Assembly: GCA_018712945.1 (NCBI GenBank)
Contig: DVFZ01000084.1
Coordinates: forward strand, 1-39,660
Direction: 5' to 3'
Origin: Candidatus Pullichristensenella stercorigallinarum
GTDB taxonomy: Bacteria > Bacillota > Clostridia > Christensenellales > Aristaeellaceae
Length of the DNA stretch: 39,660 nucleotides
Position 1 is the first letter of the stretch, and each line of letters opens with the position of its first letter. The notes under the pieces were generated by a model. That model ran no database searches, was not told the origin of the DNA, and saw only the letters and a program-made list of their open reading frames with translations. A program made the translations under genes and the position numbers. This document shows positions 1 through 39,660 of this stretch, one piece after another.

Positions 1-182
1 CTTTTGCCCGCGCAGCCAATGAAGCTGAGTTTAACGCCTATATCGCGAACTGTCAGGCCCGCGCGCTCTATGATACCGGGAAGACGGCCTCGTATGGGGA
101 TAAGCTGCTCACGCTGTCCACCTGCGAATACAGCCAGAAGAACGGGCGCATGGTGGTGGTCGCCAGAAGAATGGACGCATGA
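1..182 (+). CDS. Class B sortase, C-terminal fragment (5' end outside window)
   Basis: An open frame enters from the left edge (codons in phase with base 3) and stops at the TGA at 180-182. The visible 59 residues end in the class B sortase signature: TLSTC with the catalytic Cys at 123-125, then the Arg of GRMVVV at 147-149, which matches the catalytic Arg position of the family. Class B sortases are membrane-anchored cysteine transpeptidases that join surface proteins to peptidoglycan; in Tn1549/CD1107-type conjugative elements one is commonly carried among the mating-apparatus genes. The next gene starts 13 bp downstream, so the two are probably co-transcribed. The N-terminus, membrane anchor and catalytic His are not visible. 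Confidence 0.85.
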   Translation, partial: FARAANEAEFNAYIANCQARALYDTGKTASYGDKLLTLSTCEYSQKNGRMVVVARRMDA

Positions 183-195
183 CGGAGGGAAACAC

Positions 196-2382
196 ATGGC
201 ACGAAAAGTATATAAGGCGCGCAGCCTGCCTCTCCGCGGGGGTATCCGCGGCGGGCGCGCGGATGAGAACGCGCGCCCATCAAGGCGCAGGCGCACCGGC
301 AAAACGGACGCAGAACACGAACGCCTCCGCGCAAGAGAAAAGGGGGTTGAAGACAGCGCCATTGCAGAGCGCGGCGGAGACAGGCCGGCTGTTGAGGAGC
401 CGGAAGAGGGCGCTTCGAGGCGTCTTTCCCATCGGGCGGAGGCCGCTGAAGCGCATACCGGCTCAATTAAGGCACAAAAGCATCGAAGACGCCTGCGGCA
501 TGGCGCGGAGGAAACGCGGAGTATTTCCAGAACCGAAGAAACCTTTGACACTTTTGGGGGAAACGGCGCTGGGGAAAGAACGGCCAAACCTGGCCGTCAA
601 ACTGCCGGCGCTCCGGCTGTCCGCGGGAGAGCGGCGCAGGTTGAATCTGGCAATGCCCGGAAACAGCGCCAGCGCAAGCAGGCCGGGTCTTTCCGACAGG
701 CGGAGAAGGACGCGAGCGCAGCCGCCGAAAGTTTTGAGAGGATCACAGACACGGAGATCAAACGGACTTCGGAGATCGCCTCTTTTCAAAAACGCACGCG
801 CCTGAATCACAGCGACGAGGAAAGCGCCATGGCGCATGGCGCTGGCCGTCTGGCCCGCAAGACCGCCTCGATGATGGGCGCTGCCGCTATGCAGGCGGCG
901 AAGCGCAGGCGGTCTGAGGCGGAGGAAGACAACGCCGCTGTGGAGGCGGTTCACAGCGGTACGGCTGCGGTATACAACGCGGCACGCTATCACTCCCCTC
1001 CCAGCAAAACAGTGGCCAATTCCAAACGGGCGGCTAGCCTCCACAAAAACACGATTCGCAGCGAGGAGAACGTTCGCTCCGAATTTATGAAATCATCCGA
1101 ACACGCGGCGCAGGCCGAGCACCGAAAAAAGGAACGGATTCTTTCTTTTCAAAAGAAAAAACGCCAGCGCGCGATTGACGAAGCGAAGCGGAAAGGATCA
1201 ACCATCGTCACCGCGGGCGGCTTTGCCGCCTCACCCAACAGCATGTTTACCGCGCCGAAAAAGGCCAAGGAAGCTGCGAAGTCCTTCTTTTCGGAGCATA
1301 AGGGGGCGATCCTGGGAATATGCGTGGCCGGGCTGATCTTTGGGCTGTTCGCGCTGGCGTTGTCCAGCGGCGCGTCTTTGGTGCAGGGCAGCGGCACGAC
1401 GGTGATCTCAACGACCTACGTCAGTACGGATGATGACATCTATGCCGCGGAGAACGCCTATTGCGCCCTGGAGGATGGGTTGAACGCCCAGGTAAACGCG
1501 ATTCCGTCCACGCATCCGGGGTATGACGATTACGAATACCAGATCGACGAGATCGAGCACAATCCCTATAATTTGATCTCTTACATTCAGGTGAAATACG
1601 GAGGGTTCACATACGACGATACGGTGAAAGCAGAAATCAGCCGTCTGTTCCAGCAGCAGTATGCGTTTTCTGTCTCCGAAAAGAGCGAGACGCGGACACG
1701 CATGGAAACCGTCACGGAAATGCAAACGGTCTTCGATCCAAGCACCGGAGAAACGCGCGTGGAACCGGTTGAATATGAGCGGGAAGTTGAATATCAGCAC
1801 CGCACGCTGTACACCGTATTGACCAACCATAGCTTTGACCGCGTTGCCCGCGCAAATATGACCGATGAGGAACTTATCCTGTACAATGCGCTGAACCGTA
1901 CCTATGGCAACAGGCCCTATCTGTTTGACCTTTCTTCCCTGTCAGACGGCGCAGGCATACAATATAAGATTCCGCCGGAAGCGCTGTCCGATGAAAAATT
2001 CATGAACATGCTCCGTGAAGCGGAAAAATACCTGGGAATGGAGTATGTCTGGGGCGGAAAAAGCCCCCGAAGCGGTTTTGACTGCTCCGGTTTCGTCTGC
2101 TGGGTGATCAACCACTGCGGCAATGGCTGGGATGTCGGCTCGAAGCGCGCCAAAGACCTCTGCCGCATGTGCATCTACGTTACGCCCGAAGAAGCCCGGC
2201 CCGGCGACCTGATTTTCTTTGAAAAGACCTATGATACGGATGGCGCATCCCATGTAGGCATCTATGTGGGCAACAATACGATGATCCACTGCGGAAACCC
2301 CATCAAGTACGGGCGCATTGATACGCGCTATTTCAAACAGCACTTCCTGTGCTTTGGCCGGCTCCCGTTCTACGACAACTGA
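196..2382 (+). CDS. ICE membrane-anchored NlpC/P60 (C40) cell-wall hydrolase
   Basis: 728 residues. The ATG at 196 is chosen because GGAGG lies just upstream at 183-187 and the previous gene ends at 182; the frame is open further upstream but overlaps the sortase. Residues 1-~365 are extremely basic, Ala/Arg/Lys/Glu-rich and probably cytoplasmic. One membrane segment spans about 371-393. An extracytoplasmic linker follows, then an NlpC/P60 domain from about 600 to the end. The papain-like triad is visible as Cys630 (DCSGFV), His686 (SHVGIYVG) and His698 (IHCGNP). Such endopeptidases open peptidoglycan for the conjugation machinery, as CwlT does in Tn916; CD1107-family elements encode one in this position. 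The long charged N-terminus is larger than in the textbook enzymes and has no function I can assign. Confidence 0.88.
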   Translation: MARKVYKARSLPLRGGIRGGRADENARPSRRRRTGKTDAEHERLRAREKGVEDSAIAERGGDRPAVEEPEEGASRRLSHRAEAAEAHTGSIKAQKHRRRLRHGAEETRSISRTEETFDTFGGNGAGERTAKPGRQTAGAPAVRGRAAQVESGNARKQRQRKQAGSFRQAEKDASAAAESFERITDTEIKRTSEIASFQKRTRLNHSDEESAMAHGAGRLARKTASMMGAAAMQAAKRRRSEAEEDNAAVEAVHSGTAAVYNAARYHSPPSKTVANSKRAASLHKNTIRSEENVRSEFMKSSEHAAQAEHRKKERILSFQKKKRQRAIDEAKRKGSTIVTAGGFAASPNSMFTAPKKAKEAAKSFFSEHKGAILGICVAGLIFGLFALALSSGASLVQGSGTTVISTTYVSTDDDIYAAENAYCALEDGLNAQVNAIPSTHPGYDDYEYQIDEIEHNPYNLISYIQVKYGGFTYDDTVKAEISRLFQQQYAFSVSEKSETRTRMETVTEMQTVFDPSTGETRVEPVEYEREVEYQHRTLYTVLTNHSFDRVARANMTDEELILYNALNRTYGNRPYLFDLSSLSDGAGIQYKIPPEALSDEKFMNMLREAEKYLGMEYVWGGKSPRSGFDCSGFVCWVINHCGNGWDVGSKRAKDLCRMCIYVTPEEARPGDLIFFEKTYDTDGASHVGIYVGNNTMIHCGNPIKYGRIDTRYFKQHFLCFGRLPFYDN

Positions 2383-2452
2383 TACACGACGTTTGAAGCA
2401 AATACCGCACCATGCAAGAAACAGGCACATCCTGCCGGAAAGCGAGAAGAAC

Positions 2453-3112
2453 ATGAAAAAGCACACGATTTTGAGCATCATCAGGCGCATCGCCCTGTTG
2501 ACCACCATGACCGCCCTGTGCGTGGGCATGCCCGCGCACGCCATCGTTCCCAGCGAGGCCGATGAAGATACCGAACCGGCGGAAATCATCGAGGTTTCGC
2601 CAACACCCACACCCACGCCGGATATTCTCTACGAGCCGCTGCCGGAGGGTACCTCCCAGCCCTTCTCCATTGCCGGAAACGGCGAAGTCCTCGACGATAT
2701 TGAGGATGGCGATAAAGAATTTTATACCATCACCACGCAGAACAACAATCAGTTTTTCATCGTTGTGGACAAGGCGCGCGCGTCGGAAAATGTCTATATG
2801 CTGGCGCGCGTCGATGAAACGGATATCGCTGGATTCATCGAAGGATACACGCAGCCCACCGCAACGCCCGCGCCGCAGGTCGTCATTCAGCAGCCTACGC
2901 CCGAACCCACGCCCCAGGTAATCGTGACGGAGCCGGAGGAAGAAACTGGCGGCAACACCGGCTCCTACGCGCTGATCGGCGTCGCGGCCCTGGTTTTCAT
3001 TGCCGGCGCGTATTACTTCAAGGTTTATAAGCCCAGGCATGAAGAAGGCGAATATGACGACGAGGGTATGGAGTTCGACGACAGTGAAGACGAAACGGAC
3101 GACGGTGAGTAA
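2453..3112 (+). CDS. DUF4366 (CD1107-family) mobile-element membrane protein
   Basis: 219 residues. It starts at the ATG at 2453, preceded by a weak AGCGAGAAG; this choice places a signal peptide at residues 1-30 (MKKH start, hydrophobic core, AHA cleavage motif). A Thr/Pro stretch (SPTPTPTPD, about 48-57) leads into the DUF4366 core (DGDKEFYTITTQNNNQFFIVVD, seen in pieces at about 84-106). A second Pro/Thr-rich linker comes before a membrane segment at about 170-192 and a very acidic cytoplasmic tail. DUF4366 proteins occur almost only in conjugative elements of Clostridia, next to the C40 hydrolase, and are thought to belong to the mating-pair apparatus; the biochemical role is unknown. The DUF4315 gene and topoisomerase III gene often found nearby in Tn1549 relatives are absent here. 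Confidence 0.82.
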   Translation: MKKHTILSIIRRIALLTTMTALCVGMPAHAIVPSEADEDTEPAEIIEVSPTPTPTPDILYEPLPEGTSQPFSIAGNGEVLDDIEDGDKEFYTITTQNNNQFFIVVDKARASENVYMLARVDETDIAGFIEGYTQPTATPAPQVVIQQPTPEPTPQVIVTEPEEETGGNTGSYALIGVAALVFIAGAYYFKVYKPRHEEGEYDDEGMEFDDSEDETDDGE

Positions 3113-3145
3113 GGCGTCCGCCGCGCCGCCGAGGAGGTGAGGCAA

Positions 3146-6100
3146 ATGGCAAAATTGGACAGTATCCGCTTTCTCGCCGGGCGTTGGGCCGGCTGGGTCA
3201 GCCAGTCGCCGGCGGACTGGATGCGCTTTATGGATACGGCCTCCCGCATGTACCGGTATTCCTTCCCGGATCAGCTTTTGATCTATGCCCAACGTCCGAA
3301 CGCCACGGCCTGCGCGTCTCTTGAAACATGGAACACAAGGCTCAACCGCTGGGTCAACCGGGGCGCAAAGGGCATCGCTTTGATAGACGACAACCAGCAG
3401 CCGGCAAAGCTGCGCTACGTCTTCGATGTGGCGGATACCCATGCTCGATATGGCGACCGGCTTCCCTATATCTGGCGTGTGGAGGGGCGGCACATCCCGC
3501 CGCTCCTGGCGCACCTGGCGTATACCTACAGCCTGCCGGACGCTTCCTCCCTGGAATCCATGCTCAGCCAGATCGCAAATCAGGTCGCCGAAGACTATCT
3601 CGACGACGCCCTGTATGGTATCGAGCAGGAAATGACCGGCTCCCGGCTCGCCCAACTTCCAGAGGCGCGAAGAAGAGAAATCTTTCACGACCTGTTTGAA
3701 AGCAGCATCCTCTATGAAACGATGCGGCGTTGCGGCCTCAACCCTGAAACGGCGCTCCCAGAGCGGACGTTTAATAACATCCGCTATTTTAACCGCCCCC
3801 GCATACTTGGCGTGCTGGGCGGCGCGGTCAGCAATGCCTGCGAAAATATCCTCATGGATATTGGGCGGGAAATTCGCGCCATTGACAGGGAAAATTTGCG
3901 TATCCCTCTTGCAAAAAGAGAAAACATGGTATATAATGACTTTAATGTGGTAAAGCGCGAAAGTGATACATCTGAAGGAGGCAATGAAAATGGAATTGAC
4001 GTATCAGCGCCAGGGAGATTACCTGTTTCCGAATCTGGAGATCGAATCGAGCGTGACGGAACCCATCGGCCGGTTCGGGATGCAGCGGAAGGCCTATCTG
4101 AAGGAGCATCATCCGGGTTGGTATCAGAGCATGTTGCTGACGGGCAGGCTGGACGGGCACCTGTTGGAGATCGACCGGAGCGCGAACGCGCGGATGGAAC
4201 TGCTGACAAGCCAGATGGCAGAGCGGGAGGACGTGACGGAAGCCCTGAAAGAGACGAACCAGTTGGAGTGGGTGCAGCGGATGAACAATATACGCAGCCG
4301 GGCGGAGGAGATCGTGCTGACGGAGTTGATTTACAACTGATCGAAACCGCGCCAGACGGCCAGCCGGAGGAAACAACCGAAGATATACGCGAGGCAGAAG
4401 CGGAAGCAGCTTCTGCCTTTGCTTTGCCCGGACTGCCTACCGTTCAGCGGCAAATTCACGAAATTGAAGAGCGCGCGGCGGCGGTCTACGCGGGAACGCT
4501 GCCTTTTCCGGCGGATGTTGTGGACGAAATCCTTCGCACCGGCGGCAACCGCTCAGGAACGTTGTATCGTCTGACGTACAATTTCATGGTCGGCCAATCG
4601 CGGGATGAGCGGGTAGAATACGTCCGGCAGGAATACCGCACAGGCGGCAAGGGCTTTACCATAAACGGCGCAGACTATGCCGTTTGGTTTGACCGTTCCG
4701 GCATGCAGATCGCGCGGGGCCGCACGGTGCATACCGCGCCGCACAACACCGCGTTTTTGTCCTGGGAACAGGTAACGGATCGGATTCATCAACTGCTTCA
4801 GCAGGGCGAATTTGCGCCCCAGGCAACGTTGGAAGGCGCGCGCGACTACGTTCTCAAAGCCTGCGCACAGGCGCTGGTCTATATGGAGAGGGATGTCGAA
4901 CAGGAATACAAGCCCCTGTTGTTTGACGATCCTGATCTTTTTGCCGGGACTTTCCCCGAAGCGGTTGAGAGGGGCGCGGCCTTTCTGGAGGTACAGGAAA
5001 ATATCGGTATGCTGACCGCCCGGCTGCAAACATTCGCGGATCAGTATGCCCAGAACCGCGAAATGATGCGCTCTCCCACCTATAACCCCACCCGCATGTC
5101 CGCCGTGTTCGAGCGCCTTGCAAGGCCATGGGCAGCCTATCAGAGCAGGGAGGACTTTCATCCGCAGGAACCGGCTACGTTCATTACCGAAGACGAGGTG
5201 GACGCGGCGCTTACAGGCGGCGCTCTATACGAAAACAGCCGTCTGACAATCTATGCGTACTGGTTGACCACAGAGAGCAGAACAGAGCGCGCGTCATTTC
5301 TTCGCCAGCATTACGGCGAAGGCGGGCGCTCCCATGCCGTGTCCGGCGCGGATCAATCTGATGAAATGCACGGTGCCCGCGGCATAACGCTTCGCAAAGG
5401 CGCCGCCGTATACCGGCTGACATGGCCCAATGTTGTCCAGCGCATCGACGCGCTGATCCGAAACGATCTCTACCTGACCGCCAGCGATCATGCGAAGATG
5501 CCTGAGTACGAAAGGGGTGTTATGGCCGGAAGGATTCTGCACTTTTACAGGGAGCTTCCTTCCGATGTGCAAAGGCCGTTTCAGGGCGCATACGATCCGC
5601 GCCCGGAAATCGCCCGTATGCTGGAAAATACGGATAGCGCCATATCCTTGCTCAGCGCCATGACGGAGGCGATGACCGGGATACCTGAGGAAACGGAAGC
5701 CTTTGAACGGATCTCCAATATGCTGTTCCAGTTTTATGACTATGTGGACGGCAGCTACACGATTTTTCCTGAACCGCCGTGGAAAGCCACGCCCGAAAGG
5801 GAGCAGACGCGGCAGCTATCCATGTTTGACCAGTTTGAACTGCCCGGCGGTCTGCCGGATGAAAACGTGGTCAAAACAGAAGCGGAAGGCGTTTCGATTG
5901 TGGGCAATGAAGCGCAGGAAGAAACCGGCGTTGAAGGTTCTTCCCCGCCGGAAACCAGCGGGACGCTGTCGGAAAACGCGCAGCCCGATGAAGAACCGTC
6001 TGCCGCGGATGAAAAAGCCATCCATACGGCAGAAACGCCAGAGGAAGACAGCGGCGAACAGCTTCCTGAAAATGCTCCGGCCATTGGCCAGACCCTTCAT

Positions 6101-9100
6101 GTGGACGGCCGCTCTTACGAGATCGAATCCATCAGCACGCTCTCCAAAGAAGTCCACCTTCGCGACCTGGATTTCCAGCGTGAAAACGGCTATCCCATCT
6201 CCCGCGTGGAACCTTATTCCGTTGTTCAGGGCTGGCTGAAGGAGCAAGCCGAACCGTGGATTCCCGGCCATGAACCCGGCGAAGATTCGCCGCTCAAACT
6301 CGTTGAAACCGTCATCACCCTTGCGCCGCGTTCGGAACAGGAGGAACAGATTTCATCGCCGCCGGAACCGGAGCGCCACAATTTTCATATCACCGACGCC
6401 GGCCTCGGCGCGGGCGGCCCCAAGGCCAGGTTCCGCATGAACATGGAAGCCATCCTTCTGCTCAAACGCATTGAGGCGGAGGGGCGGCTGGCGACGCCGG
6501 AAGAACAGGAAACTCTGTCGCGCTATGTTGGCTGGGGCAGCGTGCAGGAAGCCTTTGAAGCGGATAATCCCGCCTGGAAAAATGAACACCGGCAGCTTCT
6601 GGACGCGCTGACCCCGGAGGAATTTGACGCGGCGCGGGCGACCACGCTGAACGCCTTTTACACCTCTCCCACCGTCATCCAAGCGATGTACGAAGCACTG
6701 GAAAATATGGGATTCCGCAAAGGCAATATACTGGAACCCTCCTGCGGCGTTGGCAATTTCATGGGCATGCTGCCGGAGAGCATGCGGGACGCCCGCATGT
6801 ACGGCGTAGAAATCGACAGCATCACTGGAAGAATCGCACAACAGTTGTACCAGCGCAATACCATTGCCGTACAGGGCTTTGAAGATACGAGCTTCCCGGA
6901 CAATTTCTTTGACGTGGTCATTGGAAACGTGCCCTTTGGCGCGTATAAGGTGATAGACCGGCAGTATGACCGGCACAATTTCCTGATTCACGATTACTTT
7001 ATCGCGCGGTCTGTAGACCTGGTGCGTCCGGGCGGCGTTGTCGCGGTGATTAGCTCCAGCGGCACCATGGACAAGCAATCGGACGGCATGCGCAGGTATG
7101 TGGCGGCGCGCGCTGATCTTCTCGGGGCCATTCGCCTGCCGCGCAATGCTTTTCAGCGCAATTCGGGCACCAGTGTCGTTACAGATGTCCTCTTCTTCCA
7201 AAAACGTGAAAGCGCGGCCATTGAACAGCCGGAATGGGTGGGGTTGGCCAAAACCCCGGAAGGTTTTGACATCAACGCCTACTTCGTCCGCCATCCTGAG
7301 ATGATTCTTGGCACGCTTTCTTCTGAAAATACGCAATACGCGGCGCAGGCGTTTACCGTGGAACCCATTCCCGGCGCAGATCTCGCGGAGCAGTTGCGCA
7401 AAGCCATGCAGAATATCCACGGAACCATCTTGGAAACGGAGCTTTCTGATACCGACCTGGAGGAAAACATCCAGTCGCTTCCCGCTGATCCCGAAGTCAG
7501 AAATTTCAGCTACACGGTTGTGAATGGGCGCATTTATTACCGGGAGAACTCCGTCATGAACCTTGTGGATCTGCCGCAAAATACGGCGGGCAGGGTCATG
7601 GCGCTGATCCAGATGCGCGACAGCGTGCGGCAGTTGCTCGACGCGCAGCTTGCGGATGCTTCGGACGCGCAAATCGAAGCCATGCAGCGGCGGCTTGACG
7701 CCCAGTATGACAATTTTACCCGCGCTTACGGCCTGATCAACACCACGGCCAACCGGCGCGCCTTCCAGCAGGACAGCGGCTACAGCTTGCTATCTTCCCT
7801 GGAAATACTGGATGAGGATGGGAGACTCAAACGCAAGGCGGATATTTTCACCAAGCGGACAATCCGCAAGCCTGAGCCTGTGGATAGCGTGGATACAGCC
7901 AGCGAAGCGTTGGCGCTGTCCATCGGGGAAAAAGCGTGCGTCGATCTGAAATTCATGTCTTCGCTGTGCGGCAAAACAGAACGGGAAATCACAGATGAAC
8001 TGCGGGGCGTCATCTTTCAAAATCCTGTCACCCATGTATGGGAAACCAGCGACGAGTATCTGTCCGGCGATGTGCGCCGGAAATTGCGCGAGGCAGAAGA
8101 CGCGGCCAATGCCGCGCCGGAATACGCCGTCAATGCGGAAGCGCTGCGGCGGGTACAGCCCAAAGAGTTGGATGCCTCCGAGATCGAAGTGCGCCTTGGC
8201 GCGACGTGGATAGACCCCGTTTACATCGACCGGTTTCTGCGCGACGTGCTTTCCGTGCCCGCATGGATGGCAGGGCGCACGATTCGTACACAGTATTCGC
8301 CTGTCTCCGGCGCGTGGAACATCAGCGGCAAGAGCAGCAATTCTGGCAACGCCCTGATCTATACGGTCTACGGCACGGAAAAGGCCAACGCCCTGCATCT
8401 GCTGGAAGACGCGCTGAACCTGAAGGACACCAAAATCTACATGACCGTACAGACGCTGGACGGCGAAAAGCGCGTGCTGGACAAAAAAGCCACGATCCTT
8501 GTCCAGCAGAAACAGGAAATGCTGCGCACCGCCTTCAAAGAGTGGATTTTTAAGGATATGAACAGGCGGGAAGCCCTTGTAAAGAAATACAATGAACTGT
8601 TTAATTCTGTGCGGCCGCGGGAGTATGACGGCAGCCACATCCGCTTTGTCGGGATGTCGCCGGAGATTTCGCTGATGCCGCACCAGAAGAACGCGGTAGC
8701 GCACATCCTGTATGGCGGGAACACGCTGCTGGCGCACTGCGTCGGCGCAGGCAAGACCTTCCAGATGATCGCCGCGGGCATGGAGGCCAGACGCCTGGGC
8801 CTTTCGCAGAAAAACCTCTACGTTGTTCCCAACCACTTGACAGAACAATGGGGCGCGGATTTCCTGCGGCTATACCCCGGCGCAAATATCCTGGTGGCGA
8901 CGCGGCGCGATTTTGAGCCGGCGAACCGAAAGAAGTTTTGTTCCCGCATTGCCACAGGGGATTACGACGCCATCATCATTGGACACTCGCAATTTGAAAA
9001 GATACCCATTTCCAGGGAACGCCAGTTGGCGATGCTGAAGAACCAAATCGACGATATTGCCGGGGCGATTGAAGAGGCGAAGCGGCAGCGCGGCGAGCGG

Positions 9101-11200
9101 TTTACCATCAAGCAGATGGAGCGCACGCGCAAGGGTCTGGAGGCCCGGCTTAAGAAACTCAACGATCAGAGCCGCAAGGACGATGTAGTGACCTTTGAGC
9201 AGTTGGGCGTTGACCGCCTGTTTGTGGACGAGAGCCATGCGTTCAAAAACCTGTTTCTATACACAAAGATGGTCAACGTGGCCGGCATCCAGCAGACGGA
9301 CGTGCAAAAAAGCTCGGATATGTTCCTCAAATGCCGGTATATGGATGAAATTACCGGTGGGCGCGGCATTGTCTTCGCCACGGGAACGCCCGTCTCCAAT
9401 TCCATGGTGGAACTGTATACCATCATGCGCTATCTGCAATATTCAACGCTGGAGCGCATGGGCATGCGGCATTTCGATTCCTGGGCGGCGACGTTTGGCG
9501 ATACTGTATCCGCAATAGAATTGGCCCCGGAAGGCACCGGCTACCGCGCCAGGACGCGCTTCGCCCGGTTCTTCAACCTGCCGGAATTGATTTCCGTATT
9601 CAAGGAGGCAGCGGATATTCAGACGGCGGATATGCTGTCGCTGCCTGTCCCGGAGGCGGAGTTTGTGAATGTCACCCTGAAGCCCAGCGAAATCCAACGG
9701 GAATATGTATCGTCCTTCTCGGAACGCGCGGACAGGGTGCGCAGCGGCGCGGTCGATCCCTCCGTAGACAATATGCTGCGTATTACCAATGACGGCCGGA
9801 AATGCGCGCTGGATCAGCGGCTGATGCAGGAAATGCTTCCGGACGACGAAGGCAGCAAGGTCAACGCCTGCGTGCGGAACGCCTTTGCCATCTGGCAGAG
9901 CGGCATAGAAAAACGGACGGCACAGCTCATCTTTTGCGACTTGTCCACGCCCAAGGGCGACGGCCGCTTCAACATCTATGACGATGTGCGCAACAAACTC
10001 GTCCAGATGGGCGTTCCCAGAGAGGAAATCGCCTTTATCCACGAAGCGGCGACGGAAACGCAGAAAGCGGAACTGTTTGCCCGCGTGCGCGCCGGACAGG
10101 TGCGTATCCTGCTGGGGTCTACGGCAAAACTCGGCGCGGGGACCAACGTACAGGACCGCCTGATCGCCCTGCATCATCTGGACGCGCCCTGGAAGCCCTC
10201 CGATCTGGAACAGCAGGAAGGCCGGATTCTGCGTCAGGGCAATATGAATCCAAAAGTGCAGATTTTCCGCTATGTGACGGAAGGCTCTTTCGACGCCTAT
10301 ATGTGGCAAATATTGGAAACCAAGCAGAAGTTCATTGCGCAAGTTATGACGAGCAAAAGCCCTGTGCGCGCCTGTCAGGACGTGGACGACACGGCGCTGT
10401 CCTACGCGGAGATCAAGGCGCTGGCGACAGGCAACCCTGAGATCAAGCAAAAGATGGATTTGGATATTCAGGTCGCGCGGCTGAAAATGCTGAAAGCGAA
10501 CCATGTTTCCCAGCATTACCGGCTGGAAACCGACATCGCGAGAACCTATCCGTCGCAGATCACTGCGGAAAAAGAGCGCATAGAAAATCTATCGCGGGAC
10601 ATTGCCGCCTGCCAGCCCATTCTGGAACGGGAAAAGGATCATTTCCAGATTACCATCGCCGGGAAAAGTTATACGGGCCGCAAGGAGGCAGGCACGGCGT
10701 TGATTCAAGCCTGCACGTCTTCCGGGCAGGGAGCGCGGGAGTTTCCCGTCGGCGAATACGGCGGCTTCCGGCTGACGGGCAGCTACGATCTGTTTTCCCA
10801 TAAGTACGAATTGACCGTCCACGGGCACGGCTCCTACGCCTTTGAACTCGGCGCTGACCCGTTCGGCAATCTCACGCGCCTGAACAACGTTTTTTCAGGC
10901 TTGCAGGGCAAGCTGGAACAGGCGCAGCAACGGCTTGCCACGGCAGAGGAGCAGTTGGAGAACGCCAAGCGTGAAGTGAACCGCCCCTTCCCGCAGGAAC
11001 AGGAACTCGCGGAGAAACAGGCACAGCTTATAGAACTGAACGCCCGCCTGAACATTGACGAGCGCTCATCCGAGGCGTCGCTGATCGACGGAGACGCCTT
11101 GGAGGAAAAATCCGAAGCGCCGGAGACCGCCGATGCCGCGGACGCGCCGGAGAAAGCCGTTCAAGGTCAGTCCGGCAGGCATTGTCAGGCCGTCATATAG
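3146..11200 (+). CDS. Giant ICE DNA methyltransferase / SNF2-like helicase
   Basis: 2,684 residues. Start is the ATG at 3146 with GAGGAGGTGA at 3131-3140; an in-frame GTG at 3137 lies inside that ribosome-binding site. Order: N-terminal element-specific domain (about 1-250); low-complexity Gly/Asp/Arg linker (about 260-400) that overlaps tnpV in another frame; repeated accessory domains; Rossmann methyltransferase with motif I LEPSCGVGNF (from 1196) and NVPF (1261-1264) in place of the adenine-methylase NPPY; superfamily-2 helicase with Walker A GAGKT (Lys1870), DESH (2028-2031), TGTP motif III and motif VI QQEGRILRQG (from 2356). The C-terminal part is coiled-coil-like and acidic. Such proteins are hallmarks of Tn1549-like elements, where protection or processing of transferred DNA has been suggested. 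NVPF is family-typical, so methylation activity is uncertain. Confidence 0.9.
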   Translation: MAKLDSIRFLAGRWAGWVSQSPADWMRFMDTASRMYRYSFPDQLLIYAQRPNATACASLETWNTRLNRWVNRGAKGIALIDDNQQPAKLRYVFDVADTHARYGDRLPYIWRVEGRHIPPLLAHLAYTYSLPDASSLESMLSQIANQVAEDYLDDALYGIEQEMTGSRLAQLPEARRREIFHDLFESSILYETMRRCGLNPETALPERTFNNIRYFNRPRILGVLGGAVSNACENILMDIGREIRAIDRENLRIPLAKRENMVYNDFNVVKRESDTSEGGNENGIDVSAPGRLPVSESGDRIERDGTHRPVRDAAEGLSEGASSGLVSEHVADGQAGRAPVGDRPERERADGTADKPDGRAGGRDGSPERDEPVGVGAADEQYTQPGGGDRADGVDLQLIETAPDGQPEETTEDIREAEAEAASAFALPGLPTVQRQIHEIEERAAAVYAGTLPFPADVVDEILRTGGNRSGTLYRLTYNFMVGQSRDERVEYVRQEYRTGGKGFTINGADYAVWFDRSGMQIARGRTVHTAPHNTAFLSWEQVTDRIHQLLQQGEFAPQATLEGARDYVLKACAQALVYMERDVEQEYKPLLFDDPDLFAGTFPEAVERGAAFLEVQENIGMLTARLQTFADQYAQNREMMRSPTYNPTRMSAVFERLARPWAAYQSREDFHPQEPATFITEDEVDAALTGGALYENSRLTIYAYWLTTESRTERASFLRQHYGEGGRSHAVSGADQSDEMHGARGITLRKGAAVYRLTWPNVVQRIDALIRNDLYLTASDHAKMPEYERGVMAGRILHFYRELPSDVQRPFQGAYDPRPEIARMLENTDSAISLLSAMTEAMTGIPEETEAFERISNMLFQFYDYVDGSYTIFPEPPWKATPEREQTRQLSMFDQFELPGGLPDENVVKTEAEGVSIVGNEAQEETGVEGSSPPETSGTLSENAQPDEEPSAADEKAIHTAETPEEDSGEQLPENAPAIGQTLHVDGRSYEIESISTLSKEVHLRDLDFQRENGYPISRVEPYSVVQGWLKEQAEPWIPGHEPGEDSPLKLVETVITLAPRSEQEEQISSPPEPERHNFHITDAGLGAGGPKARFRMNMEAILLLKRIEAEGRLATPEEQETLSRYVGWGSVQEAFEADNPAWKNEHRQLLDALTPEEFDAARATTLNAFYTSPTVIQAMYEALENMGFRKGNILEPSCGVGNFMGMLPESMRDARMYGVEIDSITGRIAQQLYQRNTIAVQGFEDTSFPDNFFDVVIGNVPFGAYKVIDRQYDRHNFLIHDYFIARSVDLVRPGGVVAVISSSGTMDKQSDGMRRYVAARADLLGAIRLPRNAFQRNSGTSVVTDVLFFQKRESAAIEQPEWVGLAKTPEGFDINAYFVRHPEMILGTLSSENTQYAAQAFTVEPIPGADLAEQLRKAMQNIHGTILETELSDTDLEENIQSLPADPEVRNFSYTVVNGRIYYRENSVMNLVDLPQNTAGRVMALIQMRDSVRQLLDAQLADASDAQIEAMQRRLDAQYDNFTRAYGLINTTANRRAFQQDSGYSLLSSLEILDEDGRLKRKADIFTKRTIRKPEPVDSVDTASEALALSIGEKACVDLKFMSSLCGKTEREITDELRGVIFQNPVTHVWETSDEYLSGDVRRKLREAEDAANAAPEYAVNAEALRRVQPKELDASEIEVRLGATWIDPVYIDRFLRDVLSVPAWMAGRTIRTQYSPVSGAWNISGKSSNSGNALIYTVYGTEKANALHLLEDALNLKDTKIYMTVQTLDGEKRVLDKKATILVQQKQEMLRTAFKEWIFKDMNRREALVKKYNELFNSVRPREYDGSHIRFVGMSPEISLMPHQKNAVAHILYGGNTLLAHCVGAGKTFQMIAAGMEARRLGLSQKNLYVVPNHLTEQWGADFLRLYPGANILVATRRDFEPANRKKFCSRIATGDYDAIIIGHSQFEKIPISRERQLAMLKNQIDDIAGAIEEAKRQRGERFTIKQMERTRKGLEARLKKLNDQSRKDDVVTFEQLGVDRLFVDESHAFKNLFLYTKMVNVAGIQQTDVQKSSDMFLKCRYMDEITGGRGIVFATGTPVSNSMVELYTIMRYLQYSTLERMGMRHFDSWAATFGDTVSAIELAPEGTGYRARTRFARFFNLPELISVFKEAADIQTADMLSLPVPEAEFVNVTLKPSEIQREYVSSFSERADRVRSGAVDPSVDNMLRITNDGRKCALDQRLMQEMLPDDEGSKVNACVRNAFAIWQSGIEKRTAQLIFCDLSTPKGDGRFNIYDDVRNKLVQMGVPREEIAFIHEAATETQKAELFARVRAGQVRILLGSTAKLGAGTNVQDRLIALHHLDAPWKPSDLEQQEGRILRQGNMNPKVQIFRYVTEGSFDAYMWQILETKQKFIAQVMTSKSPVRACQDVDDTALSYAEIKALATGNPEIKQKMDLDIQVARLKMLKANHVSQHYRLETDIARTYPSQITAEKERIENLSRDIAACQPILEREKDHFQITIAGKSYTGRKEAGTALIQACTSSGQGAREFPVGEYGGFRLTGSYDLFSHKYELTVHGHGSYAFELGADPFGNLTRLNNVFSGLQGKLEQAQQRLATAEEQLENAKREVNRPFPQEQELAEKQAQLIELNARLNIDERSSEASLIDGDALEEKSEAPETADAADAPEKAVQGQSGRHCQAVI
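3990..4340 (+). CDS. tnpV: TnpV-family transposon protein nested in the helicase gene
   Basis: 116 residues, in the +1 frame relative to the surrounding helicase gene and entirely inside it. AAGGAGG at 3975-3981 sits 8 bp before the ATG at 3990; an ATG at 3984 is too close. The protein matches the TnpV pattern: start MELTYQRQGDYLFPNL, then GRFGMQRKAYLKEHHPG, then SMLLTGRLDGHLLEIDR, and end MNNIRSRAEEIVLTELIYN. TnpV was named in Tn4451/Tn4453 and its role is not established; it is small and charged. Codons in this frame look like a real gene (GC-rich third positions, ordinary amino-acid mix), whereas the helicase frame here reads as Gly/Asp/Arg/Pro low complexity. A dual-coding region is therefore likely, with tnpV the more constrained frame. 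Expression of both frames is inferred. Confidence 0.72.
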   Translation: MELTYQRQGDYLFPNLEIESSVTEPIGRFGMQRKAYLKEHHPGWYQSMLLTGRLDGHLLEIDRSANARMELLTSQMAEREDVTEALKETNQLEWVQRMNNIRSRAEEIVLTELIYN

Positions 11201-11285
11201 ACGCTGAAACAACAATCATCACAAAGCATACCGACACCGGGGCAGGCGCTGTGCGCGCCGCCCTGTTTTTCGGGAGGGAAGAAGT

Positions 11286-12941
11286 TTGGAAGAAATCCGT
11301 TTTGAAATCTTACAGCTAAAAGACGAATTCAGAGAGCGGCGGTTCAGAGGTCTCCGGGAATTATCTCAGAAAGGCTTTACTGTCAACGCGGAACAGTACA
11401 GACAGGTGTACAGCGGCGTCTGCCCGCCGGACGTATTGCCGGACGATATTTTCGCCCGGTTCAATCTTGACAGGCCGGAGGATTTTCACGGCTGGTCATT
11501 GTCGGTCGGCGATGTCATTCTTCTGCATCAGAACGACGGCAGCCACGCTTATTTTGTAGACAGCTTCGGCATTGAAGAAATACCGGGATTTGCAGGCCGG
11601 CACATCCTGGAAACATTGCCGGCGCAGGAAACGCAGGAACCACCCAGGACGATGCTGATAACCGTCCGCAGGGCGGCCAGAGACGAGCAGAACTTTGCCT
11701 ACACGCAGGATGACGCCACCCTCGCCGCAAGCGGCGCAATCGGGCATCTGCGGGTCGATATGGGACAGGGCGGCGAGGAGTTTTATGCGGATTGGACAGA
11801 CCATGCCGCCAGCGGGCTCCCGGAGGGCTTTAACGCTTATCTCGACGCGCTGATCTCAACGTTGCGCACAAATCCCGCGTTTGACAAAATGCTCGAAAGC
11901 CGGGAGGCCCTGAGCAGATATTGTTATGGTCATCGCGTCGGCAAAATCCCGGACGAAGACAACAGCTACGCTTTCCGCGTGGATGGCGGCGAATATTCCG
12001 TGCTCCTGCGCCTGACGCCCAACCGCGGCGAACACAACGTATACGCCTACTGCTACAGCCGGGAAGCGCTCGACAGGACGCTGGCTGAAATGCAGGACGC
12101 CAGGGCGCAGGCTTATGCGCCGGTCTACCTGCACAGCGCGGCCTATGCGCGCGAGGCCGGCGAATTGGAGGCATGGCGCGCATCGCACAAAGAGAACGTC
12201 GCCTGCCGCGAGGCCATCGACGGGGCAATCGCCAAATACTTTGACGGCGCGCATCTGGACAGCCGCGCGGCCAGCGAGGTGCTTGACGCCTATGGCGCGG
12301 AGCGTGTGTCTTGGGTGCTCGCCAACTCGGTGATCACAAAGGAGTACGACGGGCGCTTCTCCCGCGGCAATCGCGCCTGGGCGCAGGCCGAAAACATCGC
12401 CATCGACTGGACGAAACTGGGGTATGTCCACAACGACGAATTTGCCTCGCGATCGCATCCGGCGGTGCTGGATGGATACTCCACTTATTCCTTCATATCT
12501 TTTGTTCTCCTGCCGCGCGGGGATGCCATCCTGCAAACGCAATGGCTGCAATTTTCCATTGCAGCCACAGCATTAGCATGTTTCCTTTTAACCCAGATCG
12601 CTTGCAGATGGGCTTCGCCCAGGCGGTATTTCTATTTACTTCAGCTCCACGCCGTATATCAGCACATACTGTGGGTCGGACTCGTTGCCGCTGTAGCCGG
12701 CGATCTTGTCCGTGTTGTAGACCGCAAGGTCGTGCGCGTTTGTAACCGGTACAGCGAGGCATTCATCGGCGATTGTGGAGAGGATTTCATTGTAGTACGC
12801 CTGCACATTATTCTGATCCGTTTCGGCGTTCAGCCGGTCGATCAGCGCGCCGTTCTCCATGCAGGGCGCCCACAGCATCGCAACGGGATCCGTGGAGTTA
12901 TCCGGCTGGATGTTTGTGATCAGCGAATACGGGTCGAATGA
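11286..12941 (+). CDS. YodL / DUF3849 ICE protein, C-terminus replaced by antisense read-through
   Basis: Start is a TTG at 11286, 7 bp after GGAGGG (11273-11278); no usable ATG exists upstream of the first domain. Residues about 40-105 form a YodL-type domain (FNLDRPEDFHGWSLSVGDV, YFVDSFG). Residues about 277-400 are DUF3849 (YLHSAAYAREAGELEAWR, HLDSRAASEVLDAYG, SHPAVLDG), which normally ends shortly after the SHPAVLDG motif. From about 12,485 (residue ~400) the open frame continues for some 150 residues, the last part exactly antisense to the binding-protein gene 12636-14255, and has no family features. I read this as a native gene cut at or near its 3' end by a recombination junction, with an accidental foreign tail. 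Function of DUF3849 proteins is unknown; they follow the helicase in Tn1549-like elements. Confidence 0.75.
   Translation: MEEIRFEILQLKDEFRERRFRGLRELSQKGFTVNAEQYRQVYSGVCPPDVLPDDIFARFNLDRPEDFHGWSLSVGDVILLHQNDGSHAYFVDSFGIEEIPGFAGRHILETLPAQETQEPPRTMLITVRRAARDEQNFAYTQDDATLAASGAIGHLRVDMGQGGEEFYADWTDHAASGLPEGFNAYLDALISTLRTNPAFDKMLESREALSRYCYGHRVGKIPDEDNSYAFRVDGGEYSVLLRLTPNRGEHNVYAYCYSREALDRTLAEMQDARAQAYAPVYLHSAAYAREAGELEAWRASHKENVACREAIDGAIAKYFDGAHLDSRAASEVLDAYGAERVSWVLANSVITKEYDGRFSRGNRAWAQAENIAIDWTKLGYVHNDEFASRSHPAVLDGYSTYSFISFVLLPRGDAILQTQWLQFSIAATALACFLLTQIACRWASPRRYFYLLQLHAVYQHILWVGLVAAVAGDLVRVVDRKVVRVCNRYSEAFIGDCGEDFIVVRLHIILIRFGVQPVDQRAVLHAGRPQHRNGIRGVIRLDVCDQRIRVE
12486..12635. other. Element/operon junction region with a stem-loop
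   Basis: This stretch lies between the last recognisable DUF3849 codons and the stop of the binding-protein gene on the other strand. It holds a perfect 9-bp stem (12543-12551 with 12559-12567, 7-nt loop). The stem could end transcription of the minus-strand operon, but neither side has a clear T-run. No insertion sequence, target duplication or attachment site was recognised, so the mechanism of the junction is unknown; an assembly join cannot be excluded. Confidence 0.5.
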
Positions 12942-14255
12942 GCCGCCATAGGTGTAGTACAGATTGACATCGTATTCCCCGGTCATCATCGATCCGTACC
13001 ATGTCATCATATCGCTGCCCACGACGTTTACGCCAAAGCCTATATCCTCCAGCTCGCCGGCGATTGCCAGCACGGCGTCGTCTAGCGTTGCAAAGCTTTG
13101 GCTGTAGATAAACGTGAGCACAATCGGCTCGCCGTCTATTTCGCGCACACCGTCGCCGTCCGTGTCGGCATAACCCACCTCGTCCAGCAGCGCGTTGGCC
13201 GTCTCGGCATCCGTGGGGTAGGTCTTTACCTCCACATCGCAGTAAGGCTTGGACGGATCGAACAGCGTTTCCGCCGCAGTCTCGACGCCGCCGAAGATTG
13301 CCTCGCTGATGAGCGCCTGATCGATGGCATACGCCACGGCCTGCCGCGCGGCCAGGTTGTCAAACGGCGCTTTGGCTACGTTCAGCGCCAGGAAGCGCGT
13401 CTGCTGCGTCGCTTCGCCGATCGTCGCGCCAAATCCGTCCGTCCCCATCAGATCAATAAAGCCGTCATAGCTGATGCGCGACGTGCCGAGTATGGCGTCG
13501 ATCTCCCCGGAGCGAAGCGCGAGTATCTTGGCGTCATTGTCCGCGATCACCTTGACCCGGAAGCTCTCCACATCCGGCGCTTCACCCCAGAAATACGGGT
13601 TCTGAACGAACGTATAGGTGTTGTCGGAAACGCTCTCGAACATGTACGGCCCCGTGCCCGCCGTCTTGTCCATGCAGTATTCAAACGCGCCCGCGTTGCC
13701 GTCCGCAAAGGCCTCGCTGTTGACGACGGCCATGGGGACGCACATGGTGAGGTCGTTCAGCACTCCATAATAGGGCTGTGATAGCTTCATGACGAATGTG
13801 GCGTCGTCCGGCGTATCCATACTGGCGATAATGGCGCTGAGTTTTCCATAGGAGCCATTGTAAGCGCCCAGGTTCTCTATGGCGCCCTCGAAGCTCGCCT
13901 TCACATCCTCGCTGGTCAGATCTGAGCCGTCGGAGAACTTCACGCCGTCCCGCAACGTAAAAGTGTAGGTAAGGCCATCGTCCGAAACCGTCCAGCTTTC
14001 GGCGAGCTCGCCGGCGATCTCGCCGGCTTCGTCATAAGCGACCAGCGTTTGATAAAAGTTGCGCGTCCAGTAAGCAATGCCGTAATTGGTCGAGGTGCTC
14101 GGGCTGAGCACCGGATAAAAGCCCGCGTCAAACGTCCAGTTTTCGGTCACGGTGATGCTCCTGTCCGCCTCTGCGGCCGCATGGCCTACCCCGCTCAGGC
14201 CCAGCATCATGACAAATGCCAATGCCAACGTCAATACTCGGATGGATGGTTTCAT
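12636..14255 (-). CDS. Opp/Nik-family ABC substrate-binding protein (SBP_bac_5)
   Basis: 539 residues. Start is the ATG at 14255, about 10 bp after AAAGGGG; an in-frame TTG at 14264 lies too close to that site. A secretion signal covers about residues 1-26 (hydrophobic core LALAFVMMLGLSGVG, then HA-AA). The mature protein has family 5 solute-binding features: YQTLVAYDEAGEIAGELAESW, the TFTLRDGVKFSDGSDLTSEDV block, and RQAVAYAIDQALI. Relatives bind peptides, nickel complexes or opine metallophores. It is the last gene of the minus-strand operon, 47 bp after the second ATPase, and supplies the receptor for that importer. Odd: there is no lipobox Cys after the signal, although Gram-positive binding proteins are usually lipoproteins. 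The substrate cannot be read from the sequence. Confidence 0.88.
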   Translation of the reverse strand: MKPSIRVLTLALAFVMMLGLSGVGHAAAEADRSITVTENWTFDAGFYPVLSPSTSTNYGIAYWTRNFYQTLVAYDEAGEIAGELAESWTVSDDGLTYTFTLRDGVKFSDGSDLTSEDVKASFEGAIENLGAYNGSYGKLSAIIASMDTPDDATFVMKLSQPYYGVLNDLTMCVPMAVVNSEAFADGNAGAFEYCMDKTAGTGPYMFESVSDNTYTFVQNPYFWGEAPDVESFRVKVIADNDAKILALRSGEIDAILGTSRISYDGFIDLMGTDGFGATIGEATQQTRFLALNVAKAPFDNLAARQAVAYAIDQALISEAIFGGVETAAETLFDPSKPYCDVEVKTYPTDAETANALLDEVGYADTDGDGVREIDGEPIVLTFIYSQSFATLDDAVLAIAGELEDIGFGVNVVGSDMMTWYGSMMTGEYDVNLYYTYGGSFDPYSLITNIQPDNSTDPVAMLWAPCMENGALIDRLNAETDQNNVQAYYNEILSTIADECLAVPVTNAHDLAVYNTDKIAGYSGNESDPQYVLIYGVELK

Positions 14256-14302
14256 TTTTCGCAATCCCCTTTCTGTTGCTTGATAATTGTATCATTCCGC
14301 CT

Positions 14303-15073
14303 TTATGGCGCAGTGATCCCTAAATCGGCCTCGCTCATGAGAAGCGCCGTATACGGGTGATGGATGCTTTGCGAGGAAAACGGGCGCTCAAGCGTATCCA
14401 CAATCGCGCCGTCCTTCATCACCCACAGCGTATCGGCCATATAACGCGCGACCACCAGATCGTGCGTGACAAACAGCGCCGCAAACCTTCGCTCGCGCTG
14501 AAGGCTGCGCACAAGATCCAGCGCCTGCCTGCGGCGCACGACGTCCAGCCCAGCGGTGGTTTCGTCGAAAATGATGCAACGGGGCTGCACGCTGAGCGCC
14601 CGCGCAATGCATACCCGCTTCTGCTCTCCGCCGGACAGTTCCGCCGGCTTCCGGTGGAATGCGTCCTCCGGCATATCCACCGCGCGCAAGAGCAGCGCCG
14701 CCCTCCGCATCGCTTCTTTTTTGGCGCATATTCCCAGGTTTATCATGGGTTCGGCGATGCTGCGCCCAACGTTCACTCGGGGATCGAGCGCGCTCTTTCC
14801 ATCCTGCAACACAAGCTGTACGGCCCGAAAGCGTTCGCGCGCCGGGGACGCCGCGATCGCCCGTCCGTCCAACGTGACGCTGCCGCTGTCGGGCGCGAGC
14901 AGGCCGGTCAGCAGGTGCGTCAGCGTCGTCTTTCCGGAGCCGCTTTCTCCCACGAGCGCATAGGTGCGCCCCTCTTCCAGCGCAAGGCTTACGCCCCGCA
15001 CCGCTTCTACCGCGCAGCGATGCGCAAACGCGCCGCCGCGAAAGGTTTTGACTACGTCTTTGGCCTCAATCAT
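14303..15073 (-). CDS. Opp/Nik-type ABC ATPase, second subunit (OppF/NikE-like)
   Basis: 256 residues. The ATG at 15073 overlaps the TGA of the preceding ATPase (ATGA, 4 bp), indicating translational coupling. Walker A GESGSGKTT is at 42-50, the signature is LSGGEQKR and Walker B is CIIFDETTAGLD, followed by the switch His in FVTHDL. The ending (HHPYTALLMSEADL) is the short C-terminal motif typical of the dipeptide/nickel importer ATPase class. It should heterodimerise with the product of 15070-15849 to power the permeases encoded at 15849-17605. Confidence 0.88.
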   Translation of the reverse strand: MIEAKDVVKTFRGGAFAHRCAVEAVRGVSLALEEGRTYALVGESGSGKTTLTHLLTGLLAPDSGSVTLDGRAIAASPARERFRAVQLVLQDGKSALDPRVNVGRSIAEPMINLGICAKKEAMRRAALLLRAVDMPEDAFHRKPAELSGGEQKRVCIARALSVQPRCIIFDETTAGLDVVRRRQALDLVRSLQRERRFAALFVTHDLVVARYMADTLWVMKDGAIVDTLERPFSSQSIHHPYTALLMSEADLGITAP

Positions 15074-15849
15074 TGGTTCGCCTCCAAACGCGCTGCGGCG
15101 GCCAGACGCACGGTATACGGATGCGCCGGATGCTCAAGCAGCGCGCGGACCTCTCCCGTCTCCGCCAGCTCGCCCGCCTGCAATACGCTCGCCGTTCCAC
15201 CCAATTGCACGGCGGAGCGAAAATCATGCGTCGTCATGAAGACCGCCGCGCCCCGGCGCTTCAGCGACGCCAGCGACGCCACCACCGCTGTGCGCAATCG
15301 CGCGTCCAGCGCGGTGGTCGGCTCGTCCGCCACGACCAGCTTGGGCCTGGCCATCAGCGCCATGGCAAACAGCACGCGCTGGAGCATGCCGCCGGACAGT
15401 TGGTGCGGATAGCTTGCATAGATCCTCGCGCATTCCGGCAAACCCGCCTCCGCAAGCGCGTCCAAAACGCGCTGTTTCGCCTCGCTCCTGCGCAGATTCT
15501 CATGCAGGCGGAGCACCTGCGCCATATACCTGCCCAGGCGCATGGACGGGTCGAAAGCCGTCATTGGATTTTGGGGGATATAGACGATCTCGCTGCCATA
15601 CAGCGCCAGCCTGTCGCGCTCACGCAGCGCGCACAGGTCGCGTCCGCAAAAGCGTATCGCTCCTTCCATGCAAAATACGGCGTCATCGAGCGTTTGCAAC
15701 AGAGTGTTGCACAGCATGGTCTTTCCGCTTCCTGACATGCCAAGTACCGTCAGACTATCGCCTTCTTGAAGCGACAGGTTGATCCCGCGCAGCAGCGCGC
15801 GGCCGCCCTCCCGCAGCGACAGATTCAGCGCCTCGATTTCAAGTAACAT
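15070..15849 (-). CDS. Opp/Nik-type ABC ATPase, first subunit (OppD/NikD-like)
   Basis: 259 residues. Start is the ATG at 15849, whose A is shared with the permease stop (TGATG); an upstream in-frame extension lies inside the permease gene. Walker A GMSGSGKT is at 37-44, the signature is LSGGMLQR, and Walker B is LVVADEPTTALD with the His of MTTHDF. The Q-loop region reads YIPQNPMTAFDP, typical of the dipeptide/nickel subclass. The C-terminal EHPAHPYTVRL motif is shared with peptide and nickel importers. It forms the ATPase pair with the next gene, with which it overlaps by 4 bp. Confidence 0.88.
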   Translation of the reverse strand: MLLEIEALNLSLREGGRALLRGINLSLQEGDSLTVLGMSGSGKTMLCNTLLQTLDDAVFCMEGAIRFCGRDLCALRERDRLALYGSEIVYIPQNPMTAFDPSMRLGRYMAQVLRLHENLRRSEAKQRVLDALAEAGLPECARIYASYPHQLSGGMLQRVLFAMALMARPKLVVADEPTTALDARLRTAVVASLASLKRRGAAVFMTTHDFRSAVQLGGTASVLQAGELAETGEVRALLEHPAHPYTVRLAAAARLEANQ

Positions 15850-16676
15850 CAGCGCGCCTCCCCTCGTTCCAGAACATCCCGAAGCGCTTCGCCAAACAAG
15901 TTGAACGCCGCCGCGGTCACCGCGATGCACAATCCCGGATAGACCAGCAATTCCGGGTGCGCGTATAGGCTCTTGCGCGCCTCATTGAGCATCGCGCCCC
16001 ATTCCGGCGTTCCGGCTGTGAAGCCCAGCCCCAGAAACGCAAAGCCCGACACCATGATGATCATGGAAGCCACGCCCGTGCTCAGATATACGATATACTG
16101 CGGCAGTATATTGGGCAGAATGTGCTTGAACACGAGCCGCGACGTGCCGCAGCCGGCAATCCGGGAGGCGAGCGCATAACCTTTTCCCATCTCCACGCGC
16201 GCGTATGCCGCGGCCATGCGCACAAACCACGCCCACATTGACACAACAATGGAGGCGAGCAGTGTGGCGACACCGTTGCCCGCGATCCCGGTAAGCGCCG
16301 CCGCCAGCACAACGGCGGGAAACGCTATGAATACATCGCATACATACCGCAGCGCCATCTGTACGGCGCGCGGCGCGCAGGCCGAAAAGCAGCCCGCAAC
16401 AATCCCTATCGTTCCGAGCAGCGCGACCACCGGAAGGCTGATGCCCAGGGAATAACGCGCGCCGTATATCAGCCGCGACAGGACGCACCGGCCCAGCTGG
16501 TCCGTGCCGAGAGGGTACCGGCTGCTCGCCTCGCTGTACTTGTGCAGCAGATCCTGTTCATATGGGTCGTTGGGCGCGAGCAGCGGCGCAAGCACCGCCG
16601 CCAGCAGAAACAGCACGATCATGGCAAAGCCAACGACGGCCTGTGGATTCCGAAAAAGACGCCCAAACACGCTCAT
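15849..16676 (-). CDS. Opp/Nik-type ABC permease, second subunit (OppC/NikC-like)
   Basis: 275 residues. Start is the ATG at 16676, overlapping the first permease stop by 4 bp (ATGA). Features of the OppC/NikC class: N-terminal membrane helix (VVGFAMIVLFLLAAVLAPLL), the APNDPYEQD and YPLGTDQLGRCVLSRLIYGAR motifs, and an EAA coupling loop near GYALASRIAGCGTSRLVFKH. Five to six membrane spans are evident. The C-terminus (LFGEALRDVLERG) is family-typical. Partner of the permease at 16673-17605 and the two ATPases that follow. Confidence 0.87.
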   Translation of the reverse strand: MSVFGRLFRNPQAVVGFAMIVLFLLAAVLAPLLAPNDPYEQDLLHKYSEASSRYPLGTDQLGRCVLSRLIYGARYSLGISLPVVALLGTIGIVAGCFSACAPRAVQMALRYVCDVFIAFPAVVLAAALTGIAGNGVATLLASIVVSMWAWFVRMAAAYARVEMGKGYALASRIAGCGTSRLVFKHILPNILPQYIVYLSTGVASMIIMVSGFAFLGLGFTAGTPEWGAMLNEARKSLYAHPELLVYPGLCIAVTAAAFNLFGEALRDVLERGEAR

Positions 16677-17605
16677 GTGTCCCTCCTTCCCGTCCACGGG
16701 CACAGCAGGATGTTGATGACCTCGCCCAGCATATTGCACACGGCGTAGACGAGCGCCGCCAGCATCAGGCACGCCGCCAGCGCCGAGGCGTCGGAGGCCA
16801 GCGCGCAGTTCAGGATGTACGACCCCAATCCATTCAGCGAAAACACGCTCTCGACCAGCACGCTGCCCGTAAACAAATATCCCACGAACTGCATCAGCAG
16901 CGTAACGGCGGGCGGCAGCGCATTGCGCAGCGCGTGGCTGAGCAGTATCTGTCTGCGGTTCAACCCTCGCGTGCGGGCGACCAGGCAGTATTCGCTGCCC
17001 ATCTGCCGGAGCAGAGACGCCCGAAACACCCGGACATAGCTGCCCGCGGAGGGGATCGCCAGCGCCAGCGACGGCATCAGCAGCCCCGCAAGGCCCGGCC
17101 TGGGCACGACCGTGATCAGCGGTATCTTTACCGCGAAGATCACCAGCAGCATATAGGCCAGCCAGAACGTCGGTACGCATATGGCCAGGATCGAGAGTAC
17201 GCGGCCAATCTGGTCAAACAGCTTTCCCGGTTTGTATGCCGCGCACAGCGCCACCGGCGTACCCAGCAGCAGGATCCAGCCCAGCGCCAACCCCATCAGT
17301 GCGCAGGTGACGGGCAGCTTTTCCGCGATGTCCAGCGCCACGCTCCGGCCGCTGTATATGGAATAGCCGAAATCGCCGCGCACAAACCCGGAAAGCCATC
17401 GAAAATATTGTTGCACAGGCGTTCCCGTGAGGCCGAGTTCCTCCCGCAATTGTGCAATGTTCTCCTCCGAGGCGCTCTGCGCGCGCAGCGCGACGGCCAG
17501 CGCCGGGTCGCGCCCGCTCAGGCGCAACAGTGCAAAGCAGAGTATGGACACGCCCAGAAGGATCAACGCTAGATAGAACGCCTTGCGGGCAAAGCCGCGC
17601 GCCAT
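16673..17605 (-). CDS. Opp/Nik-type ABC permease, first subunit (OppB/NikB-like)
   Basis: 310 residues. Start is the ATG at 17605, 8 bp after a GGAGG that overlaps the stop of the upstream half-transporter gene; an ATG at 17626 is inside that gene. Residues 5-30 form the first membrane helix. A periplasmic-type segment with LREELGLTGTPVQQYFRWL and FVRGDFGYSI is diagnostic for OppB/NikB permeases, and the EAA loop is EYCLVARTRGLNRRQILLSH. The distance and overlap with its neighbours make it part of one transcription unit with the exporter-fold pair upstream, an unusual combination. Confidence 0.87.
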   Translation of the reverse strand: MARGFARKAFYLALILLGVSILCFALLRLSGRDPALAVALRAQSASEENIAQLREELGLTGTPVQQYFRWLSGFVRGDFGYSIYSGRSVALDIAEKLPVTCALMGLALGWILLLGTPVALCAAYKPGKLFDQIGRVLSILAICVPTFWLAYMLLVIFAVKIPLITVVPRPGLAGLLMPSLALAIPSAGSYVRVFRASLLRQMGSEYCLVARTRGLNRRQILLSHALRNALPPAVTLLMQFVGYLFTGSVLVESVFSLNGLGSYILNCALASDASALAACLMLAALVYAVCNMLGEVINILLCPWTGRRDT

Positions 17606-17610
17606 CGCGC

Positions 17611-19353
17611 TCACCTCCGGTTCCATCCCATGCCGCCGGAGCGCGCCGCCACAAAGCGCCGGTACACGCCCTCCTGCGCCGCCAGTTCTTCATGCCTTCC
17701 CGCCTGCACGATCGCGCCGCGCTCCACGACGAGTATGCGGTCGGCATGGAAAATGGTGTTGAGCCTATGGGCGATGACCAACAGCGTCTTGCCACGGCAG
17801 AGCGACGAGATCGCTTCCTGTATATAGCTCTCGTTGTCCGCGTCCACATTGGCGGTGGCCTCGTCCAAAATCACGATGGGCGCGTCCTTGAGGATACAGC
17901 GCGCAATGGAGATGCGCTGCCGCTCGCCGCCGGAGAGATTTGCACCGCCTTCTCCAACCATGGTATCGAATCCATCGGGCAGCGCCATGATGAAGTCATA
18001 GCATCTCGCCTGTTTCGCCGCCTCGATGACCTCCTCCCGGGAAGCATCCGGCCGCCCCATGGCAATGTTGTTGTAGATTGTATCGTGAAATAGGTATACG
18101 TTTTGGAACACCATGGATATGTGATCCATCAGCGTGCCCAGCGGCAACCGCCGGACGTCCACGCCTCGAACCAGCACGCTGCCCTTTTGAACATCCCAGA
18201 AGCGCGCGAGCAGATTCGCGATCGTCGTCTTGCCGCCTCCACTGGGGCCGACCAGCGCGAAAAGCGTGTTGCGGGGTTGCGAAAAACTGACCTGATGCAG
18301 AACCTCGGTTTCGCCATAGCCGAACGACACGTTTCGGAATTCGATCTCCGGGGCGCCGCCCGGCGCGGGCATGCGTTGCGTGCCGAAATCAGGAAGCTCC
18401 GGCTCCTGAAGAACCTCCTCTATACGGTCTATGCACTTGCCCATGATGGCCAGCCGCGCCGCATCGCCGTTGTACTGCCGGATGGGCTGGAACACGTCGA
18501 ATACGAACAGCAAGAGCCCTATCGCCATCATGGCGCTCAGCCCCGACGTGCTCTCCAGCCACAGCGCGGCGAGCAGCACGGCTGCCGCGCCGATGCCGTA
18601 GAGCATCTGCAGCCACCGTTGCCACACGGACTGATGCCGCTCAAAGGCAATGTTTTTCTCGCAGGAACGCGCAAAGTTGTCTGTCAGCTCTTTTGAACGC
18701 TCGCCCAGGAGGTTATAGCTCTTGATGGTCCCGATGCCTTCGGCGAAGGACAGCACAGCCTCCGTAAGGTTCTCGCTCTGCTCGCGCATTACCGCGCTGT
18801 CGCGTATGGTTTCGCCGCGCATTGCACGGCTGACGCAGCATATCACCGCGATTATGGCAAGCCCGGCCAGTCCCAGCCACGGATGGATGCAGAACAGCAT
18901 GATCACCATGACGGCTTCCGAAAAGATGTAATTCATGATGTCCGCCAGCACCGTCATGCCATTTTCCTCCAGAAATACCATGTCCGAGGAGAGTACGGAG
19001 CTGATTTTGCCGATGTTCCCGGCCGTGAAGTATCCCATCGGCAGCCGCCGGAGGTGTTCGCCCAACCTGAGCCGCTTCTCCGCCATGACCAGATAGCCGG
19101 TTCCAGCCTGCAGCACATTGGCAATGTGCGCGCAGATAATCTGCAGGATCACACTGGCGCCCATCGCCAACGCGAGCTGTCCGCAGACCTGGCCGCTCAT
19201 CGTTCCCTCGCGGAAATGGATCAGCGCGTAATATGCCAGCACAACGGGCGCCTTCATGCACAGCGACTTGAAAAACGAGAACACGAACGCAATGCGTATG
19301 CGAACGGCGTAACCTTCGCAGAACGCGAGTATCTTGCGAATAAACCCGATCAT
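17611..19353 (-). CDS. Exporter-fold ABC half-transporter B (YbtQ/MdlB-like)
   Basis: 580 residues, TMD fused to NBD. The ATG at 19353 overlaps the stop of half-transporter A by 4 bp (ATGA). Six membrane helices fill about 1-310. The NBD has Walker A GPSGGGKTT (about 367-375), Q-loop MVFQNVYLF, signature LSGGERQR (about 472-479), Walker B IVILDEATA and the H-loop VIAHRL. All catalytic residues are present. Heterodimeric pairs of this type include drug exporters and the YbtP/YbtQ siderophore importers of Yersinia, which use an exporter fold for uptake. The operon partner, a complete binding-protein importer, favours an uptake-linked role, but direction cannot be read from sequence. Confidence 0.87.
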   Translation of the reverse strand: MIGFIRKILAFCEGYAVRIRIAFVFSFFKSLCMKAPVVLAYYALIHFREGTMSGQVCGQLALAMGASVILQIICAHIANVLQAGTGYLVMAEKRLRLGEHLRRLPMGYFTAGNIGKISSVLSSDMVFLEENGMTVLADIMNYIFSEAVMVIMLFCIHPWLGLAGLAIIAVICCVSRAMRGETIRDSAVMREQSENLTEAVLSFAEGIGTIKSYNLLGERSKELTDNFARSCEKNIAFERHQSVWQRWLQMLYGIGAAAVLLAALWLESTSGLSAMMAIGLLLFVFDVFQPIRQYNGDAARLAIMGKCIDRIEEVLQEPELPDFGTQRMPAPGGAPEIEFRNVSFGYGETEVLHQVSFSQPRNTLFALVGPSGGGKTTIANLLARFWDVQKGSVLVRGVDVRRLPLGTLMDHISMVFQNVYLFHDTIYNNIAMGRPDASREEVIEAAKQARCYDFIMALPDGFDTMVGEGGANLSGGERQRISIARCILKDAPIVILDEATANVDADNESYIQEAISSLCRGKTLLVIAHRLNTIFHADRILVVERGAIVQAGRHEELAAQEGVYRRFVAARSGGMGWNRR

Positions 19354-21098
19354 GCCCGTACACCTCCCTGCGCAGTTACACTCCAATTCGCGCTGCGCTC
19401 CGAGGCTTCCCACAGCGCGCGATAGGCGGCCGAGTTTTCCAGCAGTTCCTCGTGCGTTCCCGCAGCGGTCAGATTGCCCTTCTCCATCACGCAGATGCGG
19501 TCCGCCCGCATGATGGAGCGCAGCCGGTGCGCGATGACGACGACTGTCTTGTCCCGGATGATCTGCGCGATCGCCTCGTTCATCTTTTCTTCGTTTTCGG
19601 GGTCCATGAATGCCGTGGCCTCGTCCAGCACCACGACGGGCGCGTCCTTGAGCAACGCGCGGGCCAGACAAATCCTCTGACGCTCGCCGCCGGAGAGCAT
19701 ATTGCCGCAGTCTCCCGCCATGGCGTGTATGCCCCCTTCGACGCGCGAGAGGAATTCATCGCACTGCGCCCTGTGCGCGGCCTCCAGCACTTCTGCGTCC
19801 GTGACGTCGGGCTTTCCGATGCGTATGTTCTCCAGAAGCGATGTGTTGAACAAAAACTGTTCCTGCGCCACAAAGGAGATCTCGCGGTTGAGCGCCTCCA
19901 GGCTCATCTCCCGTATGTCCTGCCCGCCGAGGCGGATACAGCCTTCGTTTACGTCGTAATAGTGGACGAGCAGCTTCGCAAGCGTGGATTTTCCGCTGCC
20001 CGACTCGCCCACCAACGCGGTCAGGCTGTGCTCCGGGATATCCAGCGTCACCCCGTGCAGCACCTCATCCTCCCCGTAGGAAAAGTGCACGTTTTCAAAG
20101 CGTATGCTATGGCCGTCGCCATGAAAGGCGTCCTGTGTCTGTTGCAGAGGCTTTGCGTTGACCGCTTTTTCCAGCGCGTCTATCTTGTAGTTAATCTGCG
20201 GCATGGTGGAGGCAAAGGACAGCGCCTTGACCAGCGGCACGCCGATGGAAAACGACAGCATCAAAATCAGCACCAGGTCCGGCAGCGTGGAGAGGCCGCG
20301 CAGCACAAACCACGCGCCCAACGGCAGCGTGACCAGCGCCACGCAGGGCAGTATGCTCGCATACATGGCCATCCACGGCCAGCATGCCCTGTACCACGCC
20401 AGCGTGAAATTTCGGTATCCCATCACGTCCCGCTCATAGTTCCGGTAGCTGTCGCCGTCGCGATTGAACACCTTGACGACTTCCATACCGTTGACATACT
20501 CGACGATCGTGTTGTTCATTTTCTGTGCCGCGGCATAGTACGCGTTCATGCGGCCGGTTCCGACTTTGTACATCACGCCCATCGACAAAATACCGATTGG
20601 CAAGGAGCCCAGCGACAAAAGCGCCAGCTTCCAGTCGATAAAGAACATGAATATGTATACGACCACCGGAACCGCAACATTGGAAAAGCCCTCCGGCAGC
20701 GCGTGAGCGAGCAGCAGCTCGAGGCTGTCGATATCGTCGATAAACGTCTTTTTGACACTGCCCACGCCCATATCCTGTATCGTGCCCAGCGGCTGGTTTT
20801 CCAGCTTTCCCTGCAACGCGACGCGTATGTTTTTCAGCGTATTGTACGCGCCCTCGTGGGAAAACGACAGCCCTTGCACATACAAAAGCGCGTGTGCCAC
20901 CGCGCAGACAGCTATACAGGCCAGCCGTGCGCCTATAAAACCCCAGCTCATCGCTTCGTTGGCAAGCAGCGGCCGTATCAACTGGTATGCAAAGATGTAT
21001 TGCAGCGTATTTGCCGTCAATCCCACCAACATGCATGCGATTGCCATGGCGGTATACCGCCTGTGTTCTCCCGCATATGCCAGCACTTTTGCGTACAT
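19350..21098 (-). CDS. Exporter-fold ABC half-transporter A (YbtP/MdlA-like)
   Basis: 582 residues. Start is the ATG at 21098 with GGAGG 7 bp upstream. First gene after the regulator, transcribed in the same direction. Six membrane helices lie in about 1-320. The NBD has Walker A GESGSGKST (about 364-372), Q-loop FVAQEQFLF, signature LSGGERQR (about 467-474), Walker B VVVLDEATAFMDP and H-loop VIAHRLRS. It should dimerise with the product of 17611-19353. An inverted repeat resembling an iron-regulator box sits 17 bp upstream of the start codon (21115-21130), so the operon may have its own metal-responsive control besides read-through from the regulator gene. Confidence 0.87.
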   Translation of the reverse strand: MYAKVLAYAGEHRRYTAMAIACMLVGLTANTLQYIFAYQLIRPLLANEAMSWGFIGARLACIAVCAVAHALLYVQGLSFSHEGAYNTLKNIRVALQGKLENQPLGTIQDMGVGSVKKTFIDDIDSLELLLAHALPEGFSNVAVPVVVYIFMFFIDWKLALLSLGSLPIGILSMGVMYKVGTGRMNAYYAAAQKMNNTIVEYVNGMEVVKVFNRDGDSYRNYERDVMGYRNFTLAWYRACWPWMAMYASILPCVALVTLPLGAWFVLRGLSTLPDLVLILMLSFSIGVPLVKALSFASTMPQINYKIDALEKAVNAKPLQQTQDAFHGDGHSIRFENVHFSYGEDEVLHGVTLDIPEHSLTALVGESGSGKSTLAKLLVHYYDVNEGCIRLGGQDIREMSLEALNREISFVAQEQFLFNTSLLENIRIGKPDVTDAEVLEAAHRAQCDEFLSRVEGGIHAMAGDCGNMLSGGERQRICLARALLKDAPVVVLDEATAFMDPENEEKMNEAIAQIIRDKTVVVIAHRLRSIMRADRICVMEKGNLTAAGTHEELLENSAAYRALWEASERSANWSVTAQGGVRA

Positions 21099-21114
21099 TG
21101 AATCGCCTCCATAA

Positions 21115-21130
21115 GTTAGTATTGGCTAAC
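21115..21130. promoter_or_regulatory. Candidate operator in front of the minus-strand ABC operon
   Basis: The 16-bp dyad GTTAGTATTGGCTAAC (GTTAG-N6-CTAAC) lies between the regulator gene and the first ABC gene. It matches 11 of 16 positions with the dyad at 22011-22026 in front of the plus-strand ABC genes. Aligned with the DtxR/IdeR iron box TTAGGTTAGSCTAACCTAA it matches 12 of 19 positions by eye. Binding by the adjacent TetR protein is the alternative reading. Confidence 0.55.
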
Positions 21131-21140
21131 ACGCATCCAT

Positions 21141-21164
21141 TGAAAAGGGCACTTTCTCGTGCCC
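21141..21164 (-). terminator. Stem-loop after the tetR-family gene
   Basis: A perfect 6-bp GC-rich stem (GGGCAC/GTGCCC, 21147-21152 with 21159-21164, 6-nt loop) is followed on the minus strand by TTTTCA. It starts 4 bp after the regulator stop and precedes the ABC operon, so it fits a weak intrinsic terminator or attenuator that separates the two. Confidence 0.55.
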
Positions 21165-21168
21165 TGTC

Positions 21169-21786
21169 TCAGAGTTTTATTTCCAGCGCTTCTTTCCAGT
21201 TGAACAGTTTACACATGATTTTTGCGTGGCGATGGATCTCCTCCCATGTAAAATCATGGACAAACGGTTCGTAATAGGCCTCCCAGTACGCGGTCAGCAG
21301 CACATGCAGCTCTCGCGCATCGATATCCGTGCGGCACAGCCCCCGGCGCTGCATCTCGACCAGCCATTGGTAATCAATCTCCGTCATATGCGAGCAAAAA
21401 TCGTGGAGGAAGTTTCCGTAGCGCGTTCCCGCGGCGCAGCGAACCAGCAGCACAAACCCGTCCCGGCGCGCATTGCAGAAACTGAACCACTCCATGACCC
21501 CGTCATAGGTGTTGACCCACGCGCCTGCCAGCGCCTGATCGCTCACTGTGTGAAGGTCAATGCCTGCGCGCTGGGAGATGCTCTCCTCAATTTCGCGCAG
21601 GGTGTCTGCCACAAGCGCGTCAAACAGTTCTTCCTTGCCCCTGTATCGCTTGTACAGCGCGCCGGTCGTCACGTCCGCGTCATCACAGATATCCTTTAAC
21701 TGCGCGTTCAGAAAGCCCTTTTCCAGGAAATGCCTCCGGGCGCTTTCCAGCAACCGTCCGTCTATGGTGGCGTCTGGCAACGACAT
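21169..21786 (-). CDS. TetR/AcrR-family transcriptional regulator
   Basis: 205 residues. The ATG at 21786 is preferred, with AGGAAG about 8 bp upstream; a TTG at 21816 would add ten residues. The N-terminal helix-turn-helix (about 8-55) has the family pattern: LLESARRHFLEKGF, then the recognition helix DADVTTGALYKRYRGKEELF. The C-terminal ligand domain carries many Cys, His and Asp/Glu residues (for example SFCNARRDGF, CSHMTEIDY). It lies directly upstream of the minus-strand ABC operon and is transcribed the same way from a strong promoter at 21839-21867. Tandem repeats in its own leader suggest autoregulation. Control of the transport genes is inferred from position. Confidence 0.87.
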   Translation of the reverse strand: MSLPDATIDGRLLESARRHFLEKGFLNAQLKDICDDADVTTGALYKRYRGKEELFDALVADTLREIEESISQRAGIDLHTVSDQALAGAWVNTYDGVMEWFSFCNARRDGFVLLVRCAAGTRYGNFLHDFCSHMTEIDYQWLVEMQRRGLCRTDIDARELHVLLTAYWEAYYEPFVHDFTWEEIHRHAKIMCKLFNWKEALEIKL

Positions 21787-21806
21787 AAATTCACTTCCTT
21801 CCCTCC

Positions 21807-21836
21807 GATAATTCAACTATCGATAATTCACATATC
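21807..21836. promoter_or_regulatory. Two tandem 15-bp repeats in the tetR leader
   Basis: GATAATTCAACTATC (21807-21821) is directly followed by GATAATTCACATATC (21822-21836); each begins GATA and ends TATC, giving weak internal dyad symmetry. They lie between the -10 box and the start of the regulator gene, a classic place for a self-binding repressor. They differ from the GTTA-N8-TAAC dyad. Confidence 0.5.
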
Positions 21837-21838
21837 AG

Positions 21839-21867
21839 ATTATATTCAGCCGTTTGCCACTTGTCAA
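21839..21867 (-). promoter_or_regulatory. Sigma-A promoter of the tetR-family gene
   Basis: On the minus strand TTGACA (21862-21867) and TATAAT (21839-21844) are separated by 17 bp: a perfect consensus in both boxes and spacing. It drives the regulator gene 53 bp downstream. Confidence 0.85.
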
Positions 21868-22003
21868 GCCCCTCTTGGAAAATTGAGTCAACTGAATTTT
21901 GATTGATAGCAAATGACAGCACTTTGTCAGCGGTGCCCAGTCTAAGAAAGCACGCCGGAAAGTTGCCTGGTTTTACAACTTTAATCTATGAAATGAGACA
22001 CTC

Positions 22004-22032
22004 TTGACAAGTTAAATTAGACTAACTATAAT
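22004..22032 (+). promoter_or_regulatory. Sigma-A promoter of the plus-strand ABC genes
   Basis: TTGACA (22004-22009) and TATAAT (22027-22032) with a 17-bp spacer, again a perfect consensus. The spacer is filled by the dyad at 22011-22026, so a bound repressor would block RNA polymerase. A GC-rich stem (GCCGCA/TGCGGC) lies in the leader just before the ribosome-binding site of the gene at 22117. Confidence 0.85.
22011..22026. promoter_or_regulatory. Candidate operator between -35 and -10
   Basis: GTTAAATTAGACTAAC contains ATTAG-A-CTAAC and the outer GTTA-N8-TAAC symmetry seen at 21115-21130. Extended to the right, it matches 13 of 19 positions of the DtxR/IdeR box TTAGGTTAGSCTAACCTAA. Its position inside the promoter spacer fits repression. 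Confidence 0.6.
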
Positions 22033-22116
22033 GGAAATCAATAACTGCCGCGAACCTCCCCGACCGGGTCCCATCCCGCCGCAGGGGTGCGGCACCAAGG
22101 GAGGAAGGGGCATTTT

Positions 22117-23874
22117 ATGCTGTTGTTAAACCGAACGCTCCTCCGCATGGCCAAGGGCCTGTGGGGGTGGATTTTCTTGATCACAGGCTTAAAGCTGGCT
22201 GTGCTGATGGGCCTTGCGGCCTTTGCCCGGATCATCTCCGGATTCTTGGGAAATTTAGTTTCCCCCGCCATGACCGCAGGAGACGGGGCCAGGGCTGTTG
22301 TGTCCGCCTTGATCACGGCTGCCGCTATGCTCCTGCTGGATCTGCTTACCGGCGAGTCCCAGTACCGCTGCACAGCCAAGGCCAGGCAGACCCTGCGTGC
22401 CGGCATCTTCTCCAAAGTTCTGGAACTGGATGTGGGCAACGTGGAAAAAATCGGTCCTGTCTCCGCCATCACATCCTCGGTGGATGGGGTGGAGTCCATG
22501 CAGGTATACTACAGTCAATACCTGCCCGGCCTGTTTTACAGCCTGCTGGCGCCCGTCTACCTGTTCTTCCAGCTGTGGCAGGTGTCGTTGGCGCCGGCTG
22601 TGCTTCTGTTTGCCGTCTCCTTTTTGTTACTGCCGGTGAACAACATTTTCCGCCGTCACATAGAAACATTGAAGACCCAGTACTGGTCTTCCATGGAGGA
22701 CTTGACCGGCTACTACTTGGAAAGCGTCCAGGGGCTCACCACATTCAAGCTTTTCGGCAAAGACGGCGACAGGCAGGAAGTGCTGTCGGAGAAGTCCCGG
22801 GACTTCAACAACAAGATCATGGACGTGATGCGGGTGAACTTCTCCTCCTTCCTTCTCACCGATGGACTAATCTATGGGGCGGTAGCCGTTTCTACCTGCA
22901 TCGCAGCAGGACAGCTGCTTGCAGGCACCATCCCCTTTTCCAGCGGTCTGATGGTACTGTTGCTGTCCTTTGGCTTTTTCGGTTCGGTGCGGCAGCTGAT
23001 GAACGCCACCCACTCAGCGCTGGCAGGGGTGTCCGCCGCGGACAAGGTGGAAAAGCTGCTTGCCATTGACACCACCCGCCCCTACGACTCCAGTCTGCCG
23101 GCAGAGAAGGATTCCTCCGGCATCCGCGTGGATCATGTCTCTTTCCGCTACCCGGGCAGAGACGCCGCCTTACGGGACATCTCCCTGGAGATCCCCAAGG
23201 GAAAGGTGACGGCCCTGGTGGGACTCTCCGGCAGTGGAAAGTCCACCATCGCCTCCTTACTTATGCGCTTTTCTGACTGGGAGAAAGGCCGCATTCTGTT
23301 GGATGGGCGGGATCTGGTCAGCCTTACCCCAGAGGAACTGCGCCGGCGTGTCATTTTGGTGCCCCAGACGGTGAGCCTGTACAGCGGAACCATCCGGGAG
23401 AACCTGCGCATGGCCGCCCCTAATGCCACCGACCAGGAGCTGCTGGAAGCCTTGGATCAAGTGCGTTTAAAGGAGTGGGTGCTTGCTCAGCCGGAGGGAC
23501 TAAGCGCTTCTGTGGGGGACGCCGGTGGAAAGCTCTCCGGGGGACAGCGGCAGAAGATGGGGATTGCCCGGGCACTGCTGTGCCGGGCAGAGTATATCCT
23601 CTTTGACGAGGCCACCTCCAGCGTGGACCGGAACAGTGAACAGGAGATCTGGAGCTGCATCAACGAACTGGCCCAGACCCGCACGCTACTTATCATTTCC
23701 CACCGGCTCTCCACCATCCGTGACGCCGATATGATCTATGTGCTGGAAAACGGGCAGGTCTCCCAGCGCGGATCTCACCTGGAGCTGATGGCGGAGCCGG
23801 GGCTCTACCGCCGCCTGGTGGAAGAGCAAGCGAAGCTGGAACAACCGGGAGAGGAGGAGTCCTGTCATGAGTAA
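22117..23874 (+). CDS. ABC half-transporter C (exporter fold)
   Basis: 585 residues. Start is the ATG at 22117 after GGGAGGAAGGGG; upstream in-frame codons precede this strong site. Membrane domain at about 10-310, NBD at about 335-570. Walker A GLSGSGKST (about 369-377), Q-loop LVPQTVSLY, signature LSGGQRQK, Walker B YILFDEATSSVD and H-loop ISHRLSTI are all intact. The layout resembles half-transporters of the CydD/CydC and YbtP/Q groups. It overlaps the next gene by 8 bp and the two should form a heterodimer. Codon use here (CTG, GCC, GTG) is visibly less CGC/GCG-loaded than in the minus-strand operon, suggesting a separate origin. Confidence 0.87.
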   Translation: MLLLNRTLLRMAKGLWGWIFLITGLKLAVLMGLAAFARIISGFLGNLVSPAMTAGDGARAVVSALITAAAMLLLDLLTGESQYRCTAKARQTLRAGIFSKVLELDVGNVEKIGPVSAITSSVDGVESMQVYYSQYLPGLFYSLLAPVYLFFQLWQVSLAPAVLLFAVSFLLLPVNNIFRRHIETLKTQYWSSMEDLTGYYLESVQGLTTFKLFGKDGDRQEVLSEKSRDFNNKIMDVMRVNFSSFLLTDGLIYGAVAVSTCIAAGQLLAGTIPFSSGLMVLLLSFGFFGSVRQLMNATHSALAGVSAADKVEKLLAIDTTRPYDSSLPAEKDSSGIRVDHVSFRYPGRDAALRDISLEIPKGKVTALVGLSGSGKSTIASLLMRFSDWEKGRILLDGRDLVSLTPEELRRRVILVPQTVSLYSGTIRENLRMAAPNATDQELLEALDQVRLKEWVLAQPEGLSASVGDAGGKLSGGQRQKMGIARALLCRAEYILFDEATSSVDRNSEQEIWSCINELAQTRTLLIISHRLSTIRDADMIYVLENGQVSQRGSHLELMAEPGLYRRLVEEQAKLEQPGEEESCHE

Positions 23875-25555
23875 ACGCTTTTCCTATTCCATCCCTACCA
23901 TGACCAGGCGGCTGCTGAAAATCGCCAGGCCGGTAAGGGGAGCCCTGTGGGTTTCCACCTTAGCCAGCATTGTGGGAAACCTGTCTCAAATGGGGCTGAT
24001 GGGCTTTGGAGCCTTGCTGCTCTTATCCTGCGGGGGGATGGTGAAAGGCCTTCCATGGGTATACGCCGGGCTTATGGGAATTTCCGCCCTGCTCATCGTC
24101 CTTGGAAGATATATCGAAGGGGTGGTCTCCCACGCAGGGGCCTACCGGCTTTTGGCCAGTATGCGGGTGCACCTGTATGAGAGCATCCGAAGGCTGGCCC
24201 CCGCCTGCCTGATGGAGCGGAAGAAAGGCGACCTTCTCAACATCGCGGTGTCTGACATTGAAACAGTGGAATTCTTCTTTGCCCACACCATTGGTCCCAT
24301 GTTCACCGTGATCCTTCTGCCCTGTGTGACCTTGGGGCTGGCCCTGTGGTTCCATCCCCTGTTCGCCGCCGTGCTGCTGCCGGTGTATCTGGTGGTCAGT
24401 ATCATTTTTCCCTTGTTGGCAGTGAAGGCAGGCCGGGGAATCGGGATGCGGTACCGAACCCGTCTGGGAGAGATGAAGTCTCTGGTGCTGGAGAGCGTCT
24501 ATGGCTTGCGGGATATCCAGATATTCGGCTTTGGCCCCCGCCGTCTGGAGCAAGTGCTGGAGAAGAACCGGGAGGTCAACCAAGCGGCCCATGGCATGAC
24601 ACTTCACCGGCAGGTGGTGTCCACCGCGCCAACCTTCTTCGTCTACCTGGCCCGGATCTTAGTGATTGGGGCAGCTTCCTGGCTGGCGGTGTCCGGCGCG
24701 CCTGACCCGGTGGGGACGGTGGTGCTCTCCTTTGTGGCGGCTGCCTCCTTTTCCTCTACCCAATCCCTGACGATGGTGGTGTCCAGTTTGCTGGAGACCT
24801 ACGCTGCGGCGGAGCGTCTGTTCCTGCTTGAGGACACGCCTCCGGAGATCACCGAGCCTGCACACCCTGTCTCTTGCGGCCCCATACGCTCCATCCAGTT
24901 CGACCACGTCGGTTTTTCCTATGGAAACTCCTCCAAGGCCATTTTGGAGGATTTCTGCCTGACGGTCTCCAGCCGGGAGAAGGTAGGCCTCGTGGGGGAA
25001 AGCGGTGTCGGGAAATCCACTGTGCTCCGGCTGCTCCTCCGCTTCTGGAACGCAAAAAGCGGGCAAATTCGGGTAAACGGCATTCCCCTGGAAAGGGTTT
25101 CTTTGGCTGAGCTCCGCCGGCGGATTGCCGTGCTGGAGCAGGACACGTTCCTCTTCAACGGGACCTTGGGGGAGAACATCGCCCTGGGCAAACCGGATGC
25201 CTCCCCGGAGGAGATCGCGGAGGCCGCCCGCCGGGCGGGGCTCGAGGCATTCATCCAGACCTTGCCCCAGGGGTATGATACGCCCATGGGCCAGATGGGC
25301 GCCCGGCTGTCCGGCGGGGAGCGGCAGCGGGTGGGCATTGCCCGGGTGATGCTGCTGGATCCAGACGTGATCGTCATGGACGAACCCACCAGCAGCCTGG
25401 ACGTGCTCCACGAAAAGGAGCTTCTGCTGACTCTCCGGGAACAGTGCGGAGACAAAATGCTGCTGATCGTCTCCCACCGGCCCTCCACTCTCACTGGCTG
25501 CGACCGGATCGTCCGGTTGGAGAACAAGAGGGCCGTGGCGAGCGAAGGGATGTAA
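23867..25555 (+). CDS. ABC half-transporter D (exporter fold)
   Basis: 562 residues. The ATG at 23867 overlaps the preceding gene by 8 bp, with GGAGAGGAGGAG before it. Membrane domain at about 20-315, NBD at about 340-555. Walker A GESGVGKST (about 376-384), signature LSGGERQR (about 481-488), Walker B VIVMDEPTSSLD and H-loop VSHRPSTL. The Q-loop region reads AVLEQDTFLF. Both partners keep full catalytic motifs, so the dimer probably has two active sites. Substrate unknown; the downstream M14 deacylase-like gene suggests a small N-acylated or peptide-like compound. Confidence 0.86.
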   Translation: MSKRFSYSIPTMTRRLLKIARPVRGALWVSTLASIVGNLSQMGLMGFGALLLLSCGGMVKGLPWVYAGLMGISALLIVLGRYIEGVVSHAGAYRLLASMRVHLYESIRRLAPACLMERKKGDLLNIAVSDIETVEFFFAHTIGPMFTVILLPCVTLGLALWFHPLFAAVLLPVYLVVSIIFPLLAVKAGRGIGMRYRTRLGEMKSLVLESVYGLRDIQIFGFGPRRLEQVLEKNREVNQAAHGMTLHRQVVSTAPTFFVYLARILVIGAASWLAVSGAPDPVGTVVLSFVAAASFSSTQSLTMVVSSLLETYAAAERLFLLEDTPPEITEPAHPVSCGPIRSIQFDHVGFSYGNSSKAILEDFCLTVSSREKVGLVGESGVGKSTVLRLLLRFWNAKSGQIRVNGIPLERVSLAELRRRIAVLEQDTFLFNGTLGENIALGKPDASPEEIAEAARRAGLEAFIQTLPQGYDTPMGQMGARLSGGERQRVGIARVMLLDPDVIVMDEPTSSLDVLHEKELLLTLREQCGDKMLLIVSHRPSTLTGCDRIVRLENKRAVASEGM

Positions 25556-25636
25556 AGCCGGTAAGTGGGCGCCATAGGCGGCTGAGATGATGCCGGCAAT
25601 AAGGTAGAAATCGTTCCTTTGGAGAAATTCTCCAGC

Positions 25637-25774
25637 ATGAGGCACTGCGCAGGCTTTGCCGTGAGCTCCTCTGGACCAGGGTTCTTCTTCTGTGTTTTCT
25701 TATTGGTGTGGCTGCAGGATGAGGGACCCATGATATATCATCTTCTGCGCAATCAGGAGGTATTGGAAATATGA
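25637..25774 (+). CDS. Possible 45-residue membrane peptide, coupled to the M14 gene
   Basis: A 46-codon frame starts at ATG 25637, with GGAGA 11 bp upstream, and ends in a TGA that overlaps the ATG of the next gene (ATGA, 4 bp). It encodes two Cys near the middle and N-terminus, a Ser/Gly-rich start and a hydrophobic run GFFFCVFLLVWLQ. The overlap suggests translational coupling. It matches no family I recognise and could be chance in a 215-bp gap; the ribosome-binding site is part of a GGAGAA/TTCTCC inverted repeat. Confidence 0.35.
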   Translation: MRHCAGFAVSSSGPGFFFCVFLLVWLQDEGPMIYHLLRNQEVLEI

Positions 25775-26700
25775 CAAGAATAACAGCCCCTGGGTCTTAC
25801 GCCTTCACCATACCGGTAGCGGGAGGAAAGCCCATCCAGGGAGTACGTGTGGTGGGGAACAGTTCCGGAAAAACCCTTGTGGTAACTGCCGGCGTTCACG
25901 GGGACGAATATGTGGGCATCCAGGCAGTGCGGGAGCTGCTTTCCCAGCTTTCTCCTCAGGAGCTGTCAGGGCAGGTGCTCTTTGTGCCTGTGGTCAACAC
26001 CAGCGGCTTTTTCTCCGGGACATACCGTGTCCCAGAGGACGGAGAGAATTTAAACCGCTGTTTCCCGGGGACAAAGGGGCATACATATACCTGGAACATG
26101 GCTGCCGCTCTGGAAGATGCCCTCTATCCAGAGGCAGACTTCCTTTTGGATCTTCACGGCGGCGCTGTCTATGAAACCATGGAGCCTTTGGCGTTCTTTC
26201 CCGTTGACGCAGGGAGCGGGGTTGAATCGATGGCCCGTCAGGCCGGGTTGCGGATGTCCCTGAGCTTTTTGGTGCAGTCCTATGCCAAGGATGGACTGTA
26301 CAGCTGGGCGGCCCAACAGGGGATCCCCGCCATTTTGGTGGAGCGGGGAAACGGTGGAACCTGGAGCAGGGCCGAAGTGGAAGCCTGCAAGGAAAATATC
26401 CTCCAGCTGCTGAACTTTCTGGGTATCCGTCCCTATGGCCACCAGAGAAAAGTGCCTCGGGAGGTGGAGGACGCACGCTATGAAACCGCTCAGGCACAGG
26501 GCTATTGGTATGCCGAAAAAAAGCCCGGAGAGACCTTCTCCAGGGGAGAATTGCTGGGCCGCATAGAAAGCGAAGGAGGCAGGATATTGCAGGCCATTAC
26601 CGCCCCCTTTGATGGGGTGGTGCTTTACCAGACCCATATTCTGGGCGTGAGCAAAGAACTTCCACTGCTGGCATACGGGAAATTTCGGGAAAATCCGTGA
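25771..26700 (+). CDS. Aspartoacylase / succinylglutamate desuccinylase-like M14 zinc hydrolase
   Basis: 309 residues. ATG at 25771 with AGGAGG 10 bp upstream (25755-25760). Zinc ligands are visible as His43 and Glu46 (GVHGDE) and His129 (DLHGG); Glu191 in AILVERGNGG is placed as the catalytic base. DGENLNRCFPG is the conserved substrate-side loop. The C-terminal 80 residues form the beta-rich domain found in AspA/AstE relatives. Family members remove an acyl group from N-acyl amino acids in the cytoplasm. No signal peptide is present. As the last gene of the ABC operon it may process an imported compound; the substrate is unknown. A 10-bp hairpin follows 16 bp after the stop. Confidence 0.85.
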   Translation: MTRITAPGSYAFTIPVAGGKPIQGVRVVGNSSGKTLVVTAGVHGDEYVGIQAVRELLSQLSPQELSGQVLFVPVVNTSGFFSGTYRVPEDGENLNRCFPGTKGHTYTWNMAAALEDALYPEADFLLDLHGGAVYETMEPLAFFPVDAGSGVESMARQAGLRMSLSFLVQSYAKDGLYSWAAQQGIPAILVERGNGGTWSRAEVEACKENILQLLNFLGIRPYGHQRKVPREVEDARYETAQAQGYWYAEKKPGETFSRGELLGRIESEGGRILQAITAPFDGVVLYQTHILGVSKELPLLAYGKFRENP

Positions 26701-26716
26701 GCAACACCAACCTGGA

Positions 26717-26740
26717 GGGAAACGGATTATTCCGTTTCCC
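26717..26740. terminator. Perfect 10-bp hairpin after the M14 gene
   Basis: GGGAAACGGA (26717-26726), loop TTAT, TCCGTTTCCC (26731-26740). It sits 16 bp after the stop codon and probably ends the plus-strand operon, although no T-run follows. Confidence 0.5.
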
Positions 26741-26819
26741 GGAACTCCGGCCCGGTGCAACCGAGGCCGGGGCGAATGCCGCAGGACGAAGGCTTGCTGG
26801 CGGCAAGTCGAGGACACAC

Positions 26820-26909
26820 AGGGAGCGCAAAGCGCGACCAGGCGGTTGCAAATCGAATATTTGTACCGCCGTACCCGGCGAACGGCGAAGCCGTTGGACG
26901 GGCGATTCA
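26820..26909 (-). repeat. Structured ~90-nt interspersed repeat, left copy
   Basis: Read on the minus strand it starts TGAATCGCCCG (26899-26909), then a GCC/GGC stem, CGGGTACGG, a long stem with an AAAT-TTCGATTT centre, and ends GGTCGCGCTTTGCGCTCCCT (26820-26839). The same order occurs on the plus strand at 39496-39584. Stem arms differ but stay complementary. It is non-coding and belongs to the 26,701-27,436 gap. Confidence 0.65.
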
Positions 26910-26939
26910 CACAGTCCGCGCCGCTTTCAAACCCCGCCA

Positions 26940-26975
26940 GGCGTATTGTCCCTCGTACACTGAGGGTAACTTAGG
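26940..26975 (+). repeat. 36-bp inverted repeat, left copy
   Basis: This 36-bp sequence begins GGCGTATTG, contains GTACACTGAGGGTA and ends AGG. It matches the minus strand of 37583-37618 at 31 of 36 positions. The centre CCCTC-N7-GAGGG is itself a dyad. The pair bounds the signalling genes 27,437-37,528. Confidence 0.75.
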
Positions 26976-26979
26976 TACA

Positions 26980-27135
26980 TTAGTGCGGTTTCGCCATCCA
27001 CTTTTTCCTGCCTCTGCACAGAAAATGGGCCGTACCGTCGTAATGCTCGCTGATGTGCTGCTGTAGTTTTTGTTTTTCTCCGTCCCGCCGTATAAAGACC
27101 GTTACCCGCTTTTCTGCCCGCGTCAGTTTGCCGAA
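26980..27135 (-). pseudogene. Short coding remnant, unidentified
   Basis: A minus-strand frame of 52 codons including the stop, bounded by a TGA upstream (27136-27138) and a TAA at 26980-26982, has no start codon at its head. Its residues look protein-like: LTRAEKRVTVFIRRDGEKQ and then a segment ending HFLCRGRKKWMAKPH. It may be the C-terminus of a small mobile-element protein. I do not recognise the family. Confidence 0.35.
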
Positions 27136-27324
27136 TCATATCCATAGATTATCCCCGCTTCCAATATTCACCGTTGTCTTTTCATGATATTTTCTATTTC
27201 TTCAAGAGCAGATTTCCTCCATACACAGTATTTCTTTTTCCCAATTTCTTTGAAAAATGTAGGCGAATTCCCCCACCCCGAGGCCTTAGGGGGCGCCAAA
27301 CTTCATATCCTTTCCAATGTCATC

Positions 27325-27352
27325 TTGCCAAATTGAAAATTTCCTGTATACT
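27325..27352 (+). promoter_or_regulatory. Promoter of the signalling operon
   Basis: TTGCCA (27325-27330) and TATACT (27347-27352) with a 16-bp spacer, in an AT-rich stretch. The 84-bp leader up to the ATG at 27437 is not explained by any riboswitch I recognise. Confidence 0.55.
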
Positions 27353-27436
27353 TAAATTAGCAAAGCTATTTGGCGTCAAAAACGGTGTAAGCCAAGCCAT
27401 AATCCCTGGCCACCGCCGCTCTTAGGGGGGAGTATA

Positions 27437-28519
27437 ATGGAACAGGCCATCAACGCATATGTTGATCCGCAAACGCTGCTGGTCGTGGATGACGACGAGA
27501 TCAACCGAAGCATTTTGAATAACCTTTTTGCCAACCAATACACGGTCGAAGAAGCTGAAAACGGCAAAATCGGGCTGGAGTACATTATGGCGGCACCGGA
27601 AAAATACAGCGCGGTTCTCTTGGACGTTATCATGCCGGAAATGGACGGACTTGAAGTGCTTGTCCACCTGCAAAACGCCGGATTGCTGAAAACCATTCCA
27701 GTCTTTCTGATCACGGCCGAAACCAGCGATGATGTCATGAGGGAAGCCTACCGGATGGGCGTTATGGATGTCATTTTAAAACCAGTTGTCCCTTATATTG
27801 TATCGCGGCGGGTCAACTCTGTGGTCGAACTGTTCAGAGCACGGCGCAGACTATCCAGCCAGGTTCTAAAACAGCAGTCCGAATTGCTCAAACAGGCCGA
27901 ACAAATTATCCATCTCAACCAGGGCATGATTGAAGCGCTTTCCACAGCCATCGAGTTCCGCAGCGAGGAATCCGGAGATCATGTCCGCCGCATCCATGAC
28001 ATTACCCGCCATCTGTTGGCGCATACGGAATGGGGCGCTGGATTGGATACCTATAGCATTGACCAAATCGCGCTGGCCTCCATCACGCACGATGTGGGCA
28101 AAATCGCCATCCCCGACGCCATCTTAAACAAGCCGGGCCGCCTCACCCCAGAGGAATTTGAAGTCATGAAGACCCACACCACCCAGGGGGCCCAGCTGCT
28201 CGGAAAAATACCTCATCTGCGCGAAAATGGCGCCTACCATTATGCCCGCGACATTGCCCTCCATCACCACGAGCGTTGGGACGGCCGGGGATATCCCGAC
28301 GGATTGAAAGGCGATGAAATCTCCCCATGGGCACAGATCGTGTCCCTGGCCGACGTGTATGACGCCTTAAGCTGCAAGCGCGTCTACAAGGATGCCTTTC
28401 CGCGTGAAAAGGTGTTGGAAATGATCCGGGACGGGGCCTGCGGCGTGTTCAATCCCAAGCTGCTGAACGCCTTTTTCTCGGTGGAAAACGAACTGGCCCG
28501 GCTGTATCAGCCAAAATAA
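27437..28519 (+). CDS. Response regulator with HD-GYP phosphodiesterase domain
   Basis: 360 residues. ATG at 27437 after GGGGGGAG. Receiver domain about 10-130 with the acidic pair in VVDDDE and phospho-acceptor Asp63 (LLDVIMPEMDG). A helical linker (about 135-170) leads to an HD-GYP domain with HD at 218-219 (THDVGKIAIPD), HHHE from 276 and DGRGYPDGLKGDE, plus ADVYDALSCKR. All metal-binding and GYP residues are present, so cyclic di-GMP hydrolysis is likely, triggered by phosphorylation of Asp63. First gene of a four-gene signalling operon; it is the only obvious output protein in it and probably receives phosphate through the free Hpt protein that follows. Confidence 0.9.
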   Translation: MEQAINAYVDPQTLLVVDDDEINRSILNNLFANQYTVEEAENGKIGLEYIMAAPEKYSAVLLDVIMPEMDGLEVLVHLQNAGLLKTIPVFLITAETSDDVMREAYRMGVMDVILKPVVPYIVSRRVNSVVELFRARRRLSSQVLKQQSELLKQAEQIIHLNQGMIEALSTAIEFRSEESGDHVRRIHDITRHLLAHTEWGAGLDTYSIDQIALASITHDVGKIAIPDAILNKPGRLTPEEFEVMKTHTTQGAQLLGKIPHLRENGAYHYARDIALHHHERWDGRGYPDGLKGDEISPWAQIVSLADVYDALSCKRVYKDAFPREKVLEMIRDGACGVFNPKLLNAFFSVENELARLYQPK

Positions 28520-28550
28520 TCCTTTCAATCTTACAAAGGAGCGTGTCAAT

Positions 28551-28910
28551 ATGGATATCATAAAAAAAGATCGACTTATCTCCGCAGGCATTGATGTGGA
28601 CGGCGTGCTGGAGCGCTTTATGGGCAATGAGTCCCTGCTGGAGCGAATGCTGAAAAAGTTTGTGTCCGACGGAAATTATGCCCGTCTTTTGACCGCGGTG
28701 GAGCAAAAGGATCCGGAAGAAGCCCTGCGGGCTTCTCACACGCTGAAGGGATTGTGCGGCAACCTGTCCATGACGGCGTTGCTCCCTCTCTTTACCCGTC
28801 AGGTGGAATTGTTCCGCGCCGGTGATCCGGAAGGAGCCTATGGGCTGCTTCCGGAGATCACTACGGCCTATCTGCGGGTTATCGAGGCGATCAATTCCCT
28901 GACTGCATAA
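28551..28910 (+). CDS. Free-standing Hpt phosphotransfer protein
   Basis: 119 residues. ATG at 28551 with AAAGGAG about 8 bp upstream. The helical bundle carries the Hpt motif ASHTLKGLCGN; the His is the phosphorylated residue, and Lys-Gly two positions on is the usual companion. It has no other domain. Set between an HD-GYP regulator and two hybrid kinases that lack an Hpt domain of their own, it is the expected shuttle in a His-Asp-His-Asp relay. Confidence 0.87.
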   Translation: MDIIKKDRLISAGIDVDGVLERFMGNESLLERMLKKFVSDGNYARLLTAVEQKDPEEALRASHTLKGLCGNLSMTALLPLFTRQVELFRAGDPEGAYGLLPEITTAYLRVIEAINSLTA

Positions 28911-28972
28911 CAAAAACCACAAAACCGCTGATTGTGGGGCAGGAACGGCAAAGATAGAGCGGAGGCGCAACC

Positions 28973-31537
28973 ATGAGCAAAAAAACCATTCGCTTTCTTT
29001 GGATCAGCTTGGCCTGTATGCTAATCCTCTGTGTGGGGGTATTCGCGCTGATCAATCTATTTATGGTCCGGCAGAATACCAAGACCTTGAATCAAGTGGT
29101 AAACACCTATATGGAGGGCATGAGCGCTCAGCTTCAGCGTCACTTCGAAACCCTGGTGAGCCTGCGTCTTGGACAGGTGGAAGCGATTGTTCAGGCGGTC
29201 CCACCCAAAAGTGTAACCGTCCTGGATCAGGCCACCCGGCAGAAGCTGGCTCAAAGCGGAACCGCTCATGGTTTTGTCTATCTTGCGCTCTACGATACCA
29301 AGGGCAAAACCTTGGTAATCTCCGGTGAAGACGTGACCGTGGAACGCGAAGACGCCTTCTTGGCTGCCTTGAATCGCGGTGAACAGATGGTAACACTCGG
29401 AACCGCCTCGAATGGAACCAGCCTGCTGCTCTACGGAATCTCCGTGGGATATCCTCAGGACCGTGGCTATCCCATGCCGGATGGACAGCAGTGCACCGCC
29501 TTGGTGGTGGGCATTCCCATTGCCCGGCTCAACGAGGCGCTCTCCCTAAGCGTAAACAGCGATCTTATCTTTACCCATATTATCCGGGATGACGGGAGCT
29601 TCGTGGTAAAAAATTCAGATTTCCCTTCCAATAATTGCTACGACTGGCTGCTCGCCAATGGACGCCAGGATGGCTTGAAGGATATCGACGCCACGGTGGA
29701 TAAAATGCGGAAAGCCGTGAGTAAGCGCCAGGAGTTCAGCATGATAGTGTCCATCAATGGCGAAATGCGCCATGTTCACTGTGCCCCTATGCCCAATACC
29801 GAGTGGACCATGACCATAGTTATGCCTCATGGCATCCTGGATGAAGCGTTGTCCACTTTGGGCAAAGAGCGGATCTGGACCTCTTTGGCCGGCTGCAGCG
29901 TGCTGATTATCGCTGCGCTGACGGTGTTTGCGATATACTTTCATTTTTCCCGCCAACAGATGGTGGAAATGGACAAGGCCAAGAAAGAGGCCGAACAAGC
30001 CAACCTGGCCAAAAGCGAATTCCTGTCCAACATGAGCCATGATATCCGTACCCCCATGAACGCCATTGTGGGCATGACAGCCATTGCCACCACAAACCTC
30101 GATAAGCCGGATCAGGTTCGGGATTGCCTGCGCAAGATCACCCTTTCCAGCAAGCATTTGCTGGGGCTCATCAATGATGTGCTGGATATGTCCAAGATTG
30201 AAAGCGGCAAACTGACCCTGAACATGGAACTCATTTCCCTGCGCGAGGTGATAGACAGCATCGTCAGCATTGTTCAACCCCAGATTCATGCCAAAAAACA
30301 GGCCTTTGATATCTTGATTCAGCATGTTGAGGCGGAACAAGTCTATTGCGATGGGGTTCGCCTCAACCAGGTGCTCATCAATCTGCTGTCCAACGCCCTG
30401 AAATTTACCCCTTCCGGCGGAAGGATCGAGGTAACGGTATCCCAGGAACCTTCGCCCAAGGGATCGGATTATGTCCGCACCCATTTTAAGGTCAAAGATA
30501 CCGGCATCGGCATGTCCCAGGAGTTCCAGCGCCGCATTTTTGAATCCTTCATGCGGGAGGACAACAAGCGCGTCCATAAAATCGAAGGCAGCGGTCTGGG
30601 TATGGCCATCACCAAATACATTGTGGATGCCATGGAAGGCAGCATAGAGGTGCAAAGCGAGCTGGATAAGGGCAGTGAATTCCATGTTACTTTGGATCTG
30701 GAGCGTTTTGAACCGCGAGAGGAGGATATGCTCCTCCCCATGTGGGATATCCTGGTGGTGGATGATGATGAACAGTTGTGTCTAAGCGCCGTGGACGCGC
30801 TTAAAGAGATCGGCCAGCGGGCGGAATGGGCATTGGATGGCCCCACCGCCGTTGAAATGGCTGAAAAACGCCATAGGGAATCCAGGGATTATCACATCGT
30901 CCTGCTGGATTGGCAGATGCCTGGCCTGAATGGCATTGAAACCGCCCGAAAAATGCGTGAAAGAATTGGCGACGGCGTGCCCATCTTAATTATCTCTGCC
31001 TACGATTGGGCCGGCATTGAGCAGGAGGCCCGCGCCGCGGGCGTCAGCGGTTTTATTTCCAAACCGCTGTTCAAATCCACCCTATACTATGGGCTCAGCC
31101 GCTTTGCGGACAGCGCGAAGGGTGAGGCCGAAGCCGTGGAAGACGTGATCCCGGACTTTACCGGCAAACGCCTGCTGGTGGCAGAGGATAATGAACTGAA
31201 TTGGGAAATCGCGAATGAATTGCTCACGTCCTATGGCTTTGAGCTGACCTGGGCCGAAAACGGCCAAATCTGCCTGGAAATGTTCGAGAAATCCCAAGCG
31301 GGCTATTATGACGCGATTCTGATGGATCTTCGAATGCCGGTCATGAACGGTTATGAGGCCACCAAGGCGATTCGTTCCTGTGGCCGGAATGATGCGGATA
31401 TACCGATTATCGCCATGACCGCGGACGCCTTTTCCGAGGATATTCAGCGTTGTCTGGCGTGCGGCATGAACGCCCACACCGTCAAGCCTTTGGATATGCG
31501 GGAGCTGTTGCGCACCTTGCAAAGGTTCATTTTCTAA
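28973..31537 (+). CDS. Hybrid sensor histidine kinase with two receiver domains
   Basis: 854 residues. ATG at 28973 after GGAGG (28961-28965). Membrane helices at about 8-30 and 302-324 enclose a ~270-residue extracellular sensor of the double-Cache type. Cytoplasmic HisKA has His356 ([12 protein letters not shown]); the HATPase part shows [14 protein letters not shown] and the GTGIGM-like DTGIGMS and GSGLGMAI boxes. Receiver 1 has Asp646 (LLDWQMPG); receiver 2 has Asp785 ([11 protein letters not shown]). There is no Hpt domain. The ligand is unknown. Two receivers permit branched or phosphatase control of the relay to the Hpt at 28551. Confidence 0.9.
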
Positions 31538-31600
31538 ATTTCACTGAAAAATTAAAGTGTGCCCATAAGACCAATCTACAGGAAGGGAGTCATAAAAGAT

Positions 31601-34132
31601 ATGAAAAAGGAGCGAAGCAGGAGCCGTCAAAATCTTTGGAAGCAAATCCGCTTTTATATCTTGACTCTTCTGATATTCTTGATTTTGGCCATATCCAGCC
31701 TGCATATTTTACAAAATAATCTATTGGAAAATGCCCAGCAAACCGGAAATTCTCTGGCCAGAAGCCTCGCAGTGGAAGAAGAACGAAGCTTATCCACCTA
31801 TGAAGCGCTGATTCAAATCGGCGCCCACCGCCTGGAACGGATGGCTGCAGACTCCTTAAGCGAGACGGAAATCCAAGACCGTCTGGAGAGCTTTTGCGAG
31901 GATATCCGGCAAATTACCGGAAACCTGGGTGAACCATATGTGGTGCTGAACGGCACCCTGATCGGAACGACCGGCCGGCCGGTGAAAGATGTGTCCTCTG
32001 CCTCGTGGTATCAGCAAGCCATGGCGGCGGACGGGGCCATCGTCTATTCCGATCTCTATTTCAATGAAACCTACAATCAAAATGTAATCACCATCGCCGC
32101 CAAGAGTGGCGATGGCGGAAACGCCATGGTCTTTGACATCTTTCCCGGAGAATTTCAGCATACCGACCACCAGATCGCCCTGCCGGAGGGGGGCTCCTAT
32201 TACCTGTGCGACCGGAATGGGGCGATGCTGTACGCCAAGACCGAACTCACCGCGGGCAAGGAAGAAATGCAAGCCTATTTGAATGGTATAATAGAAAAAA
32301 TTGAGGCCGGCGCGCTAAGCAGTCCGGATTCCTACATTGTCGACCTGAATCATCAAAACCGAAGTGTGTATTATAGTCTGTCAGAAAACGGTTGGTACTC
32401 GATTGTTACCATACCGCGCAGCACCATTTTGGGGGATTTATTCCAATTCACCATCGGATTTTCCATCGTGTTTTTGCTGTTTCTGGGCTTTACCGCATTG
32501 ATGAGCGTCCGAAATTTCTTGCTGAGTCAACGCGTTGAGCGGACCAACGACACGGTGCGCGTGCTGGGCAATTCTTACTATGCCATCTATCGGGTGGATT
32601 ATGAAACCGGCACCTATGATATGATCAAGGGCTCGGATTATCTGAGGGAGCGCCTCCCTCAAAAGGGGGATTATCAGACCTTTCTCACCGTGGCCGCCGC
32701 TGTCATTGAGGACGGCGCTTATCAGGAATTTGTTAAGAGTTTTTCCTTGGAAAATATCCACGCCCTGGTTAAAAAGCGGGTTCGGGATTACGGCGGGGAT
32801 TTCCTGCGCCTGTTCAACAACGAGTACCGCTGGGTAAACGTGCGTTTGCTGTTCGATGAATCCCTCAGCCAGGGGGAAGTGGTGCTGTGCTTCCGGGAAG
32901 TTAACGCGGAAAAACAGGCTCAACTCCATCAAATGCGCCTGTTGGAAAACGCGTTGGACAACGCCCGAAAAAATGAGTCCTCTCAACATAGCTTTTTCTC
33001 CTCCATGTCCCACGATATGCGCACCCCGCTCAACGCCATTATTGGACTCACCGAATTGGCCGAAAAAAGCGTGGAAGATGTGGAAAAGAGCAGAGAATAT
33101 CTCGGCAAGATTAAAATGGCCAGCCGTCAACTGCTGACTTTGATCAATGATCTGTTGGAGTTCTCCCGGTTGGAGCGGGGCAAGCTGGATCTGAACCAGG
33201 AATCCTTCAATCTCAAAACCTGCGTCGAAACCTGCGTGGAGGTATTTCGTGCCCAGGCCCAGCTGGAGGGCAAACATCTTCGCCTGTTCTTTGAGCTACA
33301 AAATTCCATGGTTCTGGGTGATTCCTCCCGCATCACCCAAATCATGAACAATCTCGTTTCCAATGCCGTCAAGTACACGAATCCAGGCGATACCATCACG
33401 GTTCGGGTTCGGGAATTGGGCGATCAGCGGATCAAAAAATATCAGTTTATTGTTTCCGATACCGGACGCGGCATGACGCCGGCTTTTCTTGAGAAGATAT
33501 TCGAACCCTATGAGCGGGAAATTCGCTTCGGCGAAAAGAATGTTACTGGCACCGGATTGGGTATGCCCATCGTAAAGAGCATTGTATCCCAGCTGGATGG
33601 TCAGATCAACGTGGAAAGCAAACTGGGCGAGGGCAGCACCTTCACCGTGACGTTGTCCATGGAAACCGCGGAAGAACAGGCCGCATTCCACAAGCAAGAG
33701 GATGCCCTGGCCGTATCAGAAGCCTTGGACCTGAGCGGGAAGCGCATCCTGCTGGCCGAAGACAACGATGTGAACATGGAAATCGCCACAGAGCTTTTGC
33801 TGATGCACGATATGGAAGTAACCCAGGCCTGGAATGGGCGGGAAGCCGTAACCCGCTTTGCCGAATCCAGCCCGGGATATTTTGACGCCATACTCATGGA
33901 TATGCAGATGCCGGAAATGGATGGATGCGAGGCAACCCGGGCCATCCGGGCCATGAACCGGCCTGACGCTCAGAGCGTGCCCATTTTGGCCGTCACGGCC
34001 AACGCCTTTGCCGAGGATATCGCCGCCACCACCGAGGCCGGCATGGACGCCCATATTTCCAAGCCCATTGACTTTGCCATCCTGTATCAGACCTTGTCGG
34101 AACAGATGCGCAAAAGGAAGCCGCGCCCGTAA
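31601..34132 (+). CDS. Hybrid sensor histidine kinase with PAS-like domain and one receiver
   Basis: 843 residues. ATG at 31601 with GGAAGGGAG upstream; an in-frame GTG at 31559 has no ribosome-binding site. Membrane helices at about 17-37 and 280-305 flank an extracellular Cache-like sensor. A PAS-like segment lies at about 317-440. HisKA has His471 (SMSHDMRTPLNA), then HATPase with NNLVSNAVKYTNPG and GTGLGMPI. The C-terminal receiver has Asp767 (LMDMQMPEMDG). It follows the first kinase by 63 bp and shares domain style but not the sensor. Its end is 20 bp from the convergent kdpE stop. Confidence 0.9.
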   Translation: MKKERSRSRQNLWKQIRFYILTLLIFLILAISSLHILQNNLLENAQQTGNSLARSLAVEEERSLSTYEALIQIGAHRLERMAADSLSETEIQDRLESFCEDIRQITGNLGEPYVVLNGTLIGTTGRPVKDVSSASWYQQAMAADGAIVYSDLYFNETYNQNVITIAAKSGDGGNAMVFDIFPGEFQHTDHQIALPEGGSYYLCDRNGAMLYAKTELTAGKEEMQAYLNGIIEKIEAGALSSPDSYIVDLNHQNRSVYYSLSENGWYSIVTIPRSTILGDLFQFTIGFSIVFLLFLGFTALMSVRNFLLSQRVERTNDTVRVLGNSYYAIYRVDYETGTYDMIKGSDYLRERLPQKGDYQTFLTVAAAVIEDGAYQEFVKSFSLENIHALVKKRVRDYGGDFLRLFNNEYRWVNVRLLFDESLSQGEVVLCFREVNAEKQAQLHQMRLLENALDNARKNESSQHSFFSSMSHDMRTPLNAIIGLTELAEKSVEDVEKSREYLGKIKMASRQLLTLINDLLEFSRLERGKLDLNQESFNLKTCVETCVEVFRAQAQLEGKHLRLFFELQNSMVLGDSSRITQIMNNLVSNAVKYTNPGDTITVRVRELGDQRIKKYQFIVSDTGRGMTPAFLEKIFEPYEREIRFGEKNVTGTGLGMPIVKSIVSQLDGQINVESKLGEGSTFTVTLSMETAEEQAAFHKQEDALAVSEALDLSGKRILLAEDNDVNMEIATELLLMHDMEVTQAWNGREAVTRFAESSPGYFDAILMDMQMPEMDGCEATRAIRAMNRPDAQSVPILAVTANAFAEDIAATTEAGMDAHISKPIDFAILYQTLSEQMRKRKPRP

Positions 34133-34152
34133 GGCCGCGTTCCGCCGCGCCA

Positions 34153-34851
34153 TCATCCAACCTTCAACATCCTGTATCCCACCCCAATGTGGGTTTGAAT
34201 GTATTGAGGGGATCCCGGCGTAGCCTCCAGCTTCCTGCGCAAGGTGGCCATAAACACCCGAAGGGAGGCAATATTGTTCTCCCAGCTGTTGCCCCATATT
34301 TTCTGGGTAATATAGGTATGCGTCAAAACCTTGCCCACATTTTGCGCCAATAAGCAGAGCAGCTTATACTCAATGGGCGTTAAATGCAGCTCCTCCTCCT
34401 TCAGGTAGGCGCATCCGGCCGCGTAATCAACGCGCAAATCTCCGTTGACAAACACGTTTTCCGCCGCGCTGTCCAATTTCAACATGGCCAACCTTCGCTG
34501 GGTCACGCGCAGCCGCGCCAAAAGCTCTTCCACCGAAAAGGGTTTGGTCAGATAATCGTCCGCCCCGGCGTCCAGGGCTTCGATCTTGTCGCTGTCCTCG
34601 CTGCGGGCACTGATGACGATGATGGGCACATTGGACCAGGTTCGGATTTTCCGAATGATCTCTACCCCGTCCATATCCGGCAGTCCCAAATCCAACAAAA
34701 TAATATCCGGATTGTGCGAAGTGGCCTCTAAAATCGCGGTTTCCCCATTTTCTGCCTGAATATAGCGGTAATCGTGCGCCTTTAGCGTGGTGGTAATCAG
34801 ATTGCGCACCGGCCGGTCGTCCTCAACCACCAAAATTGTAAGCTTATTCAT
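34153..34851 (-). CDS. kdpE: KdpE-like OmpR-family response regulator
   Basis: 232 residues. Start at ATG 34851, overlapping the kdpD stop by 8 bp; longer upstream reading lies in kdpD. Receiver domain with EDD at 10-12, phospho-acceptor Asp54 (LLDLGLPDMDG) and switch Lys in TKPFS. C-terminal winged helix with LTPIEYKLLCLLAQNVGKVLTH (seen in two parts), then IWG and RVFMATLRRKLE, which are typical of KdpE. It should be phosphorylated by the adjacent KdpD. The kdpFABC potassium pump genes that it normally controls are not in the window. Confidence 0.88.
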   Translation of the reverse strand: MNKLTILVVEDDRPVRNLITTTLKAHDYRYIQAENGETAILEATSHNPDIILLDLGLPDMDGVEIIRKIRTWSNVPIIVISARSEDSDKIEALDAGADDYLTKPFSVEELLARLRVTQRRLAMLKLDSAAENVFVNGDLRVDYAAGCAYLKEEELHLTPIEYKLLCLLAQNVGKVLTHTYITQKIWGNSWENNIASLRVFMATLRRKLEATPGSPQYIQTHIGVGYRMLKVG

Positions 34852-37528
34852 GCAAATGAACCTCCTCTGACGGCAGCGTGAATTCAAAAACCGTACCGCG
34901 GGGTTGATTGTCCCGAACGCAGATCGTGCCTCCATGGGCGGTTACGATGGATTTGCACAGCGCAAGCCCCAACCCCAAACTGCGCCTGCTGTCCGCCACA
35001 CGGTTGGCGCCGCTGTAAAACATATCGAATACCTTCTTTTTTGCTTCGTCGGGAATGCCGGGGCCATCGTCGGCAATGCGGACCACAACCCATTTCCCGG
35101 CTTTTTCGGTGGATATGTGGATGTGTGAACCGGCCGGGGTATACTTGATGGCGTTGTCCACCATATTGACGATGACCTGAACCATCAACTTGGCGTCCAC
35201 CCGCGCCAGGATAAAATCCTCGCTGCTGCTGACCGTGATCTCATGTTCAATGCTCATCCGATGGATGTGGCGCAGCGCCTCGCTGATGACCTCATCCATG
35301 AGCTCTGCCGATGGATGAAGGTTCATGCGCCCTTCCTCAATGCGGGTAACCGATAACAGGTTTTCCACCAGATTGATCAGCCACATGGAATCGTCATAGA
35401 TATCCGTATACAGCTGCTGCTTGGTCGCTTCGTCGAAATTTGCGCTGTTGGATATCAGGTTGCTGGCGTTGCCCGAAATAGAAGTCAGCGGGGTGCGCAA
35501 ATCGTGGGAGATCGCCCGAAGCAAATTGGCGCGAAGCTGTTCATTCTTGGCCATAATGGCCGCTGCTTCCTTCTCCTTGGCATTCTGTTCATTTTCCAGC
35601 GCCAACGCTCCTTCACCCAGCATGGATAACAGCACACTGCGCTCAAAAGCATCCAGCGGCATTCCCTTCGCGGCGATTCCCACCACGCCGTACACCTTTT
35701 GGTTTACCCGAATGGCCAGATACAGGCAGTATGCCCCACTCAGAGTGTCTGTGGTCGCGCCCGCGTGCTTATTATTTTTCATAACCCATCGAGCCACCGC
35801 CCGTTCCTCTTCCGAAATAAGGGTTGGGGGCGCCGTCTGGCCCTCGGGGGTAAAAATGCGCGGCGTGCCCAAGGCCCCCTCTTCGGCCATATAGATTACG
35901 ATATCCCGATTGAGCAGCTTGACCAATTGACCGCCCAAAGCCGTGACAATCTCTTCCCTGCCCTGGGCGCGGTTGAGCAGCTGGTCGGTATCAAAGACCA
36001 CCTTGGTCCGAAAGGCCGCCTGCGCGGATTGCCTGGCGTGATTCTTGAGCCGCACGGCCAGGGTTCCGGTAATATACGCCGTTGCAAACATGATGGCCAA
36101 GGTTACCGGATAGCCCGTGCCATAGGCGTGCAAGGTAAACCTGGGTTCGGTGAACAGAAAATTAAATATAATCACACTGGCCAGTGCAGAGACAATGCTG
36201 TATACCCGGTGCGTGGTGACAATGGAGGTTAAGAGCACGCCCAGCAGATACGCCATGATGATGTTGGCCTCACTGAACCCTAAGGTGGCGAACACCATGC
36301 TCAGGCCGGTTGCGCCCAAGAAAATGCCCAGGCTTTTGATGAGATCGCGCCAGGAGAACGCTTCCATCCGGGTGCGCCTGCGCTTTGGCCGGTAGGCATA
36401 GCCGGCCTGGCTGTCCGGAATGATATAAATATCCATGGCCGGTGCCCGATAGATCAATTGGTCGGCCAATGTGGGCTTGCGGAATAACCGCTTGTTCGTA
36501 AGCGAAGCGCGCCCCAAAACAATCTTGGAAATTCCGGAAAGCCGGGCATACTCCGCGATTTGATAGGAAATATCGTCTCCATATACGGTTTCAATGGTGG
36601 CGCCCAATTGTTGAGCCAGCCGAATATGTCGGTCCAGCCGCCTTTTGTCCGCCTCCGACATTTTGGGAAAATCCGGCGTTTCCACAAAAAGGGCGGTAAA
36701 TTCTCCATGGAAGGCCGCGGCCATCCTGGCGGCGGTTCGAATGATCCTCGCGTTCGAGGGCGCCGGGGACAGGCATACCAATATATGCTCGTCCACATGT
36801 GGACTGCTCGTCCGCTCGTTCGCGGTCAGCAAATTCACCCGATCCGCACACCGGCGCAGGGCAATCTCCCTCAGAGCTGTCAGGTTTTGAATCGTGAAAA
36901 ATTTTTCCATGGCCCGCTGGGCCTGCCGTTTCCGATATACCTCCCCTGCTTTAAACTGCTCAAGCAAATCGCTGGGCTCGATATCCACCAGTTCCACCTG
37001 ATCCGCCCGGTCAAACACCTCGTCCGGAATGCGCTCATGCACCTTAATTCCGGTAATGGTGGTCACCAGATCGTTAAGGCTTTCAATATGACGAACGTTA
37101 ACCGTGGTGTAAACGTCAATCCCCGCATCCAGGAGTTCCCTGACGTCCTGATAGCGCTTGAGGTGGCGGCAGGTCCTGGCGTTCGAATGGGCCAGCTCAT
37201 CCACCAGGATCAGCTGCGGCTTGCGCTTGAGCGCCGCGTCCAGATCAAATTCGTACAGGCGGCGCGTGCCCTTTCGTTCCACCATCCGCGGTGGAATCTG
37301 TTCCAATCCGCCCAGCAGCGCTTGGGTCCTGGGCCGGCCATGGGTCTCCACAAAGCCCGCCACCACGTCCACACCGCGCCGTTTGGCGGCATGCGCCGCC
37401 TTCAACATGGCGCAGGTCTTTCCAACGCCTGCGGCGTACCCAAAGAAAATCCTCAACTGGCCCCGCGACTGTCCGGCTTTGTCATCCTGTATACTTTTTA
37501 TCAGCTGATCCAAACTTTGGTTTTTCAT
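34844..37528 (-). CDS. kdpD: KdpD-like potassium/osmotic sensor kinase
   Basis: 894 residues, full length for the family. ATG at 37528 with GGAGGCGATCC before it. The N-terminal KdpD domain has a Walker-type GYAAGVGKT (Lys37) and DELAHSNA; a universal-stress-protein-like domain follows (about 245-370). Four membrane helices of the DUF4118 unit lie at about 398-500, then a GAF-like segment, HisKA with His675 (ISHDLRTPLTS) and a HATPase ending. KdpD senses K+ limitation and, in several Bacillota, cyclic di-AMP. Here it pairs with kdpE but lacks kdpFABC nearby, so it may act on distant genes. Confidence 0.9.
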   Translation of the reverse strand: MKNQSLDQLIKSIQDDKAGQSRGQLRIFFGYAAGVGKTCAMLKAAHAAKRRGVDVVAGFVETHGRPRTQALLGGLEQIPPRMVERKGTRRLYEFDLDAALKRKPQLILVDELAHSNARTCRHLKRYQDVRELLDAGIDVYTTVNVRHIESLNDLVTTITGIKVHERIPDEVFDRADQVELVDIEPSDLLEQFKAGEVYRKRQAQRAMEKFFTIQNLTALREIALRRCADRVNLLTANERTSSPHVDEHILVCLSPAPSNARIIRTAARMAAAFHGEFTALFVETPDFPKMSEADKRRLDRHIRLAQQLGATIETVYGDDISYQIAEYARLSGISKIVLGRASLTNKRLFRKPTLADQLIYRAPAMDIYIIPDSQAGYAYRPKRRRTRMEAFSWRDLIKSLGIFLGATGLSMVFATLGFSEANIIMAYLLGVLLTSIVTTHRVYSIVSALASVIIFNFLFTEPRFTLHAYGTGYPVTLAIMFATAYITGTLAVRLKNHARQSAQAAFRTKVVFDTDQLLNRAQGREEIVTALGGQLVKLLNRDIVIYMAEEGALGTPRIFTPEGQTAPPTLISEEERAVARWVMKNNKHAGATTDTLSGAYCLYLAIRVNQKVYGVVGIAAKGMPLDAFERSVLLSMLGEGALALENEQNAKEKEAAAIMAKNEQLRANLLRAISHDLRTPLTSISGNASNLISNSANFDEATKQQLYTDIYDDSMWLINLVENLLSVTRIEEGRMNLHPSAELMDEVISEALRHIHRMSIEHEITVSSSEDFILARVDAKLMVQVIVNMVDNAIKYTPAGSHIHISTEKAGKWVVVRIADDGPGIPDEAKKKVFDMFYSGANRVADSRRSLGLGLALCKSIVTAHGGTICVRDNQPRGTVFEFTLPSEEVHLHE

Positions 37529-37582
37529 AGGATCGCCTCCTGAGTTTAGCCCCTATCCGGGAACGCTCCCCCACGATTTCCG

Positions 37583-37618
37583 CCTTATATACCCTCAGTG
37601 TACAAGGGGCAATACGCC
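37583..37618 (-). repeat. 36-bp inverted repeat, right copy, with promoter of kdpDE
   Basis: Matches 26940-26975 on the opposite strand at 31 of 36 positions. On the minus strand it includes TTGCCC (37607-37612) and TATAAG (37584-37589) with a 17-bp spacer, a likely promoter for kdpD 56 bp downstream. The left copy keeps the -35-like part but has ACTTAG instead of TATAAG. Confidence 0.7.
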
Positions 37619-37743
37619 CGGCATGATTGCCGCGCGAAAAAATAAAATTCCCATCGGACGCTCTTTCGGGCATTCCTCCGGGCATTCTCTCCCCTATCCT
37701 TTGCCCTTCGGCAACCTTTCCGGCTGTCTTAATGCTGTGCTTC

Positions 37744-37752
37744 ATTATACCA
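37744..37752 (-). promoter_or_regulatory. Extended -10 element upstream of kdpD
   Basis: TGGTATAAT on the minus strand is a perfect extended -10; the -35 region (TGGAAT) is weak. It would give a ~210-nt leader before kdpD, which contains a TTGCC-GAAG-GGCAA stem-loop and a doubled GAATGCCCG motif. Confidence 0.55.
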
Positions 37753-37783
37753 GACGGGCGCTTCGGATTCCACTGATCCCATG

Positions 37784-39142
37784 TTATATTCGATAGTGAA
37801 TGTCCAATTCGCCATCGGTTATGACCACCTTTTCAATGCACTCCCGGACGATCTCTTGCCGTTCATGCGCCGAGAGCATGGGCCAGGCTTGTCGGATTCC
37901 GGATATCTTTTCCCGGGTGGCCCGCTGTCTTTGGCTGAGCGACCCTCTCTGCCGCTCGGCCTCAATCTGGCGTTCAATCTCCTCCATCTGCTTTTTTTCC
38001 TCGGCAATGGTCTCCCTCAAGATTTCATCCTCCCGCTCGGCGTACAGCGCATATAGCCGCCTCAGCCGCCGCGCTGAATCCTGCCTGCGGGATTTCAACA
38101 ACTCCATGGGTTCCACCATCTGGGGTGACTCCTGTCCCTGGATCGGCTCAAGCGCCCGGTTCATCAAATCCTCTATCACCGCCCGCTCCACCTCGCCGGC
38201 CCAAAGCCGCATGTTGTCGCATTGGGGATTGCGCACCAGATAATCCTTGGACTTTTGCTGGGAATAGCAATAGATCCTGTGGCCGCGCTTGCCCCATTTC
38301 TGATAGCGCATCTTTGCCCCGCATTTTCCGCAATAAAGCAGCCCGGACAACAACAGCTCGTTGGGCGCCGAGGGCTGCCGTCCGCGGCGCTGCATCATTT
38401 CCATGGCCCGCTCATAGGTTTCCCGGCTGATAAGGGGCTGATGGCGGCCTGGATATTCCTGGCCGTTATACTCAATCACCCCGGTGTTGGATTTCCGGGT
38501 CAAAATCTGCAGAACCAGCCGGTCATATTTCAGACCCACCATCCGGGCAATCCGCGCAGTGGAATATCCGCGCAGATAGAGCTCATAAATGCGCCGGACC
38601 GTTTCCGCGTCTCCATTGGGCACCAGAATTCCCTGCTCCGAATCATAGTCGTATCCAAAGGGCGTGCGTCCGCCGCCCGGCCAATAGCCCAACTTGACCC
38701 GCTCCATCATGCCCATGCGGGTGCGCTCCCGAATGGTTTCCCGTTCCAGCTGGGCAAACGCGGACAATATGCCCAGCATGGCGCGTCCCATGGGCGTCGA
38801 GGTATCCATGTTTTCGTTCAGCGAGGTAAAGGAGGTTTGATGGGGGTTGAACACATCCTCTATCAGATAGAGCGTATCTTTTTGGCTCCTGCTGAGCCGG
38901 TCCAGCTTATACACCACCACTCCGCTGATGAGCCCGCGCTTCACCTCATCCACCAGCCGCTGCATCTCCGGACGCTCAATGTTGCTTCCGGTAAAGCCTC
39001 CGTCAATATAAAATTCGTAGTTCTTGATGCCCTTTGAGGCGCAATATCCTTCCAGCATTTGCTTTTGGGCTTCCACCGAATAGCCTTCCTCAAACTGCGC
39101 ATCGGTGGAAACCCTTATGTAGAGGGCCACCTTGCGCTTCAT
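37784..39142 (-). CDS. Large serine recombinase
   Basis: 452 residues. ATG at 39142, overlapping the upstream small ORF by 4 bp (ATGA), with AGAGG about 7 bp upstream. The resolvase domain starts at once with YIRVSTDAQ (catalytic Ser12) and contains the VVVYKLDRLSRS and FAQLERETIRERT active-site motifs. A recombinase domain follows (GYSTARIARM, SNTGVIEYNG). A zinc ribbon is seen at LLYCGKCGAKM with later paired Cys. A charged coiled coil lies near the C-terminus (about 345-410). Such enzymes integrate, excise or invert DNA between short att sites. Its natural sites are not known; the nearby 36-bp inverted repeats are candidates. Confidence 0.92.
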   Translation of the reverse strand: MKRKVALYIRVSTDAQFEEGYSVEAQKQMLEGYCASKGIKNYEFYIDGGFTGSNIERPEMQRLVDEVKRGLISGVVVYKLDRLSRSQKDTLYLIEDVFNPHQTSFTSLNENMDTSTPMGRAMLGILSAFAQLERETIRERTRMGMMERVKLGYWPGGGRTPFGYDYDSEQGILVPNGDAETVRRIYELYLRGYSTARIARMVGLKYDRLVLQILTRKSNTGVIEYNGQEYPGRHQPLISRETYERAMEMMQRRGRQPSAPNELLLSGLLYCGKCGAKMRYQKWGKRGHRIYCYSQQKSKDYLVRNPQCDNMRLWAGEVERAVIEDLMNRALEPIQGQESPQMVEPMELLKSRRQDSARRLRRLYALYAEREDEILRETIAEEKKQMEEIERQIEAERQRGSLSQRQRATREKISGIRQAWPMLSAHERQEIVRECIEKVVITDGELDIHYRI

Positions 39143-39273
39143 GACTTATCCTCTGCCCGCCTGCGCACTTCAGCCACCAAGCGTGCCGCGCGGCCGGAAT
39201 GAATCGGCGTGCTCAGGGCCTCTTCTTTGGATACCGGATGGCCGGCAATATAGCGCTGCCTGATTTTAATCAT
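39139..39273 (-). CDS. 44-residue protein coupled to the serine recombinase
   Basis: Starts at ATG 39273 after a strong GGGGGGAG and its TGA overlaps the recombinase ATG (ATGA). It is basic, with IRQRYIAGHPVSKEEAL and GRAARLVAEVRRRAEDKS. I recognise no domain. Coupling and the strong ribosome-binding site argue that it is translated; a role in recombination directionality or regulation is possible but unproven. Confidence 0.6.
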   Translation of the reverse strand: MIKIRQRYIAGHPVSKEEALSTPIHSGRAARLVAEVRRRAEDKS

Positions 39274-39335
39274 CGATCTCCCCCCTTTAGCCCTGTTATG
39301 GCCCATTTTCCTGGGCGTTATTCCGGCCAAAGGAA

Positions 39336-39358
39336 AAAGCGGCCGAACTGGCCGCTTT
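39336..39358 (-). terminator. 9-bp stem upstream of the small ORF
   Basis: AAAGCGGCC (39336-39344), loop GAACT, GGCCGCTTT (39350-39358). On the minus strand it is followed by a short T-run, so it can end transcription that enters from the right edge, before the recombinase genes; it may act both ways. Confidence 0.5.
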
Positions 39359-39371
39359 CGCTTCCTATAAT

Positions 39372-39427
39372 CAGCGTGTCGAAAAAGTCGACACGCTGTC
39401 ATGAAAATGAATTCTTCATTTTCATGA
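39372..39427. repeat. Two adjacent long palindromes
   Basis: CAGCGTGTCGA (39372-39382) pairs with TCGACACGCTG (39388-39398) around a 5-nt loop; directly beside it TCATGAAAATGAA (39399-39411) pairs with TTCATTTTCATGA (39415-39427) around 3 nt. Both stems are perfect. No gene covers them. They are placed about 100-155 bp upstream of the recombinase operon start. Confidence 0.65.
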
Positions 39428-39495
39428 ATTGCATCATTTTCCTTTGTCGCCCGTCAAAAGGCTTTGCCTTTCGCCGGGTACGCTCGGCGAATTAT

Positions 39496-39584
39496 TGAAT
39501 CGCCCGCCCCGGCCAGAAGGCCGTCGCGGGTACGGGGCGCAAATCTTCGATTTTAGCGCCCCTAGTCGCGCTAAAGCGCTCCCT
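39496..39584 (+). repeat. Structured ~90-nt interspersed repeat, right copy
   Basis: Starts TGAATCGCCCG (39496-39506), then a CCGGCC/GGCCG stem, CGGGTACGG, a GGGGCGC/GCGCCCC stem with an AATC-TTC-GATT centre, and ends GTCGCGCTAAAGCGCTCCCT. It is the inverted homologue of 26820-26909. Confidence 0.65.
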
Positions 39585-39626
39585 CATTATTCGCCATCGC
39601 TAGTCGGGCTAAAGCCCTCCCTCATT
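39562..39626 (+). repeat. Two tandem 27-nt hairpin units, 38-bp period
   Basis: Units at 39562-39588 and 39600-39626 share CTAGTCG-SGC-TAAA-GCS-CTCCCTCATT. The first has GCGC/GCGC arms, the second GGGC/GCCC arms, so the pairing is kept although bases changed. Further small stems (CTGCC/GGCAG, GGCC/GGCC) follow up to the window edge. The rest of 39,427-39,495 is also non-coding with an AAAGGC/GCCTTT stem. Confidence 0.6.
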
Positions 39627-39660
39627 TGCTGCCTTTGGCAGCGGCCACTTGGGCCGCTCC

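Follow-up and report, generated by a model that had tools for sequence, protein, structure and literature searches.

A tnpV gene nested in the +1 frame of a giant helicase gene in Candidatus Pullichristensenella stercorigallinarum and related Firmicutes

A giant helicase gene of Candidatus Pullichristensenella stercorigallinarum contains, in its +1 frame, a complete tnpV gene. Both frames are under selection, so this DNA is very probably translated twice. The window, by which we mean the whole stretch of DNA analysed, comprises 39,660 nucleotides of contig DVFZ01000084.1 (assembly GCA_018712945.1). The original prediction was of a recognisable TnpV protein with its own AAGGAGG site inside an unbroken helicase frame, and this is borne out by the open reading frames and by a match to the TnpV family PF14198 of 148.5 bits (cut-off 27) that covers the profile at full length, positions 1-111 of 111. 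The features of the window that concern us are as follows.

4..2382, + strand: NlpC/P60 ORF of the same element as the helicase (PF00877, 77.5 bits; start position provisional)
2318..3112, + strand: CD1107-like mobile element protein, the upstream neighbour (PF14283, 74.3 bits)
3137..11200, + strand: giant helicase gene, an uninterrupted ORF of 2687 codons
3152..3892, + strand: conserved N-terminal domain of the helicase (324.5 bits against profile A2, which includes this domain)
3899..4459, + strand: helicase linker, residues 255-441, predicted disordered (pLDDT under 50)
3909..3937, + strand: predicted sigma-70-like promoter TTGCAA-17-TATAAT within the helicase frame (10 of 12 matches)
3975..3981, + strand: Shine-Dalgarno site AAGGAGG, 8 bases upstream of the ATG at 3990
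3990..4340, + strand: tnpV in the helicase +1 frame, 116 amino acids plus stop (PF14198)
4502..4846, + strand: helicase residues 456-570, the first conserved segment past the linker, structured in the AlphaFold2 model
11286..12941, + strand: YodL/DUF3849 ORF downstream of the helicase, its 3' part overlapping an antisense SBP_bac_5 gene

The helicase gene and the tnpV within it

Three Pfam domains score above cut-off in the helicase (Eco57I, 29.2 bits; SNF2-rel_dom, 30.4 bits; Helicase_C, 28.1 bits), so that a methylase-type domain and an SNF2 helicase share one chain, the combination that marks the polyvalent methylase-SNF2 proteins. Its layout runs from a weakly matched ArdC-like N domain through the linker and more segments to an Eco57I-like methyltransferase and an SNF2-related helicase. 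The ArdcN match in the window helicase (E 0.033) is under the cut-off; six of the 28 rows of profile A2 match at E ≤ 0.1, the best at 0.00032, and distant plasmid homologues are annotated as ArdC-like. Given these domains and the CD1107-like, NlpC/P60 and YodL/DUF3849 neighbours, the sequence is best read as that of a polyvalent-type methylase-helicase belonging to a conjugative element, such as PMC5512222 describes. With the polyvalent ArdC-N/DNA methylase/SWI2-SNF2 proteins of that paper, as far as its available text goes, it shares the methylase-SNF2 dyad, the YodL neighbour and possibly an ArdC-like N domain; in the proteins described there an LPD36 domain precedes the methylase, and the dyad is proposed to protect transferred DNA. 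The available text of PMC5512222 uses neither of the terms TnpV and overlap, whereas here the low-complexity linker would be explained by a second gene. The YodL/DUF3849 ORF enters DNA antisense to the SBP_bac_5 gene (12639-14264), and the element apparently ends or is cut near 12.4-12.6 kb.

The ORF that contains tnpV (3963..4340, + strand) is wholly within the helicase ORF; besides the ATG at 3990 it has a second in-frame ATG at 3984. The helicase residues beneath tnpV had been placed at about 282-398 and described as low in complexity; they are indeed rich in Gly, Asp, Glu and Arg, with pLDDT below 50, although the range is 285-401. A pattern noted for the linkers of related helicases, ADEQY..GGGDRAD..DLQL, is, as had been proposed, the out-of-frame reading of the TnpV C-terminus, MNNIRSRAEEIVLTELIYN. 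Searches of NCBIfam with TnpV gave no match at E ≤ 0.01. The source genome has three TnpV matches over cut-off, and all three are nested in helicases. The two further helicases, each with a tnpV nested in the same frame, are those of loci L001 (C83:105961-106293) and L003 (C4:42488-42802).

The two products of the overlap are predicted to differ in structure. AlphaFold2 models TnpV with a mean pLDDT of 88.9 as a beta hairpin followed by helices, a model with no structural match at E ≤ 0.001 among the PDB and viral structures searched. In a model of helicase residues 1-688 (13-row alignment), pLDDT falls below 50 at 255-441 and is mostly above 70 on either side, and the tnpV overlap is entirely within this predicted disordered tether. 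From these pLDDT values, the overlap is predicted to encode a folded protein in the TnpV frame and a disordered one in the helicase frame. The helicase would be made by reading through the overlap and TnpV from its own predicted internal ribosome site; that both products are made is inferred from sequence. The helicase may tolerate a second gene here because the stretch would serve only as a flexible tether from the N domain to the next segments.

Recurrence of the nested gene

Earlier searches led by TnpV and by the helicase yielded both nested and free copies of tnpV; the 103 distinct nested ones are all in one relative frame. Profile A2, by comparison, is the helicase N domain alone (28 rows) and was chosen to avoid selecting helicases via their tnpV. 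It was run against two genome sets, 391 from the class and 398 from the phylum, with matches in 101 and 30 genomes, respectively, and 100 regions, which include near-identical copies, were sampled: 80 from the class search (69 stronger matches and 11 weaker ones picked by eye from a longer list) and 20 from the phylum. In 93 of the 100 regions an ORF of at least 90 codons follows the N domain in the +1 frame; the helicase frame runs open through it in 91 and is broken in two (L175 and L204). Three other regions are cut by contig ends, one (L223) has a truncated helicase with a tnpV fragment, and three (L233, L234 and L241) have an open helicase without a nested ORF. Where the helicase frame is open and there is enough DNA to assess, the nested ORF is present in 91 of 94 regions. 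Scored with the TnpV profile, 85 of the 93 ORFs reach at least 40 bits, four fall between 15 and 40, and four below 15. Since 91 of 100 regions fetched through the N domain share the place and frame of this ORF, and the other shifted frame (+2) at the same place is open for a mean of 9 codons in those 91 (maximum 52), comparison of these sequences indicates that the nested tnpV is no local accident.

The pattern named beforehand as counter-evidence, a kept linker with a stop-broken +1 frame, was not seen among the 100 sampled regions, and the three open helicases without a nested ORF have short linkers. These measure 73, 74 and 103 amino acids, as against a median of 173 in 81 nested loci, a comparison that leaves out nested values of 450 or more; L199 is an outlier, nested with a linker of 71. 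The set used for an N-domain tree has five rows of 114 without a nested ORF (L016, L020, L233, L234 and L241), although it was fetched partly via TnpV and is thus not a fair sample; three more loci, cut short, were left out of it. L020 lies outside the 100-region sample and its N domain is 22% identical to that of the window, and the helicase frame of L016 ends 57 codons past the N domain, in DNA that by eye resembles an integrase gene.

The arrangement extends to distant helicases. The N domain of the window is 22-66% identical to the other 27 rows of A2, and the row of lowest identity with a nested tnpV is L003, at 24%. The most distant regions sampled (L242-L252) also carry +1 ORFs, and profile A3, an alignment of 10 of those 11 ORFs, matches TnpV with a probability of 97.3 and E 2.8e-11; scored singly, L248, L251 and L252 are over the Pfam cut-off and L242, with 17.4, is below the cut-off of 27. 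A +1 ORF is likewise found in SNF2-related genes of Enterococcus faecalis plasmids (L309 and L311), in a Listeria SNF2-related gene (L314) and in a Listeria plasmid gene annotated as ArdC-like (L310), with TnpV scores of 29.6 bits for L309, 50 for L311 and 29 for L314 (cut-off 27). The gene tables of these four loci, which are known to be incomplete, give no separate gene at the +1 ORF.

Two ArdC-like proteins not annotated as SNF2 helicases served as controls; that of pCF10 (L313) has no nested ORF of at least 60 amino acids, and that of Metabacillus (L312) gave no TnpV match. For a Monoglobus plasmid (L307) and a Cohnella plasmid (L305), the gene table, known to be incomplete, has TnpV and lacks the overlapping helicase frame; in L307 the helicase frame has a stop in the N domain.

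Substitution, codon choice and start signals in the overlap

Substitutions were compared in 22 pairs, each locus being used once, with N-domain nucleotide identities of 0.70-0.97. At helicase codon positions 1/2/3 the N domain shows 602/429/1570 differences over 5294 codons and the overlap 561/285/220 over 2512 codons, a one-base shift of periodicity as expected of constraint dominated by TnpV. At the helicase wobble position the overlap changes at 0.295 times the rate seen in the N domain (bootstrap 95% interval 0.244-0.344); at the TnpV wobble position, which is helicase position 1, the figure is 0.753 of the N-domain wobble rate (0.686-0.821). For the window, the GC fractions at helicase positions 1/2/3 are 0.588/0.433/0.662 ahead of the overlap, 0.812/0.573/0.350 inside it and 0.662/0.443/0.652 beyond it. 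Synonymous substitution and codon-position GC were among the measures originally proposed for judging dual coding, and both came out in its favour, helicase-wobble change falling to 0.30 of the N-domain rate and the GC pattern moving by one base inside the overlap. As both this comparison and the survey (91 of 94 nested) agree with the earlier suggestion that dual coding is an old and conserved feature of these elements, we take it to be so on sequence grounds.

Constraint from the helicase side can be followed at four-fold degenerate TnpV sites, where the choice of T alters the helicase residue. The frequencies of T, by the helicase codon concerned, are as follows.

Cys: nested tnpVs 0/466, free tnpVs 157/436, helicase N-domain frame 422/1490
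Trp: nested 9/184, free 33/128, N-domain frame 76/382
Tyr: nested 30/861, free 122/659, N-domain frame 277/1274
Ser: nested 183/919, free 164/909, N-domain frame 343/1964, nested and free being about equal
Stop: nested 0/1618 (a zero largely built in, because nested copies are defined by an open spanning frame), free 151/1332, N-domain frame 553/2972

The avoidance of Cys, Trp and Tyr is not built into the definition of nested, and because nested tnpVs avoid the codons that would give a helicase Cys at all 466 sites, both frames of the overlap are under selection. The 84 distinct free tnpVs have a mean of 3.8 stops in the frame equivalent to that of the helicase, and at least one in 82 of 84. 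Real linkers are also more alike than random reshuffles synonymous for TnpV (Stouffer z 5.3 by BLOSUM, 17 of 20 pairs positive). Restricting the reshuffles to stop-free ones gives a z of 3.3 by BLOSUM, with 14 of 20 pairs positive and six in the opposite direction, and of 3.6 by identity, with 13 pairs positive and seven opposite. As stop-free reshuffling lowers the signal in this way, the helicase-side constraint in the linker is real yet mostly compositional, with modest conservation beyond composition.

Signals for separate expression of tnpV are frequent. Using starts picked independently of Shine-Dalgarno sites (two of 100 nested loci have no ATG near the profile start), at least five of six matches to AGGAGG are present at 72 of 98 nested starts, as against a background of 7.0% for the 4746 other ATGs that these genes have in the +1 frame. 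Of 100 nested genes, 58 have a promoter-like pair with at least 9 of 12 matches in the 120 bases upstream, where 10.5 are expected from codon shuffles, and 42 lack one; the 58 cases are not independent because the nested copies are related, and for this count the start was chosen partly by the Shine-Dalgarno site. By the same criterion free tnpVs have 12 of 83 against 8.2 expected, and in the window itself one site was found in the promoter stretch with 1.0 expected by chance. A promoter of this predicted kind within the helicase frame could let tnpV be expressed apart from the helicase.

These results bear on three other accounts of the overlap. Low-complexity linker DNA can leave long open frames, and the +1 ORF might be a passive shadow of a biased helicase linker and no gene at all; we find this hardly credible, as the +1 product belongs to a recognised family with free-standing members, the constraint in the overlap follows the TnpV frame, and Shine-Dalgarno sites at the starts are far above background. 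It is very improbable, too, that only tnpV is translated, with the spanning helicase frame accidental and the helicase made in separate pieces. In line with that account, the sequence of the linker frame shows weak conservation and constraint from TnpV prevails, but codon contexts yielding a helicase Cys, Trp or Tyr are avoided by nested tnpVs, free ones showing no such avoidance, and the shadow frame that is stop-broken in 82 of 84 free tnpVs corresponds to a helicase frame open in 91 of 94 assessable helicases. A frameshift fusion, in which TnpV would be joined to the helicase N domain and have no start of its own, has a similarly slim chance: of 100 nested loci, 18 have a TnpV frame that stays open as far back as the N domain, whereas in the other 82 a stop in that frame intervenes between the N domain and the TnpV start, which argues against fusion, and tnpV starts with its own Shine-Dalgarno site and ATG. 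Double translation of the overlap is the reading that we carry forward.

Role, known relatives and origin of TnpV

The nested TnpV has the size and C-terminal motif of the aligned free members of its family, which is known from Tn4451, Tn6104-Tn6106 and similar elements. In the available text of PMC3158075 the published members are given as separate genes, whereas here tnpV is wholly within a gene whose frame shapes its codons; an excision role for the Tn4451 protein is only postulated there, by homology to lambda Xis. The main rival to our reading of TnpV is built on that postulate and has the nested protein as an excision or directionality factor of a recombinase, its place in the helicase merely tying tnpV to the element. 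Free tnpV adjoins large serine recombinases in both loci examined (L253 and L254), and the TnpV homologue P0073 also bears PF12728, as would suit such a factor; we nevertheless hold it to be unlikely, if a serious contender, since plasmid helicases of Enterococcus and Listeria retain the nested form, and a lasting need for excision is less obvious there, and the predicted TnpV fold has no solved-structure match at E ≤ 0.001. Excisionases like lambda Xis have a winged-helix DNA-binding fold; the TnpV model, a beta hairpin and then helices, was compared with solved structures through the PDB-wide search. P0073 is a protein of 191 amino acids in which TnpV stands together with PF12728, a domain that we take to be excisionase-like. 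The role that we favour as the likeliest, and the most speculative of our proposals, is that TnpV is a small helical partner of a DNA-transfer (possibly anti-restriction) helicase and not a dedicated excisionase, a reading preferred because the pair stays together even on plasmids.

Overlapping genes are known as a kind, and as in other overprinted pairs we find two long open frames, one within the other, with selection on both. The overprinted genes of Escherichia coli (PMC5810103, PMC4683798) likewise place a second protein gene inside another, but in the available text they are presented as novel or recent, with laoB antiparallel, whereas tnpV shares its strand with the helicase, is a member of a widespread family and turns up repeatedly among distant Firmicutes. 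Annotation pipelines usually exclude long overlaps, and few bacterial pairs have been described, according to the accessible part of PMC5810103. The snf2 genes of streptococcal ICEs are a similar kind of gene; the accessible text of PMC12942858 and PMC9815147 describes them as insertion hot spots (integration in snf2 being demonstrated by conjugation in PMC12942858) and mentions TnpV only as cargo of the inserted elements, whereas the Enterococcus plasmid SNF2 genes of L309 and L311 bear a nested +1 TnpV-like ORF. In the literature on TnpV, overlapping genes and snf2/ArdC elements that is available without subscription, and as far as its accessible text goes, we found no description of tnpV within a helicase, and the accessible parts of four papers that mention TnpV (PMC3158075, PMC9815147, PMC10782964 and PMC11913394) do not describe the nested arrangement. 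As far as we have seen, a widely conserved, same-strand, fully nested pair with a member of a recognised family is new. The hidden gene is of such a family, keeps its position in almost all the related helicases sampled and carries a clear two-frame signature of selection; it would account for the odd Gly/Asp/Arg linker in a common protein of conjugative elements. By implication, the annotation of such elements lacks a protein, as on the Enterococcus and Listeria plasmids. The pair is also a natural test case for the evolution, on shared codons, of one protein that is predicted to fold and another that is predicted to be disordered.

A tree built from 157 TnpVs has low resolution, 69 of its 154 inner branches being drawn open; free clades lie inside nested ones at several places, with 12 label changes compared to a mean of 52.3 on shuffling. 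In L018 the DNA upstream of a free tnpV still reads as helicase (FDRENPQIPLAKTESLVYNEFSALKRES, matching residues 244 to 395 of the helicase query) and keeps TTGCAA-17-TATAAT, and a large serine recombinase adjoins the gene (region L253); this is likely a nested tnpV captured as a cassette. Reverse traffic also seems to exist. In L254, at 7900-9080 (approximate ends), an element with its own free tnpV and large serine recombinase apparently sits in the last codons of a nested tnpV, and it appears to break both the helicase frame and that tnpV. L254 resembles the sort of event required if the nested copy of the window came from a free tnpV that had recently inserted into the helicase, and TnpV-carrying elements are reported to insert in snf2 genes in the accessible text of PMC9815147. 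Recent insertion is nonetheless extremely unlikely, given that site and frame are the same down to N domains 24% identical (L003) and across the 100-region sample, and that L018 points the other way, being a free tnpV that still has helicase-coded sequence and the promoter upstream. Among relatives of the window helicase no empty, uninterrupted linker at the tnpV site was seen.

The original prediction went further and had the linker arise from, or around, tnpV. The linker lengths fit this idea, which is a possible one; divergent free-standing TnpV-like genes also exist, and with these and a weakly resolved tree either the nested or the free form may have come first. We would put forward only as a tentative possibility that the TnpV family lives primarily hidden in the polyvalent helicases of Firmicutes conjugative elements, having been born by overprinting of a disordered linker, double-coded through the divergence of ICEs and plasmids, and repeatedly exported with its internal promoter as free cassettes.

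Genomes of the same order hold divergent TnpV-like genes (L315-L344; for example, YGKYGTLAKQYLEEH... in L316), most of which lie outside helicases. Not every divergent TnpV is nested, as 26 of 30 loci with weak PF14198 matches have no spanning frame. The other four comprise L320 and L335, which are nested in divergent helicases, L342, with a short frame at the same offset, and L329, with a frame at the other offset.
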